NCBI GenBank assembly: GCA_028753945.1
Contig: JAPNXP010000018.1
Location: forward strand, 3,039,643-3,103,642
Source of the DNA: Hexactinellida sp. DTS-2022
Lineage: Eukaryota; Porifera; Hexactinellida
Direction of reading: 5' to 3'
Length of the DNA: 64,000 nt
Shown here: piece by piece, positions 1-64,000 of the stretch
Layout of the letters: every line of letters begins with the position of its first letter
How positions within the stretch are numbered: position 1 is the first letter of the stretch
Made by a program: the position numbers and the translations under genes
Notes under the pieces: model-generated
Seen by the model: only the letters and a program-made list of their open reading frames with translations
Database searches by the model: none
What the model was told of the DNA's origin: nothing

Positions 1-955
1 AATAATATAATTTATTATCAATACATAATGCCTGAATGGCATTAAACTCTTGATGGTTTATGATATAAACAAACTTCAAATTTATCTACCTATCCTTGTG
101 ACTCCGACCAATTAACAAATGGTAATCACACCTTGGGCGTTGATGACTTGGCGAAAAAAAAATCCAAAATTGCAGCCTGTGCAGACAGCATGTTCCTTTG
201 GAGGCACTATCAATAAACAACCAACAAAATATAGTGCCACCAAAGGAACATGCGTCGGCACAGGCTACAATTTTGGATTTTTTCTCCGTAGACGGTGCCC
301 TGGCCAGAGCTTTATAGTTAATGGGCTGAAACTTGGCATGTAGGTGCGATGGGACCGTCTAATTTGCACCTGGGGTTACGATTTTTGATTAACAAATTTT
401 GGACACATCTTTAACACCTTTCAAAATTTGTCTGGTCCATAACTCAAAATATGTTTTACTAAACCCCCAAATTCTATTTCATATTTGGATTCGCCATAAA
501 ATTCTGCGTCTGATGGGAGAATAAATTTTCCAATAAAGGGGTCAATTTCTGCCATAAATGGGGGTTGAAATTTCTTTGTTTACTCACACTTCAATTTCAG
601 TAAAGTGTTAAATCTAATTCTATTGTTTCAACTGGTAATAATTATATTGATTTAACTTGTTAAATCCTAATCTAGTGATTCAACTTTCGATAATTATATT
701 GATTTAACTTGTTAAATCCTACTCTAGTGATTCAACTTGCGATAATTATATTGATTTAACTTATAAATTCCAGCTGGCTTCTATTTAATTCTAGCATTAC
801 TATACAATGGATTAAATTAAATTAATTTATATAAGGAATTTGTTGACTTTACTCAACTCACCGTGGATAACATTGCTAAAATAAATAACTAATAATTTAA
901 TTTATTATCAATAAGTAATGAATGGCATTAAACTAAAGATGGTTTATGATAGAAT
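1..955 (+). repeat. Hairpin-linked repeat unit, copy 1
   Basis: Bases 40-930 match 4598-5460 in direct orientation, and the reverse complement of 46680-47386 matches the stretch after the hairpin. Shared landmarks in order: hairpin, GTAGACGGTGCCCTGGCC, TTGGCATGTAGGTGCGATGG, GTTTACTCACACTTCA, a tandem of about 60 bp (TTATATTGATTTAACTTGTT, three units at 600-770), then AAGGAATTTGTTGACTT. No open frame is conserved between copies, so the family looks non-autonomous. Confidence 0.8.
162..278. repeat. Hairpin repeat, copy H1
   Basis: Near-perfect inverted repeat: ATCCAAAATTGCAGCCTGTG at one end and its complement at the other, with TTCCTTTGGAGGCACTAT facing ATAGTGCCACCAAAGGAA. Five other copies are at 1626-1742, 4721-4834, 5580-5695, 46551-46663 and 47386-47507. 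No coding role: reading frames across it are shadows of the palindrome. Confidence 0.85.
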
Positions 956-1625
956 CGTTAACATTTTACATTCCACAACAACGACAGATAAAGGGATTAT
1001 ATTTATTTCGCGAGAATATTCTTGCACAATTAATGTACTGACGTAATTTATTATAATTAATTCCTTTTGTATTTAACTTATAGACGGTTCCAATTGGATT
1101 ATTGGGGTTATCGAGTGCGCTGAATTCAAATATGACAGTGAAATTCGATTTAAATTAATAATAAGTGCAAATAATTGAACTTTATTTATTTTGCTGTACA
1201 TAATAATGGTGTTAAATTATTAATTTATTAATTAAATATTTATACTAATTAGCTAAATTTCATTAATCTCAGAGATGATACAAGATAGAAACAAACTTTC
1301 AATTTATCAATTGGTCCTTATGCCACGTACCACCTATACAAGTGGGTCTTGACACCTTGAGGTGATGATGACATCGTCAAAAAAAAGTATTTTTACAATT
1401 TTGTGAATTAAATAATTCGCATGGGTTGGTTGGAGTTGGGTGAATACCCAATACGCACTTTAAAAATGCTGAGTCATCACAGATTATATTCTACTGAAAC
1501 CTGAATATCTCTCAAATGAAGTGAGCTAAATGGAAACTTGCACCACTCTAAGGGTCGTTGCCTACTGAAACACCTTTCTGAAATAATTTAACACCTTCAT
1601 AGTGATGAAGACTAGGCGAAAAAAA

Positions 1626-1742
1626 ATCCAAAATTGCAGCTTGTGCCGACAGCATGTTCCTTTGGAGGCACTATCAATAAACCACCAACAAAATATAGTG
1701 CCACCAAAGGATCATGCGTCGGAGCAGGCTGCAATTTTGGAT
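1626..1742. repeat. Hairpin repeat, copy H2
   Basis: Same hairpin. It is preceded at 1300-1620 by a segment shared with 47520-47700 (reverse), containing CACCTTTCTGAAA and CACCTTCATAGTGATGA. Bases 956-1299 are AT-rich with nothing else recognised. Confidence 0.85.
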
Positions 1743-1746
1743 TTTT

Positions 1747-1850
1747 TTATACTGTGCCGACTATACTATAGTATAGTGGCCCAGTATTAGAATCACTGCC
1801 TTTATTACTGTGCCGACTACTATAGTATAGTGGCCCAGTATTGGTCTTAG
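1747..1850 (+). repeat. Tandem duplication with TATACTATAGTATA palindrome
   Basis: Two units, each ACTGTGCCGACT, CTATAGTATAG and TGGCCCAGTATT, at about 1749-1789 and 1806-1843. Confidence 0.7.
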
Positions 1851-1870
1851 TGCTTTGGTATATTATTATT

Positions 1871-2300
1871 ACGAGCCCTTCGGTCTCGGTCGCTTCGCGA
1901 CGGATCACTCTCTCACAAAAGTCGCTTCGCGACTTTTGTTCGTTCGTATTAGGCACTACGCGATACAATTAACGGCCGCTTCGCGGCCTTTCCCTTCCCA
2001 AAAAGCTATAATATTACTAATGAGTTCACACGTGGCTAGTGAATTACACACTGTGACTTAATAACTCGTGCCTAAAATTCATTTTGGGTTGTGATTACTG
2101 TAATTTGTTTGGGGAATTATGTTGAGTAAGTTATTCTCATTGCTCAATAGTTATTAATTATTAGTTAATTAATAGCTCAATAGTTCTTAAGGGTAGCTCG
2201 TTCAGCTATATTAAAGGTTAGCTTGTTAGCTCAATTAAATTGAGACATGTGGTTGGTAAATTATACGCAATTAATTATTTCAGTAAATTGTATTGCAAAG
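1871..2300 (+). repeat. Dispersed unit with a cluster of TTCG-loop hairpins, copy 1
   Basis: ACGAGCCCTTCGGTCTCGG, two GTCGCTTCGCGAC stems and GGCCGCTTCGCGGCC: CpG-rich stems in an AT-rich genome. Other copies of the cluster start at 29152, 35814 and 48375. The following 200 bases (CATTTTGGGTTGTGATT, TTCTTAAGGGTAGCT) are shared with 36070-36330. Bases 2301-3070 are AT-rich with nothing further recognised. Confidence 0.75.
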
Positions 2301-3077
2301 TAATTTACTAACTCTGGGTGTAATCTCTCCATAATAATGGTTTAAAGAGGAGTTGCAAAATATTTGATTTAATAGTAATAAACATTTATAGATCTCACCA
2401 TAAACAATTCATTTTGCAGGAGCTGGGTTAGTGAATTATTTAATTTAATTGATAGCAATAATTAACATAATAAATCCCATCGTTAGGCAGAACCAAAATC
2501 TTAGATTACTTAACTTAATTCATTTCTAGTAGAAATCCTAGGTTCCATTGATAGTCTTATTATAGAAGTCAATATAGGTGTAATAAATAAATAATGCATT
2601 CGAGACTCTTAGCGCATTCTTTGTTAACAAACAAATCAGATTGATAGTAATATTATGCATACTTATGTCATTGACGTAAGCTAAATACATCACGAATAGA
2701 AATAAACTGATGGAAGCCAAACTGGATTAATCAAGTATGTAATTTCGGAAATAATGTAGGTGAAGATTAAATCATCAAACCTCAATATATGCAATGATGC
2801 AGCAATAGGAGGTTACATTTTTGTTATTGCCTGGCGCAGATTAAGTGCGAGAATTATAAAAATTTCTAGAGACATGCAATACATTCTGTTTTATAATGTG
2901 ACAAAATTATTTGTCGATTGAACCAAAAATGTAAGAGCTAAATCCAAATTAGTTCCTACGTGACGTCACATTCCCATAAATTGGTATACGTGTGTCTCAT
3001 TGCATGTTGTGTTATTATCGAAAATTGTGAGCGAATCGAATAAAAACTGAATGAGTTATCCCCAAATATGTGAGGTT

Positions 3078-3225
3078 ATGACGTCATAATCCCGTTATTT
3101 CGCTTAGAAAACCAATAGATCGTTGTCAGCGTGTAAAATTACCCCTGTATGCCAATTTTCAGCTTTCTAGGACTCGTAGTCTTTCCTATTAATTCTGGAC
3201 AAACACACACACAAACACACACTTG
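3078..3225 (+). repeat. Retroelement-like 3' end with CA tail, copy 1
   Basis: Shares about 130 bases with 3435-3585: TGACGTCATAATCCCGTTAT, ACTCGTAGTCTTTCC and TTCTGGACAAACACACACAC, ending in a CA-rich microsatellite. CA-type tails after GGACAAAC are usual at the 3' ends of RTE-like elements and derived SINEs (general knowledge). A weaker relative ends near 48700. Confidence 0.6.
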
Positions 3226-3434
3226 CACTTTGCTATACCTGTGTTGGTACGATACACTATTTATGGTTGATTAGTGCAGGGACTAATTAATTAACTGTGT
3301 CACAATCAGAAGTAAAATGGGAATTCGTGAACTGCTATCAGGTGTAGAAATTTAGTGTACGTCTAATGATTTGAATTTTCTACAGATCGGAGCAAAATTG
3401 GAAAGCTAGTACAAAATATCTGTTTTTTGCAACC

Positions 3435-3585
3435 GTGACGTCATAATCCCGTTATTTCGCTTAGAAAACCAATAGATCGTTGTCGCAGTTCAAAATTACC
3501 CCTATGCACAAATTTTCAGTTTTCTGGGACTCGTAGTCTTTCCAATTAATTCTGGACAAACACACACACACACAAACAAACACAC
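3435..3585 (+). repeat. Retroelement-like 3' end with CA tail, copy 2
   Basis: Second copy of 3078-3225 in the same orientation, ending in a CA microsatellite. Bases 3600-3985 hold nothing recognisable. Confidence 0.6.
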
Positions 3586-3984
3586 AACAATTCCGCTTTT
3601 AATATACAGATTAGTCCGTAGATCGTACACAGAACAGAGTTTAATTAACTAAGAAGTGAAATTTAGGATAGGTGTCTCATGGGTTACAGATGTGCACCTG
3701 GGGTTACGATTTATTAATTTCGATTTGGAAAATTTGTTAACGGGACTTTTAGCTTTTTTTGTCCCATAGGAAAATAAAAGCAATAATAAACAAAAATTTT
3801 GAATCATTAGCTTCAGAAAAGTATTTTGGAGCTAATAGCTCTTCACGATTTTTTAAATTAGTCATCATTTTCCTGATAATTAGGCTCAAAGTTGCCACAA
3901 TTGACCCTTAACTTTCTAAAATCGTAAATTCATTAATATTCAAATATGCAATTATTTCGTGGTTTCGATGAAGATCTACTATTT

Positions 3985-4260
3985 ATGAATAATTCAATTA
4001 GATTCAGTGTTATTTCTATTCAAGTTATTGTTGATATCATAGTTAGAATAAAGAATTCTAGTATATATGAATAATTAATTTACATTCAATAGCTATTACT
4101 ATACAAATCAATTTCTGATATCATAGTTACAATAAAGTATTCTATTTATATGAATAATTCAATTTGATTCAATAGCTGCTACTATATAAATCGATTTCTA
4201 ATACAATAATTGTATTAAAGTTTTCTCCTATATGAAAATTCAATTTCACTCAACAGTTAT
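3985..4260 (+). repeat. Tandem repeat, about 90-bp unit, three units
   Basis: Units share TATGAATAATTCAATT, ATTTCTGATATCATAGTTA and AATAAAGTATTCTA. Confidence 0.65.
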
Positions 4261-4269
4261 TAAATTTCA

Positions 4270-4604
4270 GAACGATTTCTGATATTCAAACAATGGATTA
4301 ATGAGATGGAATATCTATTTGTATAAATATTTGTCTATGTGTGTGCTTGGTGCCCGAAATGTTTTAGAGTGTAAGGGGGGTTTATAACGCATTTATAATG
4401 GAAATATAAACTTAATCCCATATGTCATTCTAAGTAAACAAGTATGCTGATTTCAATTTCAAAACGATAACTGATATATAAACAATGGATTATTGAGATG
4501 GAATTTCTAGTTTATGACTATTCGTTTGTGTGCTTGTTTGGTGCCCGAATTGTATTAGAGTGATAGGGGGTCTAAAACGCATTTAAAATGGAAATATAAA
4601 CTTA
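4270..4604 (+). repeat. Direct duplication, about 186-bp period
   Basis: 4280-4413 and 4466-4604 share AAACAATGGATTA, GTGCTTG, TGGTGCCCGAA and AATGGAAATATAAACTTAA. Confidence 0.7.
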
Positions 4605-5460
4605 AACTCAAGATGGTTTAAGATAGAAAGAAGCATGAAATTTATCAACGTTCCTTTGTCCGGTAACAAATTGATAAATGGGTGTAACCACCATGTGACG
4701 TTCATGACATGGCGAAAAAAATCCAAATTGCAGCCTGTGTCGACAGCATGTTCCATTGGAGACACAATCAATAAACCACCACCAAAATATAGTGCCACCA
4801 AAGGAACATGCGTCGGCACAGCTGCAATTTTGGATTTTTTATTATTATTATTATTTTTATTTTATTTTTCTCCGTAGACGGTGCCCTGGCCTGAGCTTTA
4901 TAGTTGATGGGCTGAAACTTGGCATGTAGGTGCGATGGGACCGTTTAATTTGCACCTGGGGTTACGATTTTTGATTAACAAATTTTTGACACATCTTTAA
5001 CACCTTTCAAAATTTGTCTGGTCCATAACACAAAATATGTTTTACTAAACCCCCAAATCTTATTTCACATTTGGATTCACCATAAAATTCTGCGTCTGAT
5101 GGGAGAAGAAAACTTTCAATAAAGAGTTTTATTTCTGCCATAAATGGGGGTTGAAATTTCTTTGTTTACTCACACTTCAGTTTCAGTATAACTGTTAAAT
5201 CTAATTCCATTGTTTCAACTTGTAATAATTATATTGATTTAACTTGTTAAATCTAACTCTATTGATTCAACTTGCGATAATTAAATTGATTTAACTTATA
5301 AATTGCAGCTGGCTTCTATTTAATTTACCATACAATGGATTAAATAAAATAATATAATATAAGGAATTTGTTGACTTAATTCAACTCAACCGTGGATAAC
5401 AATGCTAATATAAATAACTAATAATATAATTTATTATCAATACATAATGAATGAATGGCA
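4598..5460 (+). repeat. Hairpin-linked repeat unit, copy 2
   Basis: Direct copy of 40-930; the tandem part has two units. A new unit begins at about 5407 and runs to H4. Confidence 0.8.
4721..4834. repeat. Hairpin repeat, copy H3
   Basis: Same hairpin, preceded by GACATGGCGAAAAAA and followed by the shared spacer segment. Confidence 0.85.
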
Positions 5461-5579
5461 TCAAACTCAAGATGGTTTAAGATAGAAACAAACTTCAAAT
5501 TTATCTACCGTTCCTTGTGACTCGGACCAATTAACAAATGCTTCTTCACACCTTGGGCGTTGATGACTTGGCGAAAAAA

Positions 5580-5695
5580 ATCCAAAATTGCAGCCTGCGC
5601 CGACAGCATGTTCCTTTGGAGGCACTATCAATAAACAACCAACAAAATATAGTGCCACCAAAGGAACATGCGTCGGCACAGGGTGCAATTTTGGA
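5580..5695. repeat. Hairpin repeat, copy H4
   Basis: Same hairpin; the repeat unit breaks off directly after it, where the BEL/Pao-like remnant begins. Bases 5900-7836 are AT-rich, with no gene or element I can support. Confidence 0.85.
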
Positions 5696-5703
5696 TTTTT
5701 TTT

Positions 5704-5900
5704 TGATTTAGCCTTTGGCAGACTTAAATCGCTAATTAAGAAATTAAGCAATCGATCTGATCTTTTATCAAAATTTCATAATAAAATCGGAGATCTAGTC
5801 AAACGTGAGAACATAGAGAAGAAGGTTTCTGACAATAACAATAATTCTGAAACAATAAGAAACCATCCCCTTCCTCATCATCTAGACATTTCACAATATT
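5704..5900 (+). pseudogene. Possible BEL/Pao polyprotein remnant
   Basis: Directly after the hairpin ending at 5695 the frame reads AFGRLKSLIKKLSNRSDLLS, then KFHNKIGDLVKRENIEKKVS and NHPLPHHLDIS. The pattern (RL..L...L...P.LL.K....I.....IE.V and LPHH) resembles the segment just before the reverse transcriptase in BEL/Pao elements. Too short to be sure. Confidence 0.45.
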
Positions 5901-7836
5901 TTAGCAGCACGAAGTTAATCATAGTCTACACCATTCCTAACTTTCCCAAATTACGGAATGTAATAGTCGATATACTATTTATGGAGCAATACTTCATAAT
6001 ACTGAGTCCTACTGTTTTAGAAACAAATGTTCTATAGGATATTTGTATTGAGTGAGATTGGCGGTTAACCGTGGCCAGAAATCACATCGTAAGAGTAGCC
6101 TCAGAACGGTTAACTAACGCCCACCATGGATTGAGATTAAAATGCTGTGATTAAAATTTTATCCGAGTGGTTCCACACTATGTAATTGTTGTTCACTGTT
6201 GTCAATAAAGTTCAGAAGACCATCAGTTTGAGTTGTTGCAATTGGTAATTGGGTAGATCAATTAGTCACAATTATGAGCGTAAATAATAGTGTATATATA
6301 ACCATATCGTTGTCGTGCAAATGAATGCCACTTATAGTTTTCATTTGATATTGTTAATCCAGAAATGGAAAGATCCGTAAATAATTAACCATTGAATTTG
6401 AAAGTGGAAAATTTATATGAATTGTAGCTTCGAAAGAATCCCAGAATTCCTTTCATTTTAGATATCGACATCAAAGCATTGATTTCAAGTTTTGAGAGAT
6501 TTATTAAAATAGGAGTTTGAACAAACTCGTGAATGGGTCTTGGAGATGAGTGTGTTAACTTTAATTCCGATTTTTGACCTTACAATCGTTTCTCAATGGC
6601 ATTAAGTTCAAAAATTCGATTAACTACAACATCCAATAGATAATTGTCCTGATTTATTTCCTTAATAAATAATTCTTTGTTTTTCACATCTTTTTCTAAT
6701 GCACTCATAAACTTTCATTTGGACCTTGTAACTTTTCAGAACAAGAGAATTTAGATCACGTAAGTTTTCTTCTAACATACCCTCCTACATTAGAGATTGA
6801 TTTCTGCATCTTGTGTGCTGACTCTTCAAATTAACGTACAGTGTTACACTATTTGATACCTTTCATGGGTCACCAGTGTTGTGAGATTTAAAAGTATAAT
6901 TTTCGTTTTAATAATCTCATAACTATCCAACACATTATATTTACAGTAGTTATTTCTATATGATTCCAGCTGCTATTATCTACTTTCCTATTCGATTATA
7001 TTATTATAATATACAGCTACTCAATGAATTAACCATCACCCTACCTATACTTAGCTTAGCTATACTAACATTGCATTCGCAACACCTTGTTAATTCTATA
7101 TTAAAAAAATTTATTTATTAGACAGATAATTAGGACACAAAAATTTATCCATTGGCCCATTGCAACCATATATATTATAGGCCTTGAACATGTTCCAAAA
7201 ATTTTGAATGTGATTAAAAGTTTAGAGCTAAGTTCCACAATTATTGGCTGAGAAGGAAATTTGCATTGTCATCAAAATTGGCACATATCTATGCCCTATA
7301 TGGTAGAAACTATATTTTTATAAAGAAGGAGCCATTAGCTATTAGATAATACATACGAACAGGAAGTGAGGTAGGTTAACTCTAGGGTATACACTTTTTC
7401 TCAACTAATTGGAATGTATTGGAATAAGCATCAATCTCGTCATAAGTATTGATAAACATATATAAATATTATAGGGATGTTATGGAAATTTCAAACCTAT
7501 TCTTAGACTCAGCCTTCTATAATAATTTAAAAGATCTCTCAAATCTCGATTAATTCGGGGAAAATATAATCGATTTTTAATACACAAAATAAGCATTCCG
7601 AAACAAATAGAAAGGGTGTAAAGGGAAATCATTTTCTAAAGATCTTGAAATATTTTCGCTATGAAATTTGGGTAATTGACTAGTTGACCTCCCAACTCAA
7701 ATAGACACAAATTTTATATGTTAGTCCGCCTCTTTTCCTCGAATATTTAGCCTGGAAGAAGAATTTATAGAATTGAGAAAAACCAGGACTTTTCCAAATT
7801 TTTGGAAAAAAACTGGACTGTCCTGAATATATGTTC

Positions 7837-8592
7837 CAGTGACTTGCTCCGGTACTCAATAACGGTAACGTAAAATGTAACAGTAGCGGGCGTCGACAAG
7901 TGACAAACGGAAAAAAGTAACAGTAACGGGTATTCGTTACTTTTAACTAGATATCGTTACCATTAATCAGTTACTCATACCATTAGATTACCTTAACACT
8001 GCTACCGTTGCTACCTTAAACTTATTCCATTGCTATAACTAAAGTTATTTTCAATCAGCTACCGTTGCATTAACGAAACAGTAGTACTGATTAAGGATGA
8101 AAGGACTAACTTGACAAAAATAACGGAGTAACTAGTGTTGTAAGGTCGGAAAATTTCCTAGAAAATTTCCAAAAAATAGCTAAATTTCCGGAAATTTTAC
8201 ATGTAAAAATTATTAGATATACCTAGTTTTTTGAATTTTGATAAACCATATCTATAATGTAGAGTTGTTACTGTGCGCTTGTTATTTTACCTCATAACAG
8301 TCTAACTTAAGTAGCACAAAAACTTTGGCAATTTCAAATAAAGTTCCTAAGCATAAATTGTAATATATGTAGTCTTTCCAGAAATTTCCGGGAATTTCCA
8401 TAGAAAACAAAATTTTTGGAAATTTTACAGCACTAGGAGTATCGGTTACGGAAGAAATAAAGTTACGGTAACGGGAGAAAAAAAGTTACGGTAACGGAAC
8501 AAATAAAGTAAAGGTAACGGGGTAACGGTAACGGGAGATATAAAATAACGGTAACGGAGTAACGGATGATATAGTAACGGAGCACATCACTA
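7837..8592. mobile_element. hAT-type MITE with internal GGTAACGGTAACGG array
   Basis: Ends CAGTGACTTGCTCC and (reverse) TAGTGATGTGCTCC. Flanks are ATATGTTC and ATATGGTC (7 of 8). The interior is filled with degenerate GTAACG/CGTTAC repeats in both orientations. Another hAT MITE is nested at 8133-8435. Confidence 0.8.
8133..8435. mobile_element. hAT-type MITE nested in 7837-8592
   Basis: Ends TAGTGTTGTAAGG and (reverse) TAGTGCTGTAAAA. Flanks are GGAGTAAC and GGAGTATC (7 of 8). The interior has GGAAATTTCC-type palindromes. Confidence 0.8.
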
Positions 8593-9018
8593 ATATGGTC
8601 CCCCTACTTTAGATGAGTGCGCACAATGTACTTGGCCATTAAATCCCTTGCTCATAGTTGTTACTCCAAACTAATTATATGAATTGCATTATACCATAAT
8701 AGTACTTCGGTCTGTAAGATAATACCCCCAGGAGAAAATCATCCGGTTTATATATCTTTCTCCAATGATGCCAAACCAAAATCTTGATATTCGGGATCAG
8801 CATAAATTTTTCGAGTAATTTCAGGTATCACTTGACCATATTAAACACTTTATTCTCCTAGCTCGCAATAAGAACCTTGGAATTGGAACCACATTCGATT
8901 TAAATTTTCCCGTCTACTCTGTCGAGTAACATTACTTTTGCTCCGGTCATCGTTCTCAGATAACTATGTATATATCACCCACTAAATGCTCACTCTAAAC
9001 AACTACGTTCATTAGAAG

Positions 9019-9179
9019 TACAGTGGATGCCGGTTATAAGCACATCGTCGGAAACTGCACTTAATTTGCATATAACTGGCATGTTCTTATAACCGGCTTA
9101 AATTAGATAGAGTATATTGCAAACGTTTTCCAACATAGTGTTCTTATATCCGGTGTGCTTATATCCGAAATCCACTGTA
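9019..9179. mobile_element. Tc1/pogo-like MITE, about 160 bp
   Basis: Ends TACAGTGGATGCCGGTTATA and (reverse) TACAGTGGATTTCGGATATA, flanked by TA. No coding capacity. Confidence 0.75.
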
Positions 9180-9270
9180 TACATGATTACATGATAACCC
9201 TGAATATTACGTACATTACCTGTCTATAACATCCATCTGTGAATAACGGCCACTTATGACCAGTCCTATA

Positions 9271-9424
9271 TACTCACTGTTCTCTCTAATAGTCCACCAA
9301 TGGGAAATTGGCCCAAAGTGGACTATTAGAGAATATGGACTATTACCGATATCTAAATAGTTGATTTGGACAAGTAAGTAAGTGGTCTATTATAGAAGTG
9401 GACAATTTGAGAGAACAGACTGTA
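9271..9424. mobile_element. Tc1-like MITE of the TCTCTAATAGTCC family
   Basis: Ends TACTCACTGTTCTCTCTAAT and (reverse) TACAGTCTGTTCTCTCAAAT. A related copy lies at about 47993-48338 and part of another at 49350-49422. Bases 9425-10440 hold two further pogo-like left ends (near 9466 and 10372, TACAGTGCRACYTCTA) and nothing else I recognise. Confidence 0.65.
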
Positions 9425-10644
9425 CTATATACTATATACAAGTTCCACTGCATTTTTACTGGAATACAGTGCAACCTCTAAAAATGGGGAACTTTTATTG
9501 CTGGGGAAGTGGGGACCTTGATTTATCCCCAAAATGAGTCTATAAATGGGGGAATGGGGAAATCCTAAATAATACTAATAAAATTAGACAGGATCTCAAA
9601 TAAATCCACTCTAAGGTTGTACAGAACAAATATTTTCGATGGCACAACTCTAAAGTTTGTAGAATAAATCATTGTAGGCTTGCCGTGGATATACATAACA
9701 ATGGGTTTTAGTCATACCCATGGTATTGCGGATGACAAAATCAGAGTTGAACTTTGAAAAATATTTCAAACAGTGAGTTAGGCCCAGTGGAGATAGAAAA
9801 GGCCATCAACAATGACCGAGAAAAAGATTCCTTGAGGCAGGAACAGATATTGATTGAGTTTGAGTAAATGCTCGTTTATGAATAGATATAGTAGTACATG
9901 CATTTATATTGTACAGTACATTGAGTAAACATTTAGTAGATAAATAAACACAGTTTATACAAGCAATATATTTTGGGTAGTTTTGAGACGTTAACAATAT
10001 AAATTACATAAATATCCATGGATATTAGGATTTAAAATTTCCATATGCATATCCATGGATAATATTGTATATCTACCCAATAATGGCCTGGATATGGATA
10101 TATAGGCAATTTTACATCTCCACGGGAAGCTTGAAGTCATCGACGGTAGATCAAGCAAATAATCGTCTTAAAATTGTCGCATTATTCCCGATGATTTGCA
10201 AACACCTACAAATCGGCCCAGCAAGCCCCAACTTGAGTGTAGGTACCCAGAATTATATATATATACACTCATTCAGATTAGACAATTACACAGAGCTGCA
10301 CCTAAACTTAAACAGCCCCCAAACAATTGGTTAACAAGATATTTATCATGATATAACTAGTACAGTGCGACTTCTATAAGTGGGGAAGCATGTGACGGGC
10401 AAAAAATTGAATTGCACCCCATTCCCCGATTATACAATAGGATAAACAGTACATAAGGTCATATTATACAATACGTATTACATACCAATTAATTTATATT
10501 TGCATAGTATTTATATATTCTGACCATTTAGTTAACTGAAAATAATACCTCATAGCAAAGTATTGATGGGCAATTGCCATTGCTGTATCACCATGACCAG
10601 AACGGAACTTAATTAACATATTTGTTTAGAATGAGCATTTAGTT

Positions 10645-10839
10645 CAGTGTTTCTTAACCTTTTTAAACTTCCGCACCCCTTCAGGTTTCAATTCAGCTTC
10701 CGCACCCCCTTAGCTTTCAAAATAAACTCTCGTGCCCCCTGGTAAACGTAAGATCGTTGATTGTTTACTATAAACAGAACTTGTACTCTTTTCCCGCACC
10801 CCCAGAATCGTACCTCGCACCCCCGGTTGAGAACCACTG
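10645..10839. mobile_element. hAT-type MITE, 195 bp
   Basis: Ends CAGTGTTTCTTAACC and GGTTGAGAACCACTG with a perfect 8-bp duplication ATTTAGTT on both sides. Several CGCACCCCC runs lie inside. Confidence 0.9.
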
Positions 10840-10999
10840 ATTTAGTTGGTTGTTATATGAATAGTTAGACTCATAAAGATGAACGGAGAAAAGTAGGGGT
10901 CACTGATAGGATAGACGGGAAAGTTGCACAGTGGGCAAAGTAGGGGAAATAGTGTAACTTTATAACATTGTCAAATCTATTACTTATACTTTTTTTGGA

Positions 11000-12904
11000 T
11001 TCAGCATAACCTAAAACCTCTAAAACTCAATTTTTAAAGTAATACAATGCAAGGACAATGATTACTGTGAAAAGGAATGAGTAGTGTAATACTCATTTTC
11101 AAAACAGAATTTTGTGGTTAGGAAAACATTGAAATTGAATTCACCATAACTATACTATATTGTATGCTAATCTGATGCGCAATAGAAGTTTTATCTTACT
11201 AGTGTTCATAGTCAATATGGTATCAGTTAAGATAAATTTGAATCGAGTTTTGAGTCTGAAGTTGCCAGATTTTCAAGAGAGATTTTCTAAAGATTGGACA
11301 CTAATTAATTTTCACATTCAGTTCAAAAACTTTGGGTGGTTCATAATGGTCAGTTATTTCATTTTTTTGATTTACCATTGTCCCCTCAGAAAATTCCTAT
11401 AATATATATTTAATTTCTCCACTATTTAACCAATTTATTAGTTTTTTTCGTCAATTAACTGATACTTATAATGAATAACAAAGCAGTTTATGATATTTTA
11501 AAGTCAAATCTCTCAATCAGCATACCAAGTTAGGAATCCATCCATGCTTTTGAATTTCAGTAAGATAATTTTATGAGATCCGGAAGAAATTTAGGCGCTA
11601 GCAATGTTCCATATTATACAACTATGCTACCAAATACTAACTAGGGTTCCTAAGAGTAATTGCACCTGCGATAGTTACACTCAGCATCCATCTACACTCT
11701 TGAAATTCAATGCGATATATAATACCTGGGATAATACTAACATTCAAATTATTTTTAACCAGTTTAAGATATATTATCAATAATCATGGGTGATTAATAT
11801 ATGATTGTTACAAAACCAAAAATAAAATAAATCATGAATTTACCATTGATCGTCCAAAACTACTGTTATGAGATTACACACAATATTTTTGATGATGCCA
11901 TTCGGTTTGCAGCTACCGATAACCTAAATGTCAATAATACATCATTAGAGTCTATCTAGTATAGTTTTCCTATTTCCACTTACACCCCTGAAAATGCCCA
12001 CTGTGAGTTGAAGATGTAATGTGGTCGAAATTCCATTGTTCCTATTGCGTGCTAGGTGAATGGTCAAGTGATACCTCAAATCGCTAGAAAATTTATGCTA
12101 ATCACGACTAGCAAGATTTAAAACTAGCTAGGCATCATTGGAGAAAGATATATACATCAACTGATTTTCTCCTGGGGGCACATACATTGCCAATTTTCTA
12201 TAGGTGGTACAACATAAATTTCCAAAATAGGTTCTCGAAACACTCTATTTTACATTGATTGGAAATTTTATAACTCACTAGCCAGATCAACTCATATTAG
12301 CTTTATGAAGCAAAAGATTGTGAATTAGCAACTTATTATGGATAATAGAAGATTTGTCACCCTAATAAATCTTGAGTGAGATGTAAATATTGTTCTGGAA
12401 GTTGTAGACATCATTATCGGCCGAAAATACCGAAATTTGTCAAGAAACATATTTTCTATGCATTCCGCAAAATTTCACATATTAATCAGATACTACAAGT
12501 CACAAAATTGTCCGGGCCATATTATACTTATTGATATTGATCTGTAGACACACTGTTGAGGTACATAACATTCTCCATTAATGGCTTTACCGCATATAAC
12601 TCGGAATATTTTGCTACATGACAAAGCATAAATTCCAATATTTTAGGAATAGGTGAGGTCTGTAGGTCATAGTGAAAGATATGAAAACGCCGTTGAGCGT
12701 AAACTATAGTTATTCTATAATTGGAACAATCGAGAAGATTGACGTAATGAGGAAAATAGTCGAAATATCTAGAACATTATTAAGCAAAATTTGAAGAAAT
12801 AATTTAAAGGGGTTTGAAATATATTCTAAATATAATCACTGATAAATTAAAAAATATTTTGCACATTAAAATAAATGAAAAATAAAACTAACATAAACTA
12901 TTAC
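11000..12904. other. UBR4 intron sequence without recognised elements
   Basis: AT-rich, no supported gene or repeat on either strand. A fragment around 12090-12180 resembles 8735-8830 in reverse (GGAGAAAGATATATA), so at least part is old dispersed repeat. Confidence 0.5.
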
Positions 12905-13246
12905 CTTCGACACTTAAATTCTTCATGTTTACATTCAATACAATGCCTTGAACTTTGGATTTAGTAGAATCGAGTTTAAAATCATAGATGCTAAATGTAT
13001 TCGATAGAAGAAAAATAACAACTGGAGAAACACTCGATTGAGATAGCGCACAAATAAGACCAGGTTGAAGGTAGGACTCCGTCCATTGGTATAGAGTGAC
13101 AGGCGTCTTGGCATTTTTGTAAATTATAGGCATGATGTGCCTTAAAGTAGAATAGTCTTGTTCAAAAGAAGCAACTAAATTGATTCCAAGTGCATAACTG
13201 AAGAAAAGAAGTTGAAGGGAATGCGAAAAATAAACAGAGGATCCAG
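12905..13246 (-). CDS. UBR4: UBR4 internal exon (most 3' exon seen)
   Basis: Internal coding exon of a UBR4-type E3 ubiquitin ligase, a very large protein of the N-degron pathway. The frame is open across all 342 bases. The acceptor is TTCTATTGTAG and the donor is GAAG/GTAATA. It starts with two bases that complete a codon and ends with one, so it joins the exon at 19788-19669 in frame. The protein contains SSVYFSHSLQLLFFSY and, later, LYQWTESYLQPGLICALSQ, which match the conserved order of UBR4 (SVYYSHVLQMLFFSY, then LCQWSEV..HPGLVC, from memory). The next downstream exon was not found, so the following intron probably runs past base 1. The start and end of the gene are outside the window. 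Confidence 0.85.
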
Positions 13247-14849
13247 CTACAATAGAAATAATAATATTAAAGGAATAAAACTATATGCATCTGGAATTTT
13301 TGAATCAGAATTTAATCCAGGCCACATTGCATTATAGATCGCTTTGCGACAGCACATTCACAACAACGTCGCGGTTATTAAGTGGCTTCAAACCAATCAA
13401 ATTAATTATTGTAAGAGGAAAAGGAAAAAACAAATTAATTTCGTTTTAATGTTCCAAAGCATTCCTTTTTGTAAGAATGATGCTTAGGTAAAATAATTGA
13501 ACGAATTATCCAGATTTTACAATGCACATTCCATTTTATATATGCTACACTAAATTGAAGTGATGTAAAAATAGATAAATTAAACTAAAAAACATTAATC
13601 AGCTTTAACCGAACATAATATTATCATTTAAATACTCATAAAAGTGAAATAAAAATAAATAAAAAAAATCTCATATAAAAGTACGTAATTACTACTAAAT
13701 ACATACTTAACTACAAGGACTATGGAAATAATATAATTACAAACTTTTGGCATTAAGAATGTTTCGATTATAATCCTATATGTATTGTGTGTACCAGTCT
13801 AAATTTTTAAACAGCATATACTGTAAATTTTATTGAATTATAACCCAAATAAACTGATATAATAAAATAAATTCGCAATAATACAATAATATATAATTGT
13901 ATATTCACTTTTGTTAATCTTCGAATAGTCTTTTGAATATCAACAATATTTATTTAGTTTGTTTTAAAGAATCATACAACGTACTATTATTACATAGAAA
14001 TAAATTTCAAATTTCAGATTTCAAAGGACAAGCTCACACCAATTCTAACATATTACAACATTTATTGAATTTGTAGTCAAATAGACATTTGCATAGCTTA
14101 AATCTAGGGTATCGTACGATGCGGATCGCTATACTTTTATCAGGATCGTGATGATAAACTATATCCTATTAGAAACTAGTATCGCGATCGGGACCTTAGA
14201 GAATAATTTCGCCATGATCGGGATCGAGATACTTTTTTGAGGATTGTGTAATAACTACTTAAATCCTAGTCTATTAAGAATCGTTTGAAAAACCTCTTGT
14301 TGTTCCTCGAAGAAGATTCGATCCATTCTGATTTCTAATATTTGGTTTATTCTTATAATCCTGGGACTATGCATATCTGAACAGACTCTGATATTGTGAA
14401 GTTCAGACGAAGTGGTGCTGTGCACAAAACTAGGTGGAAGGGAAAGTTACTCTATATGCTCAAAATGGTATTGTCAATGGAGATTTGTGATCTTCCGAAG
14501 GCAGTGGTGGTCTGCTGTGGGCGGGGGTGGGACATTTGTATGAGATTGTGCCTTGAGAAAGAGGCAGATTGAAGATAAACTGTTGATAGTTAAGCCGGAA
14601 ATTCCAGTAGCCCCAGCAACACACTGGTTCGGAACTGTTAATAGCAAACCAATCGTTCCATTCGACATCACCGGGTGATCAAAACTGGTAAATTTAACAA
14701 AACGAGACGCATGGATTTTGTTAACTATATTGAAATTGGATGATGCATTGGTATTTTGGTAACTCTCAGTGTAGATGAGTAAGTGGCCGAACTCTGAAGA
14801 GTACCAATCATTACTCTTGTAAAGCTGGTGCAGTCAATGTGGTGAACGA

Positions 14850-15200
14850 TGCTGCAAAGCATTGATGGAACTAGACATTTATCTTCGCATTGGGAATCCA
14901 GAGTCATCATCAAGGTAAAGAAGAAGATAACACACTACATTTTGCAGTAGATTATAAAGAATCGAATATAGTTATCGAAGCAAACTCATATCCATTGCCT
15001 GACTGTAAAAATATATTTGACTGTCTGGGTGGTAGTTAAAGAAATTCTTCACTAAACGGCGTTTCCGATAAAAAGGAGCATCCCAATGAGGGATTAAGAT
15101 AAAGAACTGACAGCCTTCGTTACACATTCCATGTAATAACTGGGCGCGATGCCAACAGTTGCTTTTAGGTTCATGGCAAAAAGTAATTCTAAGAAGAAAT
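14850..15200 (+). pseudogene. Ty3/gypsy reverse transcriptase remnant
   Basis: WESRVIIKVKKK, then after a one-base shift DNTLHFAVDYKESN, then SYPLPDCKNIFDCLGGS. This is the order of Ty3/gypsy reverse transcriptase (PVVLVKKKDGTLRFCVDYR, then YPLP, then LGG). A stop follows at 15037, and weaker matches (TDSLRYTFHVI) continue to about 15200. No long terminal repeats were found. Confidence 0.75.
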
Positions 15201-16180
15201 TGCGATAAGATTCATGAGGCCATAAATTTCCTCTTAATGAAGATGGGATATATGATGAATCTGTCCTATGCAGATAAATAGAAAGGATGAAAAAAGATGT
15301 GTTGCGCCTCCAAATGAAGAAGTAAAAACAGGTACATTATGCGCGCAAAGTTTATGACCAACATTGAGCGACACTGAGCTGAGAAGACGTCCTTTCACCA
15401 TTGGACTTGGGTGGGAGCTAGTAAATGACCGCGGTAGACACTGTCCAGGTTTTATACAGGATTTCTGTTCAAGGGGGGGAGAAGTCTGCTATACCAAGAT
15501 ACACAAATTATTGCATCGCCAGCTGGGGGTCTGGGGGCGCTGCTACCGCCATGGCGAAGCCCTTGGAAGCCATATACAATTTAGAGTGCAAATAATTAGT
15601 GCTTCCTCACCAGAAAGTTTCGTATATAATGTTAAGCAGTGGCGTAAATCATTGGGATGCCAGGCTTGCCTGGCACCCCCATGATTTCCTGTTACCTTAC
15701 CAAGACGTGATACATGGTAGTGCCGCTGGTGCTAAGATGTAGTATACCTTAATATAGAAGATCAACGCGAAGGAAATTAAATCTATATGGAGCAAAACAT
15801 TTATTTATACATGAAATTGACGCGAATAAATTTATTAAAAATATTAAAGGTTATTATCTACTGATTAAATACTATTTATTGTCCCAAAATAGGCTTCCGA
15901 TCTACTTGAGATACATGGCATCCTCTCAACCCAGTTGCACATTGGAAATTTTCCGTTCATCGTATAATTTGCTAAATACGTAGTATGAATTTGGAGGAAA
16001 TTATTATCATGGAAAATAAAGTGATGGAAATTAGCGCTAAAGGAAAGCAAGGCTGGATTCGGTTAACCGTTGCTGTCGTCGGTTAACGGTTAGAGATTTT
16101 ATTATTAGCCGGTATGTTGAATATCAGCAGAGTTATTGGGAAATTAATGTTTAAAGTATTAAATCTTTTTGAATTTAACT

Positions 16181-16508
16181 GATTACGTCATCATCCGATA
16201 ATGAGTGAGCATATTGGAAATCTGGTGTGACCACCGGCCCGCATCATTAATGTACATGTTTTATTAAATTTTCAGATTTTTATCTCTAAGAGGGCGCGAA
16301 TTATGTGCGGTTAAGTTCTCGAAATGTGACAAATTGACAATGACTTCATAACTTGTCGAGGTGTGAGCAATATTGAGTGGAAACCTCAACTTGTTGGCGG
16401 GTGCCAAAGTTTACCCCTATATGCAAAAAATCACATTTTGAAACCGTCCAGTTTCTTCAATCAACTCGGAATATACAAACAAATATAAATATATACCCGC
16501 ATAGGTTT
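16181..16508 (+). repeat. Dispersed repeat, copy 1
   Basis: Reverse complement of 45073-45412: TACGTCATCATCCGATAATG, CACCGGCCCGCATCATTAAT, TTGTTGGCGGGTGCCAAAGT. No coding frame is kept. Confidence 0.75.
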
Positions 16509-16522
16509 ATGTTTAAATAGTA

Positions 16523-17082
16523 TACACTAACCGGACAAAAGTATTTGGACAACAACAATTTGTAATCGTACATTACAGCTTCATGAAGCACAATAACATT
16601 AGTAGATGCTTCAACATGGCTATTTACATAAAACGATATGCAACGTATAATATAATAGCAAAATTATTAAATTTACATTTTTATGGAAGGGTTAAACTCA
16701 TTAGCTATATAATTAGCTATTTAAATATATAATATATATGTATAATTATCTTGAGGCAATGGGAATTTACAAGTTTGATTCACATTTGAATTCCAGATGG
16801 TTGAATTACTCTAAGTGCATAATTTCAAATCTTCATGATTATTATATGCTGAGATACAGCCGCATCCCATTTCTGCAATTTGTGGCACGTAGCAGGGACA
16901 TTATGCCACTTAATGGATTTGGCTAAAATGACTTGAAATAAAAATATTTCATAATTTATAACTATGTATGTTAAGGTATTTATAGTCATTTTAGAGATTT
17001 TTAGACATCTGTTAATTAGTTACGAGACCATTGTGTCTGCATTTAATTTCCTATTGTTCAAATACTTTTGGCTGGTTAGTAT
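16523..17082. mobile_element. Tc1/mariner-like MITE
   Basis: Ends TACACTAACCGGACAAAAGT and (reverse) TATACTAACCAGCCAAAAGT, TA at the borders. A shorter, internally deleted relative covers about 36655-36911 with end TTTGGTCGGTTGGTGTA. Confidence 0.7.
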
Positions 17083-17815
17083 AGATGTAGTCATAAATCC
17101 ATTTCTCATCACCACTTAATATATTTTCTCAGACAAAATTGATTTAAATTTACCTAAAGCACGTATTATATCAGTTAATATACTTATGCGGTATTACTTT
17201 ATACAATTGAGTCTTATTCTGTAGTATAATCAATTTTATGAAGGAATTATTGCATTGAGTAGGATGGGCGGTTAACCGGTTAACCGTAGAGAGAAATCGA
17301 ATTGTAACCGTAGCCTCAGATCGTTTAACTAACCCCACCCTTGAGGAAAGTATTGTGAAATAAATTAACACGAATTGGAGAAATTTACGTTAATTTAAAG
17401 GAGCGTTGATTTCCTATACTAAGTGACATATAATAAATTACTTGTTTATCATCCCCGCCCGTCCCATTTTTATCCTCCGTTCGGACAATATATAATATTT
17501 TATTAGGCATCCATAATGTTTAAATATACAATTTCATATATTATTAAAAACTTCGCGTTCCCTCATCCTTCCTAAAATGCCAACTTTTACTAATAGTCTA
17601 ATATATAGTATATCAAAATACTAATAACTTGTCGATAAATAATACTATACTGTTCAGTGAAATATTACATCAATCTCTTGTAAGTTAATGAACAATTTAA
17701 TATTAGCCAATATTTAATAAATAAAAATAAATGCCGCCTCCCGTCCTAATTTTCTCAAAAAATATGGATGATAAACAAGTAATTTATTTTATGCGGCCTA
17801 AGGTACGTACATTAT

Positions 17816-17876
17816 ACTCCGCTTAATTGGGACAAGAGGAATGGAACAAACGTATCCCAATTAATCGGAGTGGACT
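17816..17876. repeat. Short hairpin, TCCGCTTAATTGGGA arms
   Basis: Left arm CTCCGCTTAATTGGGA, right arm TCCCAATTAATCGGAG, loop of about 28 bases. Probably a tiny MITE. Confidence 0.6.
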
Positions 17877-17978
17877 ATATATATACTACCCCTAACAAAT
17901 GTCTCTATTTGGAAGTTGGGTTTATGCCATGTTGGCACACCCATGACCAAACTCGAAGTCTACTCCCCTGATGGTAAG

Positions 17979-18244
17979 TACCGTATTGCCTTGAATAATA
18001 GCCGGGGCGATTATTAATTTCAAGCCCCATTTAGGCCCAAGAAAATGTTATGATTTTCGAGAGTGGCGAATATTTGTGGAATATTATCATTTGAGAGAGT
18101 CAATAATTGTAGGGAGGCGATTATTTGATATCAACAGTTATTCTAGGCGGTGTCAAAAAATAATTAGGACCTATTTTTGGGGGGCGATTATTCAAGGGGG
18201 CGATTATTCGAGGGGGGGGGCTACTATTCAAGGAAATACGGTAC
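17979..18244. mobile_element. MITE with TACCGTATT ends
   Basis: Ends TACCGTATTGCCTTGAATAA and (reverse) TACCGTATTTCCTTGAATAG, bordered by TA. GGGGCGATTATT repeats lie inside. A related left end appears at 44155 (ACCGTATTTCCCCGATTAAG). Confidence 0.7.
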
Positions 18245-18527
18245 TAATAAAACCAATTAAACACTATACGTATGTCAGCTACTACAACCAAATCTGTTGA
18301 GTTGATTGTAACTTCTAATGTTAGTAATCAGACTCAACCAAAACATAACTAGGGTCACTATCAAAGAACAAAATTTTCCTTGAAGTTATATCAACAAGCA
18401 GACTTTTCAGTAGGCTAGGAGCTTACCAAAATACAATGGAGATATCTATCCTCATATCACAAAGCTACATACCCCATTAACAAAATTGAATAATTTTATG
18501 TTGGCACAAATTGAGAATCCAGCATTA

Positions 18528-18597
18528 ACAGAATTTACAAGGGGGGGGGAAGTGTTTATAATATTATAAACACTTCCCCCCCCCTTGTAAATTCTGT
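18528..18597. repeat. Perfect 70-bp palindrome without spacer
   Basis: Two 35-base arms, exact complements, meeting between 18562 and 18563 (TTTATAAT/ATTATAAA). Each arm holds a run of nine G or C. The flanking bases no longer match. Confidence 0.9.
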
Positions 18598-19668
18598 ATA
18601 AAACCCTGGTTTATGAAAGTGTATCTGGCGGATTTGGCACCTATCTGTCTACTGAATCACTTTTGCTAATAAAACACCTAATTTTAACAGAAAATAAGAA
18701 CTTAACAGCATATTTCCGGGGGAGGGGCTCTAACTAGGGTGGAGATCTCGAGGCGCACTCCCCTCTGTATAATGCCCAGCTGCCTAACCTTTGACATCCA
18801 TACCACTCATATCGAAAGGTTGACGAAAATTCTGGTTCAGGGCTTAATCGGAGGCATTGGATGCGCTAAATCCCGATTTATATCTGATTGATTATCTATA
18901 ACCGGTGATATTGTATTTATTATTTTTATCTAATAAGTAACATATTACCACTGTGTATATTAAAATTTGGAATTCAAAATATATTAAATTCGTTGTAACA
19001 ATAATTTTAGAAATTATTGGGTAACAATAATTTTAAAAATTATTGGACACAGATTAGTCGAAAAAGTGATATCATTGAGGATTGTGGACCTTTTAATAAA
19101 AAACATTTTGAACATGATAACCCAGAGCCAGCTTGAATTTGGAACTATAAACATTGCGAGATAAATAACAAAATATTAAAATTAGGCTTGAAACTAACTT
19201 GCCAGTGGATTGTCACAGGATCCCAGATTTCTATACTATTGGATGTCATTTTCACATTTCTGAGTTAGAAATTTATTCATAATATTTTCGAAATACAGTA
19301 TGTAACTTTTATGCTTACAAATGATGCAGGTACCGATGACCCTATAATCGTCATTTTGCCAGAGTGTGAGCATCCAACATAAAGAAAGCTCTTATGTAAT
19401 TACAACAAATAGTTATAATACAATAAGGTTGACAAATTTCATAACTAATACAGTGACTTTTCAAGGTAATAAAGAATATAAAAATTATGATGCATTGTCA
19501 TAAATAAGAGAGCAAAAAATAAACAACTGCAAGCTGCAAACGATAAAAGCAAATTAATGACATCGATAAGTAATGTAAAAAGAAAGAAGGGAATACCACA
19601 TAATTAATGAAATTTATAAAGACATTAGAAGAAAATATCATCATGTCACCAATAAAAATATTGTCAAC

Positions 19669-19788
19669 CTTTTCTGGTGGATTGCTTGAACACATCTTCA
19701 CTTAAGACAACTTCAATTTTAGAAGAAATAAATATAGGGCCATGTTCTGCCATAAATTCAGGAATAATTAATTGATGAAGGAGTTCAC
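19669..19788 (-). CDS. UBR4: UBR4 internal exon, 120 bp
   Basis: Small internal exon missed by ORF length cut-offs. The acceptor is ATTCTTTTTTAG and the donor is AAAAG/GTTGAC. It reads GELLHQLIIPEFMAEHG, then PIFISSKIEVVLSEDVFKQS, in the frame dictated by its neighbours (two bases in, one base out). In UBR4 the matching stretch follows the 'GYIYTQLMEE' segment and precedes 'SVYYSHVLQ', which is the order here. Splice phase, length and position between two firmly identified UBR4 exons are the evidence; the sequence itself is less conserved than its neighbours. Confidence 0.8.
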
Positions 19789-21266
19789 CTAAAAAAGAAT
19801 GAATGCATAAATAATAGCGAATAAACCAATTACAATCACCAATGAGAGGATTTTGACGTTATACTAGAAGTACTAGCTTCACTGAACATTTCAAGTCTAT
19901 CGAACATATAGTTTTGTAGTATCAGGCAGGGTTTCAATTAGAGGGGGGGGGGTCTTGCGGGGCAATTGCCCCCCCCCCCCCTTCTGGATGAAACACTGCC
20001 AGCCATTTGAAAATAAAACTTGGAATGTGTTCCGTTAGAAAGTCAAATTTCAAAGAAATCTTAATATTTTTTGAATTATGTGGGCATATATAGATTCCTA
20101 AATTGTTTATTATTTATTTTGTTTCCACATTATACATGGGGTGAGGACAAATTTCTCACTTTGTGGATAGAATTACATTCAATATTATACATACTACTAT
20201 GATGAGGAATTTCAGATTGACTGAACAAACTATGCGAAGCAAATGAATTATATTAGGCCAACTCTAAGAACTAAATGCATCCTTACTATTCAAAGTGATT
20301 ACAATCAATTCCCATTCAAAATGTCTATAAACTAGGGTTTAAATAAGTTCGACTGCTACACAACCGCCGTAGAAAATTCTTAAAAAATCTGAAATTAATT
20401 TTGTTGCCACACCAAAATTAAGACTCGAATTGAGTTGAAATATCAATGAATAAGGACACACTATACAAATATTAGAAAGTTCAACAAAAGAAAAGAAAAA
20501 AATTATTCTGAAGCCTTCTCCAACATGGGGAGGGGGGCTTAACCAAAATACAGAATAAACGAATTATGCAAGATCAAAATAACTAATAAAATCATTTTGA
20601 TGAGTGATAATCAATCATGCTTGTCCAAAGCATATAATTGTCAGGTCAGGTAGGTAATGTCAGGGCATTTCAGATCATTTCTCTGTAATTTCAGCATGTC
20701 ATATTATAATAAACGGCCATATGTCATCAGGGTTTCATTTAGACATTGACACAAGTAATGGCAAAATTATGGTTTTCAGGAATAAGGGATGGCGATGATG
20801 TGACAAATGAAGCCCTGGTTATACTTCGAGTTGTTTAACATAAAAAATTAAACAGTTATACAATATTTGTAATTTTGTTAAACATAGGAAATCAAGTATT
20901 TATACGTAGTACTTCTGATTAAGTGATTCCTTCCTTCGCAACTGAATTATGTACCTCCCAAATTGAATTAAAACTAGTTCAAGTTTCTGAGAATAAAGTT
21001 GTCAAAAGTTGACTTTGAAAACCACATGACCTGAGGTCTTTCTTCTTGACGGTCCAGCCAGGTCAGATCACTTGAAAAACATTGCGTGGATACAGTAAAA
21101 CTCGGATCGTGAACTACGTAATAAAAGGCCTGGAATAGACAATTAAAAAATGGACAATGGATGAACTAGAAGCCCCTTCGAATTTCATTATTACTGATTG
21201 TTATGAACAATAGAATACATTTTTGTAATTTTAACCGGATTCGCAACGTTATTCGAATATTTTCAC

Positions 21267-21479
21267 CAGTGGTGGATCTAGAAAGGGGGTGCGGGGAGGG
21301 GGGGATTTTATCCTACTCGAAAATTTCATCCTATTTCGAATTGTTTTCCTAATTTTTGAACACTTGGCCAATAATATTTAATTTAAAAAACCCATCCAAA
21401 ATTTTTACCCCCCCCCAAACTACACCCATCCAAAATTTGGACCCCCCCAAAAATTTTTTAGTGGCTAGATCCACTCCTG
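21267..21479. mobile_element. hAT-type MITE, 213 bp
   Basis: Ends CAGTGGTGGATCTAG and CTAGATCCACTCCTG. Flanks are ATTTTCAC and ATTTTCAT (7 of 8). Confidence 0.85.
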
Positions 21480-21599
21480 ATTTTCATAAAATAGACCTGG
21501 TCCCGAGGTGAATCTAATAAGCGTAGTCGACTGTATGTCTGAATTTGAATTTTCTAACCGATTTTGTTTGTCCTTAGTGCATTTCTCTTCATTATTTTA

Positions 21600-22020
21600 C
21601 TTTAATTCCCAGTGCCAATGTGTTACAATTTCAGAGGGCCACGCGCGAATTGAAAGACAAATGGATTTAGAGCTCTCCACAGGGACAAGGTTACTGAACT
21701 CCCAGAAGATAAGATATTCATTTGTAATCGTCACTTCAGAGAGGGGACATTATAAGAGTTGACCGGACATTCCAAGCTGATGGTACCTATACTTATACAC
21801 CAGGTATAAGGCCAACTTATCCTATTAACGCAGTGCCAGTTTTGTTCCATAGCTGCCCATCTTATTTTACTTCAACTGCTCAGAAAACAAAGCATCTTAG
21901 TAGAGAATTTAAGGAATAAGAAAACTTCGCTAAAGGTCTTCATGAGAGTAAAGTTCAAAACCAACAGGATATTTTATAATTCGCTTTGGATAACTTTGAT
22001 GATCTTGAAATGAGTTGCCT
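21600..22020 (+). pseudogene. THAP-domain remnant
   Basis: ELPEDKIFICNRHFREGTL near 21700-21750 matches the Cys/His half of a THAP domain. After a stop and shift, TYTPGIRPTYPINAVPVLF follows. Probably a decayed P-type transposase 5' end in a UBR4 intron. Confidence 0.6.
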
Positions 22021-24800
22021 CGTTACATCTTAGCCAAAATCGGGTGGCGTGGTACTCTTCCAGCAACACATTGCAGAACCTACAGCTAGAATTATCTAAC
22101 AAATAAAATTCAATTAAAATTCAATCTACACACATTAGAATTCAATCTACACTAACAATTCAGTCAGACTTAACATTTTGAGCCGTTAATCGCCAATACC
22201 AAGTACACTTGCAGTTCAATCGAACAACCGATTTACGACAAATTGACTCCATAATTGATGATATCCTAAATTTTGAGCCAAATCAGAGTTACTTGAGTCC
22301 AGTCTTGTTCATGTAAATATCAAGGAAGCAGCCACTAAATTCCAATCATCAAAATCAATGTTAGAAGCTAATGAACAGACAGACGAGGAAGACTGAAGTA
22401 CATATTTATTACCTCTCCTCCAGTTTATTACTTGTCAACTTGAAAACTAAATAGTTTGCCCTAAAAATATATTTTTCCATGAAGTCACCTATGGGCTATT
22501 AGTATTCTTAAGATTGACCCCCCTTGAATTTGGAAGATTTACAACATAAAATTGCCCCCCTTGAATTTGGTGGATTTACAACATAAAATTAAAATTGACG
22601 AAGATAAAGTTTTAAAGAAACTGTTCAACTCCTCGACTTCAAGAAAGGTGTTAATTCTATCAGCTGAAATCGTATCATTGGATATAGTATATAGTGAAAA
22701 TCGAAGGAGTAACTGTCCTATTTGTTTTACTTCCGGGTGGAGTTTGTAGTGGAAGATACTTAGCACATGTGGTAATTGAATATTGGCTAACAAAGTTCTG
22801 AATGAAAACTCGGAAATAAATTCTGGAAAGAAAGATATCCTAAAAATGAAGAAATTTAAATCTAATTGAAATATTTTCTTATGACTGTATGGGTAATAAT
22901 TACTTATGTTGCATGTAAAATCGTTCTACTTTCACTGAATGAACCTCAATGAAACGATAATTATATTTACTTTGCTTTCACAGTATATTCTAGTTAAATA
23001 ACAACCTAATGTTCATAACAAACAGGAAAAGTGAAAATATTGAATGCACTACTAGTTCGTCCATTGTCCAATTTTTATTGTCGATTCCAGGCCTCTTATT
23101 ACATATTTCATGCTCGAATATAACGCGAACCCTCAAATTGGGAAAATGAGTAGATTCCCGGGCAAAAAGTAAATAAACAACAGAAATTGTGATGCAGGCA
23201 TAATAAACAACTAATAGCGTATTAAAGACCATGTATACTACACTAAATGAATATGGTGCTAAATTTATAATTTCAAAACATTATGATTTTAGGTCATTTT
23301 CAGCCAATTTACATGAAGTTGTATAGTGTCCATACCATGTGCCACTTGTAGCACAAGTGGCACGAATGGGAATGTATCTGTATCCCCGCATAAAACAATC
23401 GAATGATTATAAATTTATCACCTAGAGTAAATGGACAATGGGAAAAACACAAACTTACAAACTATAACAATGACAACTAAAAGATCTTTGATGAAATTTC
23501 TATTATATCGGTTAGATGACATAGCAAAAATATTTAACTTTCAATTCGCCATATTACAATCATTATAAGCGAAATAGTTAAACTAGTCATACCGTTGTAC
23601 ATGCCGATAATTAGATCTTCAAACGCTTTAATTTTGTTAATGTTCTTTGTATTATTAATATATTACGATAAATTGCCAAAATAAACAACATAATTAATAT
23701 AAATCTAATTTAAAAGTGAACAACATTGATTTAATGAACTAAAACTCTTGTATAATTGATGTAATTTTAGTCCGAAAGACAACTTATAATTTAAAAAAAT
23801 GTAAAAAGTCTGCACCGATTTGTCAATTAGCAATTGGATATACCATATGGAGAAATATGTCGAGAATTAAGTAGAATAAATGTCTAACTTGTAGAAATTG
23901 GGCCATAGAAGATCGAAATCTAAAGAGTACCTACTACCTAGGAGATTATTTAATCATAACTTTATTTGAAAGGGTTATATAAAAGCAGTGGTACTCTGAA
24001 ATCATTAGAAAAAGAATTTGATAAATAAGATAAAGGGAAACTAAATAAAATTTGACCACATTGGTTAACGCACCCACTTTAAAGAATAATACATAATTTC
24101 GATGTGTTGATGAAGCTTTATAGGTTTTCAAAAATCGAATATATGCATGGAAACAATACATGACAATTGGAACTCAAACACAGCTATTTTCATTTCCCGA
24201 AGGAATTTGGAAAAAGGAATTTCATAAATGAAAGTTAGATATTCCCGAATCAATAGGGAAAGTTAGGAGCGAATCGACGAATTGCAAAATTTTACCTAAT
24301 ACGGCTGATTTGCCAACTGTGAAATTGCCCCGTAATTTTTAAATCTGAAATCAGAATATGCATCTTAAAATCGTCTCATAAGTTCCCGAAATTGAATATG
24401 TAATTATAACATTATACGTATAGTTAATGAGTTTAATTTAAATATCATTTTCTTTTCTTTTATTATACTGAACATATCGTTTTACATAAATATCCATGTA
24501 AAGTAGCTATAATCGTAATATTGATGCTATTACGAACCAAGCCAAAGTAAAGGACGTTATAACGACTTCTACAAAATCTCCACAAGGCGTAGAAGGATTT
24601 ATTTCATTTGTTCCGGGATCTTTACATATTTGTCATACGTAATTGAATTCTTCGTGCTCAAAAACCCACGTAACCATATGATGTGTAATAAATGTCATGA
24701 AATGAGCGATTATTAAGGTGCATCTATAATATAAGTTTAAGGAATCTAAAATAGCACTAAACATTTCCAATAACCAGAATTTTCGAAATTGTGATAAAAG
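22021..24800. other. UBR4 intron sequence, mostly featureless
   Basis: AT-rich. CCCCTTGAATTTGGNNGATT is duplicated at 22520-22580. No gene or element border is supported. The same holds for most of 26413-28640. Confidence 0.45.
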
Positions 24801-25036
24801 CATTCACACTACAGTCGAAATCGGGTTTTATTTCCTCTCCGGGTTATTTTGCCTCCTTGCTTCTCCTTGTTTCTTCATAACCTCATAGAACTGTATATTG
24901 TTAAATACGGGTTTTTTTGCGTATCGGGTTTTTTTGCCTCTTTTCCATGCATTTAGGGGGGGAAAAAAAACCGATTTCGACTATAGAGTGAAAGTAAACT
25001 TAGCTATGTATATTACGCCTAGAGTCCTAACATCTC

Positions 25037-25233
25037 CAGGGTTTCATACAGGGGGTTGTAGGGGAGGAATTTGCCAGCCCCCGCTCCTTCAAGTGCCCCC
25101 TAGAAAAACCACTTAAACTACGAGGTTTAATTTATGCCCCCCTAAAGAGGTTACATAATCCCAGAGTGTCCCCCTTGATAATTTACATAACCCAGATTTC
25201 CCCCCTTGTATGCAAATCCTGTATGAAACACTG
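25037..25233. mobile_element. hAT-like MITE, 197 bp
   Basis: Ends CAGGGTTTCATACAGG and CCTGTATGAAACACTG. ATCTC follows the right end and precedes the left end, a possible 5-base trace of duplication. Smaller relatives with CAGGGTTTCA ends lie at 19927-19998 and 20728-20817. Confidence 0.6.
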
Positions 25234-25832
25234 ATCTCAATATTTAACATAGGTATATTTTGGATTTCTTATTTATCGAATGCTAAAGTATGTTTAAATA
25301 TTTATGCGGGTGTACCGACACATTATAATGACGATGTCAATTGTGGAATGCTAGTTTTTAATAAATTCATGGCATGCACTAGGTTATTTCTGGTTTTCCA
25401 AATAATCGAACAATCGCATCGGCCAAAGAAATATTTCCAAAAGTGGAGAAAAATTAGTTTCGCACACTTCAATCACAAGAGATATTTGGAAAAACGCCCG
25501 ATATTAATGTGATTTTTGCATCTCCATTACATTCTTATACTTTCGTTTTTCTCTGGTACATGAATTAATTTACATAGTTGATGTAATAAATGGTGACCAA
25601 CATCTGTAAAAGTAATATCCTCTTCAAAGTATGTACGAGAGTTGTGGGATTAAAAAACAAGCTTGAGGATTGACAAACCTGATATTGGCGGCAAACTTCT
25701 AGGTAACAATGCACGATTATGCTTTATTAATAACAACAAAACTCCATTTATTGGATTAAAACATTAATAGCTCAAACTACCACAATCATTATGAAAGATT
25801 ATATATACGAAGATATCTTAATCGATTTTCAT

Positions 25833-26404
25833 CAGTGTTCGGAAAAAAAACGCCATTTTCTAGAAAGACAGGGGCAGGTGGAAAAAACTGTTTTTTTCCG
25901 GACTTTTCTGTCTTTTTCTATTTACTGGCCTCGCATGATTAATATATTTCGGTGACAGTGCGGATACTATTTTACTGTTTTTAGTAAGTAAATGCTTATT
26001 ACACAATTTGATATCTTTCACACGGTTAGATTACTTTTAAATGATATTTGGTATCGAAGAATTCCTACATACAACACTTATCAGCGTTCACCTAGCACGT
26101 TTGGTACTTCGTAATCTCGTATTAGTAAACATACTATATACGTATATCAGTGTATTCAGTGGTTAATCCACTAACCTTAGTTTAACATTAGGGACCCACT
26201 CTCAAAAGTCCTAAATTTAACAATCGGTGCACTAGAAGTGTAGAATCTCTTTAGAAAATCTGTCTCTTGCATATAGAAGCTGACCATAAATGGGCATGCA
26301 GTGTTGCCATATATGGTCATAAGTGTTTTTTTCCAAATTTACTGCCCTTTTCCGGGGTGGAAAAAACCGTTTTTTTCCGGGGTGGTCTTTTCTGGAAAAC
26401 ACTG
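25833..26404. mobile_element. hAT-type MITE, 572 bp
   Basis: Ends CAGTGTTCGGAAAAAA and TTTTCTGGAAAACACTG with a perfect 8-bp duplication ATTTTCAT (25825-25832, 26405-26412). Contains GGAAAAAACNGTTTTTTTCC palindromes at both sides. Confidence 0.9.
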
Positions 26405-28641
26405 ATTTTCATTGGGTTGATGTACTCCTGACAAGACAAGCTAGATCACAGTCTAAAGGTATCAAGGAATCAAGCGCAGTAAATTTTTACAAAAGACTTT
26501 TCAGAAATTTATCGCATGTAATATCTGCGGAGAACTGAGTCAGATTTGTAAACTTTTATGAAGATGAACCCCTACTTGGAATAAACAGGATTGATTATAT
26601 AATTAGCCACAAACTTATAATGTCTTACACACGTAAATCAAATACATCAAATAGTATACCAACTTATTTATAGTGTGAACGGAATTGGAATTATTTTATT
26701 AATTTGAAAATTTGATGAAGTCATCAATAAATGACGACATAACTTACAAACAAGCAACATTAAAAAGTCACCATGAAAATCGGTTGCAAAATTATCGATA
26801 ACACATAGGGAAATAATACATTATAGATACATAACGGGAACACACGTGTATTTCCATTTAAGTGCCAATTTCTTACCAGTGCACAGTGGGCTACTATAGT
26901 GTATTAGGTGAAAATTATTTATCAAAAACACTACACTTTCAAATTGGATTTCTAAAGCAAACATCTTAAATATGATATATTTCAAAATTGAATTAGATTG
27001 ACCTAATAAATTTCTAATGCTGCCTACTGTTGACCAGAATATATTTTCGGTCAAAATTGCATTTTGTTGATTAGTTTTGATGTAGCATTCCATTACGTTG
27101 AATAAACGCTAAAGGTGATAGAATGTAACAATGATATGCATACTTATTAATGAATGAACTATTATGAATTCATTTCGTATGACTAGTTTAATTCTATTTA
27201 ACTTGTTATATTAAATAATTGAGAAAATTTTCGGGGTAAACTAGCTGAAAAATTGAGAAGTATTAAAATGATTACGACTCACCGCAAAATTTTCTTCCAC
27301 CACCTTCCAGTCCAATTTTTTAATATGTTGGCCTATGAAACGTTGCTAAACCCATATTAAATGCACAACCTCCGCTTCGTTGCGCAACCTGAAAAGTATA
27401 CTTAAATTCCATTCTAACCTTTTGGTTGCTATGACTGTAAAACCATAGAAATGCAGTAATTTGCACTAGAATGAAGCGATATTTATTAGATGATTAATTA
27501 AATAATGTATATATTAGATAAAACGCCGCTTTTATTCTGTGAATCTGGTAGATTATCTTCTGAAAATGGAGCCTAAATTATTTATTCCCAAAACACGCTG
27601 GGACTTGGCTAAAAATTTGAGTGGTAGTTAATTTAGATGTAAATTTATCGTTAGAACAAAATTTAAAGAATCTGATAGTTAATCAACCCCACCCTTGCAC
27701 ACATAGATATATAGATATGTGTTTTAATGGTATTTATACATATAGGAAATCCACATAAAATAATATGCGTCATTTACCATATATGGTAAATATGATGACT
27801 CATCATATCCTGGAAACCCAATGTAAAATAGAAAGTTCGATGTAGCGAGAAGAACCGCAATGGTCGACTTACTATACAGTAATAAAACATTCTATAGTCC
27901 TATCTCATAAGATTAACGCGTAATACCCTAATACTAGAAATTGGCAATAATAGCCCACTGTGCCAGTGTGTCAATAAACACAGAGTGACCGTATCGAGCG
28001 AGAAAACTTACGAGCCCTCTATAAATTAGTTCAAGGAAATGAGCTAATGCCCAGGGAATTCTTGCAATTGTTCGTAAATTTCTCTGGGCTAAGATGGAGG
28101 AGTGACTGAAAATGACAGAATAATATCATTTAAGATAAAGGTGTAGCATAAAGGGATGCCAGGCAGGGTTGGAAAAATAAAGATTTTTGATTTATCTCCT
28201 TGTTTATTATTATTTAATTCTGGATTTAATTAAACATACTTTACTAACTAACTAATTAATGTAACAGTGAATAATAGAACAACTTCCATTTGGGAGAACA
28301 CAACATCGACTTGGCAAATATATTTTATTTATGAGATTTAGCTTGTATAAAAATACAACCTTCCCAGCTTTATAGTTCCCAACATGTTTGTTCGCTTTGG
28401 AGTGAACAAAAACCAAAGTCTCGATTCTTTTGTTCTCTGAAGCCATGACACTATTAGCGAAGTAACAAAATTATAAAAATTATAAAAATTAAAAGTCATT
28501 ATCATGATTTAAATCAAAACAACCTCGATACCAGCTCAAGATGATAGTTAATAAAGACAAACACATAAGTAGTATAATTAAATCAGACTACACTCAATAC
28601 ATACATACATATGTAGAAATAAATTGGAATAAATTACTTAC

Positions 28642-28857
28642 CAGTGTGAGTCATAATGACCAAGAAAAGATTAGCTGAGGTAGAAATAAATGTTGAATCA
28701 ACAATATGATCTGATCGAACACAGAAGTAATACAAAGGAGCAATACAGTCGATAGAGAGGTCAAAGATTTTAATATATTGAGCAGTAATCACGGCAAGGA
28801 TAGTTTTAGAAATAGGTAACCAAAAACACTTTACAATGTAATTTTGATCCTCAATCC
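28642..28857 (-). CDS. UBR4: UBR4 internal exon, 216 bp
   Basis: Open through 216 bases, with acceptor TTTTATTTAG and a consensus donor ACTG/GTAAGT. The translation includes IVKCFWLPISKTILAVITAQ, then YIKIFDLSIDCIAPLYYF, a clear match to the UBR4 stretch that in vertebrates reads close to 'LAIVTADFVKIYDL..DALSPTFYFLLPS' (from memory). This part is a beta-propeller-like region downstream of the UBR box. Phase 1 on both sides joins it to exons 34002-33616 and 19788-19669. Confidence 0.9.
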
Positions 28858-29151
28858 CTAAATAAAATGAAACAAACAAAGTCACAAAATGAATTTATAG
28901 TGCGTTATTTAGGCATCGTTCATTCTCGAATTCTACTAGAAATAAATATGCACAGAGGCAGAGAGGATGAGAGCATCTAAGGGTCACAGGGGATAAGCTT
29001 GTTCACGTAGCCCAACATGCACCATTAGAAAATTGATTAGCTATTATCAGTGGCGGGTTAACTGCACTTGGGCCTGAGGCTAATTGTCTTTGAGGCTCCT
29101 CTTATACACTGACACATTTTTTGCTAAACAATAAGTTTCTATATACTACCG

Positions 29152-29230
29152 ACGAGCCCTTCGGTCTCGGTAGCTTTGAGACAGATCGGTGCTAGGAACC
29201 TAAATTAACGTCCGCGTAGCGCCGTTGAAG
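29152..29230 (+). repeat. TTCG-hairpin cluster, copy 2
   Basis: ACGAGCCCTTCGGTCTCGG with decayed following stems, in a UBR4 intron next to RAG1-like copy A. Confidence 0.65.
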
Positions 29231-29455
29231 GGTTTCATTTTACTCCCCCTGAAATTATCGGTGCTACCGATGATCGGAGGATAAGTAAATTCTACATTTA
29301 TTATGCCTAACATCAAATATTCTAGAGCTAATGAACGTATTAGTACGGTATTACCATTCTGAAAGTGATGTAATTATCTGATTTAAAGAAAAATGTCAAA
29401 GTTTGATTTAAGAAATGCATTATCAATGAGTATAAAGTTTAGCCAAATATGACCC

Positions 29456-31389
29456 CACAGTGTGGCAAAATGGCAATGATGGGGTAATATGTTTTCACGT
29501 TAATGGTACGCCATGGCCTACTCATTAAAGTTGCATTAGTACAGGTAGGAAATCGTCTTCGTAGATTCCAAAAATTTTAATAATTTTTCTAACTTAACTA
29601 GAAATTTGTGAAAATGAAATCATCAATTATTAATTTCAATATAATTAATTTGGGTCATTAATAATTTAATAATGATCACTCTATATTTTACGCTAATTAG
29701 TAAAAGACATCCTGTATAATGTGCGAAGGCTTCGGTAGGTTTGGTAGAACCATGGATGGCTCTACCAATAATTTAAAGAGAATTAGTATTATCTATCAAC
29801 ATAATGAAAATTCTCCCAAAAGGCCCTGCCTTTGAAGACTCATAAACCATAGACCCTACCAATCTCTATCCTGTGGCTACGCCCCTATGTATGACATTGC
29901 AATAACTGAGTTACCATAGGTTAATATTTTATGGAAACATGAATAAAATTAATATGCCTAGTAGGCTAATATAAATCAACTAAATAGTACGAATTGACAC
30001 AACATTTATTTATAACTTCTATTTATAATAGTGTATTATTGTATGATATGTCTTGTTCGCAGTTTGTAGGTCTTTAGATACCTTTGTTGCTTAGAATGGT
30101 TTTTAACCAGTATATATTCGCTATTACACAATATATTGACCAATATATCACGCATATTGTCAGTAAATGACGTCTTGCGAATTAAGTTTTCCCGATATCG
30201 CCTTACATAGTACTTGTTACACGCTTCTAAACACACTTCTGAAACATTTTTTAAACTGTAGCCAATATTATAAGAATGAATTATTTGGAAAGAATGGGAA
30301 AGCAATTTATGAAAGGAAGGTGTAATGCTTGCCCATAATGATGAATTGATATGTTCCTTTGCGTAAGACCTCTAACTTAACAGTTGATCTGGTTGACGCT
30401 GTTTACCAATCTCAAGATTGCTGATGGATTGGTGTAAATTATTTCTATTTTTGTTCATCAACTGGATCAATTGAACAAGTAGCCCATTTCAGGAACAATC
30501 TGTTGTTCATGAAACAGTCACGAGCAACATTTCCTATAGTTGAAGTACCTCATGGCAAGAAGGAATGTCAAAGCTAACACTACATCTTTCTACAATGATT
30601 GATCTAATGCGTCTCATCGATGCTTGGACCTTAGAATTTGACGGCGACCATTGTGTGTGACCTGCATCCAGAAAATATATTAGGAGCATAAACAACTTGA
30701 AAACACAAATATAAGAAGCTGCTATGATTTTGATGTTGGAAGTGGTTTGTGAGTTATACCAACACGCTGAGGAGAAGGTAATTTCACAGATTCTTCCTCA
30801 TTAACCAAACTGAAAATTTCATGTGCATCTTTGACGAATGTATTAATGGGGAATCCAGAATCAACGGATTCTAAGTATTTAATTTGGAACTCAGTCGCAG
30901 TACATAGATGATATGATGCACCTCCTGCACTATCCAATAGACCAGTCATCATAGTATCACAAAGGAAACGGATTATTTTAACATTAATCTGTCCGCCACC
31001 TAGATTAAAAACATCGTCCATGATGTGGTCAGTTTCAGGATTAATGAGAGTCTCCATCATAAATTTGACATTGCCATAATCTTATTTCAGAGCCATTAAA
31101 GCAACTAGTCTGAAAGAGAAAGGCGAAATGGGAAACTTATTGAAGAACAATTTGTTATGATTGATATATGTAACGGTTAGGACTTTAAATCGAAACAATA
31201 CAAGAATTTAGTGGATAAATTTGGATTCGAATTAATATGATTGTAGATGCGGTGAGTACCTGAACCATCGATTCCATCTGATATTGTGAAATTAAAAGGA
31301 TATTCCGTGTCTGAAATGTCATATAAGTTTTCAAGGATACGTTGAATGGTGAGATTTTGAATTACAAATTTGAGATTTTGAATTACCAT
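29456..31389 (-). mobile_element. RAG1-like transposon, decayed copy A
   Basis: The left terminus CACAGTGTGGCAAAATGG starts at 29456. The minus strand from 31389 to 30036 holds broken pieces of the same transposase as copy C, in order. First comes FTISDGIDGSGTHRIYN (first catalytic D) near 31290. Next, at 31060-30722, LINPETDHIMDD leads to the second D (FLCDTMMTGLLDS) and GGASYHLC, where the first zinc Cys has become Tyr. RDCFMN lies near 30510, and SEVCLEACNKYYVRRYREN, with the catalytic Glu, is at 30305-30036. Several frameshifts and stops separate the pieces. No right terminus was found. It lies in a UBR4 intron in the same orientation as the gene. Confidence 0.8.
30036..31389 (-). pseudogene. 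RAG1-like transposase pseudogene (copy A)
   Basis: Fragments align end to end with copy C: DGIDGSG, then LINPETD, then GGASYHLC with DSGFPINTFVKDAHEIF, then the Glu-bearing SEVCLEACNK helix and RKTSFTDNMRDIL. The N-terminal quarter is missing. Frames change at least twice, between about 31177 and 31060 and between about 30722 and 30305. Enough is kept to show a sister lineage of copy C rather than a recent duplicate, since residues differ throughout. Confidence 0.8.
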
Positions 31390-31545
31390 TTATATTTTGA
31401 ATTACCAAAGAATCAAGCATAATTTAATATAGCAAAGTAGGCTAACTATAGATATTTGTGGTTTTTCAGAAATCGAATTTTCAAAAATATATAAATTCGG
31501 AAGATTCCAAAAACACTCAATTTTTACTGACATTCAAATATAAAA

Positions 31546-31887
31546 CTACCTTATCATAGGAAATTAACGCGCCATGAAATTAACGCGAAGGAAATTAACG
31601 CTCCATGAAATTAACGCGAATTGGAGCTTATAAATCTCCTGATTGAATATTATTATTGTGCCCAAATAGGCTTCCAATATACTTGACATGATATATCCTT
31701 TCAAAATAGTCGCACATCTGAAAATATGTAGCTCGGAAGTTTGTCCATCCATGGTATAATTATGCTAAATAGCAGGAATTTAAGGTCATGGAAATTAACG
31801 CTCCATGAAATTAACGCGAAGGAAATTAACGCGATTTGGAGAAATTTGCGTTAATTTCATGGCGCGTAATTTCCTATAATAAGGTAG
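31546..31887. mobile_element. MITE with GAAATTAACGC tandem ends
   Basis: Ends CTACCTTATCATAGGAAATT and (reverse) CTACCTTATTATAGGAAATT. Next to each end GGAAATTAACGC and CCATGAAATTAACGC repeat in tandem. Decayed relatives sit near 15765-15850 and 17360-17425. Confidence 0.7.
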
Positions 31888-31894
31888 ATCTTTC

Positions 31895-33180
31895 CGAATC
31901 TACTCAAGTTTTTCAAAATAATTCCAATTATGCTCAAGTTTTTTCAATAAATTCCAAATCTACTCAACTTTTCAATAAATTCATAGATCTACTCAACTAT
32001 TGAAAGGCTATATTTAGTCTATCTATGTTTTTGTGTTTGTCTGTTTGTGTATTTGTTCAGAATTGATTGAAAAACTGGTAAAAGCTACAGATATAAATTT
32101 GAGCATCCTTATATGTAGACCGTCTAGAAATAGACGGTCTATAAAAGCCCATACAAATAAGCCAAAAATTTGTAGACCGTCTATAAATTCTGTAGACCAC
32201 TTGCCCTGCTTTTTATGGGTAATACTAATGCATAGGGAATAAAACCTGGTCTATTTCTAGACGGTCTACACATAAGATATCTCTATAAATTTGGCAAGGC
32301 GGGAGGGAATACTGTTTGTACAAACAAGTTCAATATCTAAAAAATATTCACATCTCCATCACAAAAGATGTCAAAACCTTTATCCAATTAAATTCGAGGG
32401 TTGTTCCAGTATGGAATAGCAGCTAGCATTCAATTAGTATAATTGAATGCTTTAGTGTCTGTAAAATGTTAAGAGTGCATTATAGAATACTGAGACAGTA
32501 ATCTAATTGGTCGAGACTCGAGAAGAAGTTCAGGCATCTAATCAGTTATTTGTGTTCTGTCTGTCTAGCCATACATTTCTAACATTCAATTGTGTTATTT
32601 GAATTCAAATTATTATCAATCAATACAATAACTTTCTCCACATCAAAAAGTTAGGAGTCCACTGGTACAGTTTCTTAGTGATATTTAATTTTATATATAT
32701 TTGGAGTTGGGATATTCACGGACATGCTTTAAAATCTAGAAAATTATCTGTTCAAATTAGCATAAATATCCAAATTATTTACTCTGACCTTATATAAACC
32801 TGTAGCTAGGATCCACGAATATAAATAGACAGCTAGGGGCCACTCATCAAGAACGACATTTAATTTGAAAATGAACATGCTTGAAATACAAGCGATGGCC
32901 GCAGGCCCGAGTATAAGTTGTAAGGACGCGCGTAGAACAGACGAGCAGCTAGTACAAATAAATATTTGAGGTTGAAGCAGCATACTAATTTAATAATCCA
33001 ATAAAACTTGAGCATATTTGGAATATTCCAATCAAACTTGAGTATATTTGGAATAATCCAATAAAAGTTGAGTATATTTGGAAAAACTTGAGTATATTTC
33101 CAAATTAGTTGACTATCGTTGAGTATATTTATATATGGAAATTTTCAAAAAACTTGAGTATTTTTGGAATTTTCCCTATA
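31895..33180. repeat. Inverted arrays of an about 32-bp motif
   Basis: TTGAGTATATTTGGAATAAT recurs about five times at 33000-33180, and its complement (AAATCTACTCAACTTTTCAA) four times at 31895-32000. Probably the two ends of one element that now also contains the 32108-32276 MITE. Between 32280 and 32990 nothing else was recognised. Confidence 0.55.
32108..32276. mobile_element. MITE with GTAGACCGTCTA palindromes
   Basis: Ends CTTATATGTAGACCGTCTAG and (reverse) CTTATGTGTAGACCGTCTAG; the motif recurs twice more inside. Confidence 0.65.
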
Positions 33181-33615
33181 TAAATTATAATAACATCCCA
33201 TCTCCACAAAATTTAACTTATCGTCAATAGAAATTGTACAGGGGAAATAAACTGCATTTCCATATAACTATCAAAGAAACATTAACAGAACAACAATTGT
33301 TTACGGAGATAAAAATATAAAGTATGAAATTTCTACAGACTACGTAAGTAGTCATACAGAAAAATACTAATTTTGAAAAGTTTTAAAATTTGTCCGTAGA
33401 TCGTCTTTTTAAAGCCACTGCATGGATCACAGTAATACTCCATATAAATGTTCTTTATGGATTATTAGGCAAAAAGTGTCTTAGGGAAACGCCGGATTTT
33501 GCCTAGGCAAAATGTCTGTATATCTCATTTTTTAAGACGTTTATATGCATGGTGGAAAACATAAATTGATACTAGACTAATTCTGAGAAGAATTAAATAT
33601 AGATATACAACATAC

Positions 33616-34002
33616 CGACTTGGACAGAAAGGTAATTTCCAGTAAATGAGCCATTCTGAGCCAATATATACACACGACACTCCTTTAGTCCACAAATTGC
33701 AAGAAACTCTTCACAAAATTGGTTCGAACACATTGAAAGAATATTAAAAGGTGCAACCAAATTTTCAATTTTGTTTATTGTTATTTTCTTCTTATTATTA
33801 GATTCAGGTTTAAAGAGTATTGAGCGATTCAAAGTTGCAAATCTTCCTTTGTCCATTGAAACAAGGAGGAATTGCCCGGATCCAATTTCACTACCATTAA
33901 TTGTGCAAAGTGAGTTGCGTGGAACAGAAAATGAGCATAACAAAGATTCCATATTGGGAGATGCGTCATCATTGAAAGTTAATTTGACATTTTCAAAAGA
34001 AC
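33616..34002 (-). CDS. UBR4: UBR4 internal exon, 387 bp
   Basis: Open for 387 bases, with acceptor CTTGAATTAG and donor GTCG/GTATGT, phase 1 at both ends. The exon opens with GSFENVKLTFNDD and later has NILSMCSNQFCEEFLAICGL followed by KECRVYILAQNGS. These correspond to the UBR4 segments 'GSFSNVRLMF' and '[30 protein letters not shown]' (from memory). With the next exon it forms a continuous block of UBR4 homology. The coding sequence shows no lesion, although the flanking introns carry decayed transposons. Confidence 0.9.
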
Positions 34003-34504
34003 CTAATTCAAGTAGAGATAAAAACAATAAATATAATATACTATAACAAATTTAAGAATAAAATGAACATGAAAAAGAAGTGTCACTAACAGACATAACG
34101 ATCTTTCACATGAAAGAATGTGGAATTCTAAGCCAGGTTAAGTACCAGTAATATTACAAGCCTGTCAGCCGGCAAGATAGTACTAACTACAAATTTATTT
34201 TGATAGATTTCAGAAAATTGGTCACATATTTCTCGAGTTATGATGTAATATAACTCGAATTGGCTGTTTAGCAGAGTCTTCTAAAAAGTCTCACGAAACT
34301 CTTATATCATCGCACATTATACCATGATTCGCCTAAAAATCGGATTTCCACCAGATGTTATGAAATTCCAATTAAGTGGAAATTTAATTTCTTAAACCGT
34401 TGAAAACTACTTTCGTGATAACTTACAATATTTCGCAAATTAGTTGATCAATTTAGTCACACAGTAAACAAAATATTAGACTCTAGAATCAATAAGGTTG
34501 AAAC

Positions 34505-35010
34505 CGCTCGAGCCGATTATCAGTATTCAAGAAGTTGCCCTACAGAATATGAATACGAATACTGATATTTGGTTGAGTAACCAAATATGGATACTGATAA
34601 TATTCGGTACGTCAACCGAATAGGAATACAGATAATATTTGGTTACGTTAACCGAATACCAGGAAATTATCCAGGGGATCGAGACGTTCTTTTTGGAGTA
34701 TGATTTTTGGAAAAAATAATTAGGAGAGCGAAAGATTGGAATCTTCTCATATACAGTAACATTAATTTGTGATTTTGGCGTAATAAAATTGGATCATACC
34801 AGAATTAGGAGAGTATTTACAAAAGGCTGTTTAATACACTGCCGAATACGAATACTGATAATATTCGTCGGGAGACCGAATACCAAATAGTGATATATAT
34901 ATATAACAGCTTGGCAACCGAATACTGAATACTGATATCAGGTTGGTAACCAAATATCAACTATTCGGCAAATAATATTCGGTTCAACGAAATAGATCAG
35001 TATTCGGTTT
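34505..35010. repeat. Degenerate array of ATATTCGGTTACCGAATA-like motifs
   Basis: Short inverted motifs GAATACTGATA and ATTCGGT recur about a dozen times in both orientations in a UBR4 intron. Ends not defined. Confidence 0.6.
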
Positions 35011-35643
35011 CAACAATGGTTGAAAGGCAAATGAGTTTGTCTATCTTTCTATGGATGGTAACAATTAATACTGTCCCTGGTGTAGGTGTATCTTATATTT
35101 GTGAAAGGATCAACTAATTGATCGATGCTGTGGAAGTGAATAGGAACCCCGAAAAACTTTGTGAGCCTGACTTATAGTCAAATAAAATTATATGAAATAG
35201 AAAAGACAAGAAATTGGGTTAAGTTAATGGCTTAATGCCAAAGTGATAAAATCCAATGGTTGTTTAGCGTGTAGGCTTCACCTGCTAGCCAACAATATCG
35301 ACTAAAGTAAGCGAAATATATACTTGTGGCTATTGAAAAATGCTTTTGAAACAAGCTTACCAATGGGATCAATCGTTGCTCGTAAGGCGGTTGTGATCAA
35401 GTGGAACTCTACGACAAAAAAAACATCAAAATGGTATACTTCTAATTATGTGAAGTTTCGTCATATCGCACAATAATTGACTCTGAATCAATTATGTTGA
35501 AATGGACATTAAATCGAGGGCAATGTGAGGAAAAGAATCTTTTTAAGGCAGAAGGGCCAGTGTATTTCGTACTCGACAGTGAATTAATGGGAATGCAGTC
35601 GAATAAATGATGCAGAACATAAACAATAAAGATTAACAAGTGT

Positions 35644-36634
35644 GTTGCAGCGTGTACGCAAGATTAGTGCGCATGCATGCACACTAGCGTATATGCACGA
35701 AAATCATTATTTTCATATTCGTGCATATACACTAGACTAGCGTATACACACGATAAAGTGTTCTATTTTGCTAGGTTGTATGTTAATAGAAATAATTTGC
35801 ATTCAATAATTCTACGAGCCCTTCGGACTCGGTCGCCACAAAACGGTCGCTTCGCGGACTTCCATCCTTAAAAGAAAGTAATATTAATGATAAATAGGTC
35901 AACTTTATTCATGTAAATTACTCACTACTACTTCGTTCATTTCAGTGTGTTGTTATTTGAGAGAGGATATTTACTAACCCATGTTTATTATCTGCATCGT
36001 TTGTACAGGAGCGCCTAAATTATAGACCATTTCGCTGCGTACTTTCCTCAAGTTACCATATATAAGTTATAACTAGTACTTCATTTTGGGTTGTGATTCG
36101 TTAATAATGCAATAATGTAATTTTTTTTGGAAAGAATGTTATTTGATTAAGTTATTCTCATTACTTTATTAGTTATCAATTATTAGTTAATTAATAGTTC
36201 AATAATTCTTAAGGGTAGCTGGTTCAGCTACATTAAAAGGTTATCTCGTTGGCTCAAATAATACTCATATTATAAATAGTAATTGAAACATGTTTGCTTG
36301 TAAAGTATACGTAATTAATGAATTAAATAGTATACTATATATCTCACCTATATATAGCAATATGCAGCAATTCGATTTCAAAAATTGTTGAGTAATAAGT
36401 GTTGTATTGTATAACTGAGGAGCGAACAAGAAAAAATGTAAAAATTCAAACTAGACATTTGGTGAAAGATCAAAGATGGAACTAGAACAAATGTTAATTA
36501 GACAACCATTAGCAAAAGAGAATACTTTATCGTGTGTATACGCTAGTGTATATGCACGAATATGAAAATAGTGATTTTCGTGCATATACGCTAGTGTGCA
36601 TGCATGCGCATTAATCTTGCGTACACGCTGCAAC
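35644..36634. mobile_element. Terminal-inverted-repeat element carrying a TTCG-hairpin unit
   Basis: Arms of about 110-150 bp (35644-35790 and 36490-36634) begin GTTGCAGCGTGTACGC and include GCATATACGCTAGTGTGCAT. Flanks AAGTGT and AAGTGC (5 of 6) look like a target duplication. Inside lies a copy of the dispersed unit that starts ACGAGCCCTTCGG (35814) and continues to about 36330. Confidence 0.65.
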
Positions 36635-37205
36635 AAGTGCATTAAACTCATTAACTAGTATATAATTTATGATCATCATGAGGCAATTAGATTATACAAA
36701 TTTTGATTTCATATTTGAATACATCAAGTTATAATTACTCTAGGTGCATAATTTAAATTCATTAAGATTATTTCCACAGAGAGAAATAACTTGAAATTGT
36801 AATTTATTGAAATCTATAACTTTAGAAAGATATTTATTTCAGTCTAGGTTAATCGGCAGTGTCAAATTTCTGTTGCTCAAATACTTTGGTCGGTTGGTGT
36901 ATCACAATTATAAATAAGTTTTCTGTTCCCCTAGTACTTTTTACAATAAACGAGTTTTAATAATATTGGGAAATACAGTAAAACCTCTATATAACGGCTA
37001 TTCTATAACCAGTGCAGGATTTAAGGTGATGTGGGCTAGGGCTAAGTCGTTATTTGGGCCGCAAATTTATGCCATTAATTATTTTAATTATAAATTTGGA
37101 CATATTGCAGAGAAACTAACACGTGTTCTTTGCTAATACATCTGAATTACAGTTTTATAGTTAAAGCTCTCTAACAGTCCCCTTCTCTATATGTCCGCAA
37201 CAATT

Positions 37206-38402
37206 CACAGTGTGGCAAAATGGACATCTAGGCATAATAAGTATTTGTGTCCTAGATATGTCTTACAAAAATATAATTTACATATAGGAAACTGACCGTT
37301 TAGAATCCAAAAATGCAATCAAATTTTGTTTAGCACATCATGAAAGGTGATAATGACACAACACTTCTAAAATATTATAATTAGGAAGAATTAAACTGAT
37401 AAAAAGGTTGTCTTGGTAGCTATTACTAGAATGAGGACTAAACTTTGATTTCTTCTTAAAGTGATAATTAGCCAGTAGTGGGTCACATAAGCACAATAAG
37501 CGAGTTTGAATATCACGGACATTATCTGAGAAAGAAATTTTTCGAGATAGATTATCCCGATATCGCCTAACGTATTTGTTGCAAGATTCTAAACATTCCT
37601 CCGAAATATTGCTCAAACCATAACCGTTGTTATAAGATTGAATGACTTGGTATGAATGAGAAAGCAATTTATGTAAGGAAGGTGTTATATTGACCCATGA
37701 GAAAGTCACTAGAATAAATTCATACGTTTCCTTACACAGTTCCTCTAACTTGAGTGTGTTGATATTTTCTTTGCTGTTGATTAAACGTAGAACTACTGAA
37801 TGATTGCTTTGGATAACTTCCAAAAATTTTTATCGTTTGAATCAATTGATGACGTTGACCACTTGAGGAAGTCTCTCTTATTCATGAAGCAATCGCGAGC
37901 CACATTACCCGTTGTGGAAGTGCCACCCTGAGGAGAAGGAACATCTATAATAATATTACACTTTTCTTCGAACTCGTCTCATTGATTCTTGGACCTTACT
38001 GTTAGTTGGCGACCATACTTTGTGTCCAGCATCCAAATGGTATATGAGCAACATAAACCACCTGAAAACGCATAGGTATGCAAGCAAAGGGGATGCTGAT
38101 ACAGATGTTGGTTGATGAGTAATCCCAGTTCTTTGTTTAGATGGAAGTTTTTTAAAATTCTTCCTGATCAACTTCTAAAAATCAATTTAGCATCTGAGAT
38201 AAATCTATTAATGGGGAATCCAGCTCTGAGCCTCTGACCCAATCAATACTCATAATATGAGAATCAGTTGCAGTAAAGAGATTTAGTATCGAAAAGTGAG
38301 CGAATAATCGTAACATTGACATGACCTTGAGGTAGTGTAAAACAATTTTCCACAATACACTTAGTATCTGGATTGATTAGAGACTCCATGATAAAATTTA
38401 CA
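37206..38402 (-). mobile_element. RAG1-like transposon, truncated copy B
   Basis: The left terminus CACAGTGTGGCAAAATGG starts at 37206, the same 18 bases as in copy A. The coding remnant runs on the minus strand from 38402 to the stop at 37338. At 38402 the similarity stops abruptly where an unrelated higher-GC segment begins, so the N-terminal half and the right terminus were lost. Copy B lies in the 7.3 kb UBR4 intron. Confidence 0.8.
37338..38402 (-). pseudogene. RAG1-like transposase pseudogene (copy B)
   Basis: Pieces in order: MESLINPDTKCIVEN and VTIIRSLFDTK (second catalytic Asp) near 38390-38290; a deletion that removes the GGASCQLC zinc motif; GFPINRFISDAK near 38210; RTGITHQP and YLCVFRW near 38110-38060; GGTSTTGNVARDCF near 37910; then an open 161-codon tail (37823-37338) with ITPSLHKLLSHSYQV (zinc His pair) and SEECLESCNKYVRRYRDN (catalytic Glu). 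The tail frame is intact while the front is frameshifted. Confidence 0.8.
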
Positions 38403-38980
38403 TCTATATCCAACGAAAGAGAAGTGATCCAGCATATGATCAACGCCCAACTGAGTTCCAGCAGCAGTCAGAAATTTTGGAAGCAGACTCCCTTTACAGC
38501 AGCAAGTGCTGTTACAACAGATGGCTGTATTAACAGCACAACTCCAGCTAATTGAAGAGCAGGGGGATTACTACAAGAGAGCAGCAGAATCACAACTACA
38601 ACAGGCTGAGATGGTGAAAAGCAGCAAATTGTACTATTAGAGGTAAAGGGTGGTGACAATGTGACTATCCCTCTCACTTCAGTTCGCAGAGATCCCCGAA
38701 ACCTTATAGGTATTCTAGAAATCAGAATGACGCGTGTGCCACATCCATCGACACCAATGGGTAACGTATCTACTGAAACAGTGATTATCTCCGGACAGCT
38801 GTTCGGCAGGAATCCACTGTGGTGGAGAGAGATTTGTCAGATGTAATTGTACTGGTGCAAAGAAGTGTAAACCAAATAGTTGTCGGTGTTTCAAAGCACG
38901 TTTGATGTGCAATTCCAGCATTACTTGCTCCAACAAAACTCAAGTTGTTTTTGATAAGATGCGAATATGTCCATCAAAGT
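38402..38980 (+). pseudogene. Unidentified element fragment with coiled coil and Cys-rich CXC-like motif
   Basis: Higher in GC than its surroundings. One frame (about 38510-38640) encodes LLQQMAVLTAQLQLIEEQG and SQLQQAEM, a glutamine-rich coiled coil as in some gag-like proteins. Near 38840-38935 another frame gives RCNCTGAKKCKPNSCRCF followed by ARLMCNSS, a C-x-C-x5-C-x4-C-x-C-x6-C pattern resembling the CXC/tesmin motif found in several transposon proteins. Frames are broken. The segment abuts RAG1-like copy B. Bases 38980-40200 show no recognisable gene, only an AAAGC-rich simple repeat at 39770-39830. Confidence 0.4.
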
Positions 38981-40207
38981 GAAAAATGTCGATCTGTTTC
39001 TTTATCATATTTACCATAAATGAATAAACAATATCAGTTAAAAAGTTAACATGATTAAAAGCCGAGGGAAACTTTCAGTTATTATGTACAATTCCTGATA
39101 TTTGCAAGTATTATTCATAACAACTGATCAAACGTTTTACTGTAACATACACATTGTTAACAGATAATACGCCTATGATTATTATATGCATATTAAAGTA
39201 AATATGAAAAGCAATTCACCGATATATTGCATACTTAATACGTTCGTCAATGGGCGAATCTTCAAGCATTGCTTACCTTGAGATTCAAGCTAAATTATCT
39301 AGCACAGCCAAGGCAACGATATCGTGAAAATCTTGTAAGGAAACATTCGAATCTCGTTATGTATACAATCAAATCAACGCTTTTCGCATTATTGAATTGT
39401 GCACTGATCCAGGAAATCTCGCCAATATATGGCAATATCCTCCATCTGGCAGACAGATCCCTGCCAGACACAGACACACACACAGAAGGTCTCTAAATGC
39501 AAAGGTGCCACATCCACAAAAGCCAAGGAAGTGAGAGAGTCAATAAAAAATGAGAAATAATTGTCGCTAGCTCTGCAGAATCAGGCATACAAACAAATGC
39601 TGATTATACTGATGGCAACAGCTCTGATGTTTCTGCAAGTTAATGGTTGGCTCAAGGGAATTAGGAGCGGTTGACGGATCTGGCCAGGTGGGGACATAAT
39701 GTTTTCACCAGGGGCTTTTTCTCGGAAACCAACCACTGGGACCGCCAATGAGTGAACTCCATCCCCAGAAAGCAAAGAAAGCAAAGCAAAGCAAAGAATT
39801 GTAGAGCAAAGAATTGTAGAGCAGCATATAGATATAGATGTGGATGTGTAGCATGTGACCTATCAGGTTTGTTGAGAACATTTTTGATCAACTTCGTAAT
39901 CTCCAAAATTATTAAGCTGTAGAAACGAAAACGCAAGACTGATCGAGCAAATCATAGGAATCCAATGGATCCCTGAAAACTCCTAGCCGAGCTAGCTAAT
40001 GTTCTGACTTGAATGTTCAAATCTTTAAGCCGGCATCAACTAATGAGATTGGGAGTTAATTACTATTTATTGTGTTTTAAGTAATTAACCATGCATCACA
40101 TATAAGATAGCAACCTACACCTATATGTAGGAAGCTATGAACTAAGATTATAATAAATGATGTGCAAACTGTAGCAAATAAGCTGGAATTTCCTATTCCA
40201 ACTAAAG

Positions 40208-40615
40208 CAGGGGTCGGGAACCTTTTGAACCTACGGGCAAGATTGATTAATTTACCGCATTAGTCGGGCCAAGCGATTTACCATCCTTTAGTCTTACTCC
40301 GAATTGTTCCATTGTAGAATTGTTGATTTAGTTTGGATTTAAAAGCTTTGGACTTGTATGGTTTGGATTATCAGGATCTCATTTATAGAGGCTTATAAAA
40401 TCGTATTAGTGGACTATTCCATACGAATTCACAAATCGGAACAGAATTTTTTGAATCGAACACCTCTCTTCCGGATAGCGAGGGTGTACTGTATTTGGAT
40501 TTATATGAATGAACGAATCGGAGGTCATGGTGAGCATGTTTATAGAGAGCAGAGGCCGGATCATTTCGCCTCGCGGACAAGATTTGGCCCGCAGGCCGGG
40601 GGTTGCCGACCCCTG
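40208..40615. mobile_element. hAT-type MITE, 408 bp
   Basis: Ends CAGGGGTCGGGAACC and GGTTGCCGACCCCTG. Flanks are AACTAAAG and CTCTAAAG (6 of 8). The middle (about 40340-40520) looks like a separate pogo-like insertion. Confidence 0.8.
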
Positions 40616-41281
40616 CTCTAAAGAGTTATTGTTATTTAGAATTTATTGATGCTAAAACAGTTGAAATGAAAGCAACTACCCTAAACTAGTGCATAACAGC
40701 ATTTATAAACTTGGCAAATGATTTCTTACAAACTGACTTTCAAAAAAATTGCACATTCGATCAATGAGCATTTAAATCAGGGGAGCTTCGAAATTTGAAC
40801 CTATTATCGATAGATTGTGTTAACGAAATTGAACTAACTAGAGTAGAAACACGTAAGTACGAATACTGTTAATACAAATTTCCGGATAAGACGAACAAAA
40901 AGTTCCACAAAATCAGGTCCCTACAATGTCTATTTAATGAGTATTACTCAGGTTAATACGAACTCCGGATAAAGCGAAGATATTTTACAATCCGTTGGTG
41001 TCGTATTAACGAGGTTCTACTGTAGTTCTTTTGAATTAATACTTGGATTAGTAAATATAGGAAATTTATTCCTTGATCACTGAGAAATATATAATTCAAC
41101 CACAAGCGGTACAAAACCATGGGAACGAATTTACATCGGTGTGAACTATGAAGTTATCACATGATAAGTACCGTAATATACTGATATGTATTATATGTAA
41201 TACAATATAAGTTTACATATTATACAATTTATAGATACATAAAAAATATCAAATAATATCAAATAGAGTAAGATATTTTAC

Positions 41282-41568
41282 CTTCAGGTGAACGAAGATT
41301 AAACTGTGCGAAAGATTCAGAGTACTCAATGGATTTCGGAAAACAATGAAGCTTATGCAAAAGATCTTTAATTGAATAATTTGGAACTTGTGTTGGTGCA
41401 GAAGAAGGACATCTGGTATTGATGATAGCCAATGCATCTAGAATATCCAAAGTATGTCCAGAAATATCAAGAAATTCCAAAGCACTATATAACTCATCTT
41501 TCAGACCCGGTTCGCCTTCAATGGCTTCCACTAATCTGATCAATTCTGGGTCCAACTGAGGTTGTGTC
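41282..41568 (-). CDS. UBR4: UBR4 internal exon (most 5' exon seen)
   Basis: Acceptor TTTTCTCTTAG, donor GAAG/GTAAAA, 287 bases. One base completes the preceding codon (a phase 2 intron upstream) and the exon ends phase 1. It encodes a helical, acidic segment (DPELIRLVEAIEGEPG, LKDELYSALEFLDISGHTL) that I do not recognise on its own. It is assigned to UBR4 because it splices cleanly in frame onto the GSFENVKLTF exon 7.3 kb away, and because UBR4 has a variable helical stretch before that point. Upstream exons, including the UBR box, should lie at higher coordinates; I found none between here and 64 kb. Confidence 0.7.
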
Positions 41569-42247
41569 CTAAGAGAAAATTAAACGCAAAAAAATAAGAG
41601 ACATTAACTTGACAAGGTGATTCGAGTGAAAGAAAGGGAAAGTATAAAAATGTATAATATTTATCAACATAAACAGCTTGTTTACTTGGCTGAAGCAATT
41701 CTAAGATGAGATAAAATTGTCCCACACTAATAAACGTTCAAGGGTATAAATTCCACATATTTTCTAATGATCTTTGGAATTTAAATGATTTATTGATCAT
41801 GATATACGTGCAAAAAATATGAATATTGATACTTTAAAGTTTATATGATGCATTCTATATGATAATGAATTTTCTTCCAAAAATAAGAAAAAGATTTACT
41901 TCAATTATGCTGCATAGTATATGAGAATTTGTATATTTGGGAAAAGGTGGCAACTTCAAAAAGGGTTTAGTCAACCCAGTATATTTTTTAATCAATTCAA
42001 ATATCTTCATAGCCTACTCAATATCAGGCTAAACAATAACTTTGAAATTGTGGACTAGGGATGCACTAATAGATGGTAATATATATTAACCACTATATTT
42101 TCTATATATTACCACATTTTTAATTACAATTACCCCATTTTATTTTTATCTCATACTCATTCTCACTCATCTTATTTCACCAGCTTGTTATAATTATATT
42201 CAGGGTATAGAATGTATTACTCTACCACATGTCCATACATTAGATAA

Positions 42248-42547
42248 CAGTACTCGACAAATTAGGTGGTTTGGTGGCTTTAGCCACCAAAAATCTTATA
42301 TAAGCCATCAAATTTTGCCTTTGGTGGCTTAAATAATCTACCATAAATTGTTGATTATTTTACTTTGTGTAGATTATATTTTTCGTGGCATCATTTGTGA
42401 TTAATATTAGTGTTGTTTTACGGCATCAGAACTTTGTTAAGTCATCAGTGGTTTGTTAAATCGGCCGTTGTTTATTCTTTAGCCACCAGAAAAAGTGAGG
42501 TGGTGGCTTAATTAGCCACCATCAAAATTTCATTTTGTCGAACACTG
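42248..42547. mobile_element. hAT-type MITE with TTTAGCCACCA repeats, 300 bp
   Basis: Ends CAGTACTCGACAAATT and (reverse) CAGTGTTCGACAAAATG with a perfect duplication TTAGATAA. TGGTGGCT/AGCCACCA recurs at least six times inside. Confidence 0.88.
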
Positions 42548-42555
42548 TTAGATAA

Positions 42556-42729
42556 GTTGTACTCTTCCTTCGGTATTTTTGAAACCGAGGATGCGACGAG
42601 AACTGTATTCGGGATTATGGTGTCTAGTTTGCATAAGATGAACTTGTATTCCCGGTTGTTATCATGCGCATCTATCACTAATAAAAAATCTTTCCCACTA
42701 TCAAATCTTGTATAAACGATAATGAGCAT
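42556..42729 (-). other. Open frame of unknown origin next to a hAT MITE
   Basis: Codes for MLIIVYTRFDSGKDFLLVID, then AHDNNREYKFILCK and NTVLVASSVSKIPKEEYN. The composition looks protein-like, and the 42248-42547 MITE cuts it off at the 3' end. It is upstream of the UBR4 exon at 41568 on the same strand, but I see no splice signal that joins them and no family match. Confidence 0.25.
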
Positions 42730-43209
42730 TGTGGTTTAAAGGTAGACATAATTTCTACAGATAATTATCCATTAAATGGAAACTTGTTTAAATCGTTCTC
42801 TCTTAGTGAAAGCTGGAAACTAGAGTACCCCACCCTTTTGATGAAAATAGACATCTCTTCAATACATTTAATTTTGTCCATATATTTAAAAGTATACGCA
42901 ATGATTGGTTAAATCAGAACCTTTTGATAAACATTACGTTTTCCAAATTTTGTACAAATTGAGATTGATAAATGCAGCCACACCCTTAGTGTCCATTCAG
43001 CTTCGTTTCAAGATGTACGCCTTCTCTACAAGTCTGAAACAAACTAGCCCATCACGATTGTAAAGTTTTTCTTCTAGTATAGAAAGGAAAAAATATCAAA
43101 TTGATTTGAAGCTTACACTATCTGTTCTTAAAATCCAAAATGAAAGTCGTCCTACGTGTCGTAAAAATACACTAGTTTCGCAAGTATCATTTTACTCTTT
43201 GGAATATAT

Positions 43210-43530
43210 TCAATATTAATAAGCCGTTCAAAGGGACAAATTTAAATGATAGCCAATCAAGACCGTTGATCTTAAACGATGAACGATTTTAATTTTTGAC
43301 AACGAATAGTGTTTTGGCTAGATGCTTGGCCTGACAAACGGGTAATTGAGTATGTAAATGTATACTAGTTTTAAACACGTCTGTACTGACTTGCCACTTA
43401 TAACTAACCATCTAACGAAATATTGTGGATTTTCTTACGCATTATCAGCCTTTGTGCAAACTGACCCGTTGGAACATCATTTTGGACTCTACCGTATGAT
43501 GTCTGGTTTATATTACCTTCAGCTGATAAT
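43210..43530 (+). pseudogene. P-element transposase C-terminal fragment
   Basis: KPFKGTNLNDSQSRPLILND near 43220, a decayed linker, then SALSAFVQTDPLEHHFGLYR near 43450-43500, the same conserved segment as in P2 (DPLERRF) and P1 (DPLEKFF) but of a third subfamily. Stops interrupt it. No termini were recognised. Confidence 0.75.
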
Positions 43531-45072
43531 TGTTTTCTTGGCAATAAAATGTAAAACTACAAGTCTTCTCTGCTTCAAATAGGTTTCTATAAACGTAAAT
43601 TTAACAAATCTCATGAAGTATAGTTTATCAATAGCTGGGGCGCCGGGAATCCGCAGGAGCAACGGGTGCACGAGTGGAAATGATAAACCAAAACCGGGGG
43701 TGGCAAAGCCCCCCGCACACCCCCCCCCCTTCACGCACCGTTAAGATAATATATTCATTGATTTAATATGTTGTTGATTAATATAAATTGTTTAATATTT
43801 TTGTAGTTTGACAATAACTAACCTGTCTAGTAACTGCGAAATCGTGGAAATCGGAAATGAATTACACGTGAAAATCATTGACGATTATGTGTTACCAATG
43901 ATTGTTGAGTTGAGTTGGAGTTATTGATTATTCAGTTAGTTTGTTAGTTAGATTTGAGTCAGATCTTTGGGGGAAGGAAAATTGAAAGAAGAATTGAAAA
44001 TTTGATAGCACTTAATTTATTAATATTAATATATTAGATTTCGAGCTATCAAACATACTACTTGTCAAGTGATGTGAATTCGAGAGAGTGAGTGAGAGGG
44101 AGTTCCAGAGAGTGTTTTGTTTCGTATATCCGTTGTGTATTTTACAGTAGTTTACCGTATTTCCCCGATTAAGCGCCGGGTAAATAAAAACGACATTGAC
44201 ATTATAAAATTTAAACACATTAATTATCACTGGAGTATAATTCCATTGATTTTGACAACATCAGTATGTATACTGTAGGTTAGAACCCTTATAACCAACC
44301 TAAATGTTATATTCTGGATTTTTCAAAAGAAATTCAGGAAAATTTTGGACCACGAAACAATAAGCGCCTGTGCGCTTATTCGAAGCAATAGAGTATATAA
44401 CATTGTATTTTGTATGTAGGTTGACTTATTTTACATAAAAAATATATTAACTCCAAATAAAATGCATGGTTTATTCTAGGGGTTTATCTAAGATTTTTCT
44501 ATAATTCGGACAGTCCAACTATTACTGCATCAATGGTGCATCTACTGTTAGGCCATACATAGAGTAGGCTATGCTTCATTCAATTATTGCAAACGAAAAG
44601 TTAAAATAGTTGAAATTTCACTAAATCTTAAGAATAGTATAAGATATACTACATATGTATATGTTAGAGTGGTAATTAAAGGTGGATAAAGAAATACATA
44701 CGTATAATATATTATGTACTCTGTCTTATTCAAATTATTGGAACATGACGAATTTTCCTTGAATCCAATCAATTGAAAGGCAATAGAAATATATAACAGT
44801 ACATGAGACTAATATGTGGCAGATTCATACTTACTTTTGATATGGACCCTTCCGACAAGGGTATGACATGACAACTCCTGTATTCCAAGAAATTTAGTCG
44901 TAAAATAACAAAAATGATTCAAAACTATTTTCATATTGTTGTGATTAAATTAAATGGAATATCAATGTAGTGATATAAAAAAGAGATAATTTATAAAGAG
45001 CTCAGCTCTAGTACAGCACAGCTATATTCAGTTCAGTTTAGACTAATAATTAATTTATACCATTAAAACACA

Positions 45073-45412
45073 AGGCTGGGTATATATATAAATATATATA
45101 TTTGTTTGTATGTTCCAAGTTGATTGAAGAAACTGGACGGTTTCAAAATGAGAATTTTGGCATATAGGGGTAACTTTTGGCACCCGCCAACAAGTTGAGG
45201 TTTCCACTCGAAATTTCTCACACCTCGACAAGTTATGAAGTGATTGTCACATTTCGAGAATCCTGAAAATTCACTTAATCGCAATTAATTCCCGCCCTCT
45301 AAGAGATAAAAATCTGAAAATTTAATAAAACATGTACATTAATGATGCGGGCCGGTGGTCACACCAGATTTTCAATATGCTCACTCATTATCGCATGGTG
45401 ATATAATCACTA
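45073..45412 (-). repeat. Dispersed repeat, copy 2
   Basis: Inverted copy of 16181-16508. Bases 44250-45070 hold nothing recognised. Confidence 0.75.
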
Positions 45413-45910
45413 AAATTTCACATTGTTAAATTTGACTATTAGACCTATTTACGCTTTATAATCAAAGTTAGAAGTGTATAGACCACACATCAACCGCGAA
45501 GCTGTTGGTGTGTGGTTGTGTTCTTCCGCGAATCGTCCTAGCAAGCGATGCGCGCTAGTAATTAATAAAGATCCAATTCAAAACTTCATAGTAATGTACA
45601 AACCACTATCACTAGATTTATATTATTGAAGACTGGAATATGGTTTGATAATATTGTACAAACAGCAAAATCTTTGGAATTCGAACAATGAAGGTTCCAT
45701 AACTCAAAAGCTTCGAAAATGTGATAGCGTTACAATACAAATGATATTGGTCAATACAAATTCGGGGTAAGGCGATCGAATCTTGACGGTCCCCTGGTCT
45801 TCGTACCTACGAGGTTCTACTGTATATTTATATCCTTTATACACAAATGCCTCATACCTAGTTAACGGCTATCAATCTATGTCATTGTCTGGTGGAAGTG
45901 GAACCAGGGG

Positions 45911-46325
45911 AGCCAATCCAATCCAATCGATAATCCAATCCAATCGATGTAAATTTTGGCAATTGATATCGACAACCAATCCAATCGATGATATCATCTG
46001 ACAATCCAATCCAATCGATAATCGAAAAAATCATCGATTATTTATCGATTATTTATAGATTTTCAATAGATTATTTATCGATTTTCTATGGATTATTTAT
46101 TGTTTTTCTATCGATTATTCATCGATTATTTATCGATTATTTGTCGATTTTCTATCGGTTATCTATCGATTATTTATCGATTATTTATCGATCATTTGTC
46201 GATTTTCCATCATTTATTTATCGATCGAAAAGCGAAAATCGAAAAAATCGTCAAAATCGAAAAAAATCGAAAAAAATTCGTCGATAATTATCCAATCGAT
46301 GAAGACTTTGGGCAATGCAATCGAA
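45911..46325. repeat. Degenerate ATCGATTATTT array, MITE-like
   Basis: AATCCAATCCAATCGATAAT at the left and ATTATCCAATCGATGAAG at the right, with about fifteen TATCGATTATTT units between. The open frames through it are repeat artefacts. Confidence 0.65.
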
Positions 46326-46550
46326 GTGTATAAAATTTTATATCACTACTTGCATAAATATAAAGGAAGACATTCCATTATATATTAGAAGCCATTGAGT
46401 TATGAAAATACATAAAACTATTTATTCAAATTGTAAAGTTGAAAATACACAATATTATCCAAATAAATCCAGTATTCAATAATATCAAACTAGTAATAGT
46501 GGCTTGTACATTACTATGAGATTTAGAAATTTATCTCTATTAATAGTAAA

Positions 46551-46663
46551 ATCCAAAATTGCAGCCTGTGCCGACGCATTTCCCTTTGTAGGCACTACAT
46601 TTGGTGGTTGGGTGAATAGTAGTGCATCCAAAGGGACATAATTGGCACAATCTGCAATTTTGC
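46551..46663. repeat. Hairpin repeat, copy H5
   Basis: Same hairpin, more diverged, in the reverse-oriented repeat unit with H6. Confidence 0.8.
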
Positions 46664-46679
46664 ATTTTTTGACATGTAA

Positions 46680-47386
46680 TGAACGCCTGAAGGTGTTTAC
46701 ACCCATTTATCAAGTTGTTTCGGGACAAAGGAAGGATTGAAAAATTGGAAGTTTGTTTCTATCTTAAACGATCTATATAATGCCATTCATTCATTATGTA
46801 TTGATAATAGATTATTTAAATAGTTAATTATATTAGCAATGTATTCCACGGTGAGTTGAGCTAAGTCAACAAATTCCTTATATTATTTAATTTGCTTTTA
46901 ACCATTGTATAGTAATACTACAAGTAAATACAAGCCAGCTCGAATTCACAAGCTAAATCAATATAATTATCGCAAGTTGTATACAATAGAATAATATTTA
47001 ACAAGTTAAATCAATATATTTATTACAAGTTGAAACAATAGAATTAGATTTAACAGTTTTACTGAAATTGAAGTGTGAGTAAACAAAGAAATTTCAACCA
47101 CCATGAATTAACCCCATTATATAAAAAAATATTCCCCCATCAGAAGCAGAATTTTATGGTGAATCCAATAGTGAAATAAAAACTGGGAATTTAGTATAAT
47201 ATTTTTTGGTTATGGACCAGACAAATTTTGAAAGGTGTCAAAGATTTGTCCAAAATTTGTTAATTAAAAATCGTAAATCAGGTGCAAATTAGACGGTCCA
47301 TCCGCACCTACATGCCAAGTTTCAGCCCATCTACTAAAAAGCTCTGGCCAGGGCACCGTCTACGGAGAAATAAAATAGAATAAAAA
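46680..47386 (-). repeat. Hairpin-linked repeat unit, copy 3, inverted
   Basis: Reverse complement of the spacer of copies 1 and 2, bounded by hairpins H5 and H6. Confidence 0.8.
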
Positions 47387-47507
47387 TCCAAAATTGCTGC
47401 TGTGCCGAAGCATTTCCATTTGGTGGCACTATCTTTTGGTGGCTACAGGTTGTGTAATTGATAGTGCCTCCAAGGAAAATGCTGTCGGCACAGCTGCAAT
47501 TTCAGAT
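47386..47507. repeat. Hairpin repeat, copy H6
   Basis: Same hairpin, followed by TTTCGCCATGTCATCATCAC, the reverse of the segment in front of H2 and H3. Confidence 0.8.
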
Positions 47508-47745
47508 TTCTTTCGCCATGTCATCATCACTATGAAGGTGCTAAATCTTTTCAGAAAGGTGTTTCAGAAGGCAACGGCCCTTAGTGAGTTGGAAGCTTCG
47601 TTTTAGCAAACTTCGTTTCATGGTTATTCAAGTTTCAGTCAAATATAATTGGCAATGAGTTAGTATTTTTTATGTGCGTGCTGGGTGTTCACCCAACTCA
47701 GCCAACCCTTTCTAAATAAAAATTTTTAAAATTGTAAAAATCGTG

Positions 47746-49664
47746 TTTTGAAGACTAGATTCGTTGTCCACATGAAATTCCCCCTCGTTGAAGGGGTCAC
47801 TTGCCCATAGTTTATCCCTAGCAACGCAATAATGTTTCAGAAATGTGACAACATTCCTTTCTCAAAATTTGCCCTAAACCTATCGAGTGACCCCTTGTTC
47901 GACTCCAATCAGCTATCTGAGTCTAGTTATAAACATAGTGACACTCTAAATCGTTATATGATGCTGTTTACGACAATTTCCTTAGCTATTACTACAGTAT
48001 ATTCTCTCTAATAGTCCGCCAGTGGGTAAAAGGACCCAGGCGGACTATTAAAGAACATGGACCATTAAAGAATTTAGCCTTAAGTAACATCAAATATACA
48101 TAATATACTAAAATACGTTATAGTTAAAGTATATTAGTACAAGCAAATATAATCGAGAATATAGAGTCAATATAAACTATTAGGGAGTATGAACTGTACG
48201 TAGGTAATACGTAACAAAATCTGTTCTTTACTAGTCCATCTGTAGTTAGGGGGCCCAAGTGGACGTTAGCTTAAATAACATCGAAACTAATTAAGGTGGG
48301 CAAATAGATAAGTGGACGTTTAGAGAAAACTGAGTGTAGCTAGAAACAGTCTGGGCAATTAACACATAATGGTGACGAGCCCTTCGGTCTCGGTCGCTTT
48401 GCGACGGATCGGTGCTACACAGCTCAAGTTAACGGCCGCTATGCGGCCTTACGCATCATCCATGCTACCATGCAAAATGGTTGTGGATGTTATAACAAGG
48501 CTTTCTACCATTTTCCATAGTTTTAACTTGTTTACCAATAATACCCGTTGGAAGCTAACTTATACGTAGGTTGATTTTGAATTTTAATTAATTTGTTTAC
48601 CTATTATAACATCTGGAAGTTAGTTTATATCTTAATTATAAATACGGTTTCGATTCCCTAAATACAATCCGGACAAACATACGAACAAACAAATAACAAT
48701 CTAGTTTTAATAATAGATACACTGGACACAAGCTCTAAAATCTTTTAGGTAACTTAACAGAGTTTTAAGAAATATTGCTGCTAGGTCCCGACAAATTACA
48801 CACTCACGAAATCATCGATAGCAAATTGACTGTTCCTGCAGCTGCATGAAGTAGGGTTAAGAGTCTTAAGACGTACTTTCGGATACTACATACTCTATTA
48901 GCCGATTTTGCTCCTATCTGATCATCTATAAATGATTCGGTTAATACGTACTCAGATATGATGTACCGCTGATAAGACGTACCAATTTCTATTCCCAAGT
49001 GAATAAATCTACTTCCAATTAAATCGGTTTGTACGTACTCTAGAAAACTATTAGCAGAACTCAGTTAGTAATTGGTTTAAGTGAGTAGGTTAAAACTAAA
49101 TAGTTTAATCTCATCGTTATGTATTAAGTATGTTAAAGACTTGAATACCCTACATCGTATTTATACCATCAAACAAGTAAGTATTTCGACTTGTGGATAA
49201 TATGTACAGATAAGACGTACCTCAGTTAGTACGTACCTTTTCTAGTTTCCCAGGGTGATACGTCTTAACCGAGTTCTACTATAGTTTAACTATAACGTAT
49301 GTTAGTATATTATGTATATTTGATGCTACTTAAGCTAAATTCTTTAATGGCCCATGTTCTCTAATAGTCCCCCTGGGTCCTTTTACCCACTAGCGGACTA
49401 TTAGAGAGAATATACTGTAATGATAACTAAGGAAATTGTCGTAAACAGCATCAAATAACGATTTAGAGTGTCACTATGTTTATAACTAGACTCAGATAGC
49501 TGATGGGAGTCGAACAAGGGGTCACTCGATAGGTTTAGGACAAATTTTGAGAAAGGAATGTTGTCACATTTCTGAAACATTATTGCGTTGCTAGGGATAA
49601 ACTGAGCAAGTGACCCCTTAAACGACGGGGAATTTCATGTGGACAACGAATCTGGTCTTCAAAA
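47746..49664. repeat. Foldback element with arms of about 380-390 bp
   Basis: Left arm 47746 to about 48137, right arm about 49287 to 49664, beginning TTTTGAAGACTAGATTCGTT and (reverse) TTTTGAAGACCAGATTCGTT. The arms share GTGACAACATTCCTTTCTCA and TAAACCTATCGAGTGACCCC. The loop holds a TTCG-hairpin cluster, a GGACAAAC retro tail and a GTACGTAC-rich stretch, but no gene. Bases 49665-49880 are unassigned. Confidence 0.75.
48375..48450 (+). repeat. TTCG-hairpin cluster, copy 4
   Basis: ACGAGCCCTTCGGTCTCGG, GTCGCTTTGCGAC and GGCCGCTATGCGGCC, inside the large foldback at 47746-49664. Confidence 0.7.
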
Positions 49665-49887
49665 GTAGACCAGAGTTGATTTTGGAAGTTGCCGTTCGGG
49701 GTAATACCGGCGATTTAATAGAAAGTCGCAATTTTAAAAGTCCAAGATAACATCGAAAATCTATTCCTTCGTCGTGGGGCCGCGGAAAAATTTGATGCAG
49801 GGGTCATAAAAAAAGATTACGTATAAAAAAATTGGTGCATTTGTCCTGCGTTTCCCGAAATCGATGTTAAGTGACCTGACTAGTTAC

Positions 49888-50024
49888 CATAGACTACTTT
49901 AATTAAGGACTGTAGGCTCCCAGCTCGGGTCCTGGAACTTGGGTCCATTGTGTACTTATTGATATCCCGTAATCCGCTAATGCTAGACACAGGAAATGTA
50001 TAATTGTCATATAGGAAGTCATAT
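49888..50024 (+). repeat. P1 left terminal inverted repeat
   Basis: Reverse complement of 53482-53347 with a few substitutions and single-base gaps. Preceded by the target duplication CTAGTTAC. Confidence 0.9.
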
Positions 50025-50116
50025 GTAAGAAGGAGTCATTTAGTCAATACGTATTGGTTAGCTCATATATTAGGGAATTGGAGTTGTGATTTTTACACTT
50101 CCATATATAGTGATCG

Positions 50117-52596
50117 TTAATTAATTAGCTGAAGCTTCTCCTTCCGTATAACAAGGGTACAACTCGCCGCCCAGCTCTGAGCAAGAGGAGCATCCACAAT
50201 TGAAAGAATAATCAGTATATACCCTCGACATCTATTTTTGGGCTCAGCAAGCTTTTCCAGAAGATTGATGGCCATGTGGACAAAACATGTGGTGTCTAAT
50301 GTGGGCAATCTCAACCCTCCTCTGTCAAGTTCTTGCAAGAATTCACTTGAGACTTCTTTTCCTTCTCCTGGATCTCCGTGTTTATAAGTTTAAAATCCTG
50401 CAATGAAGACTACTTTATGTTTCAAAGCGTCAGTAGAATCAAGGAGTAGCTGTGTGCCTTCGATACAACTCTCCTGCATCAGACTATATCTTGTAATGTG
50501 ATAGGTGCAGTACAATATGAGCATTTCCACTCCCCACAACCTTGTGGAATGACATTGAATTTCAGCATCTGATGCAAACGCTGTACCTTGCCAGCAGAGA
50601 TAACATCTCCTACATCAATGTAAAAGTTACCAACGTGTCGCTGCCTGGCTTGCCCGAAAAACTTTTCTAGAGGATCCTGAGAGAAAACTGCAGGAAGGAC
50701 AAATTCGAAGTGGTGATGAGTTAAGAGATACGTGGCGGCTGCAATGCTGGACTTTGTTGTTACTATGAAAGCATCAGGAGTGAATTTTGTCAATTTTTTT
50801 TGCCTCATTCGCCACCTTCCCACCGACATGAGCCAATCACATCCCACATTGCCAACAGCATTTTAAAGTTCTCACAGTTGATTGTCCAAGGAGCTCTGAA
50901 CGGATTCCGTAGATTGATAGCCCCAAATTTATCTTTGACATTCATCATTTTAAACCAATTTGTGACCAACGTAATGAACCTTATAGTCCCTTCCTGGGGA
51001 TTTATTGTGTTTTTCAGAGCCTTGAATGCTGCAATAGTCTTCTCGTGAAAAACTTGACAGACGAGTGGTACGCTCTGTCTTTGGAGAGGTTTAGGAAAAA
51101 CTGAGGTATGTGTAAGCTTTGTGAGACGTAGTGAGCTATTTCTGTCCTCTTCATAAAGTGCTTGAATATCTTTCCAGCGTGCCAAATATTCCGTACGTTC
51201 TCCATGAATGATAACTCCTGAAGTTTCTCTGTTAGCCAATTGTTTCGTAAATTCTTCATGATGTGGACGAAATCATACATAAGAAATACTTCGATGTTAT
51301 CCATTACCACTCTCCCTGGGCATCCAAGTAAATGATACACCCCTTGATTTAGCGGGCAATTATCACAAATGAAGGAGATTGGCCGCATACCACTCTTTTT
51401 CATGACTTCCATAACTTCCAACAAAATTTTACGGAGCTCTACCGAATTTATGTTCTTCACGGGATGGATAGCAAATATTAAACGCGGCCCACCTTGATGG
51501 CAAACAACTTCAGTACAAAGGGCCGAGGCAGCTTGTTCACTTGGTGCATTATTGGCATGGCCAATTATATGACCTGCTCTGAATCGAGTTGCTTTAATTA
51601 GCTTTATTTCATCGAACAGAATGTTCACAAAACGTTGCACTGGTTTGAGGTCTTTAAACAAACGCTGCAGTTCGTTGTTCTGAAAGCTGCGGGACATCAA
51701 ATCTCGAATTAATCTCTCCCTTGGAAGGATAATTGCTCTTGTATTTCGTAACATCCTGTATGCTGCTGGAGAGATACAGAGGAGTTCTCCCGCGAGAATA
51801 TGTAAATACTTTGTGTAATTGATTCTATTGGAGGGTGTCGAGAGGTAATCGAGTTGTACCTCCAGGAACTGAAAATGTGGGCATTCTTGCACTTCTGGGG
51901 TCATTTGTTTTAACAAATTCATAGCTTTTTCCAGATGATTAGCATTAGACACTTGATAGTTGTCCACAGTATAAAGTATTTCATCAACTTGAGACCATCT
52001 ATGTAGGAGGCTATTTTTGTATAGATTGAAATAACTTTTGGGTATTGCGAAGGCATCCTTCTCTGCCTCCACCAAGTGCAGGAATCCAAAATGGGATTGC
52101 ACTTCCTTGAAGTAGATAAATTGGGTCACATTTCTTCCTAGGTCATCCAACTTAAACATTGTCAACTTTCTGCATTGGTTTTTGAAACTGAATGATGCAT
52201 AGCGTTCTTCAACCTCCTCCGTAAATGTTGAAAAACTAACAATCTTATCCAATTTTTTCAGATATTCCTCTTGTAATTGATTACGTACTTCGGAGGTAGC
52301 CTTCTTTGTTGGTCTGGGATACGTCAAGGATTGTTTCTTACAAGATTTGGCTATTCCTTTAAAATAGGTAGGAGGTCCAATTGGCCGTTTTCCACCTTTT
52401 ACAGTGATCCATTCACATTCAAAATGTGATGCACACACAAAGATTTCTCTTCGATCCTTGAGACTCGCAGGGTTATTTGGCATTGCCTCAATCCACCTAT
52501 TCCGTTCAATTTGTTCAGTAGGAAAACTAACAACTGGAGTATAGGCTCTCCAATATAATTGCCCCGACAATTATACGCTGCACAATGTTTTGGCAT
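50117..52596 (-). pseudogene. THAP9/P-element-like transposase, broken
   Basis: Starts MPKHCAAYNCRGNYIGEP, the N-terminus of a THAP zinc-binding domain. A one-base loss near 52545 shifts the frame into YTPVVSFPTEQIERNRW, continuing with FVCASHFECEW (the THAP Cys/His). The main frame (52570-51014, 518 codons) carries the RNase H-like core with YDFVHIMKNLRNNWL. A second shift near 51240 leads into ERTEYLARWKDIQALYEED, and a third near 50830 leads to the DPLEKFFGQARQRHVGNFYI motif. A TAA at 50392-50390 interrupts IAGF/TYKHGD before the conserved tail ELDRGGLRLPTLDT. At least three frameshifts and one stop mean this copy is inactive as sequenced, unless the shifts are assembly errors. Confidence 0.9.
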
Positions 52597-53346
52597 GGCT
52601 CGTATTCAAGTAAACCAGTCTAAGACACTGCTAAACAAAATAATAATATAAAGAGCGGAACAATAATAATCAAAATTAATTCAACTAATCTTAATAGATT
52701 TGTATTAGCAAAATCCATATCTAACATAATTCCTAAATGTACGCATCAATACTAAATAATCATTCTGGTTGTATATAATATAGACTTATAACATGTACTA
52801 TACTTTCAATAAGATTAACCAAAATCTTGTACATTCCTCAATTTATTCTTTAAGTAGCGCATCTAGAAGTGAGCAGGCACCCACCCTAAGCCACCTATGT
52901 ATGTATGTCTTCTCACAATAAGTTGTAGATAGTAGGTTCGTTATTGTAAAATAATGTGTTGTGTACAACAAACAGAATGATGATCACAACTGGACTTTAT
53001 GTATATCATAAATATAAACTCTAAGTTCTCTAACTCGTTATACTGGGCAAAAAATAAATTTGACCATACCTTGAGTTGTAATATTGGTTAAACAATGAGA
53101 CTACAAGTTATTAATTTAACAAAAAAGACCAATTGGGTAATTGATAGAGAGAACAGTGATAGTCAATAATGCCAATATCTTCCGTACATATGACTTCCTA
53201 TACGACAATAATGCATTTCTTATGTCTAACTCTAAATGAAGTCGAGAATTTGAGAATATTACCATATATGGAAAAGGGGTGAAAACCGCAAAACTCAAAT
53301 TCCACAAATATTTGAGATAAGGCAATATGACCAATGGACTCCCAAA

Positions 53347-53482
53347 ATATGACTTCCTATACGACAATAATACATTTCCTGTGTCTAACATTAGCGGATT
53401 ACGGGATATCAATAAGTACCAATGGACCCAAGTTCCAGGACACGAGCTGGCAGCCTGCAGTCCTTAATTAAAGTAGTCTATG
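53347..53482 (-). repeat. P1 right terminal inverted repeat
   Basis: Partner of 49888-50024, followed by CTAGTTAC. The transposase start lies on this side. Confidence 0.9.
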
Positions 53483-53577
53483 CTAGTTACACAGTTGTCT
53501 ATTATGACAATGCAGGGAAATATGTATTTCGTAGCAGGTAAACATTTGTTAAGTGTTATTAACTTATTACATATAGG

Positions 53578-53796
53578 CATGGCCTACTATAATACGGCTA
53601 TACATGCTGCCGAATCATAGTAAAAAATAAGAGTCCAGTTTTATAAATCTCCTAAAAGAAAAACTAAGCCTCCCATGTTTGTGAATTGAACTTTTTTGGG
53701 GTAAAGAAATACGAGGAACCAATTAAGAATTCTCAAAAGGTTGAAAAGGCCATCCCTCATATAGTTTAGGCGCATTTTAATTATGAGTCAGCATTT
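53578..53796 (+). repeat. P2 left terminal inverted repeat
   Basis: Matches the reverse complement of 63760-63555 with small gaps; ends at GAGTCAGCATTT. Preceded by ATATAGG. Confidence 0.9.
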
Positions 53797-54212
53797 TACA
53801 TAATTGCTTTTTATCCTAAACATTTCATACGGTACACATCTTATGTATACTTCATGATACCTTATGATAGAAGTGTATCAATTAGTTAATAATCTTTCCT
53901 ATGGCCTCGAAAATCCAAGAAAATATGATGCCAAATCATCTTCAAAAAATAATAGTCCAATTAAATATATAACCACAATATAAAAATATACCAAATCAAT
54001 ATATGTTTAGACTGTTACAAAGCTTATTTAGTTGTTTATATAGTTGTAATTCTTGTTAATTAGTATTTTCCCAACTCCTATTGTCCCCCATTGGTGTACT
54101 GTACACTGTACATCATCTATTCCAGTTGAAAATTATTTTTAATTCAAACTTTTTCCGATATTTCTTGTATAATTTTCATATTTGTTTGACTTATATTCGT
54201 TTTTCTATCTTA

Positions 54213-55405
54213 GCTGGCATGCCATCTATTAAAGAATTATGGGTCAAATTCCTTAACCGTGAGAACTATACAATCAAGACTCAATCGTGTATTTGTATTG
54301 ACCGCTTTGAAGAGAAGTATATTGTACAAAACGCTAAATGACAAAGGCTTATTCCCTACAGTAATAATCCAATACCTACAATTAATCCTGATGCCATCCT
54401 TTTAACAGGGGCGTCAGAAGGGGGGGGCACAAGGGGGCACGTGCCCCCCTCAAAGATCTCGGTGCCCCCCCAACGGTGCCCCCCTCACCTGTGCATCCCC
54501 TCGCCTGTGCCCCCTTCCCCTGTCCTAATAGATGAAATAACAACACCAATGATATACATGAGTTCAAATGTCATGATACTACTGCTCTTATTCGATGTTA
54601 AACTATCAAAAAAGACATAAAATCACGTGGGGTTATATACTACTAAGAATTAGTTTTGGTCTGTGCCCCCCCTAAAATCTGATTGCCCCCTCTCCGATTA
54701 CACGCTTCCGACGCCCCTGCCTTTTAAGCCTCTCAACTGCACCAACTTTGCCTAGGAAGGCTCCCCAAAACGTGTTTTCAGGAGGACCAACTCAAAGATT
54801 TCAAGATTAAATACCAAGTAAATAACCTAGATGACATCAAAACATATCTAGAAACAGCTCCTGAATATGAAAATTTTCATCTGTTCCTGTCTGAGTCTGA
54901 CTTGACAGTATATAATATACAGATCCTTTCTGGAATAGCGAAAGTGCAAGAATGTATCAACATCGATAGTGTTATACGTGTAAAGCTCAGTTTCAAAGGG
55001 TTACCAATCCCACTTCCTGAGTACATTCGGAATTCCGCCAACTATAAATTGACTTCTCTTGATATGTTGACTAATTTACCCAATTATTGTAGAAACTATA
55101 TTGGTTCGCACGATGGTTGTGATATCAAAGTAATACAAGAGTTACTGAATTCTACTTACTATCATTCTAAAGGAAGACCAAAGTACTCGCATAACACACT
55201 CAGATTCGCTCTATTAATGCGCTACACTTCAAATTCTGCCTACAAATTTCTGAAGCAATACCTACCACTACCATCTGAAACTGTACTTACACAGCTAAAA
55301 TCTCCTTCAATTCAGAGTTGTTCAGCTCTTTGTGCACTTAGGGATAATAATTTAATTGGCAATGATGCAGTGTTACTCCTTGATGTAATGCATCTACAAC
55401 AACAG
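54213..55405 (+). pseudogene. P2 transposase, THAP and N-terminal part
   Basis: After an acceptor TTCTATCTTAG the frame reads AGMPSIKELWVKFLNRE, then CICIDRFEEKYIVQN, the second half of a THAP domain. A stop follows at about 54340. A hAT MITE (54406-54719, with duplicated CCTTTTAA) splits the linker. From about 54780 the frame EDQLKDFKIKYQVNNLDD runs openly through PEYIRNSANYKLTS and GRPKYSHNTLRFALLMRY to LLLDVMHLQQQ, the first catalytic-Asp region of P transposases, ending at a donor CAG/GTTTGT (55406). The exon with the first THAP cysteines was not recognised. The sequence resembles the large P/THAP families of invertebrate genomes. Confidence 0.75.
54406..54719. mobile_element. hAT-type MITE in P2
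   Basis: Ends CAGGGGCGTC and GACGCCCCTG with a perfect 8-bp duplication CCTTTTAA (54398-54405, 54720-54727). The interior holds several GTGCCCCCC runs. Confidence 0.9.
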
Positions 55406-55506
55406 GTTTGTTGATCTTTCTTTTTTGAAGAGTTAAATATTTTGTGTATAAGCGTAGACTACTTTATTCATGTTATGCTATATTATATAGGTTCAGTATG
55501 ACGGGT

Positions 55507-56906
55507 CATGGCCTACTTAATATACGGCTATATATGTCGCCGAGAAGGCCATAAACAAAGAGGCCAGTTTCTAATTTTCAAAATGGAGAATTGACAGGGG
55601 TGGTGAATCTGCTGTTAACAGCTAACTATTAGCTGTTAACAGCGCTGTTAACAGCTAAGAATTCGTCCCCAATTGGCATTCAACCTTAACTGCATTTAAG
55701 TCGCCTTTAAGCTGTTAACAGCCAATTCTAGCTGTTAACAGCCTATTCAAGCTGTTCAAATTCAATAATTGTATCAGTAAAATTAAGGAAAAGGGACAAG
55801 CAAAGAAAGATATATTCAAAAATGTTTACATTCAAATTGCATATCGTATTTACATAACAGTGAAAATGAAACTAAAGATTATATAATAATATTTCATTAT
55901 TGCATTGGTTAGCATCTAGCTGTTAACAGCTTCGATTTTCATTTGATGTTAACAGCTTGGCTGTTTCCATCCCTGAGAAATGATCTTTATTCGAATAATT
56001 AGCAATGATAGAGCTGAAAAGTGTATTATAACTATATAGGAATATGGTATCCAGGTATACATAGCACCCTCCAGAATTGTGATATGTCATCATCTGATGA
56101 CGTTGTGGTTATTTTGTTTGCGAATTATCTTGTTTTTCTAGCATACTTTTAACATAGTTAAACACGTTATAAATGTTCAAAATTGGAACATGGTTATACC
56201 CAGAAGTAGTAGAATAAAATATATCGAAATTATAAATTATAAATTTTTATGTAAACTAGACTGGTACTGATCTGTCCGGAATAGGTAACTTCCTATTCAT
56301 CGATAATACATTTTATATGCCTAACTTCAATAATTTTTGAGATAGTGAGTCATTACTTAATAATGAATTAAGTGTTAATTATCTCATTATCTCAAAGATT
56401 ATTGAAGTTAGGCATATAAAATGTATTATCGATGAATAGGAAGTTACCTATTCCGGACAGATCAGTACCAGTCTAGTTTACATAAAATTCATAGTTTTTG
56501 AGTTATGGCACATTTTAGGAAATATACATTTTCCATGGCAACCGAGGAATGTGTCAACATTCCATTTATAATTTCGATATATTTTATTCTACTACTTCTG
56601 GGTATAACCATGTTCCAATTTTGAACATTTATAACGTGTTTAACTATGTTAAAAGTATGCTAGAAAAACAAGATAATTCGCAAACAAAATAACCACAACG
56701 TCATCAGATGATGACATATCACAATTCTGGAGGGTGCTATGTATACCTGGATACCATATTCCTATATAGTTATAATACACTTTTCAGCTCTATCATTGCT
56801 AATTATTCGAATTAAGATCAATTCTCCATTTTGAAAATTAGAAACTGGCCTCTTTGTTTTATGGCCTTCTCGGCGACATATATAGCCGTATATTAAGTAG
56901 GCCATG
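55507..56906. mobile_element. P-type foldback MITE with 7-bp target duplication
   Basis: Both ends begin CATGGCCTACTTAATATACG, closely related to the P2 terminus. The flanks carry GACGGGT at 55500-55506 and 56907-56913. The element is almost entirely one inverted repeat, centred near 56360, with arms of roughly 500 bp (for example 55985-56330 against 56390-56815) and no coding capacity. A 381-bp hAT MITE interrupts the left arm, and the right arm has an extra segment of about 90 bp near 56500. It interrupts an exon of the P2 transposase. Confidence 0.88.
55595..55975. mobile_element. hAT-type MITE with GCTGTTAACAGC repeats
   Basis: Starts CAGGGGTGGTGAAT and ends TTTCCATCCCTG. Flanks are AGAATTGA and AGAAATGA (7 of 8). 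The undisturbed right arm of the host foldback shows the empty site. The interior repeats the palindrome GCTGTTAACAGC and half-sites about ten times. Confidence 0.8.
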
Positions 56907-57987
56907 GACGGGTACACAATCGTTGGATGTGATGGAGATCTTGTAATGTACAAGAGTGCTCTCTGTTTTATGGTTGTTTCCATAACTAAAAGTATTCCCT
57001 ATGTCCTGAAGGCGATACCAATTGTGAAATTGTCGTATGAAACTATCTGTAATGGCATCTTAAACTGATTATCTCTTCTATTTCAAGGAGGATTCTTCAC
57101 TAGAGCAATTATATCAGATAATCACAAGACGAATATTAAAGCATTTCAAACTCTCTCTAAAGCTCACCCCATTAGCGAAAAATCACACTGTATCATCAAT
57201 CCACACTGTCATTTGCAACATCTCTATCTGATATTCGACACTGTTCACCTGAATATAAATGTTGGAAACAATTTGTTAGCACACTCGTTCGAAATACCGC
57301 ATTGCAGGCTGGCTCTACCAGAAAAAGTGCACGAGTTTCCTGCTGGAGGTGTGCACTGGGAATGTCTGCATAGAGTTCACGAAAATGATTTAAGAGAATG
57401 TGGAAAACTTAGAAAAGCGCCTAAGATAAATTTTTCTGTATTGCACCCCGGGAATAATAAGCTATCAGTCCCTCTAGCCTTGGCTATTTTTGATCCAACA
57501 AAAACAACTGCTATTAGCAGCTACCATCCAGAAGAAATACATAGTTGGCCAAAAAGACAGTTTAGCGGAAATAGGCATTTTGTTAGCAGATAGCCACTTG
57601 TGAAGTATTATTGACATATAGGTTATTGAAAGCAGGAAATTGAATGGCATCATCAAAAATTATGTATGCAGTCTCTAAAGTTGAGTTTTTGGGTAATTTG
57701 TTCTAATTTTATGAAAAACTAAATTTTGGTTTGTTAACAATCTTTTATTAGTCACCCATGATATTTGATAAAAAAATTTAACAATGGGAAAAATAATGAA
57801 AGCCTAGTCGAATGCCTGGAAAACAATATATTACATTGGATACAAAGAGGATAGATGGTTACTGAGTGTAATTATCGCAAGTACAACTACTATTTGGGAC
57901 CTTAGATCGTTTTTTATAGCTTTGTTGTATATTGGGAATAATAACTAGTTTATTAAATCCACTCCGAATCTTATAAATGTTACTTAC

Positions 57988-58077
57988 CGGAATTTCAAAA
58001 GCCTGGATGTGTTCATAGGTTGATGCGCTGAATGCTAATTTTGTATTCAAATGATTAGATGCTTCTTCGTTGCTCAT
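57988..58077 (-). CDS. Candidate short coding exon with ATG and splice donor
   Basis: ATG at 58077 opens MSNEEASNHLNTKLAFSAST, then YEHIQAFEIP, ending exactly at a consensus donor CCG/GTAAGT. It lies inside P2, on the strand opposite its transposase and just outside the RAG1-like element. No partner exon was found. It could be a captured host exon or chance; residue composition looks protein-like. Confidence 0.25.
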
Positions 58078-58623
58078 TATATACTATCAGTTATTTTAAA
58101 TAATCAAAAAATGTACTACAATCAATTCTTTTATTTTACTCATTTTTACGAGATTCATTAGAGACCAATACCAAATTGAATAAATTATATACTGTGCGGC
58201 TTTGTGCGGGCCTGGAAATTATCTTAAACTAAAGTTAAGATGCTAAATTACTATTAGAAAACATAAAATCTCCTACCCAAGAGCACCCAAGACACAATTT
58301 CCAACTATATTGGCAAATAAATTTGTGTCCGATCTTGAGTAAAGCGTAAAATTAGATATCCAATTTTAAGTGAATAGTATTCATAAGCATTCTCTTTATA
58401 GCAATGAGATTAAGTTGAATACTTAGAAAATTAAAAACCTATTCAGTTTCATTCACTATACTATGCAGAACGACTTTATAAATAGAATATTTCCGATTGT
58501 GAAACCGAAATATTCAATCTCTAATTCCAATTATATCACATCATTCATTCAGACTCACTGTATTCAAAATATTGAAGTCCTAGGACTTTATAAACTTCGC
58601 ATTCTAGGTTTTAGACAATGCTG

Positions 58624-58660
58624 CACAGTGGTCCAGAATGGCGATTATCTTCGAATAGGC
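58624..58660 (+). repeat. Left terminal inverted repeat of RAG1-like copy C
   Basis: Heptamer CACAGTG at 58624-58630, then GTCCAG, then a 10-base segment absent from the other end (AATGGCGATT), then ATCTTCGAATAGGC at 58647-58660 followed by ATTTTT. The distance from heptamer to second block is 16 bp. Confidence 0.85.
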
Positions 58661-58685
58661 ATTTTTACACATCCTAGGTACATAG

Positions 58686-58945
58686 AATGTATTATTTGGG
58701 TATGGGTTATCGACCCTAAGAAAGCGATTGGTGTAATCAGAATTACTGTATGGCTTCAATTTTTTTAATTATGACGTCATCATATTCAAACAAAATGCCA
58801 TTTCGTCTCTATAATTGGCTCTAAATGGACAATATACACATATAATGTATTATTTGGGTATGGGTTATCAATCCTAAGGAAGAGATTGGTATAATCAGAA
58901 TTCTTGTATGGCTTCAATACCTGTAATTATGACGTCATCAAATTT
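58686..58945 (+). repeat. Subterminal tandem duplication inside RAG1-like copy C
   Basis: Two units of about 158 bp (starting near 58686 and 58844) share TGTATTATTTGGGTATGGG, GATTGGTATAATCAGAATT-like and TATGGCTTCAAT stretches. Each contains the palindrome TGACGTCA (58772-58779 and 58930-58937), a CREB/ATF-type site. A weaker third unit may lie near 59000-59050. The repeats lie between the left end and the 3' end of the transposase gene and could be transposase or host-factor binding sites. Confidence 0.7.
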
Positions 58946-59144
58946 GAAAAAATTGTCTTTCATATCTAAAATGCTATTTATCTTGATAATAGAGTACCGA
59001 AATATATTAATTAGGTATATGATGACATTCCTAGGATATCAATTGGGATTATTTATTATTTTTAAATATTTATAAGTTATTAAATTATACAATAACAAGA
59101 CATTATTATCTTTCTGAGCTTCAACAGTTTACATAAATTTCTTA

Positions 59145-61061
59145 TTAATTACAATCGCTACAGAAACAATTATTACTACCTATATCACAAATAATCAGTG
59201 AATTTACAAGTAAATCTTGTTGTGACAACTCCTTGGATAAATTTTTGTTTCTCTTGGATTCTACTTTTGTATGACAACTTCTCCTAACCATTAGAAGAAT
59301 AGGATCGCTTTGAGTTATAAGCCTTATAAATATATCTCTAACGTTATCATTAAAGGATGTTTTACGAGCAAGTTTGTCTCTATAATGGCGTATATGCTTA
59401 TTTAAAGCTTCGATACACTCCTCAGAGTACAACTTTAACCCGCATCCATTGTTGTACTTGTCGGTAAGTTCAGTGGAATGTGCCAAAAGTTTGTGAAGAG
59501 AAGGGGTAATGCTGATCCAGGGGAAATTGTTCACTATATACTCATAAGTAGTTTTGCAAAGCATTTCAAGTTTCCCGACGTCCAATTTATGGCTACTGTT
59601 AAAAACACGAAGTATTGCGCCAAGGTTTGTGTGAATAATTATGAGCTTTTCTTTATCTTCTGGAGCGATAGTGGACGTAGCCCACCTCAATAAATCGCGT
59701 TTATTGTTAAAACAATCTCTAGCGACGTTTCCAGTGGAACTTGTTCCTCCATCACAAGAAGGTAAATCAATGTGATATGAAGTTTCCTTCAATAACAAAT
59801 TGCGGATTCTGTTCATCGATTTTTGCACCTGGGAGGAAGTTGGTGACCATTTTGTAGTGCCAGCGTCTAAATGATATATAACTAACATTAGCCATCTAAA
59901 AACGCAAAGGTAGCTATGTAGTGGAGAAACAGGTAGGATATCTTTTTCAGATATTGGAGGATGTGTTAACCCGTATCTCGATTTGGAATCCAATTTCAAG
60001 AATTCTTCGTGATTACTCACATCATTAAATAGGATCTTTGCATCATGAATGAAACGATTAATTGGAAATCCATCCCTTATTAAATTCAAGTCTTTTAATT
60101 GCGTGTGGTTAGCAGTACACAACTGGCAACTAGCTCCACCAGCACCGCTCAATGTTGCAGACATTTTTGAATCAAATAATGATCTAATTATCCTAACGTT
60201 GACATGATCACCAGTAATGTCCAAGCCAGAATCTTCTATTATTGATGTTTGAGGATTTATTAGTTCAGTCATTAAAAATTGAACGTTCTGAATATTCTCT
60301 TTGAGAGATATCAGGACTACAGGTCTAGTAACATAAGGAGAATTAGGAGTATCGTTTGACCATAATATTTCACAATTTTTGGATGTTATCTTGAGGATTT
60401 TAAAAGCGAAGAGTATGAAATTTTTTGTTGAAAAATCTGTGTTAGTCTGAAGTTGATTATAGACTTTATAGCTGCCTGATCCATCTAGGCCATCTGCGAC
60501 ATCTATTGTTAATGGAAATTTGGTAGTATCAATACTCAATTGTTTTGACATTCTTTCGGTTGTAAAAGTTAGAATTTTCGAGTACGCGATACCTACCCCA
60601 ATTGGATAACCATCACGATGGTTCACAATTTCAATATGACTAGAGAGTGCCAGTTCGCGCCTATAAGTGGCTAGTTTATTGTATGTGGGGGTTGTAAAAC
60701 CTTCTGGTTTACAAATGACTCGCAATTCAGTGTATTTTCGTTTACCTATTTCCAGGATATCCATCAATGCTGCTGCCTTATCAAACTGTAATTTGCAATT
60801 CGTTTCTGCTAATACCCCAGTTTCAGCGATTTCTTTGCAAACTTCCGAAGTTTTCCTATCATAATCCTTATTTGCAATAAGCTCCAGTGACATTGCTGCT
60901 ATTTGTTTTGCAGTAACTGACTCTCTTTCAGCAATAAAGGCAATATGATCTAGGAGGATATTAAGTCTGTGTTTCAGAGATTCCTTCGTTACAGTGCAGA
61001 TATGTTTCCTAGATTTTAGGACTTTCTCTTCAATGGAGATTTTTTGCCAGTATCTATTAAT
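59145..61061 (-). CDS. RAG1-like (Transib/RAG1 superfamily) transposase, core region
   Basis: Open frame from 61061 to the stop at 59145; the first ATG is at 60893 (582 residues from there). Numbered from that ATG: D134 in DVADGLDGSG, D241 in SLFDSKM and E495 in SEECIEALNK align with RAG1 D600, D708 and E962. The spacings are 107 and 254 residues, against 108 and 254 in mouse RAG1. Zinc ligands are also present: C256-x2-C259 (SCQLC) and H467-x4-H472 (LHKLLAH), matching RAG1 C727/C730 and H937/H942. GNVARDCF aligns with RAG1 GNFARKLM. The C-terminal tail holds C569, C576, C578 and C581. RAG1/Transib enzymes cut at the heptamer by nick-hairpin chemistry in the nucleus. The first ATG is probably not the true start, because the frame continues upstream and joins the 102-codon frame by a one-base shift. 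Confidence 0.88.
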   Translation of the reverse strand: MNRYWQKISIEEKVLKSRKHICTVTKESLKHRLNILLDHIAFIAERESVTAKQIAAMSLELIANKDYDRKTSEVCKEIAETGVLAETNCKLQFDKAAALMDILEIGKRKYTELRVICKPEGFTTPTYNKLATYRRELALSSHIEIVNHRDGYPIGVGIAYSKILTFTTERMSKQLSIDTTKFPLTIDVADGLDGSGSYKVYNQLQTNTDFSTKNFILFAFKILKITSKNCEILWSNDTPNSPYVTRPVVLISLKENIQNVQFLMTELINPQTSIIEDSGLDITGDHVNVRIIRSLFDSKMSATLSGAGGASCQLCTANHTQLKDLNLIRDGFPINRFIHDAKILFNDVSNHEEFLKLDSKSRYGLTHPPISEKDILPVSPLHSYLCVFRWLMLVIYHLDAGTTKWSPTSSQVQKSMNRIRNLLLKETSYHIDLPSCDGGTSSTGNVARDCFNNKRDLLRWATSTIAPEDKEKLIIIHTNLGAILRVFNSSHKLDVGKLEMLCKTTYEYIVNNFPWISITPSLHKLLAHSTELTDKYNNGCGLKLYSEECIEALNKHIRHYRDKLARKTSFNDNVRDIFIRLITQSDPILLMVRRSCHTKVESKRNKNLSKELSQQDLLVNSLIICDIGSNNCFCSDCN

Positions 61062-61324
61062 TTACCGGAGATAATTGAACATTTAGACAATTCTAGGTCA
61101 TCGATAAGTAATTCGCTTTGGGATTGAAAGGGAGTATCATTCCAGCTGTCCAATTTACCATTTTTACGAAATCGCACTCGCTCTGAAATTAAGTCCCTAA
61201 AACGGTAGCGAAAATGTTCATACTCTGTTTCAGGTAGCTGGAATATCTCCAAAAAATCATTTGTAGCATCATTTACATTTTCATTATGTCCTTTTAAGAG
61301 GTTGTATGCTCCTAGATTATTCAT
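61016..61324 (-). CDS. N-terminal part of the RAG1-like transposase, shifted frame
   Basis: A 102-codon frame (MNNLGAYNLLKG...) ending in GKKSPLKRKS, directly upstream of and overlapping the transposase core frame by 46 bases in another frame. The basic run KSPLKRK reads on naturally into VLKSRKHICTVTKE of the core frame if one base is gained or lost near 61025. There is no room for an intron. Joined in that order the protein would be about 730 residues, close to Transib transposases and shorter than RAG1. No RING finger or other N-terminal zinc module of RAG1 is visible; the sequence is acidic and then basic. Confidence 0.65.
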   Translation of the reverse strand: MNNLGAYNLLKGHNENVNDATNDFLEIFQLPETEYEHFRYRFRDLISERVRFRKNGKLDSWNDTPFQSQSELLIDDLELSKCSIISGKLIDTGKKSPLKRKS

Positions 61325-62261
61325 TATCTTGTCTCGTTGGTTACTGTACGTGCAAAATTGATAGTTGTAAATGCAAATGTATTGATTTATTATTTATTCT
61401 ATTTATATCCTCATTAGACGAATGCATTTATTATTATATGGTTATCTTATGGCTTTGAAGATTTACAGTACAATTGTGTTTCAATGAATCTTCACTGGCT
61501 TTATTCACGATCTTATTAAACTTCAATTATTAACCATTAATTATTAAAAGCGTATCATGTTCATGGTTTCAATAATGGAATTGAAACATTTAAATCATGA
61601 TTTGAAATATTTTTCTATGAGTTCGTTTACAAATTAATACAAGCGTAGATAATCAATCCATTCGTTACTATAATGCGTGTTATTGTACGAGTATTTTACA
61701 CTTTCTATTTAACCATAATAAAAAAATATTTTTAGATAAAAATTTTTCTTCTTAAAATGATGTGTACCGCACTCCCTTCCAGCTGCTAAACGACCATCCG
61801 CGCGCCTCCGCGCTACCCTGAACCCTATATGATATCTTTTCAGAATATAATGATCTTTCAAATGAAATTAATTTCATCTAACGCTTTGAAACGCGTCAAA
61901 AGTTATTACACAATAAACTTCCATTGATAAACTAAATTTCTTTTTAGGTCTTCATGTACTAATATCTACTTACACTCATCCTTTAGAGCTCTGATGTTGT
62001 GTTTATCTTAAAGTACACTTAAAATTGATTTAGAAACATTCCTTCCAAATTTAAAATCCTCCAAATACGAAAGACACAAAAATAAGATAGAAAAATTTCA
62101 AAAAATATTGTTATTAAATTCTGTTTGCAAGTCAAGGTTTACCAGAGCATAGTCCAAATATATTTACGTTTGATCATCAAAAAATTACGGATTCTAGGGT
62201 TTTCGACTCCGCTGAAATCGATTATAATAGTTTCGAAACGATTTGACTAGGTCAATTTTTT

Positions 62262-62289
62262 GCCTATTCGAAGATGCTGGACCACTGTG
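62262..62289 (-). repeat. Right terminal inverted repeat of RAG1-like copy C
   Basis: In reverse complement: CACAGTG (62289-62283), GTCCAGC, then ATCTTCGAATAGGC (62275-62262) followed by six A. The heptamer-to-block distance is 7 bp, nine shorter than at the left end. This end faces the 5' side of the transposase gene. Confidence 0.85.
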
Positions 62290-62374
62290 GCTGAATTCGA
62301 TAATAATAATATGCCCTATATTCGTGAGTGTGAAAAATACCCCTACTTCTCCCCATTGGCCCACTGTGGCATGC

Positions 62375-63357
62375 AAATAGTGACGCCTTCATTTTTAGAT
62401 CTTTTTTATTCATGGTGGCTTATCGTTAACTCTAAACAACGATTCCATCCTAATTCTATTGGGAAAGCAATAGTTCTGCGGATGGAAAGTTACTTTTTTT
62501 GCGAGGCCTGCCAGACTGGCTTGAAAAGTGGAAATCTTCACAAACTCAGGGTTTTACTAATCAAACCTTCGATGCTCTAATACTAACCTGTCGATCCATA
62601 GCAGATTTATGTGATGACCTCTTCTCCGATGGTTATGAATATATCATGACAGGAAGGTTTCAAACGGATCCTTTAGAAAGGAGATTCTCGCAATACAGAC
62701 AAATGAGTGGTGGTCGCTTTCTCATTAGTCTCAAGGAAGTATTAATTAAAAGTCAGAATCTATAATCCAAGTGAAAACCATTCTTAAAAAAAGCCTAGAA
62801 TCTTTGGATTATTTACCAAATAAACCTTTTGAGTCAAGTGAGCTAATCGAACAACTTGTCACTGAAATTGTACAAAATGAAGAATTTGAGAATTTGACCC
62901 TCTCTAATGACTGTAAAGAAGTTACCGTCTACATCTCAGGGTATATCACTCACTCATTAGTCCCCAATATTGCGTGTAAGGACTGTTTAGATTGTTTATA
63001 GAATAATACTGAAAGTAGTCCATATGTCGAGAGACTTAACAGGGGGGGGGACTTACCATACCGTCACAGTCCCTAAATAATTACCTTCAGATGGCATTTG
63101 CTGTAATTGAATCAATTGAGTCGAAGGTTCTCCATTCTGGCCTACAAGCGAAGATTCTAACTGCTACCTTATTAAATCGTTTGTCAACTGATTGGGAATC
63201 CAGCTTCTCCTGCCAAAGTCATACACAAGAAAATCGAGAACTCATCAATTGTAAAATCTGCAATATCTATTTTTCAAATCTTGCAAAGGCTGTAACTGAA
63301 ACAAAGAGAAATAATCAAGTAGAGAGCTTTAAGTTACGTAAACGTAATAAATTATAG
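62375..63357 (+). pseudogene. P2 transposase, C-terminal part
   Basis: Beyond the RAG1-like insertion the plus strand reads FLDLFYSWWLIVNSKQRFHP. After a one-base shift near 62475 come ADGKLLFLRGLPDWLEKW, then TGRFQTDPLERRFSQYRQMS (the family signature), GGRFLISLKEV, a stop at 62763, VTVYISGYITHSLVPNIACK, a stop at 62999, and a last frame 63091-63357 with ENRELINCKICNIYFSN. A possible acceptor TTCATTTTTAG precedes the first segment, so the RAG1-like element may lie in an intron. Two stops and one shift mark this copy as inactive. Confidence 0.75.
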
Positions 63358-63554
63358 TTTTTCTAACAATTTTCAGCCATACTACTCCCTAAAATTGAGT
63401 TTATTCAATCCACATACTCTATCAGATAGATCAAACCTTTCATTTTCAGCATACATTTCAGCATTAACAATAATAATAATATTTTTGTTTATAAAATCTC
63501 TATTTGGTAATATTACTGTGTATCTTAAAATGATATTTTTTGTGTAAATTTCGT

Positions 63555-63760
63555 AAATGCTGACTCATAATTAAAATGCGCCTAAACTATATGAGGAATG
63601 GCCTTTTCAACCTTTTGAGGAGTCTCAATTGATTCCTCGTATTTCTTTACCCCAAAGAAGTTCAATTCACAAGCAATGGAGGCTTAGTTTTTATTTTATG
63701 ATATTTATAAAACTGGACTATGATTCGGCAGCATGTATAGCCGTATTATAGTAGGCCATG
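63555..63760 (-). repeat. P2 right terminal inverted repeat
   Basis: Partner of 53578-53796; followed by ATATAGG. Bases 63768-64000 are AT-rich with nothing recognisable. Confidence 0.9.
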
Positions 63761-64000
63761 ATATAGGTTAATGATTACTGAAAAATAATTTGCATCATCA
63801 AACATGCCGTATTTATATTTAGAATAAAGACAAATTACATCAATTATGTAATTGTAGTAGAGGTTTTAGTGCTTCGATTCGATTATCGATACGCAACAAA
63901 GATCGGGTGCATTTCCTTAACCACCTGTATTAAAACGAGACGCATTAAGATTAGAAAATCAAAAAATATAATGAACAGGTTTATCTTGTATCTAGAGGGT

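What the first reader, a model, noticed from the sequence alone, without database searches (positions are those of the whole stretch)
58624..62289. RAG1-like transposon whose ends start with the V(D)J heptamer and whose transposase keeps the full RAG1 active site
Seen: both ends begin CACAGTG; the enclosed minus-strand protein has D134, D241 and E495 with spacings 107 and 254, CxxC and HxxxxH. Known: RAG1 uses D600, D708 and E962 (spacings 108 and 254) with zinc ligands C727/C730/H937/H942, and cuts next to CACAGTG. Inference: a near-complete RAG1/Transib-family transposon with no RAG2-like partner, in an invertebrate. It could be a distinct lineage between Transib and ProtoRAG.
Basis: partly seen in the sequence, partly recalled or inferred. 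Interest (0 to 1): 0.92.

Follow-up and report, generated by a model that had tools for sequence, protein, structure and literature searches.

The report
Glass-sponge Transib with long/short ends
This is a recently active jumping gene of the RAG1/Transib kind in what is probably a glass-sponge genome, and its two ends carry the same recognition word at two different distances, much like the signal pairs used to build vertebrate antibody genes.

Summary
58624-62289 is a Transib-family DNA transposon bordered by CACAGTG, one of a multi-copy family in a 112 Mb genome whose only named protein relatives are from the glass sponge Oopsacas minuta. An identical 15-bp block lies 7 bp from the heptamer on the transposase-5' side and 16 bp on the 3' side. 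Other subfamilies use other blocks but mostly the same 9-10 bp offset and polarity; among the ends listed, 45 of 47 facing pairs are one long plus one short end. The protein has a RAG1-type nonamer-binding segment and a zinc-region segment as long as RAG1's, which insect Transibs lack. I infer RAG-like cut-and-paste pairing one long with one short end, without RAG2; that the pairing is required is not shown. Asymmetric Transib ends are already in print (Subgroup I, 2022), so this is a new member of a known kind, but a favourable one for testing how a 12/23-like rule works.

The parts
58624..58661 (+). Long end (transposase 3' side): heptamer CACAGTG 58624-58630, 16-bp spacer 58631-58646, block ATCTTCGAATAGGCA 58647-58661
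62261..62289 (-). Short end (transposase 5' side): heptamer CACAGTG 62289-62283, 7-bp spacer, same 15-bp block 62275-62261
59145..61058 (-). Transposase frame open over 637 codons (Transib/RAG1 superfamily), lacking the N-terminal part because of a frame break
61016..61324 (-). N-terminal part of the transposase in another frame (102 aa); sibling L041 has the whole in one frame
60810..61034 (-). Segment homologous to the RAG1 nonamer-binding domain (residues 9-83 of the 637-aa frame)
60483..60485 (-). Codon of D192, equivalent of RAG1 D600
60171..60173 (-). Codon of D296, equivalent of RAG1 D708
59409..59411 (-). Codon of E550, equivalent of RAG1 E962
59919..60116 (-). 66-residue segment between zinc CxxC and the LH motif (probable alpha11-12 / RAG2-contact equivalent of RAG1); 30 residues in the insect Transibs measured
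58772..58779 (.). TGACGTCA palindrome 148 bp inside the long end; second copy at 58930-58937
58680..58960 (+). Two sub-terminal direct repeats (58680-58802, 58838-58960; 85% identical, 158 bp apart)
58620..58623 (.). GCTG, left copy of the 4-bp target duplication (right copy 62290-62293)
62290..62368 (.). Rest of the target repeat, itself ending in another Transib end (CACAGTGGGCCAATGGGGAGAAGTAGG, read from 62368 leftwards): nested insertion
10927..12005 (.). Short non-autonomous Transib with one short and one long end; 5-bp duplication AGTTG on both sides
26882..27962 (.). Second short non-autonomous Transib with one short and one long end (block GTATTAGG, offset 9); no exact 5-bp duplication
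37338..37829 (-). C-terminal fragment resembling another Transib transposase (by eye; no Pfam hit)

Best explanation
A cut-and-paste Transib transposon. A transposase dimer recognises two bipartite ends: the heptamer CACAGTG at the border, and an inner block that lies about 9-10 bp (about one helical turn) deeper at the 3' end than at the 5' end. The RAG1-like core nicks beside the heptamer and, by analogy with RAG1 and HzTransib, makes flank hairpins, excises the element and inserts it with a 5-bp target duplication. The RAG1-type nonamer-binding domain holds the inner blocks, and because their spacing differs the complex accepts one long plus one short end, a 12/23-like pairing done without RAG2. 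Shown: family, residues, borders, duplications, empty site, recent copies, near-constant offset and polarity, long+short composition of nearly all facing pairs counted, homology to the RAG1 nonamer-binding domain. Inferred: block binding by that domain, one-turn geometry, hairpin chemistry, and that long+short pairing is required rather than only inherited.
Against: No biochemistry. Copies of one family are not independent, so the pair counts overstate the number of events, and short derivatives could inherit unlike ends from an internally deleted parent without any rule. Two of 17 elements do not show the offset: L018 gives 14 (4 bp fewer in its short end than relative L027), and L017 is not resolved by the script; in L020 and L021 offset 0 scores above 9. 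One facing pair is long+long (two different block types, probably two elements) and one has an odd gap of 26. In 4 of 17 elements the element's own two blocks are not each other's best match, and 7 of the 13 others are ties, mostly with near-copies or kin. Only 200 of 544 ends were listed for two of the blocks. The window copy's frame is broken.
Confidence: 0.78

Rival explanations
1. An ordinary Transib whose unlike ends are only an inherited accident: the transposase reads the heptamer and adjoining bases, and the inner block and its spacing do not matter.
For: Most Transib families are described as having symmetric ends, with little nonamer similarity (PMC8289069 passages). RAGL elements are proposed to rely on the terminal 15-17 bp and to be rather insensitive to asymmetry (PMC7204232 passages). 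Short derivatives inherit their parents' ends.
Against: The block sequence differs between subfamilies yet matches between the two ends of one element, best or tied best in 13 of 17, while the offset stays 9-10 in most. Gap lengths are bimodal for four block sequences.
Confidence: 0.2
2. A RAGL (RAG1L-RAG2L) transposon that lost RAG2L, rather than a Transib that never had it.
For: The zinc-region segment matching RAG1's RAG2-contact region is kept: 65-67 residues in 22 of 22 glass-sponge sequences chosen, 64 in mouse RAG1, 70 in the 3 of 7 RAG1L-like sequences measurable, 30 in the 9 of 13 insect sequences measurable. A loss scenario is proposed in PMC7204232.
Against: Best matches are to HzTransib rather than BbRAG1L. 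Published analysis finds the same segment in bacterial and Subgroup I Transibs (PMC9435367), so it may simply be ancestral. The tree is unrooted.
Confidence: 0.12
3. A domesticated recombinase with a host function (for example programmed DNA rearrangement).
For: Open reading frames with the active site kept in several copies.
Against: Many dispersed copies with target duplications, broken frames and short derivatives, the signature of a transposon.
Confidence: 0.03

Closest known systems
Transib Subgroup I (Tao et al. 2022, PMC9435367)
   Same: Asymmetric ends, alpha11-12-like region, NBD-like domain, single transposase gene; some relatives here also have the CX2CX3GHX4C tail
   Different: The window family lacks that C-terminal zinc tail; probable glass-sponge host (no sponge is named in the main text read); subfamily-specific inner blocks at a near-constant 9-10 bp offset
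HzTransib (insect Transib; PDB 6pqn/6pqx)
   Different: HzTransib ends are described as symmetric (PMC8289069 passage); its group lacks the alpha11-12-like segment (30 against 66 residues)
AanRAGL and ProtoRAG (RAG1L-RAG2L transposons)
   Same: Bipartite asymmetric ends; AanRAGL spacers 4/13 bp differ by 9 bp as here (PMC9435367); ProtoRAG 27/31 (PMC8289069)
   Different: No RAG2L in this element
Vertebrate RAG1 and 12/23 recombination signals
   Same: Heptamer CACAGTG identical; active-site triad, zinc ligands, NBD; two spacer classes differing by about one helical turn
   Different: The inner block is not the A-rich nonamer; difference 9-10 bp, not 11; no RAG2 in the element
Transib5 (D. melanogaster) and Transib2/N1-N3 (An. 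gambiae)
   Same: Reported 12/23-like asymmetric ends (review passages PMC8355894; the 2005 original is not held)
   Different: Their inner motif is nonamer-like according to that review; sequences not compared here

Membership tests
Transib superfamily | RAG1-like RNase H core with DDE triad and CxxC/HxxxxH zinc ligands | tested here: met
Transib superfamily | Ends starting with a CACWRTG-like heptamer (consensus recalled) | tested here: met
   CACAGTG
Transib superfamily | 5-bp target-site duplication | tested here: met
   8 of 12 family copies exact; 12 of 14 two-ended elements of other subfamilies; the window copy has 4 bp
Transib superfamily | Single gene, no RAG2-like partner in the element | tested here: met
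   no ORF of 80 aa or more wholly inside the element other than the two transposase pieces. The genome-wide RAG2 search is uninformative: its controls did not ring
Transib Subgroup I | Asymmetric ends | tested here: met
[quoted passage not shown]
   66 residues in the window, 65-67 in 22 of 22 glass-sponge sequences chosen; judged by segment length and alignment, not by a structural overlay of the helices
Transib Subgroup I | CTT1 tail (CX2CX3GHX4C) | tested here: not met
   absent in the window family; a pattern (C..C...[GS]H, 4-5, C) finds it in 6 of 14 database relatives and 3 of 7 own-genome sequences, the sibling counted. So the window family is filed as Transib, Subgroup-I-like
Transib Subgroup I | Phylogenetic placement with published Subgroup I sequences | not tested
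   those sequences were not at hand; the tree has none
RAGL (RAG1L-RAG2L) transposon | Linked RAG2L gene | tested here: not met
   none within the element
12/23-type pairing rule | Reaction requires one end of each spacer class | not testable with these tools
   only the composition of natural pairs could be counted: 45 of 47 long+short among listed ends

The most novel reading that the evidence does not exclude
These transposons enforce a true 12/23-like pairing rule (one long plus one short end, about a helical turn apart) with a RAG1-type nonamer-binding domain and no RAG2. The rule would then be older than, and independent of, RAG2 and the vertebrate immune system, whereas a review states that in jawed vertebrates the asymmetry is recognised only when RAG1 is complexed with RAG2 (PMC8355894 passage).
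Probability: 0.42. Interest if true: 0.8.

Novelty: new member of a known kind. Interest (0 to 1): 0.56.

Why it matters
How the 12/23 rule of V(D)J recombination arose is an open question. This genome offers many natural ends of related transposons (607 exact matches for three block sequences) in which the inner recognition block changes between subfamilies while the 9-10 bp offset and the polarity mostly stay the same. That is a ready test set for which protein domain reads the block, and for whether unlike ends are required without RAG2. It also points to a large, recently active Transib radiation in a probable glass sponge; I found no mention of Transib in the main texts of two glass-sponge genome papers.

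Full report
What is there. The element at 58624-62289 (3666 bp) has ends CACAGTGGTCCAG... on both sides. On the minus strand it holds a 637-codon open frame (59145-61058) and, in another frame, the N-terminal 102 codons (61016-61324). A sibling copy, 99.4% identical over the whole element, has one open 726-aa frame, so the window copy looks like a recently broken member of a young family. The left-end sequence has 23 matches in the genome, 9 of them (the window included) 100% over 77 bp; the right end has 18. Of 21 stretches read, 12 show both ends, 8 one end and 1 none; 23 of 24 ends of the two-ended copies begin CACAGTG, and 4 of the 8 single ends have a changed heptamer. Exact 5-bp duplications flank 8 of 12; the window copy has 4 bp (GCTG), L043 is shifted by one base, L040 and L048 have none. 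The window copy sits inside an older repeat: four of four other copies of that repeat that I fetched are uninterrupted at the junction and 92-94% identical to the joined flanks; they read one base differently at the junction, so the exact target letters are inferred. That repeat itself ends in a Transib end at 62368, so the insertion is nested.

Host. Ten of the 77 protein relatives carry a name, and all ten are from Oopsacas minuta, a glass sponge. 'Glass sponge' for the window is therefore an inference.

RAG1-like extras. The N-terminal segment aligned alone (15 sequences) finds the RAG1 nonamer-binding domain first among 177,635 PDB sequences (E 0.00086; all 16 hits at E<=1 are RAG1). Between the zinc CxxC and the LH motif the glass-sponge sequences have 65-67 residues (22 of 22 chosen), mouse RAG1 64, RAG1L-like proteins 70 (3 of 7 measurable) and insect Transibs 30 (9 of 13 measurable). 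In RAG1 this part includes the RAG2-binding alpha11-12 region (PMC9435367); that the sponge segment is its equivalent is judged from length and alignment. The C-terminal CX2CX3GHX4C-type tail is present in some relatives (6 of 14 and 3 of 7) but not in the window family.

The ends. In this family the identical 15-bp block ATCTTCGAATAGGCA lies 7 bp from the heptamer at one end and 16 bp at the other. A pattern with a free gap of 0-25 finds 12 long and 6 short ends, nothing between, and no match to the reversed control. Other subfamilies (45-56% protein identity for those with both ends) have the same plan with other blocks. Of 17 elements compared, the best ungapped match between the two ends lies at an offset of 9 or 10 in 13 and second best in 2 (L020, L021); L018 gives 14 (4 bp fewer in its short end than relative L027), and L017 is unresolved. 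Shuffled ends give 9 or 10 in 4.8%. Fifteen of the 17 carry a transposase; the block lies deeper on the transposase 3' side in 12 of these by the best match, in 2 more by the second best, and L017 is open.

Genome-wide counts. CACAGTGG followed within 30 bp by GGAAATAGG occurs 400 times (control 0, 100 listed), by GGAAGTAGG 144 times (control 0, 100 listed), by AGGGAATAG 63 times (control 0, all listed). Among the 200 listed of the first two, gaps are 9-12 (75), 18-20 (123), 14 (1) and 26 (1); for the third, 8-9 (26) and 18 (37). Facing neighbours under 8 kb among listed ends: 26 of 28 and 19 of 19 are long+short. Of the two exceptions one has an odd gap of 26, and one is long+long with ends of two different block types. 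Neighbours under 100 kb that do not face each other are mixed (26 long+long, 17 long+short, 11 short+short, 1 with an odd gap). Many pairs are copies of one short derivative, so these are not independent events.

How it probably works. The core resembles HzTransib and RAG1, so I infer nick, flank hairpin, excision and 5-bp staggered insertion. The inner block is best explained as the site of the RAG1-type nonamer-binding domain: it changes in step at the two ends of one element (own block best in 6 and tied best in 7 of 17), while its distance classes stay nearly constant. Two classes about one helical turn apart, nearly always one of each in a pair, recall 12/23 signals. Whether unlike ends are required or merely inherited cannot be decided from sequence.

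What is known. Asymmetric Transib ends are in print: for some insect Transibs (review passages, PMC8355894) and for all Subgroup I Transibs (PMC9435367, main text read whole), where the RAGL element of Aureococcus has 4/13-bp spacers, also 9 bp apart. Symmetric ends are stated for most Transib families (PMC8289069 passages). The present case adds a probable glass-sponge radiation with subfamily-specific blocks, near-fixed offset and polarity, and large natural counts. In a tree of 44 chosen sequences the glass-sponge, insect-Transib and RAG1/RAG1L groups each form one side of a branch (support 100/99 or better); the tree is unrooted and the program warns of long branches, so it does not say which is intermediate.

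Noticed in passing
58772-58779 and 58930-58937; long ends of other loci: A TGACGTCA palindrome (the letters of a CREB/ATF site, recalled) lies 145-149 bp inside the long end in 12 of 16 transposase-bearing elements, at 100 in one and absent in three, and in 0 of 2 short derivatives of the window; short ends have it in 1 of 11. Further words (AATGTATTAT, GGTTATC) are also kept in many, so the long end seems to be a conserved module of about 160 bp on the side away from the gene start. Genome-wide, 13 GGAAATAGG ends carry it at about that distance, all with the long gap as printed. Function unknown.
   Followed up: partly
58680-58960: Sub-terminal 158-bp direct repeats in the long end; in L028, L033 and L035 a second TGACGTCA also sits 158 bp after the first.
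   Followed up: partly
50479-52570 (-), 54728-55414 (+): P-element/THAP9-like transposase pieces: TNP-like RNase H N-terminal, GTP-binding insertion and P-element HTH hits above cut-off, THAP and RNase H C-terminal hits just below. More such protein just right of 62300 by eye; Pfam found nothing significant there.
   Followed up: partly
10927-12005 and 26882-27962: Two short non-autonomous Transibs in the same window, each with one long and one short end.
   Followed up: yes
L041, L013, L017 and L030 compared with L021, L022 and L035: The C-terminal zinc tail is present in some glass-sponge subfamilies and absent in others, although those with both ends resolved are asymmetric; a possible natural test of what the tail does.
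   Followed up: no
L048 (left junction), L043 (right junction): Extra bases between element and duplication (TG; G), possibly junction-processing traces (read by eye).
   Followed up: no
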